A stretch of 64,000 bases of DNA, from the NCBI GenBank assembly GCA_902596985.1, contig CACJWR010000001.1, positions 62,001 through 126,000 on the forward strand, given 5' to 3'. Shown here piece by piece: positions 1-64,000 of this stretch (the stretch's first letter is position 1; each line of letters starts with the position of its first letter). The stretch is from an uncultured Alphaproteobacteria bacterium (GTDB taxonomy: Bacteria; Pseudomonadota; Alphaproteobacteria; Rhodobacterales; Rhodobacteraceae). Both the position numbers and the translations under genes were made by a program. The notes beneath the pieces were generated by a model. That model was not told where the DNA came from and did no database searches. It saw only the letters and a list, made by a program, of their open reading frames with translations.

Positions 1-2046
1 TTAAATGTTGATGGTGTCAAGGGCGCCGTCCATCTTCCACTAGATGGTCAAGGTGATCCTGCAAATATCGCCATGGCATTAGCAAAAGGGGCACGAGATT
101 TAGGAGTAAAAATTTTTGAGGATACAAAAGTAACTGGATTAAACACTCATAATAATTCTGTTAGTGGTGTTCACTGGGAGAATGAAAATGGTAAAGGGCT
201 TATTAAAACAGAAAATGCTGCAAATTGTGCGGGCATGTGGGCAAGAGATTTTGCTGAAAGCCATGGTGTTACAGTTCCGCTTCATGCCTGTGAACATTTT
301 TACATTGTTACAGAGCCAGTGAAAAATCTAAGTACGTTACCCGTTTTAAGAATGCCTGATGAACAAACATATTATAAGGAGGATGCGGGTAAATTCTTAG
401 TTGGCGCCTTCGAACTGCAAGCAAAACCATGGGGAATGAATGGAATTGATGAAAATTTCTGCTTCGACCAACTCCCAGAAGATTTAGACCATTTTGAACC
501 TATATTGGAAACGGCAATAAAACGAATACCAATATTAGAAAAATACGGCATTCAAACATTTTTCAACGGGCCAGAGAGTTTTACACCAGATGACAAGTAT
601 TATTTAGGGGAAGCTCCTGAACTTAAAGGATTTTGGGTTGCAGCAGGATATAATTCAATTGGCATAGTCTCTTCGGGTGGTGCAGGAATGGCCTTAGCGC
701 AGTGGATAGACCAAGGCTCCCCACCGTTTGACCTGTGGGACGTGGATATAAGAAGGGCCCAGCCCTTTCAGAGAAATCGCCTTTATTTGAAAGATCGGGT
801 AAAGGAGTCATTAGGATTATTATATGCAGATCATTTTCCTTATAGACAGGTTGAAACATCACGAGGGGTCAGAAGATCTCCATTACATGAACATCTAAAA
901 AAGGAAAATGCCATATTCGGCGAACTCGCAGGATGGGAAAGAGCCAACTGGTTTGCAATTGGAAAACAGGAAAAAAAATATATCTATGATTGGAAGAAAC
1001 AAAACTGGTTTGAAAACCATAGGCTAGAGCATTTAGCGATTAGAAATAATGTTGGGCTCATCGATATGAGTAGTTTTGGAAAAATAAGGGTTGAAGGGGC
1101 AGATGCCCTTTTGTTTTGCCAAAAGATTTGTGGAAATAACGTCGATATAGATAATGGGAAAATAGTATATACCCAAATGCTAAACTCAAGTGGTGGTATT
1201 GAAAGCGACCTTACCGTAACTCGTTTAAACCAGAATTGTTTTTTATTTGTTGTGCCTGCTGCTACTCTCATTCGAGATTTAAGTTGGCTTAACCACCATA
1301 GAGAAAACTTTAATGTCGTAGTGACTGATGTTACTTCATCAGAAGCTGTTTTGGTTTTGATGGGACCAAATTCAAGAAAGCTATTATCAGAAATATCGCC
1401 AAATAAATTTGATAACAATAATCATTCGTTTGGCTCAGCTAAAGAGATCGAAATAGGGTATGGATTGGCTAGAGCACATCGAATTAGCTACGTTGGAGAA
1501 TTGGGTTGGGAGTTGTATGTAAGTTCAGATCAGGCTTGTCACGTTTTCGAAGTGATCCGAGAGGTAGGAAAAAAATATGACCTTAAGCTATGTGGCCTCC
1601 ATAGTTTAGATAGCTGCAGAATTGAGAAGGCTTACCGCCATTTCGGCCATGATATTACCGATGAAGATCATGTATTGGAAGCTGGGCTTGGTTTCGCAGT
1701 ACAAACGAACAAGGACGATTTTATTGGTAAAGAAGCCGTTATAAGAAAAAACAACCAGGGTCTCGAAAAATATCTCTACCAATTTCAACTTGAAGATCCA
1801 GAGTTGCTACTGTTCCATAATGAGCCGATTTATCGGGATGGTGAGCTTGTTTCATATCTAACTTCAGGTAACTACGGTCATTTTTTAGGATCAGCTATTG
1901 GCATGGGCTATATTCCACTAAAAGAAGAAACCATAAAATCAGTCGAGACCTCAGACTTTCATATTGAAATAGCAGGGACGATGGCCAAGGCAAAAATATC
2001 ATCTAAACCATTGTATGACCCGATCTCTGAGAAGATTAGAATGTAA
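1..2046 (+). CDS. FAD-dependent oxidoreductase with C-terminal GcvT/aminomethyltransferase domain (dimethylglycine/sarcosine dehydrogenase-like), 5' truncated by window edge
   Basis: ORF given as 73..2046 stays open in frame to base 1 (LNVDGVKGAVHLPLDGQGDPANIAM...). DAO-type N-terminal half followed by GcvT-like half (GLIDMSSFGKIRVEG, YVGELGWELY, EAGLGFAV). Confidence 0.85.
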   Translation, partial: LNVDGVKGAVHLPLDGQGDPANIAMALAKGARDLGVKIFEDTKVTGLNTHNNSVSGVHWENENGKGLIKTENAANCAGMWARDFAESHGVTVPLHACEHFYIVTEPVKNLSTLPVLRMPDEQTYYKEDAGKFLVGAFELQAKPWGMNGIDENFCFDQLPEDLDHFEPILETAIKRIPILEKYGIQTFFNGPESFTPDDKYYLGEAPELKGFWVAAGYNSIGIVSSGGAGMALAQWIDQGSPPFDLWDVDIRRAQPFQRNRLYLKDRVKESLGLLYADHFPYRQVETSRGVRRSPLHEHLKKENAIFGELAGWERANWFAIGKQEKKYIYDWKKQNWFENHRLEHLAIRNNVGLIDMSSFGKIRVEGADALLFCQKICGNNVDIDNGKIVYTQMLNSSGGIESDLTVTRLNQNCFLFVVPAATLIRDLSWLNHHRENFNVVVTDVTSSEAVLVLMGPNSRKLLSEISPNKFDNNNHSFGSAKEIEIGYGLARAHRISYVGELGWELYVSSDQACHVFEVIREVGKKYDLKLCGLHSLDSCRIEKAYRHFGHDITDEDHVLEAGLGFAVQTNKDDFIGKEAVIRKNNQGLEKYLYQFQLEDPELLLFHNEPIYRDGELVSYLTSGNYGHFLGSAIGMGYIPLKEETIKSVETSDFHIEIAGTMAKAKISSKPLYDPISEKIRM

Positions 2047-2075
2047 CTTTTTTGGCATTTTTCTGGGAGGCAGAA

Positions 2076-3602
2076 ATGACGAGACCTGAACGAAGAGGTA
2101 GAGATTCAAAAATAGCGCTAAGAGCGGCTCCGATATCTGAAGAAATAAATCCAATAAAGCCAGGACTGATTGGTGGCAGTTACAAGCCTTTGTGTGACTC
2201 AGATATAAAGAAATTATATAACTTAGCTCTTGATGCATTATCCGAAATCGGAATTGGCCTGGCTCCAAAGAGTGGAATAAATTATATGACAAAAGCCGGT
2301 GCAGTACTGGGAGACGATGGAAGGCTTAGGTTTTCTAAATCTCTTGTTGAAGACATGATTTCTTTGTCCTCCAAAGACTTGACGCTATTTGGACGAGAGG
2401 AAAAATTCGATATGCACTTATCTGGGAAAAAAGTTTTTTTTGGAACTGCAGGAGCAGCCGTTCATGTGGTCGATGTGGAAAAGAAAGAATACAGAGACTC
2501 AACAGTTCAAGACTTATATCACGCAGCTCAGATAACTCAGGAATTAGATAACATACATTTTTTCCAACGGGTGATGGTAGCAAGAGATATAACTGATAAC
2601 TATGAAATGGATTTCAACACGCTTTACGCTTGTTGTGGAGGCACTACAAAGCACATTGGAACTAGTTTTTCTGAACCGCACCATGTTAAGGGCTGTATGG
2701 ATTTGCTACATATGATAGCTGGTGGGGAAAAGCAATGGCGGGCAAGGCCTTTTGTTTCGAATTCAAACTGCTTTGTGGTTCCCCCAATGAAATTTGCAAC
2801 AGAGAGTTGTGAAACAATGGAAAAATGTATTGAAGGCGGGATGCCTATTCTTTTACTTTCCGCTGGCCAAGCTGGAGCAACGGCACCAGCACCTATTGCT
2901 CTAGCAATTGTTCAAGCAGTTGCGGAATGTTTAGCTGGAATTGTTTACGTAAATTCAGTAAAGCCTGGACACCCCTGCATTTTCGGAACTTGGCCCTTTG
3001 TTTCCGATTTGCGAACAGGCGCAATGTCAGGAGGGTCGGGTGAGCAGGCTCTTTTAACAGCTGGCTGTGCTCAAATGCATCATTTTCTTGGCTTGCCTGG
3101 AGGTGCCGCCTCTGGAATATCAGACTCCAAGTTACCAGATATGCAGGCTGGTTGGGAGCAAGGTGTTTCTAACACTCTCGCTGGTCTTGCAGGCTTAAAT
3201 CTTTGCTATGAGTCTGTAGGAATGCATGCTTCCCTTTTAGGGTTTTCATTAGAATCATTGATACTAGGCAACGATATAATTGGACAGGTACAACGATGCA
3301 TCAAGGGAATCGATGTTAACGATGATCTCATAAATATTGATGTTATAAGGTCCGTTTGTATTGATGGACCAGAGCATTATTTGGGGCATCAACAAACATT
3401 AGACTTAATGCAGAAAGAATATATTTATCCTGATCTTGCAGATAGAACGAGTCCTAAAGAATGGCAAGAAAACAATAAACCGGACCTAATGAAAAAAACT
3501 ATAGAGCGAAAAGAAAAAATTCTCACGAGAAGAAATAATATACCTCTTTTTGATAAAGAAATTGATAGGGGAATAAGAGAAAAATTTAAAATTTATGTAT
3601 AA
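2076..3602 (+). CDS. Trimethylamine methyltransferase (MttB) family protein, non-pyrrolysine type
   Basis: MttB-like sequence (GGTTKHIGTSFSEPHHVKGC, GLPGGAASGISDSKLPDMQAGWEQG). ATG at 2076 with GGGAGG upstream is preferred over TTG at 2052. No in-frame amber codon. Confidence 0.88.
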   Translation: MTRPERRGRDSKIALRAAPISEEINPIKPGLIGGSYKPLCDSDIKKLYNLALDALSEIGIGLAPKSGINYMTKAGAVLGDDGRLRFSKSLVEDMISLSSKDLTLFGREEKFDMHLSGKKVFFGTAGAAVHVVDVEKKEYRDSTVQDLYHAAQITQELDNIHFFQRVMVARDITDNYEMDFNTLYACCGGTTKHIGTSFSEPHHVKGCMDLLHMIAGGEKQWRARPFVSNSNCFVVPPMKFATESCETMEKCIEGGMPILLLSAGQAGATAPAPIALAIVQAVAECLAGIVYVNSVKPGHPCIFGTWPFVSDLRTGAMSGGSGEQALLTAGCAQMHHFLGLPGGAASGISDSKLPDMQAGWEQGVSNTLAGLAGLNLCYESVGMHASLLGFSLESLILGNDIIGQVQRCIKGIDVNDDLINIDVIRSVCIDGPEHYLGHQQTLDLMQKEYIYPDLADRTSPKEWQENNKPDLMKKTIERKEKILTRRNNIPLFDKEIDRGIREKFKIYV

Positions 3603-3894
3603 AAACCTCTTAATTACCTTTCTTCTTACTTTTTTAATTTCTTGTTCTTCAAATCTTAACCGTGAGATCATAAGACTTGACCCAACTAATGAAAATTATC
3701 ATACGCCAGGATGTAGAGAAATTAGAAAAAAAATACTGGATCAAAAAAGTGATCCTAGTGAAAGCGTAGCGCGTGGTGCTTTGTCGACCTATTTTTTGGG
3801 AGCAATAAGTATACCTGCTTTGGGTTTTTTGGAGATAAACTCAGAGGAATATAAGAAGAGTCTAATAGCTGAACTTAAAAGAAACTGTTATTAA
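3595..3894 (+). CDS. Small putative lipoprotein
   Basis: N-terminus MYKNLLITFLLTFLISCSS with a lipobox-like LISC; overlaps the end of the MttB-family gene. Confidence 0.55.
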   Translation: MYKNLLITFLLTFLISCSSNLNREIIRLDPTNENYHTPGCREIRKKILDQKSDPSESVARGALSTYFLGAISIPALGFLEINSEEYKKSLIAELKRNCY

Positions 3895-3924
3895 TAGAAT
3901 ATAAATTTTAAAAAGGAGTAACGT

Positions 3925-5073
3925 TTGATTGATACAAAACAAATCCGGGAGTCTGTAGCTACAATTTGCCAGAAATATGGGGAAGAATATTGGCGTAATT
4001 TAGATAAGAAAAAAGAATACCCTACAGACTTTGTTAAGGAAATGACGACAAGCGGTTTCTTAAATATACTTATTCCTCAAGAATATGGTGGCGCTGGACT
4101 GGGATTAAAAGAAGCCTGTATTGTTTTAGAGGAACTTAGTCTTCAAGGTGCACATGCTGGTGCGTGTCATGCTCAGATGTACGTTATGGGCACTCTTCTA
4201 AGACATGGATCGGATAAACAAAAAAAAGAATATCTACCAAAAATATCTTCTGGTGAGCTTAGGCTTCAGAGCTTTGCCGTAACAGAGCCAAACTCAGGAA
4301 CGGACACAACCAGTATCAAAACCATGGCAAAAAAAACTAATGATGGCTGGATTATAAATGGGCAAAAAGTCTGGATTAGTCGCGTGGAACACTCTGACTT
4401 AATGATCCTTCTTGCACGAACTAAACCACAGGGAGCCCTACCCAAAAAAACTGATGGATTTTCCGTTTTCCTTATTAATATAGAACAAGCTAAGGAAAGT
4501 GGCCTTAAAATAGTGAAGATTGACTCTATGATTAACCATCACTCCTGCGAATTATTTTTCGATGATGTTTTCATTCCAGATGAAAGCATAATAGGTGAAG
4601 AAGACCAGGGGTTCCGAGCAATTATGGATGGTATGAATGCCGAGAGAATTCTTATAGCATCGGAGTGTATCGGAGATGGTAAGTATTTTATAGAAAAGTC
4701 TGTTGACTATGCCAAAACTAGAAAGATTTTTAATAGAGAAATTGGCATGAACCAGGGAATTCAATTTCCAATTGCAGAGTGCTATTCACAAATCGAAGCC
4801 GCATCGCTTATGGTCGATAAAGCTGCGACGCTTTTCGATGAAGGTAAAAAATGTGGAGCAGAGGCTAATATGGCAAAAATGTTAGCTGCTGATGCTAGTT
4901 GGAAAGCAGGCACTACGGCTATGGAGACATTTGGTGGCTTTGGCTTCAGTAAAGAATACGACATTGAAAGAAAGTTCAGAGAAACGCGTCTTTATCAAAC
5001 AGCTCCCGTATCGAGGAACTTAATACTTAGCTATATTGCTGAACATGTTTTAAATCTTCCAAGAAGCTTTTGA
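3925..5073 (+). CDS. Acyl-CoA dehydrogenase
   Basis: Family motifs FAVTEPNSGTDTTSIKT, KVWISRVEHSDL, METFGGFGFSKEYDIERKFRETRLYQTAPVSRNL; TTG start preceded by AAGGAG. Confidence 0.92.
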   Translation: MIDTKQIRESVATICQKYGEEYWRNLDKKKEYPTDFVKEMTTSGFLNILIPQEYGGAGLGLKEACIVLEELSLQGAHAGACHAQMYVMGTLLRHGSDKQKKEYLPKISSGELRLQSFAVTEPNSGTDTTSIKTMAKKTNDGWIINGQKVWISRVEHSDLMILLARTKPQGALPKKTDGFSVFLINIEQAKESGLKIVKIDSMINHHSCELFFDDVFIPDESIIGEEDQGFRAIMDGMNAERILIASECIGDGKYFIEKSVDYAKTRKIFNREIGMNQGIQFPIAECYSQIEAASLMVDKAATLFDEGKKCGAEANMAKMLAADASWKAGTTAMETFGGFGFSKEYDIERKFRETRLYQTAPVSRNLILSYIAEHVLNLPRSF

Positions 5074-5074
5074 A

Positions 5075-6205
5075 ATGAGTTTACCACTTGATGGAATATT
5101 AGTGGTATCTATGGAACAAGCTGTGGCTGGACCTTTTTGCTCCAACAGACTTAAACAATCAGGCGCCCGGGTGATTAAGATTGAGAGAAAGGATGGTGGA
5201 GATTTTGCTCGGGGTTATGACACAGCCGCTGAAGGAGAAAGCTCATATTTCGTATGGCTGAATCAAGGTAAAGAAAGTATTGCTCTGGACCTAAAGACAA
5301 AGAGTGATAGACACATATTCTTAAATATGGTTGCTAAAGCGGATATTTTTATTCAGAATTTCTCTCCTACAACTGTAACTAAATTGAGCATAGATAGCTC
5401 CAGTTTAAAATCTATTAATCCAAGACTTATATGTTGCGATATATCTGGTTATGGAGAGGCTCCGGAAATGATGAAAAAAAAATCTTATGATTTACTAATT
5501 CAAGCGGAAAGTGGCCTTATAGATGTTTCTGGATCACCGGAGGGACTTGGTAGGATAGGAGTCTCAATTTGCGATATTGGCGCAGGAATGGCAGCACATT
5601 CAGGTATTGTAGAATCTTTATTATTGCGAGAACGTTTTAATAAAGTTAAGGATGTTAAGATTTCTCTTTTTGATGTCGCTGCTGACTGGATGACTGTTCC
5701 ATATATTCATAGCAAATATGGTGGGGCTGCTCCCAAAAGGGTTGGCCTAAAGCATCCTTCTATCGCACCTTATGGTGCTTTCCTGTGCTCGGAAAACACT
5801 AGCTTCATTATTTCAATTCAGAACGAATTGGAGTGGAAAAGATTTTGTTTAGAGGTTCTTAAAACACCTGCCCTGGCAAAAGAAAATAAGTTTTCTAGCA
5901 ATACACTCAGAGTAAAAAACAGAGATTTATTAGATGAAACAATTCAGTCTATTTTATCTTCGCTTACCGATGAAACTCTTAAAAATAGGCTTGAAGACGC
6001 GTCAATTGCGTATGGAAGATTAAATACCGTTAAGGATTTAGAAAGGCATTTGGCGTTGAAAAAAATAAGTGTAAAAAATTCACTAGATAACTGTTTAGCT
6101 ATTCCCTCTCCACCCCTTATTTGGGAGAATTCAGAAAAAAAAGCGCCTAAATTTAACCAACATAATGAACAATTGAGAGCAGAATTCAATGAAACAAAAA
6201 AATAA
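5075..6205 (+). CDS. CaiB/BaiF (class III) CoA transferase
   Basis: LDGILVVSMEQAVAGPFCSNRLKQSGARVIKIERKDGGDFARGYD is a typical class III CoA-transferase N-terminus; abuts the acyl-CoA dehydrogenase. Confidence 0.9.
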   Translation: MSLPLDGILVVSMEQAVAGPFCSNRLKQSGARVIKIERKDGGDFARGYDTAAEGESSYFVWLNQGKESIALDLKTKSDRHIFLNMVAKADIFIQNFSPTTVTKLSIDSSSLKSINPRLICCDISGYGEAPEMMKKKSYDLLIQAESGLIDVSGSPEGLGRIGVSICDIGAGMAAHSGIVESLLLRERFNKVKDVKISLFDVAADWMTVPYIHSKYGGAAPKRVGLKHPSIAPYGAFLCSENTSFIISIQNELEWKRFCLEVLKTPALAKENKFSSNTLRVKNRDLLDETIQSILSSLTDETLKNRLEDASIAYGRLNTVKDLERHLALKKISVKNSLDNCLAIPSPPLIWENSEKKAPKFNQHNEQLRAEFNETKK

Positions 6206-7121
6206 ACATATTTTTGTTTTTGGAATTTTCGCGGTGGATTTATCTTTCTATGTTGATAAGAAAGTAAAACCTGGGGAAACCATTATTGCAAAAAGTTCAA
6301 ACATAGGCCCTGGCGGCAAAGCCTCAAATCAAGCAATATCAGCAAGAAAACTTGGAGCATCCACCACATTAATTACTCGATTAGGGAATGATAATTTTAA
6401 TAGCTATGCAAATGATATTTGGAGAAGAGAGAAACTTTTTGCGAGTACAAAAATTGACAAAAGCTTGCCTACCGGTATGGCAGGAATATTTATTGATGAT
6501 AAAACTGGTGAAAATAGTGTAATTGTAGATCCTGGTGCATCAGCCCATCTGAGTATAGATGACTTTTATTTGCAGAAATCAAAAATGAAAAAAGGAGACA
6601 TCTTTTTAACTCAATTTGAGCAGTCATCTGATACTACATTTGCAGTTTTAAAAGAAGCCAGAGAATTGGGCATGATTACAATTTTTAATCCAGCCCCATT
6701 TGGAAAAATTAGTAGGAAAGCTTACCAGTTTTGTGAAATTATTACTCCCAATGAAACCGAAGCTGAGCAAATAACAAATATCTCTTTAAAAGGAAAAAGA
6801 GACATTGAAAAGGCTATAAATAAAATCAGAGACCTGGGAGTTGAAAAAGTAATTATTACACTTGGAAAAAAGGGCGCTGCATTTTTTGATGGAGAGAAAA
6901 TTTCGTTTTGCCCAGGCAACAATTTTGGAAAAGTAATTGATACGACGGGTGCTGGCGATTGTTTCAATGGTGCTCTAGCAAGCGCATTGTCCTTTGGAAA
7001 AGATTTGGGGCAATCAGTAGAATTTTCTTGTGCAGCAGCAGGTCTCAGTGTTTTAAAGAAAGGAACAGCTCAGTCAAGTCCGACTAGAGTTGAACTAAAT
7101 AAGGCTCTGAAAGCTACTTAA
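6189..7121 (+). CDS. Ribokinase / PfkB-family carbohydrate kinase
   Basis: GPGGKASNQAISARKLGA and C-terminal DTTGAGDCFNGALASAL motifs. Confidence 0.88.
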   Translation: MKQKNKHIFVFGIFAVDLSFYVDKKVKPGETIIAKSSNIGPGGKASNQAISARKLGASTTLITRLGNDNFNSYANDIWRREKLFASTKIDKSLPTGMAGIFIDDKTGENSVIVDPGASAHLSIDDFYLQKSKMKKGDIFLTQFEQSSDTTFAVLKEARELGMITIFNPAPFGKISRKAYQFCEIITPNETEAEQITNISLKGKRDIEKAINKIRDLGVEKVIITLGKKGAAFFDGEKISFCPGNNFGKVIDTTGAGDCFNGALASALSFGKDLGQSVEFSCAAAGLSVLKKGTAQSSPTRVELNKALKAT

Positions 7122-8751
7122 GATTATACCTATGGGATAATTGATTTATGGAAATTGGTATTTCAATAACATTTACTTTTTTTGACTTAAGCGACTTGGC
7201 AAAAATTTTAGAAAAATCTTCTACTCCCTTTACTCTATAGGCATCAGCACCCATAGCTTTACATAGCTTAACAAAGTCAGGGTTTTTCAAATCTGTAGCA
7301 ATTTTTCGCCCCGGGTAATCTCTCTCCTGATGCATTCTTATTGTTGCATAACTACTGTTATTAATTAGTAAAATAATAATTTTTGCACCATAATGAACAG
7401 CCGTAGAGATTTCCTGGCTAGACATCATAAAGCCTCCATCACCTACACAGCAGAGAACAGCTTTTTCTGGATTTGACAGTGCTGAAGAGACCGCTGCTGG
7501 AATGGCATATCCCATAGAACCACAGGTAGATGCTATCTGCCTCCGGTTTCTTCCGAAGCTTAAAAACCTTTGTGGCCAGGCTGCGTTGTTTCCAGCATCT
7601 AGGGTTATAATAGAATTTGAGGGGAATTTTTTTTCAACTATTCCAAAAATTTTACTTAGATTATTAATGTTTCTATTTTTTTGTGGTTTAGAATCCTCCA
7701 AGTAGTTTTTGTTTAACTCATTTCTCCATTCTTTCCATCGATTGGAGTTATCCAGAGTGAGTTCTTCTAGTTTATCGCAGCACTCATTCACTCCAACGTT
7801 TATGCATACATTGGCGTTAAAAACCTTATTCAACTCATTTGGGTCTACATGAATATGCACTATATTTTTTGAAATATCCTGAGGGTTGATAATGCTATAT
7901 CCTTGAGTTGTCATTTCACCTAGCCTAGCTCCTAACACAATAATTAGGTCACTGTTTTTGGTGCTATCTATAAGTTTTGAAGATACTGATGTACCAAAGC
8001 TTCCTGCAAAATTCTCGTTTTTATGGTCAAATAAATCCTGTCTGCGAAAAGATGTTGCTACTGGAATATTATTTTCATTGATAAAATTGTGAAGTTTAGA
8101 ACACGACCCTTCGGTCCAACCAGAGCCACCAATTATAAAAAGAGGTTTTTTTGATTTTCTTAGATTTTCAATTATACCGCTTAATCCCTTCGAGGGCATT
8201 TCACCTCTAATAACTGGACTTAAAACAGGAGTTTTTACTTTCGAGAGTTGAGAAAGCATATCTTCTGGGGTAACTAACACCACTGGTCCAGGCCTTCCGG
8301 AAGTGGCCAAACTAAAGGCCCTATTCATGTATTCCGGAACCCTATCTGGATCACTAATTTCTCCTACCCACTTTGATATTGGTCCAAAAAAGTTTTTGAA
8401 ATCTACTTCTTGAAAAGCCTCTCTGTCTCTAACAGCTCTTGCAACATCCCCTACTATCAAGATCATTGGAGTGCTGTCCTGATGAGCAATATGTACACCT
8501 ACAGAGGCATGACAGGCTCCGGGCCCTCTTGTGACCAAGGCAACTCCTGGTTTTCCAGAAATTTTACCATAGCTCTCGGCCATATTAGCTGCTCCAGCTT
8601 CATGACGTGCATTGATAACTTTTATACTTTTCTTTTTGTCGAACAGAGCGTCCAGAGCGCCCAAATAGCTTTCACCGGGAACACAAAACACGTACTTGAC
8701 CTCGTTCGTATCAAGGCTTTCTGCGATTAATTGGCCACCTGTTTTTGGCAT
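7114..8751 (-). CDS. Thiamine-pyrophosphate-binding enzyme (acetolactate synthase large-subunit-like)
   Basis: FCVPGESYLGALDAL, RHEAGAANMAESYGK, TRGPGACHASVGVH, and TPP motif VGDGGFMMSSQEISTAVHYGAKIIILLINN. Confidence 0.87.
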   Translation of the reverse strand: MPKTGGQLIAESLDTNEVKYVFCVPGESYLGALDALFDKKKSIKVINARHEAGAANMAESYGKISGKPGVALVTRGPGACHASVGVHIAHQDSTPMILIVGDVARAVRDREAFQEVDFKNFFGPISKWVGEISDPDRVPEYMNRAFSLATSGRPGPVVLVTPEDMLSQLSKVKTPVLSPVIRGEMPSKGLSGIIENLRKSKKPLFIIGGSGWTEGSCSKLHNFINENNIPVATSFRRQDLFDHKNENFAGSFGTSVSSKLIDSTKNSDLIIVLGARLGEMTTQGYSIINPQDISKNIVHIHVDPNELNKVFNANVCINVGVNECCDKLEELTLDNSNRWKEWRNELNKNYLEDSKPQKNRNINNLSKIFGIVEKKFPSNSIITLDAGNNAAWPQRFLSFGRNRRQIASTCGSMGYAIPAAVSSALSNPEKAVLCCVGDGGFMMSSQEISTAVHYGAKIIILLINNSSYATIRMHQERDYPGRKIATDLKNPDFVKLCKAMGADAYRVKGVEDFSKIFAKSLKSKKVNVIEIPISINQLSHRYNLK

Positions 8752-8787
8752 TTCCTACTGCAACAATAATCAAAGTCCAATACTAGG

Positions 8788-9444
8788 CTATTCTTTTGGT
8801 TCAGGTAAAGGTTTTAATTTGTTAAGTTCAGGCAAAAGCAATCTTTCTTCTTCATTTTTTGGCTCAAAGTAACTGCCTAAAATAGATTTTCTTTTCTTTA
8901 GAGAATGAAGTTTTACAAGCTTTACATACTTATCGTATACGGCATCCACTTTGTTTCTTGAGTTATGCATAGTAACGCCGTCAATGAATTCATTTTCCAA
9001 TGCAGCTTTAAGTCTCTGTGAAGTGTTTCCTCTAATTTTTGTCAAACTGCTTATTGCAGATCGGCTCATCGTAGCTATTTGATCTTCCATAGCCGTTAGA
9101 TCATCCAGCGTTGGCTTTGGCACGGTAACTGTAATTAGTTGCTGTTGCACGTCTGCTTTTACATTTTTAAATTCGTGCGCCTTTATCTCAGAAACTATCA
9201 ATGGAATATGTTCTCTACTAAATACAAGAAGCTCCAAAGTTCTGGGCGCTTTTCCAGCATAAATTTTGCTCAAATCAGCTATACGTCTAGGTTTTTTCTC
9301 AATCATTACCTTCATGCCAAAGAGCGCGTTCTTAAACCCTTCGCTAGAACCGACGTCTTTAATTAAAGTGCCAAAACTAATTATATAGTTCTCCATATTC
9401 GCTAGCGCTTCCGCTGAATAGGAGTCCTCAAAAACTTCAGCCAT
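8788..9444 (-). CDS. Divergent ribosome-recycling-factor-like protein
   Basis: RTLELLVFSREHIPLIVSEIKAHEFKNVKAD...ITVTVPKPTLDDLTAMEDQI...AISSLTKIRGNTSQRLKAALENEF aligns collinearly by eye with RRF ([26 protein letters not shown]...IRVPLPPLTEERRKDLTKI...[22 protein letters not shown]). Confidence 0.6.
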   Translation of the reverse strand: MAEVFEDSYSAEALANMENYIISFGTLIKDVGSSEGFKNALFGMKVMIEKKPRRIADLSKIYAGKAPRTLELLVFSREHIPLIVSEIKAHEFKNVKADVQQQLITVTVPKPTLDDLTAMEDQIATMSRSAISSLTKIRGNTSQRLKAALENEFIDGVTMHNSRNKVDAVYDKYVKLVKLHSLKKRKSILGSYFEPKNEEERLLLPELNKLKPLPEPKE

Positions 9445-9607
9445 TTTCCCCCCTTATTTGAATAATTCTTTTTTTATCCAAAAAAATTAATGCTATTCGC
9501 ATTTTATGATACACTATTTACAAACAAATTTCAAAACTTCTAAACTAATAGATATAAGTGTCGATTTTATAATCAACCAATATTTTAAAGAGAGTAACAA
9601 AAAAGAA

Positions 9608-9967
9608 ATGATAAAGCTGTTTTTTTTATACGTCCTTTTGATGTTTCCTGTCATCTCCTTGGCTGAGGGACGTATGTATGAAAATAAAAAAGAACCGCAC
9701 TGCACTCTTTGGGACACGATGAGGCTTAAGTGGCCACAAACAATAATGGGAAGAGAAAAGATTAAGTGCCGTAGAAGAGCCGCACTCTCTAACACAACTC
9801 CAGTAACATGTAGGTTTAAAAGTTGGAAATGGAATGACGACGATCCAACTCAGAGAATGTGTACTTATGTGAAAGCAGGGTCGAGAATGGATCCACCCGA
9901 GGTTACTATTGTTATTGAAGATAAAGGTGCTTGTCCCAGAGAATATAAATGTGCTCGTAACAAATAA
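9608..9967 (+). CDS. Small secreted cysteine-containing protein of unknown function
   Basis: From the internal ATG at 9608: signal peptide MIKLFFLYVLLMFPVISLAEG, then a mature part with several Cys residues; the ORF track start at 9506 would bury the signal peptide. Confidence 0.5.
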   Translation: MIKLFFLYVLLMFPVISLAEGRMYENKKEPHCTLWDTMRLKWPQTIMGREKIKCRRRAALSNTTPVTCRFKSWKWNDDDPTQRMCTYVKAGSRMDPPEVTIVIEDKGACPREYKCARNK

Positions 9968-10035
9968 TATTTTTTTAAATTTTATTTTGCAAAAATATTG
10001 GTTTTTTAACTACTTTTTAGATTATTATCAGCAAC

Positions 10036-11040
10036 ATGAAGAATACAAATTCAACATACCCAAATGAAGTGATTTTTGTAAGACAACAGAATTCATTTAA
10101 TCTGCCAAAAGAAGAAACTGAGTACTTAGTAGAGAAACGAAATGATTTTGACGAGATAGAAAAGCTTGTAAGATTTTTTCCTGTTAAAGATGGAACTATT
10201 GAGCTCAAAATTGTATCGCCTGAATACTCTAAGTCATATAAACACGGTGATATTTATAGCATAAGCAAAAAAAAATCTGCTGGATTTAGTGAAGTCGAGC
10301 AAATTGTTGGCACGGGTATAATTTTAAATAACATTTACAAAAAAAATAAAGATTCCTTTTCAATACTCGGTTCAAGAGAATATTCAGATAAAATAAATGT
10401 CGCCATCCATTGTTTAAAAAGAGATAGCAAACAAATATCTAGCAAAGAAAAATCAGTTCTCGGAAGTTATACTCAGGGAGATCTAAACTTTGATGATTTG
10501 AGGGGTAGCGGTTTTTTTTCTCTGTCTTGTGGCAAAGCGAGCGACAATCTGGATTATAACTTTGGGGAAGAATTCTATTTAGAGGTATATCTAGACGATG
10601 ATACCTTTAGAGATCTACTTAGCAAGATTTATCATACTGAGTTTGAGGCTATTATTGTTAGATGTAACCTAGGTAATTTAAAAGGTGTATATGCGGAAAA
10701 ACCTACCGGGATATATACGGAAAATGGGTTTATAACCGACGGGCAAGCCTACAAGCTTTTATATGAAAAAGCGGACGTCTCCAATTATACAGAGATGCCT
10801 GATTACTTTGGATCTGTGGGCTCCATCTCAAAAGGCAACCCATTTATAGTCGATGTATATTATGCAAGCAAAGATTTAAAAAAACCCAAACCGAATAAAG
10901 CTAGGCAGACTCTCAAAGAACATAAACAAACTTTAGAAACTTTAAAGTTTGTTGGCTCTAATAATAAAGTGAATATCATAGTGTTATATATTTTGATGTT
11001 CTCGACGCTGTTATATCTCGCTGTTCAGTTTTTTGAATGA
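10036..11040 (+). CDS. Hypothetical protein with C-terminal transmembrane anchor
   Basis: 334 aa ORF; C-terminus KVNIIVLYILMFSTLLYLAVQFFE is a single hydrophobic helix; no family recognised. Confidence 0.55.
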   Translation: MKNTNSTYPNEVIFVRQQNSFNLPKEETEYLVEKRNDFDEIEKLVRFFPVKDGTIELKIVSPEYSKSYKHGDIYSISKKKSAGFSEVEQIVGTGIILNNIYKKNKDSFSILGSREYSDKINVAIHCLKRDSKQISSKEKSVLGSYTQGDLNFDDLRGSGFFSLSCGKASDNLDYNFGEEFYLEVYLDDDTFRDLLSKIYHTEFEAIIVRCNLGNLKGVYAEKPTGIYTENGFITDGQAYKLLYEKADVSNYTEMPDYFGSVGSISKGNPFIVDVYYASKDLKKPKPNKARQTLKEHKQTLETLKFVGSNNKVNIIVLYILMFSTLLYLAVQFFE

Positions 11041-12665
11041 AAGAAGCTATTTAATTGGTTTTGTAGTAACAAAATCGGGATAAGTCCGGTAATTATAATG
11101 AAGAATGCTGGCAATGATGCCTCGATCATTAATTCGTCATGTGCGAACTGGTATGTATAAGTTGCGAGTGTTTCAAAGTTAAAAGGTCTTAGTATCAATG
11201 TCATTGGCAACTCTTTAACTATATCTACAAAAGTCAAAATCGCAGCAGCTATAATCGATGTCCTGATAAGGGGAAGAGTAATTTTATATGATGTAGATAT
11301 TGTGGAATAACCCAAACTTTTTGATGCATCAAATAAATTTGAGGGAATTCTAGAGTATCCTGAAATCACTCCTCCATAGGGAACAGCATAAAACCTTACT
11401 GTTAATGCGAATATAACTCCATATATCGTTCCTCCTAAAAAGACTATATTTCCTGTAAATTTATCTAAAAACCCAAAAAAAATAACTACACCTATAGCGA
11501 GCATAGTTCCAGGGAGAGCATATCCTGTAGCAGCAATATTGTAGATAATAACTAAAGCACGGTTTTTAGAAAAATACGCGCTAGAAGCTGAGAAAAAAGC
11601 AAGTAATATAATAATTAATGTGGCGGTTAAACCTATAAAAATAGTATTTAACAGTACAGGGAAAATCGCAAAAAAACTATCAGGTTTTAGCCCTATAAAA
11701 ACGTTATTTATCAATATAATTATTGGAACTATAAAACCAACTGAAATTGGCACTAAACAAAAGCAAATTGCAAATAGCGCTTTTTTCAAACTCAACTCTT
11801 TTGGTGAAATATTATTAAGTCTCTTAGAGGTATCATTGTATTTTTGGCTAGATCTTGCCTTTCTTTCTAGAACAAGCAAGATGATAATAAAAACAAAGGT
11901 CACTATCGCTATTTGCGATGCTGCAGATATACTATTCATCCCAATCCAAAGATTAAACATTCCCAGAGTAAGCGTTTGAACAGAGAAATATTCAACTGTT
12001 CCAAAATCTGACAGTACTTCCATCGCAACAAGGGCAAGACCTGCCACAATATATGGTCTGCACAAGGGCAAGCCAACTGCAAAAAATTTATTTCGGCCAT
12101 AAAGCGCCGCAGTCTCATACAAGCTTCTAGGAGAGTTATTAAAACCTGTTCGTGCCAAAATATATATATATGGGTAAAGTACAAAACCCATTACAAAAAT
12201 AGCACCCATCACTGATCTTATTTCAGGAAAATAATAGTCAGCTGCCGAGTTAAAACCAAATATGTTTCTTATAAGTCCTTGTACCGGTCCTGCGTACTCT
12301 AAAAAATCGGTATAGACATAAGCAATAATATAAGCCGGACAAGCTAGAGGTAGTATTAAAGCCCACTCTATTACTTTTTTGCCAAAAAAAGAGTAATAAG
12401 TAACAATCCAGGCCGTTGAAATACCTAAACCGCCTGCTAGGGTTAATACTCCTAAGAATAGGAATAAAGTATTCACTACGTATATAGGCAATACAGTGTT
12501 TACAAGGTGGACCCACAGATCTTGGTTACTTTCGAAAGCTGTCAGAAGTAAACTGAATATAGGACCAATTAAAAGGATAGATAGAAAAACAGCGGGAGAG
12601 TTTCTCAGTATACCATTATTTTTTGCCCAATGGTTAGTGTGAAATATTGCAGAATTACTTAAAAT
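11025..12665 (-). CDS. Fe(3+) ABC transporter permease (FbpB/SfuB-like)
   Basis: Permease motifs EWALILPLACPAYIIAYVYTDFLEYAGPVQG and AATGYALPGTMLAIGVVIFFGFLD. Track start 12491 (TTG) omits an in-frame upstream hydrophobic segment ILRNSPAVFLSILLIGPIFSLLLTAFESNQDLWVHLVNTVLP; the exact start codon is uncertain. Confidence 0.8.
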   Translation of the reverse strand: MLSNSAIFHTNHWAKNNGILRNSPAVFLSILLIGPIFSLLLTAFESNQDLWVHLVNTVLPIYVVNTLFLFLGVLTLAGGLGISTAWIVTYYSFFGKKVIEWALILPLACPAYIIAYVYTDFLEYAGPVQGLIRNIFGFNSAADYYFPEIRSVMGAIFVMGFVLYPYIYILARTGFNNSPRSLYETAALYGRNKFFAVGLPLCRPYIVAGLALVAMEVLSDFGTVEYFSVQTLTLGMFNLWIGMNSISAASQIAIVTFVFIIILLVLERKARSSQKYNDTSKRLNNISPKELSLKKALFAICFCLVPISVGFIVPIIILINNVFIGLKPDSFFAIFPVLLNTIFIGLTATLIIILLAFFSASSAYFSKNRALVIIYNIAATGYALPGTMLAIGVVIFFGFLDKFTGNIVFLGGTIYGVIFALTVRFYAVPYGGVISGYSRIPSNLFDASKSLGYSTISTSYKITLPLIRTSIIAAAILTFVDIVKELPMTLILRPFNFETLATYTYQFAHDELMIEASLPAFFIIITGLIPILLLQNQLNSFFHSKN

Positions 12666-12666
12666 T

Positions 12667-13680
12667 TTACCAACCTACTTTATCTATAATTTTTTGAGCT
12701 TCATAAGCTTTCAGGGCAATTGAGATGATAGGTAAACTGTCAGACTTGAAACTTCCCCAACTTTTTAGTTCTTCGGTAGTTTCAACATTTGGGTTCACCG
12801 GGTATTCAAAATTAATCTCTCCATACATTTTCTGAGAGGCCGCTTTTGATAAGAACTCTAATAAAGCCACTGCTTCTTTTTTATTTTTTGAATGTTTAGC
12901 AACGCCTCCACCCGATATATTTACATGTGCTCCCCTATCCTCTGCACCTTGATTCGGAAAAATTAAGCGAACACTTTTTGCCCATTCCCTTTGGCTTGGA
13001 TCGTCAGAATATTTTAATTTACCAAAATAGTAGTTATTTATAATAGATATGTCACACTGGCCTTCAAAGATCGCCTTTACTTGCGCTCTATCATTTCCTT
13101 GGGGCCTTCTAGCTAGATTACCCACGAATTTTTTTGCCCATTCCTCTGTTGCTTTCTCTCCAAGAGATAAAATAAGCGAAGCCATTAGGGCTCTATTATA
13201 TACATGGCTTCCTGGTCGGGAACACACCCTGCCTTTCCATTGTTCGTCGGCTAAGTCCTCGATTTTTGTAATTTGTCCCTCTTTTACTCTGTCCTTGGAC
13301 GTAACTATAATTCGTGATCGTTTTGATAAGGCAAACCACTTGTTTTCGGGACTTTTTAAATTCTGGGGAATGTTCCTATCCAGAATATCCGAATTTACTG
13401 ATGCGAGGAGATCGAGATCATCATATATATATAAGCGCCCAATATCTACCGTCAAAATGACATCAGCCGGACTATTCTTACCCTCTGCTTTCAGTCGTTG
13501 AGCTAAACCTTTAGTTGCATATACTACGTTAGTCTTTATTCCCGTTTCTTCAGTGAATTTTTCCAAAAAGGGGTTAATTAGAAAAGGTTGGCGGTGAGAG
13601 TAAATATTAACTTCAGCACCAATAACTGTATTAAACGAAAGGAATAAAAACGTAATAATGGATATAGGGTAGAAGTTCAT
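12667..13680 (-). CDS. Fe(3+) ABC transporter periplasmic substrate-binding protein
   Basis: Signal peptide, then VNIYSHRQPFLINPFLEKFTEETGIKTNVVYATKGLAQRLKAEG; ends GW, typical of the FbpA/AfuA family. Confidence 0.9.
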   Translation of the reverse strand: MNFYPISIITFLFLSFNTVIGAEVNIYSHRQPFLINPFLEKFTEETGIKTNVVYATKGLAQRLKAEGKNSPADVILTVDIGRLYIYDDLDLLASVNSDILDRNIPQNLKSPENKWFALSKRSRIIVTSKDRVKEGQITKIEDLADEQWKGRVCSRPGSHVYNRALMASLILSLGEKATEEWAKKFVGNLARRPQGNDRAQVKAIFEGQCDISIINNYYFGKLKYSDDPSQREWAKSVRLIFPNQGAEDRGAHVNISGGGVAKHSKNKKEAVALLEFLSKAASQKMYGEINFEYPVNPNVETTEELKSWGSFKSDSLPIISIALKAYEAQKIIDKVGW

Positions 13681-13694
13681 TAGGATTGCTCCTT

Positions 13695-14672
13695 TTATAT
13701 TTTAAAAATTTTATTTAGCGATTTGAAGCTGGATAGACTTTCTGCGGCAATATCTGAAATTTCTTTCAATGGTTTCAAATATAATTCCGTTATCGATGTA
13801 GGATTGAAGTCATTATCTTCAACCCCTAATATAAGATTATCAATATCCTCGGAGTGATGAAGCGATCCAAATATCCAATCCCATATCGCCAAAGCGGCTC
13901 CAAAGTTTTTATCGTAATGTCTTTCATCCAAAGAATGATGAAGCTGATGTTGAGCTGGTGAAATGAGAATTTTTTCTAACCAAACCCAATATTTGATGTC
14001 TATATGGGAGTGTCTTAAATTTGATCCAGCAACATGGAAAGAAAATACTAAAAAGTTGACTCCTAAAATAGTTACTAAATCTACCTTATCACCAAAAATG
14101 AAAAAGAACGTGGAAATCACTGTGCCTTGGGAAAATGCTCCTCTTAATGAAAATAGAATTCCCTCAAGAGGGTGTGTTCTATAAACAGTGATTGGATTTA
14201 AGGTCTCAGCCGAATGATGAACTTTGTGAAGAGCCCACAAAACAGGCCACTTATGCATCCATCTATGTACCCAGTATTTTGTAAAGTCGTCAAAAGTGAA
14301 AAAAACAAAAGTAAATAGTACTGCTACTACAAAAGTCGGGGTATCACTTAAGAAAGAAATAAGCCCACTTAACGGTATTGATAAAAGAGAATAGTAAAAA
14401 AATGTTGCAACGGCTAACTGAGTCAAAAGATACGGAGATAGTACCAACATTAGAACTCTATTAATTAAAAACATTTTGTAATCCGAGATTGCAGAACCTG
14501 ATAAGAGAATTTTCTTATCAAACACTTTAAAAATTGCTGATTTCAACCCCTTTTTCTTTATAAATACAAGCCATAAAAGCGCTATTAAGATGGATAACGC
14601 AATGTACCCAAGGAAAACTCTTTTCTTTGGATCAACAAAGTGATGGAAAATATCGCCAATATATTCTAACAT
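13695..14672 (-). CDS. Sterol desaturase / fatty acid hydroxylase family di-iron membrane protein
   Basis: Histidine motifs HRWMHKWPVLWALHKVHHSAE, SHIDIKYW and HQLHHSLDERHYDKNFG; several TM helices. Confidence 0.88.
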   Translation of the reverse strand: MLEYIGDIFHHFVDPKKRVFLGYIALSILIALLWLVFIKKKGLKSAIFKVFDKKILLSGSAISDYKMFLINRVLMLVLSPYLLTQLAVATFFYYSLLSIPLSGLISFLSDTPTFVVAVLFTFVFFTFDDFTKYWVHRWMHKWPVLWALHKVHHSAETLNPITVYRTHPLEGILFSLRGAFSQGTVISTFFFIFGDKVDLVTILGVNFLVFSFHVAGSNLRHSHIDIKYWVWLEKILISPAQHQLHHSLDERHYDKNFGAALAIWDWIFGSLHHSEDIDNLILGVEDNDFNPTSITELYLKPLKEISDIAAESLSSFKSLNKIFKI

Positions 14673-14713
14673 TTTATTCCTAACTTATATAAGGCCCTTT
14701 TAAGGTATTTAGG

Positions 14714-14750
14714 AGCCTTCCCCCGTGACTAGGAAATCCGGGGGAAAGCT
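14714..14750 (-). terminator. Strong intergenic hairpin (possible terminator or attenuator) between the DUF4856 gene and the hydroxylase gene
   Basis: AGCcTTCCCCCG (14714-14725) / CGGGGGAAaGCT (14739-14750): 8 bp perfect stem plus 3 bp beyond one mismatch, 13-nt loop; no long U-tract directly after it. Confidence 0.45.
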
Positions 14751-14767
14751 GGAGAAGGAAAGCTCTT

Positions 14768-16144
14768 TTAGTCGTTTTCCGCGCTATCGGAGCTTCCTAC
14801 CTTTGACGCCAAAGAGGACATATCTGCTAACATGTCGTTTCCTTTTGCTTTGACACCAAACTTTTCGACCATCAGCTTTTGGATTTTAAGCATGTGTAGC
14901 TTAAACTCACCCCAAGACTGAGCTTCTTCCTTGATGTAATTTCCCGCAGAATCTACACCTGTTACTTGAGAAGCATTCATTAGAACTGGCCCCATACCTG
15001 TAAGCCTGTTTAGTTTCACGGCTGTTTCACCCAAGTTTGATTTGCCCGTCTGAAGAGCTAGTGCAAAACCTTTCAATTCTCCCCAATGCTTTGCGTAAGT
15101 GGAGAAGGCTTTATCTGAGTAATTTTCTTCAAGCTTTACGATATCCTTATAAACGGAACCCGCATACTTAAAAACAGACTCGGCAATAACCTTTTCCCAA
15201 TTTGCATTGATTACGGCGATGTGACCTTGCAATGCAGCTTTTTCAGATGATGAAAGCTTCTCACCTTTTGCTCCTGCAATTATCTTTCTACCGTCTAAAA
15301 AAGCCTGAGTAACTGTATTATAATAATTTGTCTTACCACCTTTATCAAAGCTTGATGCATAGTATGCGTGCGCAAAATTGTACTCGCTCTTGAGATCTAC
15401 TACACCGTCTTTGTTTTGGTCTGCGGCAGCCATATCCTTCATTTTAGTGATATCGTAGTTTTGCTTTGCACTTAGACCGAGCCCATGGGAGACGGCACCC
15501 CAATACCCAAATGCTTCATCCCAAGCATGCTCTTTATAGGTATAATAAGCTCCGTCCTTATATGGCTTATCATTTGTCTTTGAGCCAGGAGCCATCTTTT
15601 CATCTAAATAATTATCAACTGCTTGGTTATAAAACACAGCACCCATTGCAAATTTTGAAATCAATTGAGGATAGTTATAACCTGTAGCGGGGTCAAAACC
15701 TCCTTTTGTCTGAGCCGCTTTTTTAATCATAAACTCAATAACTTCTGGTCCAGTCATTTGACCAGGCCATCCATTTATAATGCCCTTATAAGTTTTACCA
15801 GACAGATTTTTACCTTTGCTGATTTGGTTTAACGTTGTTTGCTTTATTTTAAAATCACCTTTTGTTTTGGGTGCAATAATATCAAGGTCCTCTTTACTTC
15901 CCTTGAAATAATTCATCATCTGAGCTTCAATTTCAGCAGCGTTAGACCCTCCATCACCTTTCCCAGCTAGTTTTTTTAGAGAATCATGTAAAACATGTCT
16001 TGCTATCTGCCCTGAGTAAGAGACTGAGTTAGTCTTGTCTCCAGTATAACCTTTCAGTGTAATTGGAAACTTTGAATAAAAATGATGTGCTGCTACCTCT
16101 GTCACTACAAATACCGCAACAATCATAACGATAAGTTTTTTCAT
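14768..16144 (-). CDS. DUF4856-family secreted protein, putatively iron-regulated
   Basis: Signal peptide MKKLIVMIVAVFVVTEVAA; HAWDEAFGYWG and DNYLDEKM segments resemble DUF4856; RBS AAGGA before the ATG at 16144. Confidence 0.72.
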   Translation of the reverse strand: MKKLIVMIVAVFVVTEVAAHHFYSKFPITLKGYTGDKTNSVSYSGQIARHVLHDSLKKLAGKGDGGSNAAEIEAQMMNYFKGSKEDLDIIAPKTKGDFKIKQTTLNQISKGKNLSGKTYKGIINGWPGQMTGPEVIEFMIKKAAQTKGGFDPATGYNYPQLISKFAMGAVFYNQAVDNYLDEKMAPGSKTNDKPYKDGAYYTYKEHAWDEAFGYWGAVSHGLGLSAKQNYDITKMKDMAAADQNKDGVVDLKSEYNFAHAYYASSFDKGGKTNYYNTVTQAFLDGRKIIAGAKGEKLSSSEKAALQGHIAVINANWEKVIAESVFKYAGSVYKDIVKLEENYSDKAFSTYAKHWGELKGFALALQTGKSNLGETAVKLNRLTGMGPVLMNASQVTGVDSAGNYIKEEAQSWGEFKLHMLKIQKLMVEKFGVKAKGNDMLADMSSLASKVGSSDSAEND

Positions 16145-16295
16145 TATATAATCCTTCAATTTTAATTCCGACTATCCCAGTCAGGATTAAAATTGACTAA
16201 TTTACTCGCCTTTGTCAATAACTATTCTGACTAAAAAAGTAATGATTGAAAAAAATTGGAATTATCTAGCTTAAGAACTATTTTTTTATTGCAAA

Positions 16296-16310
16296 TGATA
16301 ATCATTATCA
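16296..16310. promoter_or_regulatory. Fur-type box between divergent DUF4856 and ArsP_2 genes
   Basis: TGATAATCATTATCA: perfect 7-1-7 inverted repeat matching the classical Fur-box core. Confidence 0.8.
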
Positions 16311-16337
16311 AGTAGACATTTTAGAGAAAGTTTTAAG

Positions 16338-17432
16338 TTGATTTATTCTATCAGAAAAAAGTATTTCATTGCCCTTTTACTGCTTGCTCTAACAGCACTG
16401 CCGGGGGAGTTGGGCGACCTTACAAGAGCCTTGGTTACTGACGCATATGTTCAGGTAAGTGCTTTCGTAGCCATTACTCTATCTATCTTCTATTTATCAG
16501 AGCATAGGTTTAATTTTAATGTAGGAAATACTCTTCGAGACTCCTCAGCCTTTCAAATACCAATAGCTGCTATTCTCGGTGCAACGCCGGGGTGCGGCGG
16601 CGCCGTTGTCGTGGTAGCGGCCTATACTTCTGGCAACGTGTCATTTGGAGCGGTTATAGCAACCCTAACCGCTACAATGGGAGACGCCGCATTTTTATTA
16701 ATTGCGGTTAGACCGGACATTGCAATATTAGTTCTTCCTCTTACGCTACTAGCCGGAATTATCACAGGGTATATTGCTGATAATATTCTTACTTTTTCAC
16801 ATCAGGAGAAGGCCATTGATCTAAAAAGTGATGTTCCCATAATTGGCAAAAATAGGAAGCGTGACATAATATTTACTTTTCTGATAGTACCGGGTTTTGG
16901 TCTGGGGATTCTCCAAATACTTCAGTACGACCTTGAAGAGCTCTTTGGTATTTTTCCACAGATTATTGCAATAGTTGGAATGGTGACAAGCATTTTTATA
17001 TGGTCTAACTCACAAATCAAAACCATGACTAACCCGAAAGACAAACCACTCGTTCGCGTAGCTGAAGAAACAAGTTTTATTGCCATCTGGGTTTTAGCTG
17101 CTTATTTAGCATACGATTATCTCGTTTATCTAACTCCGTTGGACTTGAACGTGATGTTTAAGACGATAGGAATGCTGATTCCTTTACTTGCCATAATTAT
17201 AGGGTTTATCCCTGGATGCGGACCCCAAATATTGGTCACCACTCTTTTTTTAAATGGAATGATACCTTTCAGTGCTCTTTTAGGGAATGCTATATCAAAC
17301 GATGGTGATGCTTTGTTTCCTGCAATAGCGATCGCACCTAGAGCCGCTGTGCTCGCAACGATTTATTCGGCTATACCAGCTTTCATAATGGCTTATACCT
17401 TATACTTTTTTTTCCCTTTGTTTGGACAATAA
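16338..17432 (+). CDS. Putative metal transporter, ArsP_2-like 10-TM family (putative manganese transporter)
   Basis: Internally duplicated membrane protein with GATPGCGGAVVVVAAY and GFIPGCGPQILVTTLFLNG repeats; TTG start. Confidence 0.72.
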   Translation: MIYSIRKKYFIALLLLALTALPGELGDLTRALVTDAYVQVSAFVAITLSIFYLSEHRFNFNVGNTLRDSSAFQIPIAAILGATPGCGGAVVVVAAYTSGNVSFGAVIATLTATMGDAAFLLIAVRPDIAILVLPLTLLAGIITGYIADNILTFSHQEKAIDLKSDVPIIGKNRKRDIIFTFLIVPGFGLGILQILQYDLEELFGIFPQIIAIVGMVTSIFIWSNSQIKTMTNPKDKPLVRVAEETSFIAIWVLAAYLAYDYLVYLTPLDLNVMFKTIGMLIPLLAIIIGFIPGCGPQILVTTLFLNGMIPFSALLGNAISNDGDALFPAIAIAPRAAVLATIYSAIPAFIMAYTLYFFFPLFGQ

Positions 17433-17434
17433 AA

Positions 17435-17902
17435 TCAGTCTTCCGAAAGTGTCTTATTCACTTTCTTCCTCATTTGCTCGACTAATTTTGTGATATCTTC
17501 GGATATGGTCTCAGTTTTTTTTACCATTGCCATCAATTTCTCCAAATCCTTTGATAGTTCTTCGCTTTGCGCATTTGAATCAATGAGTCTCAAATGTGTT
17601 TTTCTTATCAACGCAGAAATAACCTTGTTCTTTTGTAAAAAACTGTCTATCGATCTTGCCGGAAGGAATAAGGCATGAACTTCATGCTCACCGGCAATTG
17701 CCGTTACCGAACGTGGCTTTTTTAAAACGAGCGAGGCATCACCAAAAATTTCATTCACACCCAGCCTATTAAGTTTTAGTCCACCTGATGTGTAAATGTA
17801 AACGTATCCAGACTTAATCAGATACGCACCTTCTGGGTTATCCCCTGCCTTGTAAATCTCTTCATTTGGCTGCCATATCACATGCTTTTCAGTTTTTTCC
17901 AT
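17435..17902 (-). CDS. Cyclic nucleotide-binding domain protein with C-terminal helical segment
   Basis: GAYLIKSGYVYIY...FGDASLVLKKPRSVTAIAG resembles a phosphate-binding cassette. Confidence 0.75.
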   Translation of the reverse strand: MEKTEKHVIWQPNEEIYKAGDNPEGAYLIKSGYVYIYTSGGLKLNRLGVNEIFGDASLVLKKPRSVTAIAGEHEVHALFLPARSIDSFLQKNKVISALIRKTHLRLIDSNAQSEELSKDLEKLMAMVKKTETISEDITKLVEQMRKKVNKTLSED

Positions 17903-17908
17903 TTGTTC

Positions 17909-18658
17909 CTACTCCACATATTCTTTTAGTTTTTTTTCGTCAACAACTATAGGTTGGATGATGCCTCCAGCCCTTTCAAAAATATCAAGTACGTTTGGCA
18001 AAGCCAGCATATTTTCCCACACCTTATGTAGATTTGGAAAATCTTGTTCCAAAGGAATATCTGATGCAAGTGCATTTCTTATTTGAGGAATTAAAAAACA
18101 ATCCGCATAAGAGACATTATCTCCAACACAATATTTTCCTGAAACATTTTTCAAAATTTCTTCCATGGCAGAAAACTCGCGATTGATAAAATGTTTCCTC
18201 AGGGGATGCTTAATCGGCTGTGCTTTTTTCATTCCCCACTCACCCATCGCTTGGATAATAAAAGGAATGTTTTGATAGGGTTGGGTGTCGGCGGCTACAA
18301 TCCACTGAATTCTTCTCATCTCGGCTTTTAAATAGGGGTCCTCTGGAATTAATGGAGAGGGTTCACCCAAAAGATCGTCTATCAAATCTATGATAGCTCC
18401 TGTCTGAGTCATTTTTTTACCATCCTCAAGCAAAAGTAGAGGCACTCTTCCTTCAGGGTTTAGAGCTTTATAGTCATTGGTTTTTAACTTATTGTATTGT
18501 TCGTCATCACTGGGGATCGTCCAAACAGGTATTCCTCGACTATCAAAATCTATTCCAGTCTCAATTAGTTTAACTTTATTTTCAGGAACACCCCTGCAAC
18601 TTAAAAAAATAAGAACGCGTAAAGAAGCACTACTAGATGAATGGTAATATAATTTCAT
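17909..18658 (-). CDS. Glutathione S-transferase family protein
   Basis: LYYHSSSSASLRVLIFLSCRGVPE..., NPEGRVPLLLLEDGKKMTQTGAIIDLIDD; GST N-domain pattern. Confidence 0.83.
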   Translation of the reverse strand: MKLYYHSSSSASLRVLIFLSCRGVPENKVKLIETGIDFDSRGIPVWTIPSDDEQYNKLKTNDYKALNPEGRVPLLLLEDGKKMTQTGAIIDLIDDLLGEPSPLIPEDPYLKAEMRRIQWIVAADTQPYQNIPFIIQAMGEWGMKKAQPIKHPLRKHFINREFSAMEEILKNVSGKYCVGDNVSYADCFLIPQIRNALASDIPLEQDFPNLHKVWENMLALPNVLDIFERAGGIIQPIVVDEKKLKEYVE

Positions 18659-18670
18659 TTTTAAAACCTC

Positions 18671-19555
18671 TTACAATATCAGTTTAGCCAAGGCCTTAGC
18701 CATTTCCGGTGGTATGGGAATCGACTTCCTGGCCTTGAGATCCATAGTAACGGCAACAGCACTTGCAATAGCGACCGGCTTCTCAGTCTCAACATTAAAT
18801 ATCCAGTGCTTCCATACAAAAGTCTTATTAGACATAGATTGAACTCCTGACTTCGTTTTTAAGTGCGTACCTAAGGGGACATATTCAAAAAAATCAAACT
18901 TATATTCTAAAGCAGCGCTTCCGACATTGGTCATACCATTTTCATCTATTGTGCCAGTATACGCTAACAAGTGAGGCGTTGAGTCTGATACCACACCCAT
19001 ATAAGCGGAGGGCTTAATCTTATCCATATTATCGCATTGCCTTAGCAAAATTACTGACTCAAATGAATCAATCATATCTTTCTGAGAGGCTTGTGAGAGA
19101 GACATTACATTTTCCTTTTGTAAAGATAATCCTCTTGGTTGACCATAGCTCGGAATATCTACCCTCAATTCCTCAAACACTTTAGAAAAATTCTTTTTTA
19201 CTTCCTCTGGGGGTTTACTAGTCCATACAAATTGGAAGTTAAAGGCAGCGCAGGGTTGCTGTGTAATTGTTTCTACCATTTCTAAATATAGTTTTGCTTC
19301 AGTATCTCCAAGTTGAACTATTCCCAGTTTAAAAAAAAATGGAGCTCCTGGTTTTTGTTCCTTAAGAAAACGAATGTGGGCGCGGGCAAGAGAAAGATAT
19401 GTATTTCCCAACTCGACTGGTTTCTCGTTAATCCCTAACTTGTTCCAAAGCACAACACATCCTTGAAGTGCTTTTTCAAAATAAAATTGAACATTCATAT
19501 GGCCCATTTGATCTATTTCCCAAGATTGGACTGAGTTTCTGTAAACCGTTATCAT
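18671..19555 (-). CDS. Acyl-CoA thioesterase-like double-hotdog protein
   Basis: WEIDQMGHMNVQFYFEKA and LEYKFDFFEYVPLGTHLKTKSGV motifs. Confidence 0.75.
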   Translation of the reverse strand: MITVYRNSVQSWEIDQMGHMNVQFYFEKALQGCVVLWNKLGINEKPVELGNTYLSLARAHIRFLKEQKPGAPFFFKLGIVQLGDTEAKLYLEMVETITQQPCAAFNFQFVWTSKPPEEVKKNFSKVFEELRVDIPSYGQPRGLSLQKENVMSLSQASQKDMIDSFESVILLRQCDNMDKIKPSAYMGVVSDSTPHLLAYTGTIDENGMTNVGSAALEYKFDFFEYVPLGTHLKTKSGVQSMSNKTFVWKHWIFNVETEKPVAIASAVAVTMDLKARKSIPIPPEMAKALAKLIL

Positions 19556-19668
19556 TATATGTAAATAATTCCCTCCCTTGAGTTCAGTGATTACATTTTA
19601 TCTCTTGTTGTACCAGACATTGTCCTGTAATTAGATCATAGAGTTTATTTATCATCAAAGGAATTAAA

Positions 19669-20820
19669 TTGGAAGATTCTCAACCCACATTAGCCAACTG
19701 GAGGCTACCCCCATTTAATAGAGAAGCATTTTCTAAGGTAAGGGAAATAATCCCTACGGCTTCGATAAATTGGACCAAAGGACCAGATAAAAAAGTCAGT
19801 GAGTTTAAAAATAAAGAGCTTACCGTAAAAATAAGAGAAAACGAGGAAACATTATTGGAAGAGTTTTTAAGTCAAACAACAGTAGACGCTTTTCACATAT
19901 CTCATAAAGGTAAAACCATATATACGTGGCATTCTGATTATTGTTCCTCCACAACTCCACATATTATCTTTTCTGTGTCAAAGTCACTAACCGCGTTACT
20001 TATCGGCTGCGTAATTGATGAAGGGTTATTAAGTGAAGAAACTTTGGTCTCCCAGATTATTCCCGAGACAAAGGGAAGTGCTTTCGAAGATGCATCAGTG
20101 CGCAATTTATTGGACATGAGCGTTTCTTCTAATTTCATAGAAGACTATGAAGCAACATCCGGTATTTTTCTCGATTATCGGCAATCAACCGGTTGGAACC
20201 CACAAGACATAGATGATACATCACATTTAAAATCATTTCTTTTTAGCTTGAACAAAAATACGCACAAACACGGTGAAAAATTTGAATATCATTCAACAAA
20301 CACCGACATGCTCGGAATTATAATAGAAAAATGCACTGGAAAAAAATTCGCACAGTACTTTTTTGAAAAACTTATGAGACCTCTAGGTGCGCAAGACGAT
20401 GCTTATGTGACACTGGACAGAATGGGTACGTCAAGATCCGCTGGAGGGGTATGCATATCAGCAAGCGATATAATGAGTATATGTGAAATGGTTCGATGCT
20501 ATGGAAAAAATAGTCACGGCGAGCAAGTATTTCCTGAAAACTGGATCAAAGATATACTAAATGCAGATTCTAATAAAAAATTCAGTCTTGATGGACACTA
20601 TGATATTTTTCCTGAAGGGCTTTATAGATCAAAATGGTATAGGCCCTACACTTCAAGAAACGTTCTTTTTGGACTCGGAATTCATGGCCAGTGGATTTGG
20701 ATCGATTTTGATAAAGAGCTTTCTTTTGTGTGCCTGAGTTCAGAGCCTAAACCTATTATGAAGAATAATATTGAGCAGATGTCTGATATTTTCAGTCAAA
20801 TTACCAATCAATTGGTTTAA
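19669..20820 (+). CDS. Serine hydrolase, beta-lactamase family (class C-like)
   Basis: SVSKSLTALLIG (SxxK), YHSTNTDMLG (YxN-like), GGVCISASDI. Confidence 0.85.
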   Translation: MEDSQPTLANWRLPPFNREAFSKVREIIPTASINWTKGPDKKVSEFKNKELTVKIRENEETLLEEFLSQTTVDAFHISHKGKTIYTWHSDYCSSTTPHIIFSVSKSLTALLIGCVIDEGLLSEETLVSQIIPETKGSAFEDASVRNLLDMSVSSNFIEDYEATSGIFLDYRQSTGWNPQDIDDTSHLKSFLFSLNKNTHKHGEKFEYHSTNTDMLGIIIEKCTGKKFAQYFFEKLMRPLGAQDDAYVTLDRMGTSRSAGGVCISASDIMSICEMVRCYGKNSHGEQVFPENWIKDILNADSNKKFSLDGHYDIFPEGLYRSKWYRPYTSRNVLFGLGIHGQWIWIDFDKELSFVCLSSEPKPIMKNNIEQMSDIFSQITNQLV

Positions 20821-20838
20821 CCCTAAGAAGGAATATCA

Positions 20839-21705
20839 TTGAAACTAAATCTTGGAGGCATACCTCTTTTTTTGTGTGCCATATTATCATTTGTGTGCAT
20901 GAATGCCCTTGCCAAGGGAATGGCTCTTCAATATCCCATAATTGAGGTGGTCTGGGCGCGATACCTCAGCCAAACAGTGCTAACAATATTGGTATTCAAT
21001 AAAAATTTGAAAACAATTGTGAAAACACAGAGGTTAAAAATTCACCTTTTCAGATCGGCTCTACTTTTTGGGGCGACCATTTTTATTTTTGCCGGTTTTG
21101 CTAACTTATCTTTGGCTGCAACTATGGCGATTTTTCAAACCGCGCCATTATTGGTTGTTATTCTATCAGTAATTTTTCTAGGCGAAATAGTTGGGTTTAA
21201 GAGATGGTTAGGGGTTTTTGTTGGATTTTTCGGAGCATTAATTATTATACAGCCAGGAACAGATACCTTTTTAATCGCTAGCATTTTTCCACTTCTATCG
21301 GCTTTATGCTACGCAGGTTATGCAGTTTCCACGCGTCACCTCGGTACAGATGAGGATCCTAGAACAAACTTCTTTTATACTGGCTTAGTGGGAACTATTG
21401 TTTCCACACTAATTTTATTTCCATATTACCAAAAAATAGATCTATTGGATATTATTTATTTTACCCTATTAGGTACTCTTGGTGGCTTCGGTCATTTTTG
21501 TCTTATTTTAGCACTCAGAAAATCTGAAGCATCTCTTCTTGCCCCATTTTCGTATTTTGATTTAGTTTTCTCAGCTTGCCTTGGCATCATATTTTTCACA
21601 GAATACCCAAGTAAGAGTTTGATTATTGGTGCAATTATCATCGTTGGAGCAGGAATATACACTTGGTATCGAGAAAGGGTACAGTCACATAATCAAAGTG
21701 TCTGA
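20839..21705 (+). CDS. EamA/DMT-family transporter
   Basis: About 10 TM helices with the duplicated DMT pattern (VVILSVIFLGEIVGFKRWLGVFVGFFGALIIIQPG). Confidence 0.88.
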   Translation: MKLNLGGIPLFLCAILSFVCMNALAKGMALQYPIIEVVWARYLSQTVLTILVFNKNLKTIVKTQRLKIHLFRSALLFGATIFIFAGFANLSLAATMAIFQTAPLLVVILSVIFLGEIVGFKRWLGVFVGFFGALIIIQPGTDTFLIASIFPLLSALCYAGYAVSTRHLGTDEDPRTNFFYTGLVGTIVSTLILFPYYQKIDLLDIIYFTLLGTLGGFGHFCLILALRKSEASLLAPFSYFDLVFSACLGIIFFTEYPSKSLIIGAIIIVGAGIYTWYRERVQSHNQSV

Positions 21706-22559
21706 GAGCGTGACCAATCCCAATATAATTCTCTTGCCAGCTTTGCTATAGAACCGACTTGGTAGTTCTTATCTTCGAAAGCAGTTACAGGCATTATCTT
21801 GGTCATATTTCCTGTCATAAATACTTCATCGGCTTCTTCAAAATCTTTGAAAGACAGAACAGTTTCTGAAACCGATTTTCCATATTCTCTTAAATTTTTT
21901 ATATGTCTCGCCCTAGTAATACCAGCCAAAAAGGTACCATTTGGGATCGGTGTTAATACTTCACCGTCTTTTACCATAAAGATATTGGCTGTTGCTGTCT
22001 CAGCAACATTGCCAGCGGCATCAGCAACTAAAGCATTTGTAAACCCTTTTGATCGTGCCTCGGCTAACATTCTTGCATTATTGGGATATAAACACCCCGC
22101 TTTTGCATTCACTACATTATCCTCTAGAACAGGTCGTCGAAATTTGGTTCTGCTGAGCGTTGCAGAAGCAGTTGCTTCGGCCATTGGTATTTGCTCAAGA
22201 CAGATTGAAAAAGCGGTACTATTTTCTTTTGGCAACACTAACGACTCGGCTCCATCAAGCGCCCAATACATTGGCCTTATATAAACCGATGTGGATTTAT
22301 CGAAAGAGCTAAGCCCCTCTTTAATTATTTCCACCATTTCTTCAGGTGTAACATCAGGATCAAGCATCATTGCCTTTGCTGAATTATTTACTCTCTCACA
22401 ATGTAAAAGTAGGTCAGGTGTAGCGCCTTCAAAAAATCGAGCTCCATCGAAGACACTTGATCCTAACCATGCCCCATGATCGGCGGCACGTAGAATATAC
22501 TTATCGCCTTCATGCCACGCGCCATTGAAATAGGTTTTGATATTTTCCCCGGAAGCCAT
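21693..22559 (-). CDS. Class IV aminotransferase, branched-chain amino acid aminotransferase-like
   Basis: GSSVFDGARFFEG, KAGCLYPNNARMLAEARSKGFTNALVAD, NIFMVKDGEVLTPIPNGTFLAGITRARHI. Confidence 0.88.
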   Translation of the reverse strand: MASGENIKTYFNGAWHEGDKYILRAADHGAWLGSSVFDGARFFEGATPDLLLHCERVNNSAKAMMLDPDVTPEEMVEIIKEGLSSFDKSTSVYIRPMYWALDGAESLVLPKENSTAFSICLEQIPMAEATASATLSRTKFRRPVLEDNVVNAKAGCLYPNNARMLAEARSKGFTNALVADAAGNVAETATANIFMVKDGEVLTPIPNGTFLAGITRARHIKNLREYGKSVSETVLSFKDFEEADEVFMTGNMTKIMPVTAFEDKNYQVGSIAKLARELYWDWSRSQTL

Positions 22560-22584
22560 ATTTTAACTTTCTTTTTTTATTCTG

Positions 22585-23451
22585 TTAATAGGGCGGCTCA
22601 ATTGACGTAGATACTATACTCGATATGGCTAAAATAAAAGCTAATATAATGATTTCCCTTCCAATTGACTTTCTTAATTTAACTGCGTTAGCCTTTCCGT
22701 TTGATTGAAGATTAGGAACTAACTTAAACTTATTCATTGCTCCAATTCCCAACAAGATTGAAACTAGCGACAGTTTTAATAAGAAAACCTGCCCATAGGT
22801 CGAATATAGAAGACCGTTCAAACTACCGACCAAAATTGTTCCTAGACTAACCCCAGCCACTACCAGTAGTAAGATATAATACACGGCATAAATGCCGAAT
22901 TTATGTGCTATCTGGAACAGTTTTTCATCTTCAATATCTCTGTAGGTAGAATAACGTAGTGGAAAAAATGAGCCCACCCAATAAGATATAGCAAGTAAAT
23001 GCAGAACGATAAGAAGCTGTGAGGTATAACCATTAATTGTCGAGTGTCCGTATATAGAAAAAGAAATTAGAATACAGCTAAAGCCAGCAATAACAACGGT
23101 CCAAATTTGTTTTGGCAAGAAGTAGCTCCAAAAAGAAACCAATAAAAAGCCTAGAAATAATACAAGAACCGCTTGCCCGGCCTTTGATGAGAAAGCTATA
23201 CTTATCATCAGGGGATCAATTGCACTGGACAGATCGCCCCCTATATTTCCAGCGACCAAAAAAAATAAAAATGGGGCTACCATCAACCCAGCCAAAGACG
23301 ATTGGAAAATTAGTTTTTGACAATAAGTAAATGTTGACAGGGAAAGCATGGATTTAAAATGAAGGATGAATAATCCGGTGCCAACCATTAACAAAGACAA
23401 TACGTAAGCCACAAACTTCCCAATTGGTACTAAAACAGTCCAAAGTTCCAT
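22585..23451 (-). CDS. Copper resistance CopD-family membrane protein
   Basis: Polytopic, LLIVLHLLAISYWVGSFFPLRY; directly follows a CopC gene on the same strand. Confidence 0.78.
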   Translation of the reverse strand: MELWTVLVPIGKFVAYVLSLLMVGTGLFILHFKSMLSLSTFTYCQKLIFQSSLAGLMVAPFLFFLVAGNIGGDLSSAIDPLMISIAFSSKAGQAVLVLFLGFLLVSFWSYFLPKQIWTVVIAGFSCILISFSIYGHSTINGYTSQLLIVLHLLAISYWVGSFFPLRYSTYRDIEDEKLFQIAHKFGIYAVYYILLLVVAGVSLGTILVGSLNGLLYSTYGQVFLLKLSLVSILLGIGAMNKFKLVPNLQSNGKANAVKLRKSIGREIIILAFILAISSIVSTSIEPPY

Positions 23452-23457
23452 AATGTT

Positions 23458-23826
23458 TTATTCACCCTTGACTTCGAAGTTTAAAGTACCCTTAAGAACA
23501 TGGCCATCTTCCCCCATAGCACGCCAGCGAACTTCGTAAGACCCGTTGCTAATTTTCGGTAACTTGACCACGTGACTTTCGTACCAAAGCTTGGAAGGCT
23601 TATAATTTAATTTCAGGGGCGAAAGCTTTTTGTCTTTTTCTTCAGCCTGCTTCAAAATCTCAAACTTTATTAATTTAGCCGGTGATTTAAATATCATCTT
23701 ATATTCCGTAGGAGCTTCTGTCAGTACTGCTTTATCGATTGGATCAACCGATTTAAGAGGTGAATGAGCGAACGCCAGTGCTGGTAGCATTGTCAATATA
23801 AATATTTTTAAAATCGTTTTAAACAT
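23458..23826 (-). CDS. Copper-binding CopC-family protein
   Basis: Signal peptide ending ALAFA then HSPLKSVDP; YEVRWRAMGEDGHVLKGTLNFEV. Confidence 0.88.
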   Translation of the reverse strand: MFKTILKIFILTMLPALAFAHSPLKSVDPIDKAVLTEAPTEYKMIFKSPAKLIKFEILKQAEEKDKKLSPLKLNYKPSKLWYESHVVKLPKISNGSYEVRWRAMGEDGHVLKGTLNFEVKGE

Positions 23827-23839
23827 TGTGATACCTCAA

Positions 23840-24313
23840 TTATTTATTCATTTCGTTAATTTTATCATGCTGCAACTTAATTTCCCTGCTCCACGTACTT
23901 TTAATAAAAGACAAAGACGCCAATATTTCTTCATCTGAGAGAATATTTTTATATGCTGGCATATTATTAGGATATTCTTGCCCAATAATTTCCTCTAGCC
24001 CGTATTTGGTCATTAAGAAAAGATACTCATCTGGGTGATGCCATGTATGACCAGTTTCATCATGCGGAGGTGCAGGCATGTAACCGTTAGCGTCTGGCAC
24101 TCTCCATCGCTCTTGACCTTCCAAATTAACGCCGTGGCAAGAAGCACAATTATTTTTATAAACTAACTTGCCAAGATCTACCAAATCTTGATCATCTGGC
24201 CTCAGAGAAATATCAGCTCTAACAGGGCCATCAAAAAATAGGCTCGGTACGAAGTAAAAAAAACTCCCTAAAACAAAAAGCAAAAATAGGATCGGCATCG
24301 CAAACTTTCTCAT
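23840..24313 (-). CDS. Membrane-anchored c-type cytochrome
   Basis: N-terminal TM helix, NNCASCHGVNLEG haem motif, NNMPAYKNILSDEEILA. Confidence 0.88.
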   Translation of the reverse strand: MRKFAMPILFLLFVLGSFFYFVPSLFFDGPVRADISLRPDDQDLVDLGKLVYKNNCASCHGVNLEGQERWRVPDANGYMPAPPHDETGHTWHHPDEYLFLMTKYGLEEIIGQEYPNNMPAYKNILSDEEILASLSFIKSTWSREIKLQHDKINEMNK

Positions 24314-24314
24314 T

Positions 24315-24761
24315 TTAATGACATGCTTTTCCTAAAGCTTTTAGGCGCCAGTAGTTATATGGAAGTGGCGTTATAAAACCAACTATTAGCATTATTGGAA
24401 TTACCCACCACGTCAACTTTGCGCCTCCAGTGGCAATAAAATCAGTTAAGTTCATGGCAGCCTCCATTGATATCATCGAGATTAGGGACATACCTATAGC
24501 TGTTTGAAAAGCCGCCTTTAAAGGCATTTGTCGAAACAGAATGAACGTTTCAAGTAAAATGGAGGTGATTAAGCCATTAATGATAGCTAGAGTCATAATC
24601 GCTAAAACGGGCCACGCAATACCCATAAATTGAAAATACGCTATTGTTCCAAAATCTCCTATAGAGCAGCCTAAAAGGCACCACATTGTATTATATGACG
24701 CCCGTCTCCAAGTGTGCTTACAATACCAGTTTATATCCAATCTTTGGGCTAATTCTGACAT
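24315..24761 (-). CDS. DUF4396-like membrane protein
   Basis: NTMWCLLGCSIGDFGTIAYFQ and multiple TM helices. ATG at 24761 with AAGG upstream is preferred because the track start at 24800 lies upstream of the predicted promoter -10. Confidence 0.7.
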   Translation of the reverse strand: MSELAQRLDINWYCKHTWRRASYNTMWCLLGCSIGDFGTIAYFQFMGIAWPVLAIMTLAIINGLITSILLETFILFRQMPLKAAFQTAIGMSLISMISMEAAMNLTDFIATGGAKLTWWVIPIMLIVGFITPLPYNYWRLKALGKACH

Positions 24762-24781
24762 CTTGACCTTTCGTTTTTCCC

Positions 24782-24812
24782 AATATAAAGTATCTACCAA
24801 CTGGAATGTAAA
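24782..24812 (-). promoter_or_regulatory. MerR/CueR-type promoter with 19-bp spacer
   Basis: Minus strand TTTACA-(19 nt TTCCAGTTGGTAGATACTT)-TATATT upstream of DUF4396-cytc-CopC-CopD; a 19-bp spacer is the MerR-family hallmark. Confidence 0.6.
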
Positions 24813-24821
24813 GAACTTTTT

Positions 24822-25208
24822 GTGAAGATAAGTCAGGCAGCAAAATTATCAAGATTATCTGTAAAAACAGTCAGGTATTATGCAGATATAAAAATGGTTG
24901 AACCAGCAAGGGATATTCGATCTGGCTATAGAAACTACACTAATGATGACGTGGCAAAATTAAACTTCATTGGAAAAGCAAGACGCTTTAATTTCAGCAT
25001 TGAAGAATGTAGAGAGCTTCTTTCTTTATATCAGAATAAAAACAGATCCAGCAAAGAAGTAAAAAAACTTACTTTAGCCAAAATTGCTTCTATAGATGAA
25101 AAGCTTAAGGAATTTCATTCTCTCAGAAACGAGTTAAGTCACTTAGTTAATTGTTGTAATGGAGATGATCGACCCTCGTGCCCAATACTGGACGAGCTTT
25201 CAAAGTAA
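24822..25208 (+). CDS. MerR-family regulator, CueR-like copper sensor
   Basis: N-terminal MKISQAAKLSRLSVKTVRYYAD wHTH; C-terminal CCNGDDRPSCPILDEL resembles the CueR metal-binding loop; GTG start. Confidence 0.85.
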   Translation: MKISQAAKLSRLSVKTVRYYADIKMVEPARDIRSGYRNYTNDDVAKLNFIGKARRFNFSIEECRELLSLYQNKNRSSKEVKKLTLAKIASIDEKLKEFHSLRNELSHLVNCCNGDDRPSCPILDELSK

Positions 25209-25263
25209 TTATTTCTTTATGGTCAATCTGAGTTGATATAGATCACCAATCGGGATCCCTCTT

Positions 25264-27642
25264 CTAGGACTTATATTCAGTTGCATCTTTAAGTGCTCTA
25301 TCTAAATCAAACTGAGCCTCATCGGCTGTCCTGTCAGTTTCAGCTTCCTCTATTTCATCATCAATTATTTCATTATCTAAGGAGAACAAATTTATTTTTT
25401 CACGTGTGTTACCCGCGATCTTAGATAGTTCAAGCATAGAAGCCGTAATTTCTTCAGAGGAAACAGCATTTGACTCACCGATCCTCTCAAGATTATCAAT
25501 TGCACCTGAAACAGATACAGCCACTTCTTTCTGTTGATCAGTATGGCGATCCACTGTCATCATCATGCTCTCAATATTTTTAATTAAGCTATTAATGTTT
25601 TCCATCTCTGACTTCACTTTGTCCATTCTAGAAACGCTATCATTCGCTTTTTGCATTGCATCGTTAGTTAATGTACTAATATCTTTTACTGATTGCGAAG
25701 ATCTATCAGCGAGCTTACCTACCTCTGTCGCTACAACAGAAAAGCCTCTTCCTGCTTCTCCTGCTCTTGAAGCTTCGATAGAGGCATTAAGCGCTAACAT
25801 TGTTGTCTGCTGCGCTATTTCTTCAATAAGAGATGAAATTTCTGCTATCTTACCACTGTTTTCTGATACTTCATTGGCTAATTCAACCATCTTTTCAGTT
25901 TCATCTGAACCTTTCTTCGCAGTTTTAGACGCCTCTAAAGCGGCTTCACCAGTTTTCTTTGTACTCTCCTCAACTAACTCTCGAAGGTCTTCTGATTCCC
26001 GTACCTTTTCCTGAATATCTTGAGTGGCTTCCACTTGTGCTTTGGCCCCCTCAGCAACTTGCCCAACTGCATCTCCAGCTTGTGAGGCAGCAGTAGCTAT
26101 TTGATCAACGTCAATTAATATGTCTTTTAAAGTTACTGACAATTGTTCCAATGATTTTCCGATATGAACCGCGCATTCTTCAATGTCTCCCTTATAACCC
26201 TTTGGCAATCTTGCCATAAGATTACCCGATGAAACACTTGTGAAAAGCTCCTGTATATCTTTTAACGCTCTCTCAGTTACCTCCAGCATATTATTTACGG
26301 CTTTTCCTGCTTCTCCAATTTCATCTCTTCCGGGGTTTTTAATTCGTTTCGAAAAGTCCCCACTATTTGCAATATCATTTGTTATAGTAGTAAATTCTCT
26401 CATCGGGTTAATAATTGTCTGCCTTGCTACAAGAAACCCAATAGCAACAGCGGCTATGAGTCCTATTATAGCAAGGGTCCAGGTTGTTTCTATTCTTTGG
26501 TCAGTCAAAGATTGATTCTGATCAGATCTTGCATCTATATTTTTTCGAACGTCTTCAATCATAGAAGCTATAGAAGTGGAGGCCGATGATAAGCTAGAAG
26601 ACAAACGCGATTTTTCTATTTTTAGTTGCCTCAGTCGCTTATCGTCTCTCAACAACGCATCTACAAATTTAGGGTAAAAATCAGAGTATTTTTTTACAGG
26701 AGAAAGGAGCCTTTCGGAATAGTTTCCAATAAAATAATCACCAAAAATATTCTTAAAACTTTCGTTGTCCATATAATCTTTCTCAAAGCTTTGTTCTACC
26801 TTTGAAAGGTATGTTGTTAATGACTTTGCTTCCTCAATTTTTTGTTCAAGGTCTTTCAACAGTTGATCATCTTTTTGCATATATTGACCAAAGGTAAACG
26901 CTATAGCGTCTTGGATATTTTTTATCTCTTGGAAAACGGAATTTATATCAAGTAAAATAACTGGTATGCTTGGGAATCCACCCACGTTAGTGCTAATTTC
27001 CTCTACTTCACCAGCCACTGCGTCAGAATCAGTTTGAAAGGTGTAAGTAATTTCAAGTGATTTGGCAGTACCCTCCATTGAAATAGTAAGAGCTTTTTGC
27101 ACGCTCGAACTCATTGAAAACAACAAATCTCGTTGAGTAGATGCACTGAATTGTGTCATGCTTTGAATTTTTTTGGAACGGTCTTGAATTGTGGCTATAC
27201 CATTCTCTTTCAAAAATTTCAGGCTTTCAATTTGAAACGTAAGTTGCTCCTCACCTTCTGTAAGATCTGATTCATTCTCTGATTGTTGATTACTATCACT
27301 ACCTCCTGTAATAAACCTGGCTCTCTTACCTTCTAGAATATTAATCACCTCGGTTAGAGATTTTTGAAAGTTATTTTTTTCTGTTGAGAGTTTTTCAAAA
27401 TCCTGTGAGGCTAATGCCGCGTTTACAGCGCTATTTAAAACCCCCTCATTGATCAAACTTTTCCAATTATCTAGGGCCCGATCAGCATCATTCAACCGGT
27501 TAACTACCGACAAATCCTCACTGATAATTTCATTGTAACTAACTGATAATTCATCAAGGCTCTGACTGGCAAGCACCGAAATTATAATCGTTACTATCGC
27601 CAGTGGAACTAGATCGAGAAGCGACTTGGCTAATACTCTCAT
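25264..27642 (-). CDS. Methyl-accepting chemotaxis protein (two TM, HAMP, signalling domain)
   Basis: Signalling hairpin [45 protein letters not shown]2 [17 protein letters not shown] followed by a HAMP region. Confidence 0.92.
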
Positions 27643-27722
27643 TTAAGCGTCCTTTTTTTGCACTAATCAGGTTAGTTTATAGCTAGTGGTTCATCAATAC
27701 AAAATCTAAATAACAGGTATAT

Positions 27723-28433
27723 TCACCACTTTTTTTTCCAAAATATTGCATTTTTATATTTATTTCTCTCCCAATTGTCTTCAAAAATGTGAGGGTCTGT
27801 ATCACCTAGTATAAGGATCCCACCTGCTTTTACTCCATCCTTTAAAGAGTTAAGCGCCTTCTTTTTTCCTTTTATTGTCATGTGCAACAAAACATTTCTA
27901 CAATAGACTATATCAAATCCGCTACCGTAGGGACCATCCATAAGGTTATGAATATCGAATGAAATACCCCCTTTTTTTAGTGATGAAAATTTTACATCTA
28001 AACTTTTCTTATTATTGTTTAAATGTAGCTGACTTTGAGGAAGCTGCTCGTATTTTTTTAATGACTTGATTTCAGATTTTCTGAAAACAAAAAATGACCC
28101 CGATATAGCCTTTTCTATATATTTTCTGCTTAAATCAGTACCTACTAAATTTTTATCACTTATTGAAGAGAGCATTAATGCAGCAGAATATACCTCTTGC
28201 CCTGTTGAACATCCAGCGAACCAAATACTTGTTTTCTCGGTCGACATTTTTTTTACCAGTTCTAGGTGGGAGAAACTTCTAAAAAAATAGCTTTCGGGGT
28301 TGGTAAATAGATGCGCAATTTCATGAACATCTGAGGATGAAAGCAGCTGAATTTCTTTTTGCAAAAATCCAATGCTTTTTTGATCTAGTTTAAGACCAGT
28401 ATTTTCTATTAAATCCTTTGGGTTGTAATTCAT
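27723..28433 (-). CDS. cheR: CheR-type chemotaxis methyltransferase
   Basis: NPESYFFRSFSHLELV, IWFAGCSTGQEVYSAALML, FDIVYCRNVLLHM. Confidence 0.88.
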   Translation of the reverse strand: MNYNPKDLIENTGLKLDQKSIGFLQKEIQLLSSSDVHEIAHLFTNPESYFFRSFSHLELVKKMSTEKTSIWFAGCSTGQEVYSAALMLSSISDKNLVGTDLSRKYIEKAISGSFFVFRKSEIKSLKKYEQLPQSQLHLNNNKKSLDVKFSSLKKGGISFDIHNLMDGPYGSGFDIVYCRNVLLHMTIKGKKKALNSLKDGVKAGGILILGDTDPHIFEDNWERNKYKNAIFWKKKW

Positions 28434-28446
28434 TAAATTACTTTAA

Positions 28447-28782
28447 TCACAAGATCAAAATAGCTACTCTTTTATTATCAAGGCTAATAAATTTATATTT
28501 TTTTTCTAGGTATTGCCTGAAACCCATTGCATTAGATAAAATCGATCCAATTTCTTGCACTGGTTTGTTTTCCAGTGGAATCACCTTGCCATCGACCCTT
28601 AATAAGGAATACTTTGGCTTCAAGTTCTTGTATTTTTCGCTTTTACAAAACGCCACCAAGTCTTTGTCTTTAAACTTTCCTTCTTTTATTTTATCAATTT
28701 TATGCAGTTCTGAGGCTATCCAGGTATCACCCCAAAAGCCTACAATAAATGTACTTTTGTCCTTTTTAGGCAGCTCTTTCAT
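28447..28782 (-). CDS. Uncharacterised small protein inside the che cluster
   Basis: 111 aa ORF between cheR and cheA, overlapping the 3' end of cheA by 17 nt (coupled-operon arrangement); no family recognised. Confidence 0.6.
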   Translation of the reverse strand: MKELPKKDKSTFIVGFWGDTWIASELHKIDKIKEGKFKDKDLVAFCKSEKYKNLKPKYSLLRVDGKVIPLENKPVQEIGSILSNAMGFRQYLEKKYKFISLDNKRVAILIL

Positions 28783-30406
28783 TTATTTCAAATAGCTTCT
28801 CTAAGTTTGCTCTGAAAATGATGTTTCTATCTTGATCTACTGTAGTACCAGATACAAATGGTAGTTTTGACACTAAGGGATCAGGCTCATCAAATACATG
28901 TTCAGAATAGGAGAGTTTGCCTTTATAGCTTAAGGCAAAGGCTTTTTCGTTCATATTAATCAAAATTATCTTCTCTTCTAAATCATCAATATTTTCGGCT
29001 AAATTACCAAATAAATCGGACGCATTGTGTACAGGAATTATATTCTTTTCGTGTACGATGCTGCGGATGGTGGAATGCTTTTGAAAGTCAACCTGAGCGA
29101 CAGTTCTAATCCACTGTATGGACCGTGTTGGAAAGGCGTATATAGTCTTTAGATCACTCAAAACAAGACAATCCTCTGTACTTACTATATTTGGTATCCT
29201 TAAAAAAAATTTTGTACCAATGCCGGCATCAGAAACAACATTTATAGACCCCCCCAATGAGGAAATATTTTTCTTAACCACGTCCAATCCAACACCTCTA
29301 CCAGAGGTTTCACTTACATCACTCTTCGTCGAAAACCCAGGTTGAAAGATAAAATCATACACTTGTAAATCCGATAACTTCTTAATATCGTCATCCGAGA
29401 GCAGTTCGATTTGACGTAATTTTTCTTCAATTTTTTTCCTATCGAGACCTTTTCCATCATCGGAAACTGTTATTAAAAGACCATCTTTCTCCTTACTAAA
29501 GTCTAGATCAATCTTTCCGTTTCCTTTTTGTCCTCTTTCTTCATTTTTTTCTATACCGTGATCAACTGAATTTCTCAAAAGATGCATTAATGCGGACGAC
29601 AGCACATTAATAATTGTTCGATCTGCTCTTTCATTGTCTCCTGAAACACTAAACTCAATATTTTTATTTAAACTTGTAGCAGTTTCAAAAACATCTCTCT
29701 TCAAGCGTCGTATTAAGGAATTGACGGAGACCAGTCTAAGATCTGTGACTGCTTGATTTAATGTAGTGACTTCCGTTTGAAGAATATCTATTAATTTTTC
29801 TACATTTTCTATAGATTGTGCATTTTCCAGACTAAGTTTTGCCATGTTCTTCAAAACATTTACCTGTGAAGAAACTAGCCCTGCTTTATTAAACAAAAAA
29901 TCAATAGACTCCAAATCTACAGTTGCAAATCGATCACTCTTATCAGAAACTGAAATTTGATTATTGAATTCTTTTTGTTCAATGTTTTTTGAATTAATAT
30001 CCACTTGAAATTCGGTTGTTTCAATCGAAACAATGAGCTGCTTTGCAGCATCCAAATTTTCGTCGACTATTTCTTTTCTTTCCTGTGAAGATAATGATAT
30101 TACATTCTTTAAGACATCAATACACTTCAGTAATACACCCCTAATTTGATTATTAAGTAGCATTTCGCGAGATCTTATTTTATCAATAACATCTTCAATT
30201 AAATGGGTGAGTTCAAGGGTCTGACTCAGTCCAACTGTTCCGAAAAGACCTTTAAGAGAATGAAAGGCTCTAAATAATGAGTCTATTTTAGTCCCCTCAT
30301 TAGCATTTAAATTGGTATCAAGTAGAAGATCTTCGCTTGAGGTGCAGTGCTCCATTGCCTCTGTTTCGAACTGCAACCATATTTCGTTTAAAAAATCTCT
30401 TTCCAA
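28766..30406 (-). CDS. cheA: CheA-type chemotaxis histidine kinase
   Basis: HPt motif FRAFHSLKGLFGTVG; H-box-less HATPase with LMHLLRNSVDHGIE, DDGKGLDRKKI, TSGRGVGLDVVKKNI; C-terminal CheW-like domain. Confidence 0.93.
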   Translation of the reverse strand: MERDFLNEIWLQFETEAMEHCTSSEDLLLDTNLNANEGTKIDSLFRAFHSLKGLFGTVGLSQTLELTHLIEDVIDKIRSREMLLNNQIRGVLLKCIDVLKNVISLSSQERKEIVDENLDAAKQLIVSIETTEFQVDINSKNIEQKEFNNQISVSDKSDRFATVDLESIDFLFNKAGLVSSQVNVLKNMAKLSLENAQSIENVEKLIDILQTEVTTLNQAVTDLRLVSVNSLIRRLKRDVFETATSLNKNIEFSVSGDNERADRTIINVLSSALMHLLRNSVDHGIEKNEERGQKGNGKIDLDFSKEKDGLLITVSDDGKGLDRKKIEEKLRQIELLSDDDIKKLSDLQVYDFIFQPGFSTKSDVSETSGRGVGLDVVKKNISSLGGSINVVSDAGIGTKFFLRIPNIVSTEDCLVLSDLKTIYAFPTRSIQWIRTVAQVDFQKHSTIRSIVHEKNIIPVHNASDLFGNLAENIDDLEEKIILINMNEKAFALSYKGKLSYSEHVFDEPDPLVSKLPFVSGTTVDQDRNIIFRANLEKLFEINERAA

Positions 30407-30415
30407 TCCTCTAAC

Positions 30416-30835
30416 TCATCCAATTTGATCAAATAATGATTTTATCATAGCTATCAATTCGTTTCCTCTCTTTGCGGCTAACGAGGGATCAACAGCGCCA
30501 CTTGGCTTGTCAATAACTCCGTCAGCCGACAATTGCTTCACTTTAACAGAGTAGCTACTTCCAAGCTGAGCAAGCGATGAGACAATTATTACTTTAACAT
30601 CATGCTTTAATCTGATTTCTTTAAGCGCTTCAACACCATCCATAACCGGCATTTCAATGTCTAAAAGAATTAGGTCAACTTTATTAAGTTCTAGTAAGTC
30701 TAGTGCTTCTCTACCGTTCTCAGCTTCATAAATTTTGGAAAAAAACTTCATACCATCTACTATATTTTTTAACAAAAAACGCATAAGTTTGCTGTCATCA
30801 ACTATCAAAACTTTTCTATCTTTAATTTTATTCAT
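30416..30835 (-). CDS. cheY: CheY-type response regulator
   Basis: VLIVDDSKLMRFLLKNI, VDLILLDIEMPVMDGVEAL, VIIVSSL, and a K in the VIDKPSG loop. Confidence 0.9.
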   Translation of the reverse strand: MNKIKDRKVLIVDDSKLMRFLLKNIVDGMKFFSKIYEAENGREALDLLELNKVDLILLDIEMPVMDGVEALKEIRLKHDVKVIIVSSLAQLGSSYSVKVKQLSADGVIDKPSGAVDPSLAAKRGNELIAMIKSLFDQIG

Positions 30836-30838
30836 TTC

Positions 30839-31873
30839 CTATAACGCCGTTAAATATTTCTCTTGCAAAAGCTTACCTATGCTTTCTGGATCAGATACCG
30901 CAGAGTGGCACCCTTCGTTTATTATAGCCAGAGGCATTGTTCTCGCAACCGAAGTTTCGGGGGACTGAACATAAACGCTACCACCCATTCTATAATGTTC
31001 CCTCACGCCTTGTATACCATCATTACACAAGCCACTTAACACGACAACATCGGAGACCAGATCAATCAAATGTGCACTTAATAGAAAATTGTCTAAGTTA
31101 GGAGTAAAACTTCTATCCATCCTTAGATCCTCGTATTCTATATCTATATTATCTCCATTTCTAACCAATTTGGCATTGTAACCTCCTCGCAAAAGAACAA
31201 CTTTTCCGACTTGCATTGGTCCCTCAAACGTAAGAGGTTTGGTCTTCTCATCAACGACAGTATTAAACCGGTTTATTAGTACTTTTTCTATACCTAAAGG
31301 AATATGAATACCGATAACGATTGGAACTTCTATCTTGTCTGTAAACTCAAGAATTTTTTCTATTGGGCTTAATGAACCTGCGGAACCTATAATAGATATA
31401 AAGTCTGCCCTGTTTTTAACAACAGATTTGCTTAGATGATTTTCCGACGAAGTGGCTCTAATTTCTTTTTTCAAGATATTATCTTGAGTGAGAAAATTTA
31501 TGTATTTATCGATTTCTTTTTTTAAACTATTTATATCGAATCCTTTTCCTAAAGAATTTTTTTCAATAAATCCTATAGCGCCTGCTTTCAGAGCATCTAT
31601 AATTTTAGGCTGGTTCGATTTATGAAATGCGCTTATAAGCAAACACTTGGTTTTAGCTTCTCCACCGATAACTGTTTTTAAAAGTTGTAAACCATCTAAA
31701 ACTGGCATCTCGAGATCTGAAATTATTAAATCAACAGGATCTCGCGTATTTTTTTCCAAAGCAACTTTTCCGTTCTCAGCTTCCCAACAAAAATCCGTGT
31801 TAGACAAATCATTTAATATCTGCTTGATAACCATTCTTGTAAATTTTGAATCATCAACTACGGCAATTTTCAT
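30839..31873 (-). CDS. cheB: CheB-type response regulator methylesterase
   Basis: Receiver domain (VVDDSKFTRMVIKQIL, LIISDLEMPVLDGLQ) plus methylesterase segments IIGSAGSLSPI, IGIHIPLGIEKVL, LSGLCNDGIQG. Confidence 0.85.
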   Translation of the reverse strand: MKIAVVDDSKFTRMVIKQILNDLSNTDFCWEAENGKVALEKNTRDPVDLIISDLEMPVLDGLQLLKTVIGGEAKTKCLLISAFHKSNQPKIIDALKAGAIGFIEKNSLGKGFDINSLKKEIDKYINFLTQDNILKKEIRATSSENHLSKSVVKNRADFISIIGSAGSLSPIEKILEFTDKIEVPIVIGIHIPLGIEKVLINRFNTVVDEKTKPLTFEGPMQVGKVVLLRGGYNAKLVRNGDNIDIEYEDLRMDRSFTPNLDNFLLSAHLIDLVSDVVVLSGLCNDGIQGVREHYRMGGSVYVQSPETSVARTMPLAIINEGCHSAVSDPESIGKLLQEKYLTAL

Positions 31874-33258
31874 TGAGACATATCCAAAAGCCGCTGCTTA
31901 AGATTATCTTGATTTAGAAGATACATAGATTTGCCACTTACGCGCAGTTTACGTGCAGCAACTCCCTTAAACCTTGCATCAAAATATTCATCAGACTCCA
32001 ATAATGTTGAGTCAATTTGCATGTCGCTCAAGGAAGAAACCATTAAACCAAATTGAAAATTATTATAATCAAAAAATAGCACCTGCTGAGAATCCTTGGA
32101 ATTATTTAAGCCTAAGACAGTATTGAATTCAAAAATGCTATAAATTTTTCTATTGAACTCTGTATACATGAGATTTTTCTTACTGTTTTTGTTAACTTTC
32201 ATTAGTTTTATCGAATCGACCTTGAGCAACTGGCTCAACGGAAAAATAAAATTAAGGTCTCCTTCGTTTATTACTATGTTCTTCACTAAATTTTTTTGTC
32301 CACTTTCTCTCTTTAAAGATCTAAATGGCGAAAATGGTAAACTTTCAGTGAACTTCTTCAGTAAGTTGAGTTCAACAATATTTACCTGATTATTGTTGTT
32401 ATCGTAAAACGAATATAATGAGTGCTCCTCAAAGATGGAACCAAGCCTACGAAAATCCCAGTTATTTTGTCTTGAAATTTTCAATGAAATTTTCTTTATT
32501 GAAGCTGTATCAATCTCTGAAATATAGCAATCATTGTCAGTTGCAAAAGCTAAAACTTGATTATTACCTTTGTCATCGCTTGGAACAAAAACTTGAAATA
32601 TATTTTTTCTCTTTTCAGTTGATATTAAGGGACAAATAAGGTCATCAAAGTCGGCTAGAAAGAAGCCGTTGAAACTGTTTGTATCTAGTAACTTCACCGT
32701 ATCCATGTGATATACTCTTCTAACCTTGGTGAGATCAAAAGCAAAAAATTTACCATCTATATCAAATGTGAAGTATTTTTCTATTGTGGTTTTTTTTGAT
32801 TTTTCAAACTCAATTTCACCAACAGTGACCTTTTTCTCTTTTGGTGCCTCTAAAGAATTGTGTAGCTCCAAGTTCTTTACATCAATTACTTTTACCAATC
32901 CATAGTCATCCAAGTTTTCAATTTGAAAAATTTTCTCTTGTGATTTTTTGAGCAAAGAGTTGTTCTTCCCCTTGAGGGTACAAAAGCTCAAGATTTCATC
33001 TGCCAGAATGGCAAATTCATAATTCTCATCAGTGATAAAGATAGCGTATTTTGGTATGTCATCTTTTCTCTTTCTTTTACCGATAATGTGCCTCGGATCA
33101 ACTAACATAAAAACCTGCGATTTAAACTCAATTATACCTACCGCAGGCTTTTTTATGTCTGGTATATTGATTACATGATCTAAAGGTTGAATGCTGGAGA
33201 GAAAACCTTTTTCAATCGCTAACAGTTCATCGAACCTTCTAAATATTAAGAGATCCAT
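31870..33258 (-). CDS. Multi-CheW-domain scaffold protein (three apparent CheW-like segments)
   Basis: Three CheW-like segments at about aa 1-100, 155-260 and 315-460 (e.g. KPAVGIIEFKSQVFMLVDPRHIIG; YFTFDIDGKFFAFDLTKVRRVY; QVLFFDYNNFQFGLMVSSL); overlaps cheB by 4 nt. Confidence 0.65.
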   Translation of the reverse strand: MDLLIFRRFDELLAIEKGFLSSIQPLDHVINIPDIKKPAVGIIEFKSQVFMLVDPRHIIGKRKRKDDIPKYAIFITDENYEFAILADEILSFCTLKGKNNSLLKKSQEKIFQIENLDDYGLVKVIDVKNLELHNSLEAPKEKKVTVGEIEFEKSKKTTIEKYFTFDIDGKFFAFDLTKVRRVYHMDTVKLLDTNSFNGFFLADFDDLICPLISTEKRKNIFQVFVPSDDKGNNQVLAFATDNDCYISEIDTASIKKISLKISRQNNWDFRRLGSIFEEHSLYSFYDNNNNQVNIVELNLLKKFTESLPFSPFRSLKRESGQKNLVKNIVINEGDLNFIFPLSQLLKVDSIKLMKVNKNSKKNLMYTEFNRKIYSIFEFNTVLGLNNSKDSQQVLFFDYNNFQFGLMVSSLSDMQIDSTLLESDEYFDARFKGVAARKLRVSGKSMYLLNQDNLKQRLLDMSQ

Positions 33259-33412
33259 TGTATTTAATTTTTTTTCATAGTGATATTTCAGGTAATACTA
33301 TCTTCGAGTTGACTAAAAAAAAAACAAAAAAAGTATATCATGTTTGAATAAAAAATTGATTTGATAGTTAAATTACGTATAAGTTAGTCTCAAATTTGAA
33401 CTGCAAAAAATT

Positions 33413-33757
33413 ATGAAAATTGGTCACAATTTTATTAAAAACCTATTCCATTCTACCATAATAAAGGTGGAAAAAGGTAATCCTATTCCTCTTGGAAACC
33501 ATTTCTTCTTTATAAATAATGGAAAAGTTTCAGGAAAGATAGGAGCAAAGAAACATATACCTTTTTCTGCTCAGAGTGGTCAGTTTTTTTGTTTGAAACA
33601 ATTGATTGATCCAGACGAAAAAGTTGTAAATGCAGTTGCAGAAACAGATCTCGATTTAACAATAATAAATTTTTCAGAACTTGAAAAATTGCTCAAAGGC
33701 ACTGATAAAAACTTAAGTGCATTAATCAAGTCTCTGATTTCACAAGGTATTTATTAA
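33413..33757 (+). CDS. Small cyclic-nucleotide-binding-like (cupin-fold) protein, degenerate
   Basis: IIKVEKGNPIPLGNHFFFINNGKVSGKIG...FSELEKLL resembles a cNMP-binding fold without a clear phosphate-binding cassette; divergent from the che cluster. Confidence 0.5.
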   Translation: MKIGHNFIKNLFHSTIIKVEKGNPIPLGNHFFFINNGKVSGKIGAKKHIPFSAQSGQFFCLKQLIDPDEKVVNAVAETDLDLTIINFSELEKLLKGTDKNLSALIKSLISQGIY

Positions 33758-34641
33758 TGTCTTCCGATTTTGATTTTGGAGAATTTCTTGATGAATCAAA
33801 TCAGTCTGACTTGATGATCCTATGTTTGGACTTATTTGGTATCTTGACAAAATTCCAAGTTGATCACAATAAGCTGGAAGCAGCAAAGATCGAGATTTTA
33901 AATAATCAATTAACAAAAAATTTTGAAGGTTTCAGGTCTGCAATATCAAATCTTTCAGGTGGGGATAAAAGTTCACAAATTAATTCAATGAAACACATTA
34001 ATTTGATGGTTGATACTTTAGTTGGAGATTCAAAAAGTACGGAAAAATTTACGAAGATCGAGAAGGATGTAAAGGAATCAATCGATAGATTAATAAAGGG
34101 CATTGATTCAAATGGTGATTTATTCAAGTTAGTCCAAGTTTACAATTTTTTACCCAATAAAAAAGAGATAGCAATATTATTGGGGCGTATCACTGATTAT
34201 GAGCTGAAAGAGGCTAAGACGATGGAAAAGGTGAAATCTGCATTGCTTAAAGATGACGTTGAGGTGTTGCTTTCCAAAATTCTTTCTGAAATTTCAGACG
34301 AAAGTGCTTCTGGCTTTATTTCCGATAATATTGCAGATATTTTTCAGAGGAGAGGGGTTGACTTTCACATCGCAGGCCTTGTCACAAAAGAGTCCCTTGA
34401 AAATTTAAGTGATGAGCAACTTAAAAATAACGTTCTTCTTATGGTAAATTTTAGCGAGGATATATTCACATCAAATCCGGAATTTCTAGAGAATATTCAG
34501 TCTGATACCAACGTATTAACAAGCACTTCCGGTGTAGATAAAGATACCTTTGACATGTTGCTTCTCTTGAAAAATGAAAGAAGGGGAGATATGTTCGACA
34601 AATATCCAGTGAAAGTCAAAGAATATAGTGTGTTTAAATGA
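33757..34641 (+). CDS. Uncharacterised, largely helical protein linked to the che locus
   Basis: 294 aa ORF; start overlaps the preceding stop (TAATG), end overlaps the next start (ATGA); no family recognised. Confidence 0.65.
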   Translation: MSSDFDFGEFLDESNQSDLMILCLDLFGILTKFQVDHNKLEAAKIEILNNQLTKNFEGFRSAISNLSGGDKSSQINSMKHINLMVDTLVGDSKSTEKFTKIEKDVKESIDRLIKGIDSNGDLFKLVQVYNFLPNKKEIAILLGRITDYELKEAKTMEKVKSALLKDDVEVLLSKILSEISDESASGFISDNIADIFQRRGVDFHIAGLVTKESLENLSDEQLKNNVLLMVNFSEDIFTSNPEFLENIQSDTNVLTSTSGVDKDTFDMLLLLKNERRGDMFDKYPVKVKEYSVFK

Positions 34642-34967
34642 GTGGATCAATTGAACCGATAGTTCCTGGACAAGTTATCTTTGATATAGGTCAGCAAATC
34701 GACAAGTGTTTTATACTTCAAAAAGGTTCAGTTCATTTTTTTAATAGTAAAGAAGAGAAGATTAGTGGCATAGCTCCTAATACAATGTTTGGATTCACTG
34801 AGCTTGTAAAAGGTAAAACAACCCATAGCACAAAAGCAGTTTGCATTACACCTGGAACAGTTGTTTCATTTTCATCTGACGTTATTAAAACAAAGCTATC
34901 AGCGTATGGTGAGGATAATAAATTACTTTTAGAAAGTTTAGCTGACCAACTGCTTAACAAGATCTAG
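34638..34967 (+). CDS. Cyclic-nucleotide-binding-domain-like protein, degenerate
   Basis: VPGQVIFDIGQQIDKCFILQKGSVHFFNSKEEKISGIAPNTMFGFTELVKGKTTHSTKAVCITPGTVVSF: cNMP-domain pattern lacking the usual E...R(S/T)A cassette. Confidence 0.6.
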   Translation: MSGSIEPIVPGQVIFDIGQQIDKCFILQKGSVHFFNSKEEKISGIAPNTMFGFTELVKGKTTHSTKAVCITPGTVVSFSSDVIKTKLSAYGEDNKLLLESLADQLLNKI

Positions 34968-35186
34968 ATAAACACATTTTTTTTTTCGACTAATAGTAAT
35001 TTTGTTATCTTTTACAGACGATAATAAGTCACCAAATTAGAAACCCAGTTTTTTAAAAACGATGAGATGTGCGACATTAACGGCAACGGTTTTCATTAAA
35101 TTAAGCTTAGTAAAGGTTTTTGACTGGGGTCAATATTTACACGGTGAGGGTATTTTTCGCTTAACGCTTCTAATTTTAGAAAAATG

Positions 35187-35435
35187 CTAGCAACAGCTAC
35201 AAGAACCAGACCGCTTTTTTTCTACCGATTTAGTTTTTATTGTTTTTTTTAATTTAGTTTTATTGGCTTGATCCGCTTCTAATGCTTTTGCTTCTTTTGC
35301 AATTTTGTCTTCAAAATACTCATAAAGTGACTCAAACCCTAACTTTGCCGCTCTCTTTTCTTCATAAGGTTTTCGCCCACGAAGGTTTTCAATCCGCTCC
35401 AATATAAGTTCATCTTGCATACTCGACATTAACAA
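35187..35435 (-). CDS. Small hypothetical protein with Cys-rich C-terminus
   Basis: 82 aa, Lys-rich, ends SGSCSCC; next to the zinc locus. Confidence 0.45.
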   Translation of the reverse strand: MLMSSMQDELILERIENLRGRKPYEEKRAAKLGFESLYEYFEDKIAKEAKALEADQANKTKLKKTIKTKSVEKKRSGSCSCC

Positions 35436-35486
35436 AGATCAATACATTAATCAATGTTAAGCTTTAATGAGTAAAAATAGGTATTA

Positions 35487-35512
35487 ACCAACCCACTTAA
35501 AAGTGGGTTGGT
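35487..35512. terminator. Rho-independent terminator-like hairpin downstream of znuA, possibly bidirectional
   Basis: ACCAACCCACTT-AA-AAGTGGGTTGGT perfect 12-bp stem; T-rich tracts follow on both strands. Confidence 0.8.
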
Positions 35513-35521
35513 ATTTTTTCT

Positions 35522-36691
35522 TTAGAAGCACTTAGCCAAGTTAGTTGCCAAGTTTCGAATGAGGTTTTCATATAGACTTGGGCCAGCCTCCAAGTTAACT
35601 CCCAATGGATCAATAACAGTAGTGTTTGCCTTAGTCCCTTCAATAACAGCTTTTACTGTACCCTGATTATATTGTGGCTCTGCAAGCACACACTCCACAG
35701 CTTCATCTACCACTCTTTTGCGTATTTCAGCTAGGCGGCTGGGACTTGGATCAGAAGCATCTCCCAATGAAATTGCTCCAGAGGCACTTATACCAAAATC
35801 TCTTTCAAAATATTGGTAAGCATCATGAAAAACGACAAATTTCTTGTCTCTCATTGGGTCTAATATTGAATTTACCTCAGATACCAACGAATCAACATTA
35901 TCTCTAGCCGACTTTGCATTCGAGAAATATTTTGCAGCATTATCTGGATCCACTTCAGATAACTTGGCGGCAATAACGTTTAACCATACCTTCGCGATTT
36001 GTGGCGACAGCCAGGCATGGGGATCGTGCTCTCCATGAGCATGACCTTCGTGGTCATCATGATCATCGTGGTCGTCATGTTTCTTCTTACCATGGTCGTG
36101 GTCATCGTGATCATCATGGTCGTCATGTTTCTCCTTACCATGGTCGTGATCATCATGGTCGTCATGTTTCTCCTTGCCATGGTCGTGGTCATCGTGATCA
36201 TCATGGTCGTCATGTTTCTCCTTGCCATGGTCGTGGTCATCATGATCATCATGGTCGTCATGTTTCTCCTTACCATGGTCGTGGTCATCGTGATCATCGT
36301 GATCGTCATGGTCCCCGTGATCATGTGCTTCAAACAATGCTCCTTCACGGAAACTTAGGAGTTTTATACCATCAACGCCTAGAAGAGACGTTATCGAAGC
36401 ATCTTGTGTTAGGCTCGATAATCCCTTTTCAAGCCATGGTGTAAGGTCTTCCCCTATCCAAAAAACAATATCTGCGTTCTGTAATGATTTTGCGTTCGAG
36501 GGTTTAAGTTGGTATTCATGGGGAGACGCTCCTGCCGGAATAATCAAGTCCGGTTTACCAACACCATTCATTACTTTAGAAACCAAAGAATGGACCGGTG
36601 CAATATCTACAGTTACCTTTGGCACATCTGCAACGAGCATGCTGGTGCTTAAAAGAAATGCTGACGTTGTTGAAAGAAATTTATTAGACAT
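35522..36691 (-). CDS. znuA: Zinc ABC transporter substrate-binding protein with extended His/Asp-rich loop
   Basis: VTVDIAPVHSLVSKVMNGVGKPDLIIPAGASPHEYQLKPSNAKSLQNADIVFWIG, HDPHAWLSPQIA. The ATG at 36691 has GGAGAG upstream and is preferred over the track start 36703. Confidence 0.93.
   Translation of the reverse strand: MSNKFLSTTSAFLLSTSMLVADVPKVTVDIAPVHSLVSKVMNGVGKPDLIIPAGASPHEYQLKPSNAKSLQNADIVFWIGEDLTPWLEKGLSSLTQDASITSLLGVDGIKLLSFREGALFEAHDHGDHDDHDDHDDHDHGKEKHDDHDDHDDHDHGKEKHDDHDDHDDHDHGKEKHDDHDDHDHGKEKHDDHDDHDDHDHGKKKHDDHDDHDDHEGHAHGEHDPHAWLSPQIAKVWLNVIAAKLSEVDPDNAAKYFSNAKSARDNVDSLVSEVNSILDPMRDKKFVVFHDAYQYFERDFGISASGAISLGDASDPSPSRLAEIRKRVVDEAVECVLAEPQYNQGTVKAVIEGTKANTTVIDPLGVNLEAGPSLYENLIRNLATNLAKCF
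36050..36318 (-). repeat. In-frame tandem repeat, about 48 bp / 16 aa (KHDDHDDHDDHDHGKE), in znuA
   Basis: About five consecutive near-identical units, one shortened by 39/48 bp (13 aa), plus degenerate flanks. Confidence 0.9.
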
Positions 36692-36723
36692 TTTGCTCTC
36701 CATAAGGTATTTAAACTGATAGT

Positions 36724-36736
36724 GTTATGTTATAAC
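36724..36736. promoter_or_regulatory. Zur-like box 1
   Basis: GTTATGTTATAAC dyad (GTTAT-N3-ATAAC) in the divergent znuA/zur intergenic region. Confidence 0.7.
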
Positions 36737-36738
36737 AT

Positions 36739-36751
36739 GTTATGATATAAC
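36739..36751. promoter_or_regulatory. Zur-like box 2
   Basis: GTTATGATATAAC, same dyad, 15 bp from box 1. Confidence 0.75.
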
Positions 36752-36792
36752 TTAACGAATATTTAAAGTAAAGCTGAAATCTGAGAACTTAA

Positions 36793-37302
36793 TTGGCAAT
36801 GAAGAAAAAACGAGAAGGAAAAACTACATCAAAAATATTTGATGATCATGATCATGGAATGTGCTTCGATGACGCAATAGAACAGATAGAGAATTACTTT
36901 TTAAAGAAAAATCTACAATTCACTCCTTTACGTCGAAAAGTTTTTGAAATTCTAATTAGAGATCATAAGCCTCTTGGAGCTTACGAAATTCTAGAAGCTT
37001 TGGGGCGGGACGGCTTCTCGTCATCTCCTCCGATTGCTTACAGAGTGCTCGATTTTCTTATGGAACATGGTTTTGTTCACAAAATACAAGGTCTGAATGC
37101 TTTTATAGCCTGCTCAAATCCAAATCACTCTCATTCTCCTGCATTTGTAATATGTCGAAAATGTGAAAAAGTAGCCGAGGTCGACGAAAAGAAAAGTGGA
37201 ATTAGTTTCAATAGTCCCAATATAGACAATTTTGAGGTTGAAAAAACTACGGTTGAAATGACGGGAGTTTGCACAACATGCTCAAGAGCGGCAACAATAT
37301 AA
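36793..37302 (+). CDS. zur: Fur-family regulator, Zur-type
   Basis: LQFTPLRRKVFEILIRDHKPLGAYEILEAL, FVICRKCEKVAEVD, CTTC; first gene of znuCB-cobW. TTG at 36793 or ATG at 36799. Confidence 0.88.
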   Translation: MAMKKKREGKTTSKIFDDHDHGMCFDDAIEQIENYFLKKNLQFTPLRRKVFEILIRDHKPLGAYEILEALGRDGFSSSPPIAYRVLDFLMEHGFVHKIQGLNAFIACSNPNHSHSPAFVICRKCEKVAEVDEKKSGISFNSPNIDNFEVEKTTVEMTGVCTTCSRAATI

Positions 37303-38015
37303 TGCTTATTGAAATACAAAATCTAAACGTTGCATATGGCAGAAAAAAAGTACTCGAAAATATAACTCTTACGTTAAGTAAAAATGAAATTGTTACAATA
37401 GTAGGTCCAAACGGATCGGGAAAAACAACCCTTTTCAAAGCTATTATCGGTTCAATACCAATTAAATCCGGCAGTGTGGTAATTAAGCAAAATTTAAAAA
37501 TAGGCTACGTACCACAAGTATTGAATATAGATCGTTCTCTTCCATTGACCGTTGAGCGCTTTTTAAAGCTTGCAAAAAATCGAAATGACCACGGTTTCTT
37601 GCGCGCTCAACAGATTTTGGATTCGGATGATTTACTATCGAGCCAAATCAGTAATTTGTCTGCGGGACAATTGCAACGCGTGCTATTGGGGCACGCTTTA
37701 ATGAATGAGCCAGACGTCTTATTGCTCGATGAGGCCACTAGAGGGTTGGATCAACCAGGCTCAGCAGCTTTTTACAAAAAAATTGAAGAAATTCGGGAAA
37801 CCACTGGGTGCGCTATCTTAATGATAAGTCATGATTTGCATGTGGTGATGAGTGCATCAAATAGAGTGATTTGCCTCAATGGTCATATTTGCTGTCAAGG
37901 TGAACCAAAATCGGTGGCTGCTTCGCCGGAATATGCATCCATGTTTGGATCAAAAGTTGAAGGCACATTAGCTCTCTATCACCATAACCATAGCCATGAA
38001 GGAAAAGGCGTTTAA
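37302..38015 (+). CDS. znuC: Zinc ABC transporter ATP-binding protein
   Basis: Walker A GPNGSGKTT, signature LSAGQLQRV, Walker B VLLLDEAT; ATG at 37302 overlaps the zur stop. Confidence 0.93.
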   Translation: MLIEIQNLNVAYGRKKVLENITLTLSKNEIVTIVGPNGSGKTTLFKAIIGSIPIKSGSVVIKQNLKIGYVPQVLNIDRSLPLTVERFLKLAKNRNDHGFLRAQQILDSDDLLSSQISNLSAGQLQRVLLGHALMNEPDVLLLDEATRGLDQPGSAAFYKKIEEIRETTGCAILMISHDLHVVMSASNRVICLNGHICCQGEPKSVAASPEYASMFGSKVEGTLALYHHNHSHEGKGV

Positions 38016-38840
38016 ATGCTTGATGACTTCATGGTTAGAGCCGCTCTTGCTGGTATGGGTGTTGCTCTCGCGGCTGCTCCATTGGGTTGTTTTGTTGTAT
38101 GGCGCAGAATGGCTTACTTTGGTGAGTCGACCGCACATGCTGCGCTGCTTGGCGTATCATTATCTTTAATGTTTGAGTTTTCTGTATTTTTGGGCGCAAT
38201 TTTTGTATCTCTTTTAATGGCCTCACTAGTAACTTTGGCTCAGGGGCGCTCCCTTTTCTTAGATACTCTCTTTGGAGTAGTGGGCCATATGTCATTAGCT
38301 ACCGGGCTAGTAGTTGTTTCCTTCATCTCTGGGGTACGCATTGAACTCATGGCCTACCTAATTGGGGATATTCTATCAGTATCAAAAACAGATATACTCC
38401 TTATATGGATAGGCTTGGTCATTATCTTGGTTCTGTTATTTTGGCGTTGGTCAGCACTTTTATTATGTACGTTGAACGAAGATTTAGCTGCCTCAAGTGG
38501 GCTAAATCCCAGGAGAGAGAGCTATGCGCTCACTATAGGACTAGCAATAGTGGTTGCAGTAGGAATTAAAGTTGTAGGTGTCTTACTTATCATCTCCATG
38601 TTAATTATTCCAGCCGCATCTGCTCGTTCACTTGTTTCGACTCCTGAAAAGATGGCCGTATTTGCATCCTTGATAGGAATGTTATCGGCAATATTAGGAT
38701 TGAATGCCTCTTATGTTTTTGATACTCCAACTGGCCCTTCTATAGTATGCGTAGCGTCATTAATTTTTATAATCACATTGGCCTTAAGCTTTTTTGCGGA
38801 ACAATTTTCTGCTGTAGTAAAAAAAAAAAAAGAAAGTTGA
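38016..38840 (+). CDS. znuB: Zinc ABC transporter permease
   Basis: ABC-3 family: GCFVVWRRMAYFGESTAHAALLGV, VGIKVVGVLLIISMLIIPAASARSL. Confidence 0.93.
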   Translation: MLDDFMVRAALAGMGVALAAAPLGCFVVWRRMAYFGESTAHAALLGVSLSLMFEFSVFLGAIFVSLLMASLVTLAQGRSLFLDTLFGVVGHMSLATGLVVVSFISGVRIELMAYLIGDILSVSKTDILLIWIGLVIILVLLFWRWSALLLCTLNEDLAASSGLNPRRESYALTIGLAIVVAVGIKVVGVLLIISMLIIPAASARSLVSTPEKMAVFASLIGMLSAILGLNASYVFDTPTGPSIVCVASLIFIITLALSFFAEQFSAVVKKKKES

Positions 38841-38846
38841 AATGGT

Positions 38847-39917
38847 ATGAATAAGTTTGCACCTAAACCAGTAACAGTAATTACAGGTTTTCTTGGAAGC
38901 GGCAAAACAACTTTGCTCTCTGCTTTGCTTAAAAAGAAAGAAATGAAGAATGTCGCAGTAATCATCAATGAGTTTGGTGAGGTTGGACTAGATCATGCTT
39001 TGGTAGAACGAAGCGATGAGAATATTGTCGAGCTACAAAATGGGTGTATTTGCTGTACTATTCAAGGCGATCTCCAGAAAACAATGCTCGATTTAATCGA
39101 TAAAATGTCGAAAGGAGACATCTCATATTTTGACAAAGTCATAATAGAAACGACGGGACTAGCTGACCCAGTTCCCATTATTCACACTTTGATTAGTTCT
39201 ATAGATTTACAAAGAATTTATACTCTTGATGGTGTAATCACAGTGGTCGATGCCACAAATGGAGAAAAAACATTAGATTTACAACCAGAAGCAGTCAAAC
39301 AAGCGGCCCTGGCCGAACGCATCATAATCAGTAAAATTGATCTAATAGAAAAAGATAAAGAAATATCTTTGGAAAATCGTTTAAAAACAATAAATCCTTC
39401 GACAAAAATTATCAAAAGTAGCTTTGGCAAAGTTTCAATTTCAGACTTAATTAATTTGGACGCATACGATCCTTTTAGCAAGTCTAGAGATGTAAAGGAA
39501 TGGCTTGCTGCAGAGAGTATGGACTCCCATCACCACCACGATCATGACCACCATGTTAATGTAAATCGGCATGATGAAAATATTGAAGCGTTTTCTATGA
39601 CTAGCGATAAGCCTGTCAACATGATGGCATTTGGTTTGTTTAAGGACTTGTTAATGGCACAAATGGGGCCAGACTTACTCAGGTTAAAGGGAATAATTAA
39701 TATCGAGGGTAGAGATCGCCCAGCAATTATTCACGGTGTCCAGCATATTTTTCATCCTGTTCATTGGTTGGAAAAATGGCCCGACGGAGAGAGACAAACA
39801 AAGCTCGTTTTTATCACAAGAAATGTAAAGAAAGAACAAATAGAGGGTTTTTTTAATGCGTTAATGGGGCTTGTCGGAGATAAAGGCATGCCTAAGGAAA
39901 TTGCTGATTTGTTGTAA
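38847..39917 (+). CDS. CobW/COG0523-family GTPase (putative zinc metallochaperone)
   Basis: GFLGSGKTTLL, CICCTI (CxCC), SKIDL; His-rich HHHHDHDHHVNVNRH; in the zur-znuCB operon. Confidence 0.92.
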   Translation: MNKFAPKPVTVITGFLGSGKTTLLSALLKKKEMKNVAVIINEFGEVGLDHALVERSDENIVELQNGCICCTIQGDLQKTMLDLIDKMSKGDISYFDKVIIETTGLADPVPIIHTLISSIDLQRIYTLDGVITVVDATNGEKTLDLQPEAVKQAALAERIIISKIDLIEKDKEISLENRLKTINPSTKIIKSSFGKVSISDLINLDAYDPFSKSRDVKEWLAAESMDSHHHHDHDHHVNVNRHDENIEAFSMTSDKPVNMMAFGLFKDLLMAQMGPDLLRLKGIINIEGRDRPAIIHGVQHIFHPVHWLEKWPDGERQTKLVFITRNVKKEQIEGFFNALMGLVGDKGMPKEIADLL

Positions 39918-39932
39918 TTTTTATTAATTAGC

Positions 39933-40613
39933 TCAAGGTTTTTGAGTTATAAAAGCCAAGTTGTTCGCAGGCATTTTTTTAGTACTTAAATGAACCAATC
40001 CTGCTTCACGAAATAAATCCAACATATCTACGTCATTTTTGTATCCCAAATCGGGGTCAGAATTAATTAAACTATGGTGAAACTCCATATCATTTTTACT
40101 AATTAGCTTTCCCTTACGCATAAAAGGTCCGTAGATAATTGAAAGCCCTTTAGGGGTTAGCGCCTGAGACACTTCCTTGACCAATATTTTTGTCTCCTCG
40201 AAGCTAATCAAATGCAATAAGTTTACTAGGAGAATGAGATCTTGGCCGTAATGATCAGCAGCCCAACCTTCCTCCGTTGCATCTAACAGGCATGGAGGCT
40301 TAAGGTTTGTTAAATGATGGTCATCGCTCCAGCATCGAATACTTTTAATGCGAGTTTCGTCAACGTCAGAGGGTTGCCAATCTAGAAGTGGCAAAGCAGC
40401 AGCGAGTTTTACAACATGCTGGCCAGTACCACTTGCTATCTCCAGTGCGTTTCCTGATTTGATCGCAGTATTTCTTACTAATTGGACAATATGTTCAGCG
40501 TTTCTAATGGCAGACGGTGCATTAAGGCGACCGTCTCCTTCAATATTTGCAACACAGGCAGACGTCGAGAGATTTTTACTGTTAGCCATATTCAGATAAT
40601 GTTTACAAAGCAA
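39933..40613 (-). CDS. DUF938-family SAM-dependent methyltransferase-like protein
   Basis: LEIASGTGQHVVKLAAALPLLDWQPSDVDE, IYGPFMRKGKLISKNDMEFHHSL. Confidence 0.85.
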   Translation of the reverse strand: MLCKHYLNMANSKNLSTSACVANIEGDGRLNAPSAIRNAEHIVQLVRNTAIKSGNALEIASGTGQHVVKLAAALPLLDWQPSDVDETRIKSIRCWSDDHHLTNLKPPCLLDATEEGWAADHYGQDLILLVNLLHLISFEETKILVKEVSQALTPKGLSIIYGPFMRKGKLISKNDMEFHHSLINSDPDLGYKNDVDMLDLFREAGLVHLSTKKMPANNLAFITQKP

Positions 40614-40840
40614 AAAAAATCAACTGCTAACATACGAACCGCTATCTTGGAATCTTTTTTATTGGTATGCATGGCTAATTAAAAGCCTTGTCAAAGAGAC
40701 AATTCTTTTATGGAATTTATGACCACAATATTACCTCAGATTCTAAAAGAATGAAAAGATATGACGTATTGTATAAGTGATGAAAAGATGAATAGGACTA
40801 GAAAGACTGTGGGTTCACACTGGTTTGTGGGGTTCATTGA

Positions 40841-42574
40841 ATGGTGCTGCTTTCCTGGTTCAAGTTCAGGAGTTATAGATATATGTTGCCATATCAAGAT
40901 GGTTTGAAAGAGAGATTTTGGTCAACTGGTGTAAGAGAACCTTTAGAAGAAGGTAAAACAATAGCTATCAATAATCTATTTGATCTTATAGATGAAAATA
41001 CTATCGTATCATCTGCTGGATCTTGCTTTGCACAGAATATCGGTAAGCATTTAATCAAAGAAAATTATAGCTTTTTGCAAACGAAGCTTTGTACTGATCC
41101 ATTTCAAAGCTTTGGTCTCGGAAATATATATACAACGAGACAATTATATCAATGGTTAGAGTTCTGCAACAGTAATAGAATTTGGAGCAAAGATACTTTT
41201 TTCAAAGATGCAGAGGGACAATTTTTGGATTACCTAATTCCTAAAAATCGTCCCGTGAGTTCTCTAAGGGTAATAAATGAGAATAGGAATAATGTTGCTC
41301 TTGAATTTATATCAACTCTAAAAAAATCTAATGTTTTTATTTTCACATGCGGACTAACAGAATGTTGTAAAACAATGAGTGATGAAATTTTAGCAATCGC
41401 GCCCGGGACTTTATTTGGTTCGTATGATCCTAATATTCACCAATTCATAAACCTCAATTATCTCGATATACGTGACGAGCTGAAGAAAATAGAAAAAGAA
41501 ATTACTAAAATTAACCCAGAGATAAAATTTATTTACACCGTTTCCCCTGTTCCTTTGACCGCAACTTCAGGGGAAGAGCATGTCTTAGTAGCGAATAACT
41601 TTTCCAAGTCGACACTTAGAGCGGCAGTAGGTGATCACGTGAGTTCATCGGCAAATGCTTTCTACTTTCCATCATATGAATTAATCACCCACAACACTTT
41701 GCGAGACTGGCGATTTGAAAAAAACTTACGAAATGTAAGTGAGGACGGTATCAATTTTGTACTTCGGCATGGGCTAGACAGGAAAAATACTGAGGTAAAA
41801 GAAAATAATTTTCGAATCCAGGACAAAAATGTTTCAGAAATAAGATGTGAAGAAGAAAAACTTGAAACATTTAGCCGTATAAATAAAACAAATGAAATAA
41901 AATCTAACCTTTTTTTAGTTGGTGACTCTCACTTCGGAAAATATGCTAAATACTTGAATAAATTTGGAGTTGGTTTTCATGGGGGTCAAATAATGAACGG
42001 GTCCGGTTTTAGCGATGGTAAATTTTCTTTAGACCCTGATAAAATATTCATTCCTCACGAAGACGATAATTCTTATTATATTTGGGAAAAAACCTTTAAG
42101 GCATTAGAGAGCTCCGACAGAGCTAAAATTTATACAAATATCGGCTTTCAAACCCACCGAACAATTCCCTTTATTTTGGGTTATTTTAATACTCCTTTTC
42201 TAACCGAAAAACATATTTCAGACTATTTTTCTGAATTTTATACAGACACCTTAACTATTTTATCCCAATTGGGCAATTATGGGTCGGTAACACTTGTTGA
42301 AGACCCAAATATTTACCTACTATTGGATGAAAAAGATTGTCCAGCGGGGGCAAATCTCAAAATGTTAAGAATAAATTTTCCAATTTATTCATCCTACATA
42401 AGAAGAATATGCAAACTACTCGATTATGATTACCTGGCTCCTTTCGAAATGGTAATACCTGAAGTATATGCGCAAACTCACGAACTTATGAGTCTTTCTG
42501 GAGATGATTATGTCCATAGTTCAGAACTTTATTATGAAAAATTTGCAGGTTATCTACAACTTCATAACAGCTGA
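40841..42574 (+). CDS. GSCFA-domain protein
   Basis: SSAGSCFAQNIGKHLIKENY (GSCFA), IFTCGLTECC, FIYTVSPVPLTAT. Confidence 0.85.
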   Translation: MVLLSWFKFRSYRYMLPYQDGLKERFWSTGVREPLEEGKTIAINNLFDLIDENTIVSSAGSCFAQNIGKHLIKENYSFLQTKLCTDPFQSFGLGNIYTTRQLYQWLEFCNSNRIWSKDTFFKDAEGQFLDYLIPKNRPVSSLRVINENRNNVALEFISTLKKSNVFIFTCGLTECCKTMSDEILAIAPGTLFGSYDPNIHQFINLNYLDIRDELKKIEKEITKINPEIKFIYTVSPVPLTATSGEEHVLVANNFSKSTLRAAVGDHVSSSANAFYFPSYELITHNTLRDWRFEKNLRNVSEDGINFVLRHGLDRKNTEVKENNFRIQDKNVSEIRCEEEKLETFSRINKTNEIKSNLFLVGDSHFGKYAKYLNKFGVGFHGGQIMNGSGFSDGKFSLDPDKIFIPHEDDNSYYIWEKTFKALESSDRAKIYTNIGFQTHRTIPFILGYFNTPFLTEKHISDYFSEFYTDTLTILSQLGNYGSVTLVEDPNIYLLLDEKDCPAGANLKMLRINFPIYSSYIRRICKLLDYDYLAPFEMVIPEVYAQTHELMSLSGDDYVHSSELYYEKFAGYLQLHNS

Positions 42575-42643
42575 TTGAACTCAAATGCTGAAAACAACAG
42601 TAATTTATTTTTATGATGTATTACTTAAGTAAAATGTTTTTGG

Positions 42644-42719
42644 TGGTGAGCCCGACAGGGTTCGAACCTGTGACCCACTGATTAAAAGTCAGTTGCTCTA
42701 CCAACTGAGCTACGGGCCC
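42644..42719 (-). tRNA. tRNA-Lys(UUU)
   Basis: Minus strand GGGCCCGTAGCTCAGTTGGTAGAGCAACTGACTTTTAATCAGTGGGTCACAGGTTCGAACCCTGTCGGGCTCACCA; anticodon TTT, acceptor stem pairs, encoded CCA. Confidence 0.97.
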
Positions 42720-42830
42720 ACATCTTGAGTTTTATTATTTCCTTACTATTTGGTCAAGTCTTCAATTATATTAAATGACGTAAAAACAAAATTAAGTTAC
42801 TTATACTTATAAAATGTGATGGGGAAGTGA

Positions 42831-43643
42831 TTGAAACTAAAATTCACCAAAATGCATGGTTGTGGAAACGATTTTATAATTATTGACAATCGCAATCAAC
42901 ACATGGAACTTAATAAAGATGAAATTAAACTGCTCTGTGATCGACATTATGGTATTGGATGTGATCAGCTTGTCGTTATAGATGATAACAATAAAGATAA
43001 CGTCTCCGCTTATGCTTCTTTTTGGAATTCAGATGGCTCTGTTTCTGCTACTTGTGGAAATGCTACAAGATGTATAGCTAGCATTCTTTTTTCGGAGACC
43101 AGAACAGAATCACTTAATATTGAAACTCAACATGGAATTATAGAGTGCCATAAAAAAAATAATGAGTTCATATCGGTTAATATTGGTCAACCAAAGATAG
43201 CTTGGGATGAAATACCGTTGTCTAAAGAAGTCTCAACTTTAAATCTTCCAATCGAAGGAGAGCCAACTGGAACAAACTTTGGTAACCCTCATTGCACTTT
43301 TTTTGTTGATGACTTGAGTAAAATAGATGTTCAAAGTAAAGGTCCCACTGTTGAGAATAATGCATTGTTTCCCGAGAAAACAAACGTTCAATTCGTAAAA
43401 ATCTTAGATAGAACTCATATCAAATTGAAGGTGTGGGAGCGTGGGTCAGGTATCACATTAGCATCTGGATCTTCCTCTTGTGCAGCAGTTGATGCAGGCA
43501 TCAGAAGAGACCTACTTGACAATAGAGTTAAGGTGGAACTTGATGGGGGAACCGTCGAAGTAGAGAAAAAAGTGACGGGTGTGTGGTTGACTGGACCGAC
43601 CAAGCATGTATTTTCTGGCATTTACAATTTGATTCGGAACTGA
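42831..43643 (+). CDS. dapF: Diaminopimelate epimerase
   Basis: KMHGCGNDFIIID, SVSATCGNATRCIA, GSGITLASGSSSCAA; TTG start. Confidence 0.95.
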   Translation: MKLKFTKMHGCGNDFIIIDNRNQHMELNKDEIKLLCDRHYGIGCDQLVVIDDNNKDNVSAYASFWNSDGSVSATCGNATRCIASILFSETRTESLNIETQHGIIECHKKNNEFISVNIGQPKIAWDEIPLSKEVSTLNLPIEGEPTGTNFGNPHCTFFVDDLSKIDVQSKGPTVENNALFPEKTNVQFVKILDRTHIKLKVWERGSGITLASGSSSCAAVDAGIRRDLLDNRVKVELDGGTVEVEKKVTGVWLTGPTKHVFSGIYNLIRN

Positions 43644-43649
43644 GCAGCG

Positions 43650-44891
43650 ATGAAATTTAAAACTCTTGGATGTCGCCTAAATACTTTTGAGACTGAGACA
43701 ATAAAGTCGATAACAGAAAAATTAGATTTTAAAAATCTTACTTTCGTTAATACTTGTTCAGTAACAAAAGAAGCCTCCAAGAATAGTAAAAAATATGTTC
43801 GCCAGCTTAAAAAATCTTCCCCGCACAATACCGTTATTGTTTCAGGATGCGATGCGCATATTGAAAAAGAAACTTACATCAATATGCCTGAAGTTGATGT
43901 AGTTGTTGGAAATGACGTTAAACTCGATGAATCAATTTGGGGTGAAATTAAAAAAACTGGGAGTTCAGGTTTTTTGGGGGAATCGGTCAGGAAACTTAAA
44001 AAAGAGAAGACAAATATTCTTCCCAATTTCACAAAAAGATCTAGAGCCTATTTGGAAATTCAAAATGGATGCAACCACTCTTGTACTTTTTGTATTATTC
44101 CCCAAGGCAGAGGTCTTTCAAAATCCGTTCCCATGGACACAATTTTAGAAAAAATACGTAATCTCGTTAATAAAGGATTTAAAGAAATCGTTTTGACAGG
44201 TGTTGACATTACCTGTTGGGGATCAGATATCGCTGGAAATAATAAGCTTGGTGATTTAGTAAATAATATCTTAAATGAAACACCTAACTTACCTCGCCTA
44301 AGACTTTCATCTTTAGATGTTAGTGAAATGGATGACGATCTCCTGCATGTTTTTAAAACTAATAAACGGATGATGCCACATCTCCACCTTTCTCTGCAAT
44401 CAGGTAACAACCTTATACTAAAAAGAATGAAAAGAAGGCATTCCAGAGAGCAGGCAATTGATTTATGCAGAAACCTAAAGGCCGCCAGACCTGAGTTGAC
44501 ATTCGGTGCAGACCTAATTGCTGGCTTTCCTACAGAAAGCGATACAATGTTTTTAGATACAATTAAACTTGTAGATGAGTGCGATATAAGCTGGCTTCAC
44601 ATCTTTCCTTACTCTGGACGTCCAAACACCCCTGCGAGTCGCATGCCACAAGTCAATAATCATAAAATATTTAAGCGCTCAAAGGCCCTAAGAGATCTAG
44701 CTCAGCGAAAAAAAGTACAGCATTTTGCAAAACTAAAAGAAAAGACGGTATCAGTTCTGATGGAGTCTGAATTCAAAGGACGGGCTGAAGATTTCACTGA
44801 AATTACTACGAGCACCCCTCTCAAAACAGGCGAAATTTATGCGCTAAAGATACATGACTACAGTGCTGACAGCCTTATCGCAAGAAACTAG
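43650..44891 (+). CDS. mtaB: tRNA (N6-threonylcarbamoyladenosine(37)-2-methylthio) methylthiotransferase
   Basis: TLGCRLNTFET, radical-SAM CNHSCTFCIIPQGRG, GADLIAGFPTES. Confidence 0.93.
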   Translation: MKFKTLGCRLNTFETETIKSITEKLDFKNLTFVNTCSVTKEASKNSKKYVRQLKKSSPHNTVIVSGCDAHIEKETYINMPEVDVVVGNDVKLDESIWGEIKKTGSSGFLGESVRKLKKEKTNILPNFTKRSRAYLEIQNGCNHSCTFCIIPQGRGLSKSVPMDTILEKIRNLVNKGFKEIVLTGVDITCWGSDIAGNNKLGDLVNNILNETPNLPRLRLSSLDVSEMDDDLLHVFKTNKRMMPHLHLSLQSGNNLILKRMKRRHSREQAIDLCRNLKAARPELTFGADLIAGFPTESDTMFLDTIKLVDECDISWLHIFPYSGRPNTPASRMPQVNNHKIFKRSKALRDLAQRKKVQHFAKLKEKTVSVLMESEFKGRAEDFTEITTSTPLKTGEIYALKIHDYSADSLIARN

Positions 44892-46363
44892 AGCGATAGA
44901 CAGAGATATTTCATCTCCAGATACTCCTCTATCCCATGGTGCGATCCCTCGCGACCAAGTCCAGACTGCTTAACTCCTCCAAATGGTGCCACTTCTGTAG
45001 AAATTAGTCCAGTATTTATGCCTACCATACCGTATTCCAAAGCTTCCGCTACTTTCCAAACACGCTTGAGATCTGAGGCATAAAAATATGAGGCCAGACC
45101 GAATATAGTATTATTAGCTTGTTCTATAACATCGTCTTCATCATTAAATCGGAATAAAGGTGCAATGGGCCCAAAAGTTTCTTCTTCCGCAATTAACATC
45201 GACTTATCAACATTAGTTAATACCGTTGGTTCAAAGAACGTGCCGCCAATACTATGTCTCTTTCCACCGCATTGAGCTGTGGCACCTTTATCCAAGGCAT
45301 CTTTAATATGCTCCTCAACCTTTTTGAGGGCTTCGTTCGTGATCAAAGGACCAAGGGTGCTCGATGTAGCGAAACCGTCCCCTACCACCATTTTTGAAAC
45401 GGCCTCTTCTAGCTTCTTGGAAAATATGTCATACACTCCATCCTGCACGTAGATTCGATTTGCGCACACACATGTTTGACCATTATTTCTGAATTTAGAA
45501 ATTATTGCCCCCTCAACCGCCTTATCAATATCTGCATCATCAAATACAATAAATGGTGCGTTGCCACCTAACTCCATAGACATCTTTAAAACTTGGTCTG
45601 CTCCTTGTTTTAACAGCTTTTTCCCAACCTCTGTTGATCCAGTAAAAGTTAGTTTTCGAATTTTATCATTTGAGCATAGTTCTTTGCCTATTTCGACCGG
45701 ATCAGAAGTAGTTAGAACAGAAAATACTCCTTTTGGAATTCCTGCTTCTTCTGCAAGGTCGCAAAGGGCCAAAGCGGATAATGGAGTGTCTTCTGGAGCT
45801 TTTGCTACAAAACAGCAACCAGCAGCCAGCGCTGGGCCCAATTTTCTAGTGATCATTGCATTAGGAAAATTCCAAGGCGTAATGGCAGCGACGACGCCCA
45901 CTGGCTGCTTAAGCACTATTATTCTTTTGTCTTCTTGATGTCCGGGAATGGTTTCTCCGTAAATTCTTTTTCCTTCTTCGGCAAACCACTCAATAAAACT
46001 AGCCCCATAAGTAATTTCTCCCTTTGCTTCTGCCAACGGTTTTCCCATTTCAGCGGTAAGGATTGCAGCTAGATCATCGGCATTTTCTAACATTAGTTTG
46101 CAGAATTTATTTAGAATTATACTTCTCTCCTTCGCGGTCTTTTTACTCCAATTGGGGAAAGCCTCGTACGCAGCATCAATTGCAATTCGAGCATCGTTAA
46201 CATCCAAATCGGGAACAGTTACTATTAAATTTCCATTAGATGGATTAACCACTTCAAAAGTTTTTCCACTTTTTGCATTAACCCAAGCGCCGTTGATGTA
46301 TGCTTTATTTTTGAGAAGGGTTTTGTTTTTTAGCATAACACTGAGATTTGTTTGATCTAACAT
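44888..46363 (-). CDS. gabD: NAD(P)-dependent succinate-semialdehyde dehydrogenase
   Basis: ALDH motifs MELGGNAPFIVF, NNGQTCVCANRIYV, APFGGVKQSGLGREGSHHGIEEY. Start may be the internal ATG at 46336. Confidence 0.88.
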   Translation of the reverse strand: MLDQTNLSVMLKNKTLLKNKAYINGAWVNAKSGKTFEVVNPSNGNLIVTVPDLDVNDARIAIDAAYEAFPNWSKKTAKERSIILNKFCKLMLENADDLAAILTAEMGKPLAEAKGEITYGASFIEWFAEEGKRIYGETIPGHQEDKRIIVLKQPVGVVAAITPWNFPNAMITRKLGPALAAGCCFVAKAPEDTPLSALALCDLAEEAGIPKGVFSVLTTSDPVEIGKELCSNDKIRKLTFTGSTEVGKKLLKQGADQVLKMSMELGGNAPFIVFDDADIDKAVEGAIISKFRNNGQTCVCANRIYVQDGVYDIFSKKLEEAVSKMVVGDGFATSSTLGPLITNEALKKVEEHIKDALDKGATAQCGGKRHSIGGTFFEPTVLTNVDKSMLIAEEETFGPIAPLFRFNDEDDVIEQANNTIFGLASYFYASDLKRVWKVAEALEYGMVGINTGLISTEVAPFGGVKQSGLGREGSHHGIEEYLEMKYLCLSL

Positions 46364-46422
46364 ATTTGCGATTCCATTTTCAATTTTTTCATACTGTCAT
46401 ATAACCACTAAGTTACATTACT

Positions 46423-46881
46423 TTACAAGTCTCTAGTTTGTCTTAAAGCTTCTGATAAAACCATCACGCAACTGACTACAACATTTAGAGACCGTCCTTT
46501 GCCTGGCATCTCTATGGTAACAGCGTCGTCCACCGATTCGTGAACATATTCAGGTACTCCGGCGCTTTCTCTACCTAGCATAAGTCTGTCATTTTTCTGA
46601 AATTTAAAATCTAAATAATTTTTTTTACTTTTCGTTGTCAGAAGAATCACTCTTGACCTCGGGTTTTCCTCTTGTTGTTGTTTCCTAAATGATTGATAGT
46701 CAATGAACGTCCTAAAGTCCGCGTGTTTAATATAGTCCATTGCGGTCCTCTTCAATTTCCTTTCAGAATAAGCAAATCCGCATGGCTCAATTATGTCCAA
46801 TGGCACATTGAGGCAAGCAGAAACCCTAAGGAGTGCTCCTAAATTTTGAGGTATATCTGGTTGAAAAATAGAAATTCTCAT
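46423..46881 (-). CDS. trmL: tRNA (cytidine/uridine-2'-O-)-methyltransferase TrmL
   Basis: MRISIFQPDIPQNLGALLRVSACLNVPLDIIEPCGF, LMLGRESAGVPEYVHE, IEMPGKGRSLNVVVS; internal ATG at 46881 preferred. Confidence 0.92.
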   Translation of the reverse strand: MRISIFQPDIPQNLGALLRVSACLNVPLDIIEPCGFAYSERKLKRTAMDYIKHADFRTFIDYQSFRKQQQEENPRSRVILLTTKSKKNYLDFKFQKNDRLMLGRESAGVPEYVHESVDDAVTIEMPGKGRSLNVVVSCVMVLSEALRQTRDL

Positions 46882-47005
46882 ATATACACTATACATAAAT
46901 TTAAAAATACAGTGCGTCCTAAAGTCCAATAGACAATCTATTGAAAAATATTAAATTACCATATATAAGCTCTATGAAAAACTGGGAAATAAATACGGAA
47001 TTTAC

Positions 47006-47566
47006 ATGGAAGACAACAAAGAGAATAAAAAGAACAATAGGCGTGACTTTCTTTATATTTCAACCGCTGCCGTCGGAGCAATAACGGTTGGAGCAGCAAC
47101 ATGGCCTCTAATCAACCAAATGAATCCTTCAGCTGACGTAGCGGCCTTGTCATCCATAGAAGTAGATGTGAATGATTTAGAGCCAGGATCACAGTTAACA
47201 GTTAAATGGTTGGGAAAACCCGTTTTTATCAGAAGGCGTACGGAAGAAGAGATTTCTGCTGCAAGGGAGGTGAACTTGGAAGATTTGCCTGATAAAAGTG
47301 CACAAAACGCTAATCTAAAAGACGGTAATGCATCGGATAAGTTCAGGACACTTGATGAAAACGGTGAGTGGCTGGTAATGATGGGAGTATGTACACATCT
47401 GGGATGCGTCCCACTTGGCGACGCAGGAGATTTTGGGGGATGGTTTTGTCCATGTCATGGATCTCATTACGACACAGCTGGTAGAATTAGAAGAGGACCA
47501 GCTCCCACAAATTTACCCATTCCTGTTGCATCGTTGTCCGATGACGGAATATTAAAACTAGGTTAA
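47006..47566 (+). CDS. petA: Ubiquinol-cytochrome c reductase iron-sulfur subunit
   Basis: [10 protein letters not shown] and CPCHGSHYD Rieske motifs; N-terminal RRDFLY with TM anchor. Confidence 0.97.
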
Positions 47567-47584
47567 GAGACAAAGGAAAGAAAA

Positions 47585-48940
47585 ATGGGCGGCATACCAC
47601 ACGATAAATATGAACCAAAAAAAGGATTTGAAACTTGGTTGGATAAGAGACTACCTGTCGGGAGACTTGTTTATGACACTTTAATGATTCCAACTCCAAA
47701 GAATTTGAACTGGATGTGGATATGGGGGATCGTTTTAACTTTTTGTCTCGTACTTCAAATAATTACGGGTATTATTTTAGTGATGCACTATACGCCCCAT
47801 GTGGATCACGCCTTTGACAGTGTTGAGCATATAATGCGTGATGTGAATGGTGGATGGGCCATTAGGTACATTCACGCTAATGGTGCTTCTCTGTTTTTTA
47901 TAGCTGTCTACATGCATATCTTTAGAGGTTTATATTATGGTTCTTACAAAGAACCTCGCGAAGTAACTTGGATAATAGGTATGTTGATTTATTTGGCGAT
48001 GATGGCAACAGCCTTTATGGGTTATGTACTTCCTTGGGGTCAAATGTCTTTCTGGGGGGCTACAGTAATAACCGGTTTGTTTGGAGCTATACCGTTCGTA
48101 GGGGAGTCACTTCAGACGTGGCTATTAGGGGGCCCAGCAGTAGATAATGCTACGTTAACTCGATTTTTCAGCCTGCATTATTTGCTACCATTTGTTATTC
48201 TTGGATTAGTTGCTACTCACATATGGGCTTTTCATACTACTGGAAATAATAACCCAACCGGCGTAGAAGTTAGACGCGGATCCAAAGAAGAAGCAGAGAA
48301 AGATACCCTTCCATTTTTTCCTTATTTTGTGATGAAAGACCTTGTTGCACTTGCGATTATTTTGGCAATTTTTGCTGCTATCGTGGGGTTTATTCCAAAT
48401 TATCTTGGACACCCAGATAACTACATTGAAGCTGATCCTCTCGTAACACCGGCCCATATTGTTCCGGAATGGTACTTTTTACCTTTTTATGCAATTCTTC
48501 GTGCTTTCACTGCTGATGTGTGGATCGTTCAGTTCACTTCATTCATATCAGGGGGAATAATTGACGCAAAATTTTTTGGAGTTCTCGCTATGTTTGGTGC
48601 AATTGCAGTTATGGCGCTTGCGCCATGGCTTGACACGTCTTCTGTACGATCTGGAAGATATCGACCTCAATTCAAGTGGTGGTTTGGTTTGTTGGTGTTA
48701 GATTTTTTTGTTCTGACCTGGGTAGGTGCAAAACCTGCCGAGCAACCTTATTCCACAATATCACTTATCGGGTCCAGCTATTGGTTTGCTTACTTTTTAA
48801 TAATTCTTCCCTTACTAGGGATCACCGAAACCCCAGATGAGCAACCCAAAACAATTGAGGAAGATTGGAACAAGAAACTGGAGAAAAGTGAAACAAAGGA
48901 AAGTTCACCTGACGGAGGTGTGTATGAACCTGCAGAATAA
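47585..48940 (+). CDS. petB: Cytochrome b
   Basis: [69 protein letters not shown]. Confidence 0.97.
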
Positions 48941-49682
48941 GACTTTCATAAAGGGCGCTATTTGTAACCTTGTCCTAGTAGCTCAGCTAATCTTTATAGG
49001 CCAGGCCTATTCCGCTGGACCAGTTGGAAAGATAGATAACGTCGATTTTTCATTTGAAGGAGTCTTTGGAACATATGATAAGAAGCAATTACAGCGTGGA
49101 CTTCAAGTCTTTACTGAGGTATGCGCAGGGTGCCATGGACTAACGCATGTAGCATATCGTAATCTTGGCGACAAGGGAGGACCTGAACTACCTCCTGAGC
49201 AAGTCAAAGCGTATGCTGCTCAGTTTGATGTTTATGACCCTGACATTGATGACGATAGAAGTGCAGTACCTTCTGATTACTTCAGCGGATCAATGGTGGA
49301 AAACGCTCCCAACTTAAGCCTTATGGCTAAAGCGCGCGTGGGAGGGGCGGAATATATCGTATCGCTTTTGAAAAGTTATACAGAAGAAGAGAAAGAGCAA
49401 GCTGGCTCTGTTTTATATGGCAACAAATTGTATCCTGGTGGATGGATTGCTATGTCTCAGCCTCTTTGGGGTGACGATGTAGAATATATGGATGGGACTG
49501 AGGCTACCCTCCAGCAAGAAGCTGAAGATGTAGCGGCATTTTTAATGTGGGCTGCAGAGCCGAAGTTGAACGTGAGGAAGGAAACGGGCTTTAGGGCGGT
49601 ACTGCTCCTATTGCTTCTTTCTGTATTATTATATTTTACGAATAAAAAGCTTTGGGCACCACACAAGTACAAAAAAGTTTAA
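48924..49682 (+). CDS. petC: Cytochrome c1
   Basis: [16 protein letters not shown]-terminal TM anchor; signal peptide starts at ATG 48924 after GGAGG, overlapping petB by 17 nt. Confidence 0.95.
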
Positions 49683-49759
49683 TTTAGTAGGCAGCAAGCT
49701 TTTTTCATCTATTATTGATTTATTTACTGACAAAAATCTAAATAGAAAGATTGTTGGAA

Positions 49760-50860
49760 ATGTCGATTAATTCATTTGGCCACTTGTTTAAAGTAACTAC
49801 ATGGGGGGAAAGCCACGGGAGTGCAATTGGAGCAACAATTGATGGGTGCCCGCCCGGCGTAGAACTTAGTGAAGCCGATATACAACCTTGGTTAGACAGA
49901 AGAAGGCCGGGCCAAAGCAAATATACGACACAAAGAAAAGAGTTGGATAAGGTTAAGATACTCTCAGGAACATTTGAAGGCGTAACCACAGGCACTCCGA
50001 TTCAACTATTCATTGAAAATCAAGATCAAAGATCAAAGGACTATAGTGAAATCGCAAATACATTTAGACCAGGTCACGCAGACCTTACATATCACCTTAA
50101 ATATGGAATAAGAGACTATAGAGGAGGCGGAAGATCTTCAGCAAGAGAAACAGCATCCAGAGTAGCGGCTGGAGGAATAGCTAGAAAGATACTAGCAGAT
50201 ATCGCTCCAGACATAGAGATAACAGGCTATCTGATCCGAATTGGAAAATTGGAAATTGATAGAGAAAATTTTTCTGAAACTACAATTCAAGAAAATGACT
50301 TTTGGTGTCCTGACAAAACTATGGTTCCAAATTGGGAGAAATATATAAAAGAACTTCGTAAAAGTGGTAATTCTGTTGGTGCAATGATTGAAATCATTGC
50401 TAAGGGCGTACCCGCAGGGCTGGGAGCGCCCTTATACGCAAAGATGGATTCAGATCTAGCAAGTGGTCTGATGTCAATAAATGCTGTGAAAGGTGTTGAA
50501 ATAGGCATTGGTATGCAAGCTGCTGAGATTGAAGGAATAGAGAATGCTGATGAAATATTTTTGGAGGACAAAAAAATCTCTTTTACATCCAATAATGCAG
50601 GAGGTGTTTTGGGTGGTATAACTTCGGGTCAGGATATTGTTACAAGATTTGCTGTCAAGCCGACGTCGTCAATTTTAAGCGAGAGAAAGTCAATTACAAA
50701 AGCAGGATCTTCAACCACAGTTTCGACAAGAGGAAGACATGACCCGTGTGTAGGAATAAGAGCAGTGCCAGTAGGAGAAGCTATGGTAGCATGTATTATT
50801 TTGGATCATTTTTTACTACATAGGGGCCAAATTGGGCCCAATTTTGGCACTATATTATAG
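49760..50860 (+). CDS. aroC: Chorismate synthase
   Basis: [55 protein letters not shown] at 49760 preferred over TTG at 49751. Confidence 0.97.
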
Positions 50861-50863
50861 CAA

Positions 50864-51589
50864 TCAACACTTTTTTAGATATAGGAAAATTTCCTGGTTT
50901 CCTTTTTTTCCAGTGATATAGGCTTTTCTGCACTTTACAAAATATAAACTACTCTTTTCCAAGGACTTCAGGAAATGACCAAGTATTTTCTGAGTGTCTA
51001 TCTCCTTTTTCACTACGCCACTTTTTGAAATATTCTGTTTTCCAACTTCGAATTGAGGTTTATATAATAAAACAATATCCCCTTCTTTTCTTGCTACAAA
51101 TTCTATATCTTTAATAATTTTTGATAATGAAATAAAGGCAACATCTACAACAACTAGGTCAAAGGAATCTTTTAGTCTTGACGAAATGTCTCTAATATCC
51201 GTTTGTTCTAATAAAGAAATCCGTGCATCACTTCTTAGACTTGAATGAAGCTGATCTGCTCCAACGTCAACTGATGTAATTTTTTCTGCTCCCTCATAAA
51301 GCAGAACTTGTGTAAAGCCTCCCGTGGACGAGCCTACATCCAAGGCCATTTTCCCCTCAACCTTCACCTCAAAACTTTTTAGAGCTTCAAACAATTTTTT
51401 TCCTGCTCGACTTACCCACTGCTGTTGTTCAACTATAGAAACGCTTGATCCTGTTCTAATTTCTTTTGCAGGTTTTTTACATATTTTTCCATTTAGTAAA
51501 ACAAATCCCTCCTTTATCAGCTCCTGGGCCCTATTTCTCGACCCTGCCAGACCCAATTCCATAATATGTTGATCTAATCTTATTTTCAT
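50864..51589 (-). CDS. TlyA-family rRNA methyltransferase/hemolysin
   Basis: S4 domain MKIRLDQHIMELGLAGSRNRAQELIKEGFVLLNG; ALDVGSSTGGFTQVLLYEGA. Confidence 0.93.
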   Translation of the reverse strand: MKIRLDQHIMELGLAGSRNRAQELIKEGFVLLNGKICKKPAKEIRTGSSVSIVEQQQWVSRAGKKLFEALKSFEVKVEGKMALDVGSSTGGFTQVLLYEGAEKITSVDVGADQLHSSLRSDARISLLEQTDIRDISSRLKDSFDLVVVDVAFISLSKIIKDIEFVARKEGDIVLLYKPQFEVGKQNISKSGVVKKEIDTQKILGHFLKSLEKSSLYFVKCRKAYITGKKGNQEIFLYLKKC

Positions 51590-51659
51590 TTATCTAAAAG
51601 TACTTCGTATGCTATCTTATTAATAGCATTGTCTTTAAAAAATACGAAAAATTGGGAAT

Positions 51660-52553
51660 ATGATGATAGGTAAGCAACAAAAAGATCGGGCAGAAAAATG
51701 GTTCAAAGATTTAAGAGATAGGATTTGTGAAGAGTTTGAAATATTAGAAGAGGATCACTTAAAGTTGGATCCCAAGAGTGATGCAGCGGCAAAAAAATTT
51801 GAGAGAAAGAGTACAATAAGAGAAACTGACGATAAAGAAGATGGCGGTGGGGGCGTCATGGCAACGCTTAAAGGTGGTCGAATATTTGAGAAAGTAGGTG
51901 TAAATGTTTCTGCAGTATATGGAAACCTTGCACGAGAAGCACAAAAGAGTATTACAGCTAGAAAAGCTATCCCTGAGCTCAAAGATGACCCCAGATTTTG
52001 GGCCTCAGGCATCAGCCTCGTAGCGCATATGCGAAATCCTCATACACCTGCCATACACCTCAATACAAGAATGTTTTGGACACCTCATGCGTGGTGGTTT
52101 GGAGGAGGTACCGACTTAAACCCTTCAATCGAAAATGACGATGACACAAATTTCTTTCATCAAACTCTGAAAAAGAAATGTGATGAGCATAATCAGAGTT
52201 ACTACAAAAAGTTTAAGAAATGGGCTGATGAATATTTTTTCATACCACATAGAAAAGTTGCAAGAGGAGTAGGTGGAATATTTTTTGATGATCTCTGCAC
52301 TGGTGACTGGGAAAAGGATTTTTCTTTCACCAGAGATGTTGGAGAAGCATTTATAGAAGCTTATATACCAATAGTAAAAAAACACTATCTGAAAGATTGG
52401 ACACCACAGGATAAGAAAATCCAAGAACAAAAAAGGGGCCTTTACGCTGAATTTAACTTAGTTTACGACAGAGGCACAAAGTTTGGCTTACAGACAGGAC
52501 ACAATATAGATGCGGTATTAATGAGCTTACCTCCAACAGCAGAGTGGGTTTAG
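51660..52553 (+). CDS. hemF: Oxygen-dependent coproporphyrinogen III oxidase
   Basis: MRNPHTPAIHLNTRMFWT, WWFGGGTDLNPSI, ARGVGGIFFDDL, YAEFNLVYDRGTKFGLQTG. Confidence 0.96.
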   Translation: MMIGKQQKDRAEKWFKDLRDRICEEFEILEEDHLKLDPKSDAAAKKFERKSTIRETDDKEDGGGGVMATLKGGRIFEKVGVNVSAVYGNLAREAQKSITARKAIPELKDDPRFWASGISLVAHMRNPHTPAIHLNTRMFWTPHAWWFGGGTDLNPSIENDDDTNFFHQTLKKKCDEHNQSYYKKFKKWADEYFFIPHRKVARGVGGIFFDDLCTGDWEKDFSFTRDVGEAFIEAYIPIVKKHYLKDWTPQDKKIQEQKRGLYAEFNLVYDRGTKFGLQTGHNIDAVLMSLPPTAEWV

Positions 52554-53710
52554 CTCAGCAAACTTATCAACTTTTCCTTAGATGCTTTGAACCCAGAATC
52601 TATCCATAATGTTTCCATTAGATCTACTTTTTCTTTAGTAGTATTTAAGTTTTTCATCAAAGGATAAACATCTGAGAACTTTATTGGAAAAATTTTTCTA
52701 GATGCTTTTTTTATTTTCTCTATATCTTTGGTCGTTATGATAAATCCTTCTTTAACTTCTCTTATTATGAGAAAATCAATGCTGGCTTTTTCACCCAATT
52801 TGTACCCCAAATAATCAAGATTATGGTCCAGACCCAATAGATTATTTAATTGATTGAAATATTTTTTTTCTTTTTTTATCATAATAGGGATAGAGGTTTT
52901 CATCTCGAGAGCTAATAATCTCCTTACCAAAGATGGTGTCAAATTAAACGTTTTCTCCAATTTTTCTAATTTAAGGAGCGCGGATTGAGAGTAATTTCCG
53001 AACAATTTTTTATAAAGGTCCACTTTATTCATGAGCTTCAAAGAAAAAGATGGAGACCTAGCAAGAAGTATTTTTCTTATCTCTGAAGCCACCCTTTCAT
53101 AGCTTAAGTTACTTATTCCATTTATATGCTTTTTGATAATCGGTAAATTGTTTGAAGCGACATTTTCATCTTTTAAATCTAAGACTGCAACAAACCGAAA
53201 GAATCTTAATATCCTTAAATAATCTTCTTTTATTCTAAACTCAGGATCACCTATAAAGTCTAACTTTATTTTATTTAAATCTTCTAAATTTCCTAATGGA
53301 TCGATTATTTGCCCACTATAGGAACAATAAATAGCGTTAATAGTAAAGTCACGTCGTTTTGCATCCTCTTCAATATTTTCAACAAACTCAATATCAGCCG
53401 CCCTACCGAAAGTTCGGATGTCTTTCCTAAAAGATGTTATTTGGAAATTTCTTTTTTTATTTCTAACTGTCAAGCAACCGTACTTTAGTGCTCTGTCATC
53501 AAACCTTATTTGGTTTTGATCAAAAATTTGTTTTAGTTGCTCAACACTTAAAGAAGTGGTTAGATCAATATCTTTAAATTTTTTATGCCCGAGTAATAAA
53601 TCCCTAACTGCTCCTCCAACAATATAGCATTCCTTTCCTGATGAACTAAGTAGACGCATAAGTTCCTTTAGCTCTGAACCGAAAACCTTTTCTACATTCA
53701 CTTTTTTCAT
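52550..53710 (-). CDS. CCA tRNA nucleotidyltransferase / poly(A) polymerase family
   Basis: CYIVGGAVRDLLLGHKKFKDIDLTTSL, RRDFTINAIYCSYSGQIIDPLG, EDYLRILRFFRF. Confidence 0.93.
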   Translation of the reverse strand: MKKVNVEKVFGSELKELMRLLSSSGKECYIVGGAVRDLLLGHKKFKDIDLTTSLSVEQLKQIFDQNQIRFDDRALKYGCLTVRNKKRNFQITSFRKDIRTFGRAADIEFVENIEEDAKRRDFTINAIYCSYSGQIIDPLGNLEDLNKIKLDFIGDPEFRIKEDYLRILRFFRFVAVLDLKDENVASNNLPIIKKHINGISNLSYERVASEIRKILLARSPSFSLKLMNKVDLYKKLFGNYSQSALLKLEKLEKTFNLTPSLVRRLLALEMKTSIPIMIKKEKKYFNQLNNLLGLDHNLDYLGYKLGEKASIDFLIIREVKEGFIITTKDIEKIKKASRKIFPIKFSDVYPLMKNLNTTKEKVDLMETLWIDSGFKASKEKLISLLS

Positions 53711-53719
53711 ATTATATCT

Positions 53720-54355
53720 CTAACTTGAGAAAATTTTTGAGAAGTTATAAAGAATTCTTGCTGTCGCACCCCAAATATAATACGGCCCATAAGGGACCGC
53801 CAAAAATGATCTTTTCTCTCCATTCCAAGTAAAAGAATGCTCCGAATACCTTTTACTATCCAATAAAAACTCGAGTGGTACTTTAAATACTTCGGACACC
53901 TCCTCTGAGCTATTTATTTGAATTTCATATCCACTTACAATTCCGATAAACGGAAATATCCTGAAACCAGTTATTGTTTCATGTGATGGTAAAGACCCGA
54001 TTAGAAATACATTAAGCGAGCATAAACCGATTTCTTCAAAAGCTTCTCTTAGCGCTGTAACGTCAAGACTTTTATCTTTATCATCAAACTTGCCTCCTGG
54101 AAAAGAAATTTGTCCCGAATGCTTTTTCATATTCATTGAGCGGCGAGTTAAAATAACTTCCCACATAGAATTTTCATATTGTAATGGAACAAGGACTGAA
54201 GCGGGGTTTAAATTTATATTTATTCTGTTTTGCTTAAGATGTAGATCAAAGGTGGTATCCGCTTTTCTCGTAAAATCATTATGATAGTCAGTAGGGTTGA
54301 TAATACCCCTTATTTTTTCTATTAATTCTTCTTTTTTTGAAAAATCAACCTTCAT
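53720..54355 (-). CDS. NUDIX hydrolase, CoA pyrophosphatase-like
   Basis: ILTRRSMNMKKHSGQISFPGGKFDDKDKSLDVTALREAFEEIGL; start ATG 54355 preferred over track start 54439. Confidence 0.9.
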   Translation of the reverse strand: MKVDFSKKEELIEKIRGIINPTDYHNDFTRKADTTFDLHLKQNRININLNPASVLVPLQYENSMWEVILTRRSMNMKKHSGQISFPGGKFDDKDKSLDVTALREAFEEIGLCSLNVFLIGSLPSHETITGFRIFPFIGIVSGYEIQINSSEEVSEVFKVPLEFLLDSKRYSEHSFTWNGEKRSFLAVPYGPYYIWGATARILYNFSKIFSS

Positions 54356-55238
54356 AGTAGTCAAGAATTTGTTTAAGTGAAAACTGAAATTTTCGTCCAC
54401 AGAATTGACAGTTTGCGGAAATTTTTTCCTTCTTATCATACATATCTTCTAGCTGCTCTTTTGGATATTTAGATAAAGTGTAGAGTAGTGTTTTTCGTTT
54501 ACAAGAGCATCCAAATTTTATCTTTGTCTCTTTAAATACTGTTAGTGCGCTGTGTTGGAAAATATTATCCAAAAATTGATATTGATTAAACTCTGCATTC
54601 ATTGAATCTTTTATTTGTTCAGTTATTCTTTCCTTTAAAATATCCCAACTTTTGTCATCAATATATTTGTTATCATGCTCGTCTGGCAATGCTTGCAACA
54701 TAAACCCAGAGGCAATCCAATTTCTTCCACTTTTTGCACTGTGTTTCTTTGTAATATTCAAGCCAAAGAATGTTTTAATTTGTTCTGAATGAAAAAAATA
54801 ATTTTCGGCTGATTTACTGAGACTGCCTTCGATAATTGGGGTTATGCCCTGATATGGCTCCATATTTTTGCCTTGATCAATAGTAATTGCGAATAATCCT
54901 GTATCGAGATTTAAATGCGTAGCTTCTTTATCATAATCTGCATATGCTCTTATATTTGCAGGCTTTCCTTGATCCTTTGGAGCATAATAATCTGTTGCCA
55001 ACAACTTTATACTTTCATTGCCTCTTATCTGTAATGAAAGTCTCCATCTTATTTTAATCATCTCTCCTATTAAAACAGTAAGTAGTAGTGCTTCGAATAG
55101 GAGTTTACAAACTTTATCAGGGAAGCAATGATGTCTTATTGTATCTGAGGCTAACTTCTCTATTCGTGCAAAGCGACCTCTTAGATTTTTATCATCAATC
55201 TGGAATGGTAAAACTGAGTCTAAAAAATTGTTTTTCAT
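54345..55238 (-). CDS. hslO: Hsp33 redox-regulated chaperone
   Basis: C-terminal zinc motif KFGCSCKRK...CQFCGRKFQF; Hsp33 core. Confidence 0.9.
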   Translation of the reverse strand: MKNNFLDSVLPFQIDDKNLRGRFARIEKLASDTIRHHCFPDKVCKLLFEALLLTVLIGEMIKIRWRLSLQIRGNESIKLLATDYYAPKDQGKPANIRAYADYDKEATHLNLDTGLFAITIDQGKNMEPYQGITPIIEGSLSKSAENYFFHSEQIKTFFGLNITKKHSAKSGRNWIASGFMLQALPDEHDNKYIDDKSWDILKERITEQIKDSMNAEFNQYQFLDNIFQHSALTVFKETKIKFGCSCKRKTLLYTLSKYPKEQLEDMYDKKEKISANCQFCGRKFQFSLKQILDYYEG

Positions 55239-55316
55239 ATAATTTGTTTTTATTTAGTGGTTATTGATGTTTATTTAATATTAAATGCGAAAACAACAAC
55301 AATTCGGTAGTAAGCG

Positions 55317-55751
55317 TTGAAGCTGTTTGGTGAAAGAGTTAATTACAAAATTAAATACCAGAGAAGAATTGGTGCCTATGGCATTATTTTTGAAAATAAT
55401 GACATAATTTTAACAGAGCAAATAACTAAAGAGAACGGTATAGAGCTTCAGCTACCTGGAGGAGGCTCGAATGAGAATGAATCCCTAATTCATACTCTTT
55501 ATCGAGAGGTATTAGAGGAAACAGGTTGGGGCATTAAAGTTCTTAAAAAAGAAGGGATATTCCAACGTTTTACATACATGCCGGAATATAAAATTTGGGC
55601 CCATAAAATATGCCATATTTACCGATGTGCGGCAACGATTAGAAAAACAGAACACCTTGAGAAAAATCATCGCTCTGTAATTATGAACAAAAAAAAAGCT
55701 TCGGAAAAAGTTGTGGATACTGGGTTCAAATATTTTATTCAAAACATTTAG
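55317..55751 (+). CDS. NUDIX hydrolase
   Basis: QLPGGGSNENESLIHTLYREVLEETGWGI; TTG start. Confidence 0.88.
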   Translation: MKLFGERVNYKIKYQRRIGAYGIIFENNDIILTEQITKENGIELQLPGGGSNENESLIHTLYREVLEETGWGIKVLKKEGIFQRFTYMPEYKIWAHKICHIYRCAATIRKTEHLEKNHRSVIMNKKKASEKVVDTGFKYFIQNI

Positions 55752-56951
55752 CTAATTTATTAGGAGCTTTCTAAGGAGCTCTTTAGTCGGCCAACTGTCT
55801 GCTGAAAGTCCAAATTCTAATTGAACCAACCTAACAGCCTGTCTAGTCTTTGCACCTAATATTCCATCTACTTTTCCAACATCATACCCTTTAGATCTTA
55901 GAACGTTTTGTAATTTTATCATTTCTTCAATATCTAAAATATCAGATGGGTTGTTATGCTTATATTTTTTTGTTCCACCAAGTCTTTTAGCTAAGTGAGC
56001 AGCTGTTACGGTATAGATGAAGCTATCGTTCCATTTCAAATAAACTTCAAAATTTTTAAATGCCAGAAATGCTGGGCCTTTCTTTCCCTGGGGCAATAAG
56101 AGCGTTGAATAAAGGTTTTCATCTATTTTCAATTTTTCTTTTCTTAATTTTAGGCCTAAGTTTTCCCAATCCTTAAGAGCTCTTCCCCTTCCAAATCCAG
56201 CTAATTCCCAATAAAAGTCTTTCGGTAATATCACTTCCTCTAACCAAGACTCCCCCTTTGCCCAACCCATATGGTTTATCAAATTGGCAGCTGTTAAAAT
56301 GGCATCCTCAGGAGTTTCCTTTAAAGAAATCTGGCCGTCCTTGTTACCGTCAATACCAAATTCCAAGATATCCTGCGGTAACATCTGAACTTGCCCTATT
56401 TCTCCTGCCCAAGCTCCTGTTGTATCGTAATCAATATCTCCACGCTCAATCAATTGCATTGCTGCAATGAATTCAGGCTGAAAGAGCTCGGGTCTTCTAC
56501 AATCAAATGCCAGGGAAGCTAAGGAATTAAGTGTATTAAAATTTCCTTGAACGGCTCCAAAATCAGTCTCCATAGCCCAAAAAGCCGTAATTACTTCTTT
56601 TGGCACTCCATATACAGCTAAGGCTTTATTAAAAACAGTTTGATATTTTTTGAATTGTTTTTTCCCGTTTACCAATCTGTAATCATTTATTGCTCTTTTG
56701 GAGAAATCTAGGAAGCTCAATTTGAAACTTCTTTGTTTTCTATCAAGTTTAATAATGGCCGGGTTAAATTTTGCTCGTCTAATGGTTTTTTTTACTACTT
56801 CAGTGCTTATACCGATACCAGTTGCATACCTAGCTGTCTTTTTTAAAAAAACACTAAAATCCCCTCCACAATTAGTAAACGTGTTGCCCAATACAACTGA
56901 CGGCAAGCTAAATATCAGTAAAAAAACTAAAATTTTGAGATTGGGTTTCAT
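55752..56951 (-). CDS. Lytic murein transglycosylase (MltB-like) with C-terminal peptidoglycan-binding domain
   Basis: FWAMETDFGAVQGNFNTLNSLASLAFDCRR, GAWAGEIGQVQMLP; C-terminal LQNVLRSKGYDVGKVDGILGAKTRQAV. Confidence 0.92.
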   Translation of the reverse strand: MKPNLKILVFLLIFSLPSVVLGNTFTNCGGDFSVFLKKTARYATGIGISTEVVKKTIRRAKFNPAIIKLDRKQRSFKLSFLDFSKRAINDYRLVNGKKQFKKYQTVFNKALAVYGVPKEVITAFWAMETDFGAVQGNFNTLNSLASLAFDCRRPELFQPEFIAAMQLIERGDIDYDTTGAWAGEIGQVQMLPQDILEFGIDGNKDGQISLKETPEDAILTAANLINHMGWAKGESWLEEVILPKDFYWELAGFGRGRALKDWENLGLKLRKEKLKIDENLYSTLLLPQGKKGPAFLAFKNFEVYLKWNDSFIYTVTAAHLAKRLGGTKKYKHNNPSDILDIEEMIKLQNVLRSKGYDVGKVDGILGAKTRQAVRLVQLEFGLSADSWPTKELLRKLLIN

Positions 56952-56959
56952 GTATTTAA

Positions 56960-57772
56960 CTACCTCAAGTTTAAAACATTTAACATGTCATATAGACCCG
57001 GATCCTTTTCTTTAGACCACAAGGCTGCTTTTATTGCTCCGTTTACAAAAATATCTCTGGAGAATGCTTCATGTTTAATAGATATTCGTTCCGAGTCAGA
57101 TGTAAAAGAAACTTCGTGTTCACCCACTACGCCACCACCCCTGAGGGAAGCAAAACCTATTGAGCCTTTTTCTCGACCATCTGATATACCGTCACGTACT
57201 GCTACTCTCAATTCTGGCAGGCCTTTCCCTTTACCTCTAGCTGCCGCTTCACCTAGCATTAAAGCAGTTCCAGATGGTGCATCAACCTTATCTCGATGAT
57301 GCATTTCCAAAATTTCTATATCAAAATCTAGGTCTAGAGAAGATGAAATCTTCTCGACTAAGCTGGTTAACACATTAATTCCTAGGCTCATATTTCCTGC
57401 CTTAACAATCACTACTCTCTCTGCGTACTCGCTAATCTCATTTTCTTGTCCTAGGTCAAAGCCAGTTGTACCAATTACGTGGGCAGTATCGGTCTGTGCG
57501 CAAACTTTGACGCACTCCAAAGAGGTATCTGGGGTGCTAAAATCGATAACAGCTTCTGCACCCTCTAAAGCTAATTTTAAATCATCCGTTATCAAAATAT
57601 TATTAGGTCTACCTAGAAGTTTTTCCCCACAATCTTGTCCTATCCAACCGTGCCCTTTATGCTCCACAACAAAGTTTAGGTCTATGGTGGAAGATTCAGT
57701 AATTTTTTTTATTATTTTAGATCCCATTCGACCTGAAGCTCCTAAAACACTTACCTTGAAACGATTTTTCAT
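56960..57772 (-). CDS. dapB: 4-hydroxy-tetrahydrodipicolinate reductase
   Basis: VLGASGRMGSKIIK, VIDFSTPDTSLECV, EMHHRDKVDAPSGTALMLGE. Confidence 0.95.
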   Translation of the reverse strand: MKNRFKVSVLGASGRMGSKIIKKITESSTIDLNFVVEHKGHGWIGQDCGEKLLGRPNNILITDDLKLALEGAEAVIDFSTPDTSLECVKVCAQTDTAHVIGTTGFDLGQENEISEYAERVVIVKAGNMSLGINVLTSLVEKISSSLDLDFDIEILEMHHRDKVDAPSGTALMLGEAAARGKGKGLPELRVAVRDGISDGREKGSIGFASLRGGGVVGEHEVSFTSDSERISIKHEAFSRDIFVNGAIKAALWSKEKDPGLYDMLNVLNLR

Positions 57773-57857
57773 ATTTTTCCTCAACAAATAATTGAATAAT
57801 CTCCAATTTAATTTTAGTAGTTAGTATAGACCAATCGTTATACTGGATGAAGCTAAT

Positions 57858-58244
57858 ATGCAAAAAAGAAAAAATAAAGGTAGGTTTGGAGACGAGGCTT
57901 CTCAAAGACAACTGAGGGTCTCCGAATTAATTAAAAGAAACATTGCGAAAATATTAATTGACTCTAACTTTTACGATCAGGATAGGAAAATTTATTCAGC
58001 ATCGGTTACTGAGGTACGTTGCTCAGCAGACCTCAAAATAGCAACAGTATACGTTCTTCCCTTAGATGATATAGACGCTCAGGACCTAACTGCTTTTCTC
58101 GGTAAAAATAAAAATGCCATCAGGCACGCTCTTGGAAAAGAGGTGTCTTTAAAATATTTACCGGATTTAAGGTTTAAAGAAGACACACTATTTGAACAAA
58201 TAGAAAAAACTAACAAAATTTTTAGAGCTCTTGAAAAAGATTAG
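57858..58244 (+). CDS. rbfA: Ribosome-binding factor A
   Basis: RQLRVSELIKRNIAKIL, SVTEVRCSADLKIATVYV, LKYLPDLRFKEDTLFEQ; followed by truB. Confidence 0.94.
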   Translation: MQKRKNKGRFGDEASQRQLRVSELIKRNIAKILIDSNFYDQDRKIYSASVTEVRCSADLKIATVYVLPLDDIDAQDLTAFLGKNKNAIRHALGKEVSLKYLPDLRFKEDTLFEQIEKTNKIFRALEKD

Positions 58245-58251
58245 GTAGGCA

Positions 58252-59145
58252 GTGCACAAGAATATATTCAACGGATGGCTCTTAGTGAATAAACCGGCAG
58301 GCATTACATCTGCCGACGTCGTTAGAGTTTTAAAAAGAAAAATGAACCCAACAAAGATTGGTCATGCTGGAACTCTGGATCCTGACGCTACAGGATTGAT
58401 ACCATTAGCATTAGGTGAAGCCACTAAGGCCATTCCATATCTTCTTAAATCAAAAAAAAAGTATGAAGCTACTTTTTTGTATGGTGTTAAAACTGACACT
58501 GATGACGCTTCTGGAAACGGTCTCAAAACCTCATTCTACGTTCCAAGAAAAAATGAAATATTGGATGCACTTAACTATTATTCAGAGGTCATCTTTCAAA
58601 TCCCCCCTAAAGTCTCAGCCGTAAAAGTTGAGGGAAAAAGAGCTTACAAACGTTTTAAAGCTAACGAGAATTTCCAGCTTTCTGCAAGAAGTATAAAGGT
58701 ATATGAGCTTTCATTACAATCTTACGATGAAAGTGGTAAAGCCATTGTTCACTTTGAATGTAGCAAGGGTGGGTATGTACGATCCATTGCAAGAGATATA
58801 GGTGATTTCATTGGGTGTTTCGGATACGTAGGAAACTTGAGTCGCCTAGAGTATGGCCCTTTTAAAGTTACAGAGGCATGTCATCTGTCCAAATTATTAG
58901 ACCTTTCTAAAGAGAGTTTAGAGTCAAATTTAAAAGCCATCGATATAGGCATGCCAAACCTAAAAATTTTTGAATGTCCTATGGATGATTTAAAACAGCT
59001 GGAAAATGGTCAACCAATAGAATGTCCAACGACCATTAGTCTAATCGAAGGAGAAGAGCTCATCGCAAAATATAAAGGAAGAGTTGCAGCCATTCTTTTC
59101 AAGGATGGCTCATTTTTGAAAGTAAGAAGAAAACTTAACACTTAA
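58252..59145 (+). CDS. truB: tRNA pseudouridine(55) synthase
   Basis: GWLLVNKPAGITSADVVRVLKRKM, KIGHAGTLDPDATGLIPLALGEATK; GTG start. Confidence 0.96.
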   Translation: MHKNIFNGWLLVNKPAGITSADVVRVLKRKMNPTKIGHAGTLDPDATGLIPLALGEATKAIPYLLKSKKKYEATFLYGVKTDTDDASGNGLKTSFYVPRKNEILDALNYYSEVIFQIPPKVSAVKVEGKRAYKRFKANENFQLSARSIKVYELSLQSYDESGKAIVHFECSKGGYVRSIARDIGDFIGCFGYVGNLSRLEYGPFKVTEACHLSKLLDLSKESLESNLKAIDIGMPNLKIFECPMDDLKQLENGQPIECPTTISLIEGEELIAKYKGRVAAILFKDGSFLKVRRKLNT

Positions 59146-59293
59146 CCATTACAATAAAAAAAAAGAATAAAACAAGTAGTTCAGTATTATTTATTTTTTT
59201 CTTTATTTTTTTGTAAAATCACACTAATAACTATCCAAACAACTAATCCTAACTGGACGACATCCTGGTAGGGTAGAAAAATGGAGAATAACG

Positions 59294-59563
59294 ATGTCGA
59301 TTACGCAAGAAGATAAAAAAACTTTAATTGAAGACTACGCAACAAAAAAGGGAGATACTGGCTCACCTGAAGTTCAGGTAGCTATATTGACCAAGAGAAT
59401 TGTCAATTTAACAGAGCATTTCAAAACTCATAAAAAAGATAATCATTCTAGAAGAGGCCTTTTGAAAATGGTTTCTTTAAGACGAAAACTTTTGGACTAT
59501 GTGCGAGAGAAAGACGAGAATCGCTACAAAGAACTAATTAAAAGACTGGAAATAAGAAGATAA
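59294..59563 (+). CDS. rpsO: 30S ribosomal protein S15
   Basis: [36 protein letters not shown]...[18 protein letters not shown]. Confidence 0.98.
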
Positions 59564-59610
59564 AATATTCCGTTTTTTGTCCATAAAATTTACCAAAACA
59601 AAGGCAAGAT

Positions 59611-61731
59611 ATGTTTAATGAAATAAAGAAGACTATTGAGTGGGGACACGATAAGTTAATACTAGAAACTGGCAAGATAGCTAGACAAGCAGACTCGACC
59701 GTAATAGCAACATATGGTGAAACAGTAGTAATGGCTGCCGTTGTATTCTCAAAGGAGTCAAAGGCTGACCAAGATTTCTTTCCCTTAACGGTTAATTATC
59801 AAGAAAAGTATTATGCTGCGGGGAAAATTCCAGGAGGGTTTTTTAAAAGAGAAGCTAGACCGACAGAAAAAGAAACTTTGACCAGCCGTTTGATCGATAG
59901 GCCGATACGACCCTTATTTGTCGAGGGGTTTAAAAACGAAGTACAAGTAACATGTACGGTTCTCAGTCATGACCTGGAGAACGACCCCGATATAGTAGCA
60001 ATGATAGCAGCCTCTGCGGCCTTAACACTTTCAGGAGCTCCTTTTCTCGGTCCAATCGGAGCTGCTAGAGTAGGTTTTGTAAATGACTCTTATGTTCTCA
60101 ATCCTTCGGTAGATGATATGGATAATTTAAAAGAAAACAATGATCAAAGACTTGATCTTGTCGTTGCTGGAACCAAAGATGCAGTAATGATGGTAGAATC
60201 CGAGGCTTACGAATTATCGGAAAAAGAAATGTTAGGAGCGGTAAAGTTCGGACATGAACAGATGGCACCAGTAATTGATATGATCATTGATCTGGCAAAA
60301 GAGGCTGCAAACGAACCCTTTTCTTTTGAGTATCAACTTAATGACAAATTATATAACAAGATATCCAAAGCGGGAGCCAAAGATCTAAAGAAAGCTTTTG
60401 AAATATCTGAAAAAAAAGAACGACAAGCTTCAGTGGCGTCAGCGATAGAGAAGATCAAAAGTTCCCTGTCTGATGAAGAAAATCAAGGTACTGAAGTGAG
60501 TGAACTCATAAAAAAACTAGAGTCTGAGATTGTTAGAAACAATATTCTAGATAATGGTACTCGAATAGATGGTAGAGATTTAACAACGGTTAGATCGATA
60601 GAGACGGAAACTCGTTTATTGCCACGAGCACACGGTTCTTCACTATTTACTAGGGGTGAAACTCAAGGGCTAGTAGTCACAACGTTGGGATCCGGGGATT
60701 CTGAACAGATAATTGATGCCTTACATAAAGAAGGTAGGGTAAATTTTATGCTGCACTATAACTTTCCACCATACTCGGTCGGAGAATGCGGTCGAATGGC
60801 TGGCCCAGGCCGTAGAGAAATAGGCCACGGAAAACTTGCTTGGAGGGCCTTACAAGCAGTATTACCTTCGTCTGATGATTTCCCTTATACTGTAAGAGTC
60901 GTATCAGAAATTACTGAATCCAATGGATCCTCTTCAATGGCAACTGTTTGTGGATCATCTCTTTCAATGATGGATGCTGGGGTACCCCTTAAAGCACCCG
61001 TAGCTGGTGTCGCTATGGGATTAATACTAGAAGGAAAAAAGTTTGCCGTTCTAACAGACATTTTGGGGGATGAAGATCATCTTGGTGACATGGACTTTAA
61101 AGTCGCTGGAACAGAGGCTGGGATAACGTCTTTGCAAATGGATATAAAAGTTGCAGGCATTACTCCTCAAATTATGGAAAAAGCTCTAGATCAAGCCAAG
61201 GAAGCTCGTTTGCATATCTTAGGAGAAATGGCTAAATCTTTGTCGGCTCCATCTGAGTTTTCGAAATATGCACCTAAAATTGAGTCACTAACTGTTCCAA
61301 GCGATAAAATTCGCGAAGTTATTGGAAGCGGAGGAAAAGTGATAAAAGAAATCGTCGAGGTTTCGGGCGCTAAAGTTGATATAAATGATGAAGGATTAGT
61401 AAGAATAGCATCTTCAAACAAAGAGAGCCTAGATACAGCCAGAAAAATGATAGCTGAAATCGTTGAAGACCCTATTGTTGGTCAAGTCTATGAAGGAAAA
61501 GTTGTGAAGCTGATGGACTTCGGAGCTTTTGTCAACTTCTATGGAAAACGAGACGGTCTTGTTCATGTAAGCCAAATATCAGAAGAAAGAGTAAACCACC
61601 CAAAAGATGTTTTGACTGAAGGACAGAATGTAAAAGTTAAGTTAATGGGTATTGATGACAGAGGGAAAAGCAAACTATCAATGAAAGTTATAAATCAAAG
61701 CACAGGAAATGAAGTAGAAAAGGAAGCTTAA
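59611..61731 (+). CDS. pnp: Polyribonucleotide nucleotidyltransferase
   Basis: PNPase core ([33 protein letters not shown]), KH ([15 protein letters not shown]) and S1 ([18 protein letters not shown]) domains. Confidence 0.98.
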
Positions 61732-61732
61732 G

Positions 61733-62770
61733 CTATATCCAACCTAGCAACTCATTTTTGATTATGTTGAAAAGCATATCAATATGTATTTTTTCATCGT
61801 TGAGACATGGGATGTATAAAAAATTTTTTCCGCCAGCCTCAATAAAACTTTCTGAAATTTCGCCACATATCTCTTCTAATGTTTCAACACAATCGGAAGA
61901 AAATGAGGGAGCTACGACTGCAATGTTTTCCTTACCAGATTTGGCTAAATCTGCTACGAGATCGACGGTGGCTGGTCCTACCCACTTCTCGGGACCAAAT
62001 TTAGACTGAAATGCCGTTGTTAATTCGCTCTCTTTCCACTTGAGCTTTTCCCTAATAAGCCTGGTCGTTTTTTGGCATTGGCAGTGGTAAGGATCTCCAT
62101 TCATTAGATATCTTTCGGGAACGCCATGATAAGATATCACTAGATGCTCAGGCTTTATTTTTGAGTTTTTATAAGCGGTCGTTATTGACTCTGAAATGGC
62201 ATTGATAAAATTAGAGTTATCAAAATATGGCGATACTGTTCTTATAGAAGGCTGCCAATTAAGATTCATTAGTGATCTAAATACTTGATCATTAGCAGTA
62301 GCAGTTGTTGGTGCTGCATACTGTGGATAGAGTGGAAAAAAAAGAATTTTTGTACATCCTTTAGATACCATTTTTTTTACCACGTTATCTGTAGAAGGAT
62401 TTCCATATCTCATACAAAAATCTACTAAAACTTTATCACCATACGCTTTATCGAACCTAGCTCTCAGTTTTTTTGTTTGAGCCTTTGTAATTGTCAGCAG
62501 TGGGCTTTCATTTTCATCGTTGTTCCAAATCTCTTTATATGCCTCACCAGAGGAGAATGGTCTTCTTAGCAAAATTAAGTTTAATATTGGTTTCCATACC
62601 CAAGGAGAGTAGTCAATTACTCTCCTATCAGAAAGAAATTCTTTGAGATATCTTCTCATAGACCAATAGTCTGTGGCATCAGGTGTACCCAAATTACCAA
62701 TAATTACCCCGACTTTTTGTTCTAAAATCTGAGGATGCTCTTTTGGAATATTTGACTTTTTTACATTCAT
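61733..62770 (-). CDS. hemH: Ferrochelatase
   Basis: GVIIGNLGTPDATDYWSMRRYLKEFLSDRRVID, LVISYHGVPERYLMNGDPYHCQC, PSFSSDCVETLEEI. Confidence 0.95.
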   Translation of the reverse strand: MNVKKSNIPKEHPQILEQKVGVIIGNLGTPDATDYWSMRRYLKEFLSDRRVIDYSPWVWKPILNLILLRRPFSSGEAYKEIWNNDENESPLLTITKAQTKKLRARFDKAYGDKVLVDFCMRYGNPSTDNVVKKMVSKGCTKILFFPLYPQYAAPTTATANDQVFRSLMNLNWQPSIRTVSPYFDNSNFINAISESITTAYKNSKIKPEHLVISYHGVPERYLMNGDPYHCQCQKTTRLIREKLKWKESELTTAFQSKFGPEKWVGPATVDLVADLAKSGKENIAVVAPSFSSDCVETLEEICGEISESFIEAGGKNFLYIPCLNDEKIHIDMLFNIIKNELLGWI

Positions 62771-62842
62771 CTCAATTTCTCTCGATACGAATTAACTAAG
62801 GTATACCTCAAAAATATCAAATCATTTTCGATCTTAATTCTG

Positions 62843-63631
62843 CTATTTCCTTCCATATAGGAAAATTATTTCAAAAGTTGCATTTATAGTGTGAACATCC
62901 TTTTTTGATTTTTTATCTGTAAAATTTTTAAAGTAAAATTTTTCAACCTCCTGAACTAGGTTTTTGGTCGTTAAACTTTTACGCCGCTCAAGAATTGCGT
63001 TTGTCTCACCCATTTCTTTAATATCCAAAAACAAATCTATTATACTCTTATAACTGACCCTAATTATATCTCTATCGACTACACAGTTATTGAGACCAAT
63101 CTTTGTAGCCAAATTACCTACATCTCGTATTTCAGGTAATGGAGAAATTCTTGGGCTCGCTGCTCCAAATATTTTCATTTCAGCTTTGAAGAACGAATCT
63201 CTAAGTTCATTGAGCGTCTCTGATCCAAATAAGCAACACATAAAGTGACCTTCAGATTTTAAAAATTTAATTTTTTCAAAAAAATCACTATATGGGTCAT
63301 TAGACCAATGTAGTTGCATCAGATTTGCATACAAATCAAGTGATTGAGTTTTAGTAATATCGTGGCTAAGTTCCGAGATGGTTACTTTATTAATTTTGCT
63401 CAACTCTTTAAGGTCATTTTTTCTACATCCTTCAATCAGACCATACTTCCAACCCTTGGGTAAATCTAAAATACGATTTTCAAGATCACCGAATACTCTC
63501 TTTAAAAGAAAGCTCCTTGACCTCGATTCTCTTGATCTGATTTTATTTTCTTTAACTCGATTTATATCAAATAACATTGATTGTTGATCCAAAAATATTT
63601 TATGATGGAGATACCAACTTTTTCTGTGCAA
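62843..63631 (-). CDS. BioC/NDUFAF5-like SAM-dependent methyltransferase, possibly degenerate
   Basis: DLYANLMQLHWSNDPYSDFFEKIKFLKSEGHFMCCLFGSETLNELRDSF...ASPRISPLPEIRDVGNLATKIGL pattern; the N-terminal SAM motif is weak. Confidence 0.65.
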   Translation of the reverse strand: MHRKSWYLHHKIFLDQQSMLFDINRVKENKIRSRESRSRSFLLKRVFGDLENRILDLPKGWKYGLIEGCRKNDLKELSKINKVTISELSHDITKTQSLDLYANLMQLHWSNDPYSDFFEKIKFLKSEGHFMCCLFGSETLNELRDSFFKAEMKIFGAASPRISPLPEIRDVGNLATKIGLNNCVVDRDIIRVSYKSIIDLFLDIKEMGETNAILERRKSLTTKNLVQEVEKFYFKNFTDKKSKKDVHTINATFEIIFLYGRK

Positions 63632-63647
63632 TCATTAGCGTGTTTTT

Positions 63648-64000
63648 ATGCTAGAATTCAACAATAAAGATATGAATTTATTAATTCTACTTAGTGAGAT
63701 AGCCACTATAGAACAATTAGCTCGAAACAAACTTGATAATGCTCTACCTAAGGATTTAAATATATCCAGCTTTTCTGTTTTAAATCATTTTTCTGGCTCG
63801 AAAGCAGAAAAAACCCCTTTGCAATTGGCAAGAAGTTTTCATGTTACTAAAGGAGCTATGACTAATACTTTAACCAAACTCGAAAAACTAGGGTACATCC
63901 ATGTTCGCCCTGACTGGAATGATGCCAGGAAAAAACGTATTTCAATAAGTCAAAGTGGAATAGCTGCTAGGAATTATGCTATGAAATCCATAAAGCCTAT
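63648..64000 (+). CDS. MarR-family transcriptional regulator, truncated by window end
   Basis: Manual translation MLEFNNKDMNLLILLSEIATIEQLARNKLDNALPKDLNISSFSVLNHFSG...TPLQLARSFHVTKGAMTNTLTKLEKLGYIHVRPDWNDARKKRISIS; open to base 64000. Confidence 0.85.
   Translation, partial: MLEFNNKDMNLLILLSEIATIEQLARNKLDNALPKDLNISSFSVLNHFSGSKAEKTPLQLARSFHVTKGAMTNTLTKLEKLGYIHVRPDWNDARKKRISISQSGIAARNYAMKSIKP

Follow-up and report, generated by a model that had tools for sequence, protein, structure and literature searches.

A three-gene set with degenerate cyclic nucleotide-binding domains as an apparently undescribed accessory module of a multi-CheW chemosensory locus

In this study, we analysed three coupled genes (ORF1, ORF2 and ORF3, hereafter the trio) located next to the chemotaxis (che) cluster of an uncultured alphaproteobacterium, and we found that they form a genuine and apparently undescribed accessory module of its chemosensory system. 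All positions refer to the window, that is, the whole 64,000-nucleotide stretch that was analysed. The membership of the trio in the che locus is firm. With regard to function, we lean towards the trio encoding a dedicated accessory complex of the multi-CheW chemosensory system in marine Alphaproteobacteria, in which two cyclic nucleotide-binding domain (CNBD) proteins would be bridged by a fast-evolving linker. The trio travels with the sole che cluster of these marine bacteria, and it would thus represent parts of the system that have been overlooked by annotation. No description of it was found in the open-access literature.

Gene organization and linkage to the che cluster

The features of the locus are listed below with position, strand, description and basis.

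33413..33757 (+): ORF1, 114 aa, degenerate protein of predicted CNBD fold (Pfam match below cut-off, AlphaFold2 and Foldseek, dN/dS)
33757..34641 (+): ORF2, 294 aa, predicted to be mostly helical, without Pfam, NCBIfam or PDB match, kept in eight genomes
34638..34967 (+): ORF3, 109 aa, CNBD without the Glu and Arg of the phosphate-binding cassette (PBC) (PF00027, dN/dS, cross-genus identity)
33259..33412 (no strand): divergent intergenic region separating ORF1 from the multi-CheW gene and conserved in relatives
31870..33258 (-): multi-CheW protein, 462 aa, three CheW stretches (PF01584)
30839..31873 (-): CheB, receiver plus methylesterase (Pfam)
30416..30835 (-): CheY-like response regulator (Pfam)
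28766..30406 (-): CheA, 546 aa, the sole CheA found in the genus (Pfam and genus search)
28447..28782 (-): small protein, 111 aa, divergent NOV3845Y relative (NF052409, 24.9 bits, below cut-off)
27723..28433 (-): CheR (Pfam)
25264..27642 (-): methyl-accepting chemotaxis protein (MCP), 792 aa (NCBIfam MCP-family matches)
25216..35186 (no strand): presence/absence island of che cluster plus trio, missing from congeners G004, G006, G009 and G014

The earlier note had described three translationally coupled ORFs diverging from the che cluster across about 150 bp, and every element of that description holds: ORF1 and ORF2 meet in TAATG, ORF2 and ORF3 in ATGA, and 154 bp separate ORF1 from the divergent multi-CheW gene. 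Viewed from the trio side, the minus strand carries multi-CheW, CheB, CheY, CheA, the 111-aa protein and CheR, followed by the MCP. The three ORFs are real genes, since orthologues are present in seven genomes of the genus and in one genome of another genus and their dN/dS ratios are well below 1. A promoter scan of 33259..33412 returned sites no more numerous than in shuffled sequence, and a search for RNA elements found none.

We detected CheA in 8 genomes out of 22 in the genus and the trio in 7 of those 8, the contig of the remaining one (G002) stopping within the multi-CheW gene; the genomes of this genus are partial, and absence alone is weak evidence. Stronger information came from four che-minus congeners (G004, G006, G009 and G014), from which the block 25216-35186 is missing as a whole, homology to the window breaking at about 25208-25215 and resuming at 35187. 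The MerR gene (24822-25208) directly abuts sequence homologous to window position 35187 onward in G006, G009 and G014, and G004 shows the same empty-site pattern up to a later insertion of other genes. In G012, iron-transport-type genes fill the interval between the MerR and zinc-transport genes. Because of these different contents in G004 and G012, the site between the MerR and zinc-transport genes is an insertion hotspot. Its content varies among congeners: che genes with the trio in some, a pair of CobW-type genes or iron-transport-type genes in others, and nothing in yet others (window 25216-35186; L096:13614-15985; L098:1409-4625). The window also encodes a ZnuA-like protein (35522-36703, minus strand) in which a His/Asp-rich tandem repeat, HDDHDDHDHGKEK, varies in length among congeners.

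One further ORF2 turned up when 397 genomes belonging to the family were searched, in a genome of another genus (G438), and among 385 genomes across the class no trio was found beyond the window's own. The order in G438 is MCP, CheR, small protein, CheA, CheY, CheB and multi-CheW, then the divergent ORF1-ORF2-ORF3, with one extra AMP-ligase-type gene between MCP and CheR; the flanking genes are different, and the locus occupies another genomic place. Identities between the window and G438 proteins were 73% for ORF3, 61% for CheY, 59% for ORF1, 46% each for CheA, MCP and CheR, 41% for CheB, 34% for ORF2, 28% for multi-CheW and 25% for the small protein. ORF3 is therefore the best-conserved protein of the locus between the two genera and ORF1 the third after CheY, both ranking above CheA, in a comparison of the only two genera from which the trio is known and which offer few independent evolutionary tests.

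All eight trio-containing genomes (seven in the genus plus G438) carry che genes alongside it, and che cluster and trio form a single genetic unit. An operon on the divergent strand without known function could also be an unrelated neighbour of the che genes; however, the joint presence and absence, the same order at different loci in two genera and the adjacency to che genes in 8 of 8 cases make this highly improbable, and the empty-site comparison together with the second genus largely refutes it. The earlier note had proposed a dedicated output or adaptor module of the chemosensory array, to be examined by co-occurrence across genomes. As a genetic unit the proposal is well supported, with a shared island, co-occurrence of trio and CheA, che genes next to every trio homologue found and the same order in the second genus; the array role itself belongs to the graded readings given below.

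This type of che operon is known in part, because its small protein is related to the published NOV3845Y. In its passages on NOV3845Y, the FESNov catalogue paper reports that this protein was chosen from uncultivated alphaproteobacteria (UBA8309) for its position in a che operon and that its expression in Escherichia coli led to a larger swimming halo (PMC10849945). The UBA8309 operon resembles the G438 locus in having a NOV3845Y protein within the che operon; those passages concern NOV3845Y alone (PMC10849945), and the trio is a feature seen here on the G438 side. The G438 small protein (L158:5829-6140, minus strand) scored 173.8 bits against NF052409, above the cut-off of 140, and the window protein (28447-28782) scored 24.9 bits, which is below the cut-off and marks it as a divergent relative; a profile built from the window family nevertheless finds the G438 protein (E 1.9e-8).

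Multi-CheW clusters of other alphaproteobacteria share the MCP-CheR-multiCheW-CheB-CheY-CheA content and order with the window. The trio was not found beside those that were examined (e.g. L063, L075 and L082), and therefore it is not needed for multi-CheW systems in general.

Fold and conservation of the three proteins

The earlier note regarded ORF1 and ORF3 as minimal cyclic nucleotide (cNMP)-binding beta-barrels, and the structural and profile evidence agrees. ORF3 matched Pfam PF00027 with 40.2 bits (39 bits for its G438 orthologue), over the cut-off of 27.5, which ORF1 (19.3 bits, E 0.0012) and its G438 orthologue (17.2 bits) did not reach. In a profile-profile comparison, ORF1 was related to the CNBD profile with a probability of 92% (E 6e-7). 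The AlphaFold2 model of ORF1 has a helix, beta-strands and a second helix at a pLDDT of 74, the input being seven close sequences and the other four models scoring lower. When this model was compared with the PDB by Foldseek, 291 matches had E<=0.001 and the best 50 matches listed were essentially all CNBD proteins; the top CNBD matches had a probability of 1.00 and TM values (query) of 0.50-0.67, the best being the Bdellovibrio EAL enzyme Bd1971. On the basis of this model, which contains the beta-roll, ORF1 is assigned to the CNBD fold. Thus, neither of the outcomes that the earlier note had held to count against its proposal, namely homologues mostly away from che genes or predictions lacking a cNMP-like barrel, was encountered.

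Both proteins have the helix-beta-roll-helix order common to the CNBD or CRP/FNR fold (PF00027; Bd1971, NtcA, and PKA and PKG regulatory domains), but they differ from those CNBDs in being single-domain and che-linked, without a DNA-binding or enzymatic partner and without the PBC Glu and Arg. No Pfam match to a C-terminal helix-turn-helix (HTH) was observed in ORF1 (114 aa) or ORF3 (109 aa), and neither is a CRP/FNR-type transcription factor by this feature. Within the genus, dN/dS was 0-0.06 for ORF3 and 0.11-0.31 for ORF1. The pocket region of ORF3, NTMFGFTELVKGK, is a long run that is invariant yet non-canonical. In ORF1, the C-terminal helix, GTDKNLSALIKSLISQGI, is nearly invariant, and so are the last 18 residues between the window genus and G438.

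We aligned ORF1 and ORF3 from both genera with 11 other CNBDs, three of them single-domain proteins from the genome of the window (17435-17902 and proteins on contigs 39 and 21). The canonical pattern in this alignment is G-E/D...R-S/T, and all 11 comparators retain the Gly-Glu/Asp and the Arg. This includes the protein at 17435-17902, whose cassette is intact (FGDASLVLKKPRS), as the earlier note had read it. In ORF3 the pair is Gly-Phe, and Thr, Ser or Glu stands at or beside the place of the Arg, where the alignment leaves an ambiguity of one residue. In ORF1 the pair is Cys/Ser-Leu, and both genera have a conserved Lys in place of the Arg. The absence of the normal Glu/Arg cassette from ORF1 and ORF3, as had been noticed from the window alone, therefore extends to both genera, and because both residues are replaced, canonical cNMP binding by these proteins is unlikely. 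Elsewhere in the window's genome, an intact-cassette single-domain CNBD lies beside a LipJ-like hydrolase-adenylate cyclase (L105:3865-5613), and another beside an MBL-fold hydrolase-like gene (L106:6314-7459).

ORF2 had been described as helical with no recognised family, and the searches bear this out. It was predicted with low confidence to be mostly helical with some strand in the final third, and Pfam, NCBIfam and PDB searches assigned it to no known family; its AlphaFold2 model (pLDDT 41) was uninformative. Within the genus its dN/dS was 0.16-0.32. The first 12 residues (MSSDFDFG-FLD) are identical at 11 of 12 positions between the window and G438, versus 34% over the whole protein. By sequence comparison, ORF2 thus appears unrelated to known families and diverged everywhere except in this peptide. 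Four weak matches found across the class (E 0.0015-0.007) were judged to be due to chance; three of them lie in AAA proteins of the CobS type, which have an LNYLP motif in common with ORF2, and the fourth lies in an ORF of the pseudouridine-synthase type. Likewise, PDB matches to Galpha(s) were rejected (E>=0.1), and plasmid records gave no match to ORF2.

Proposed function and competing readings

In the complex that we slightly favour, the two CNBD beta-rolls of ORF1 and ORF3 would serve as protein-protein interaction modules that are either ligand-free or occupied by a non-cNMP ligand. ORF3 may make contact at its former ligand pocket, where the surface is conserved, and ORF1 through its conserved C-terminal helix, and ORF2 may be the fast-evolving linker that bridges them. 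The acidic-aromatic N-terminal motif of ORF2 could dock on a conserved partner, such as CheY, the CheA/multi-CheW array or ORF3. Such a complex might act by tuning or positioning the array or the CheY output that runs from it to the flagellum. A functional analogy, and nothing beyond it, exists with the array-tethering proteins ParP/ParC of Vibrio, which are outlined as a dedicated accessory that integrates into or positions the array (PMC5706961).

These small conserved CNBD proteins lacking the cNMP cassette offer a handle on the role of the fold after cyclic-nucleotide sensing ends. Chemotaxis arrays are built of few part types. We consider it possible, albeit somewhat doubtful, that two CNBD proteins no longer binding cNMP now serve the array as core subunits, structural or regulatory, and are joined by an undescribed linker, which would make them a type of array component that is not known from other chemotaxis systems.

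The conserved pocket of ORF3 also allows a different reading, in which ORF3, and perhaps ORF1, senses a small molecule other than cAMP or cGMP and passes metabolic state to the array through ORF2. The length and invariance of the pocket segment, despite its non-canonical sequence, would fit a sensor, as would the Lys held at the Arg position of ORF1 in both genera. NtcA, whose CNBD binds and senses 2-oxoglutarate, is among the nearest PDB and NCBIfam profiles of ORF3. However, this similarity is weak (E about 0.0001-0.001, and 0.0077 for the G438 orthologue) and ORF3 has a variable residue (T/S/E) opposite the phosphate-binding Arg, and we regard such sensing as rather unlikely. It is quite improbable that ORF2 is a CheY-P phosphatase or CheY-binding factor that replaces CheZ or CheX and is regulated by the CNBD proteins. 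Among the cluster ORFs we saw none for CheZ, CheC, CheX or CheD, the low-confidence helical prediction would suit such a role and the invariant acidic-aromatic peptide is compatible with docking to CheY; on the other hand, ORF2 showed no match to CheZ (PF04344) at E<=1, inspection by eye revealed neither a conserved CheZ-like D-x-x-x-Q motif nor a conserved CheX-like E-x-x-N motif, its peptide differs from the FliM/CheZ consensus, and a phosphatase gene could be located elsewhere in the incomplete genome.

A similarly low probability is given to ORF2 as a very diverged member of F580, a family of about 580 aa, the trio then corresponding to a split F580-CNBD protein. By eye and by context this was promising: F580 is helical by appearance, it has chemotaxis or flagellar neighbours (CheY, or CheZ, FliM, FliL and MotB genes), and it has CNBD partners or fusions (G148 and G337). 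But F580 has an additional N-terminal region of about 75 aa and no detectable homology to ORF2. The hhalign probability was 0.1 with a 45-sequence profile, the ORF2 score in hmmsearch fell inside the range of shuffled sequences, and adding the G438 orthologue brought no gain, and the assignment was rejected.

Flagellar output and other motility-linked loci

The flagellum is the likely output, because FliG is present in the window organism and in genus genomes and no T2SSE-type ATPase was detected; no other candidate organelle of motility was found in the genus. Pili of the type IV or Tad kind were considered as an output and rejected, since none of the 15 genomes of the genus that were screened had a T2SSE-type ATPase scoring over the cut-off. 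FliG also occurs without detected CheA in six incomplete genomes of apparently flagellated relatives (G003, G004, G005, G008, G009 and G014), and two che-plus congeners yielded no FliG, so that flagellar output is no more than likely.

When 12 genomes were inspected for CNBD genes beside other alphaproteobacterial che clusters, the only case was in G087, where a CRP-type regulator that carries an HTH lies about 3 kb away from CheA; it was judged to be unrelated. F580 is found in 90 of 385 alphaproteobacterial genomes (loci L078:3493-5232, L070:3021-4751, L137:9597-11471, and L138:8450-10321 and L139:8406-10250, both on the minus strand). It adjoins the CheY of a chemosensory cluster in G143 and G416 and lies among FliL, FliM, CheZ and MotB genes in G223; in G148 and G337 the fused CNBD is C-terminal, and in G148 a CNBD-EAL gene follows. 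F580 is a motility- and cNMP-linked family worth separate study. In another alphaproteobacterial chemosensory cluster (G071, L063:11054-13567), a gene for a GAF-PAS-class III nucleotide cyclase is located right behind CheA and is followed by an OmpA/MotB-like gene.
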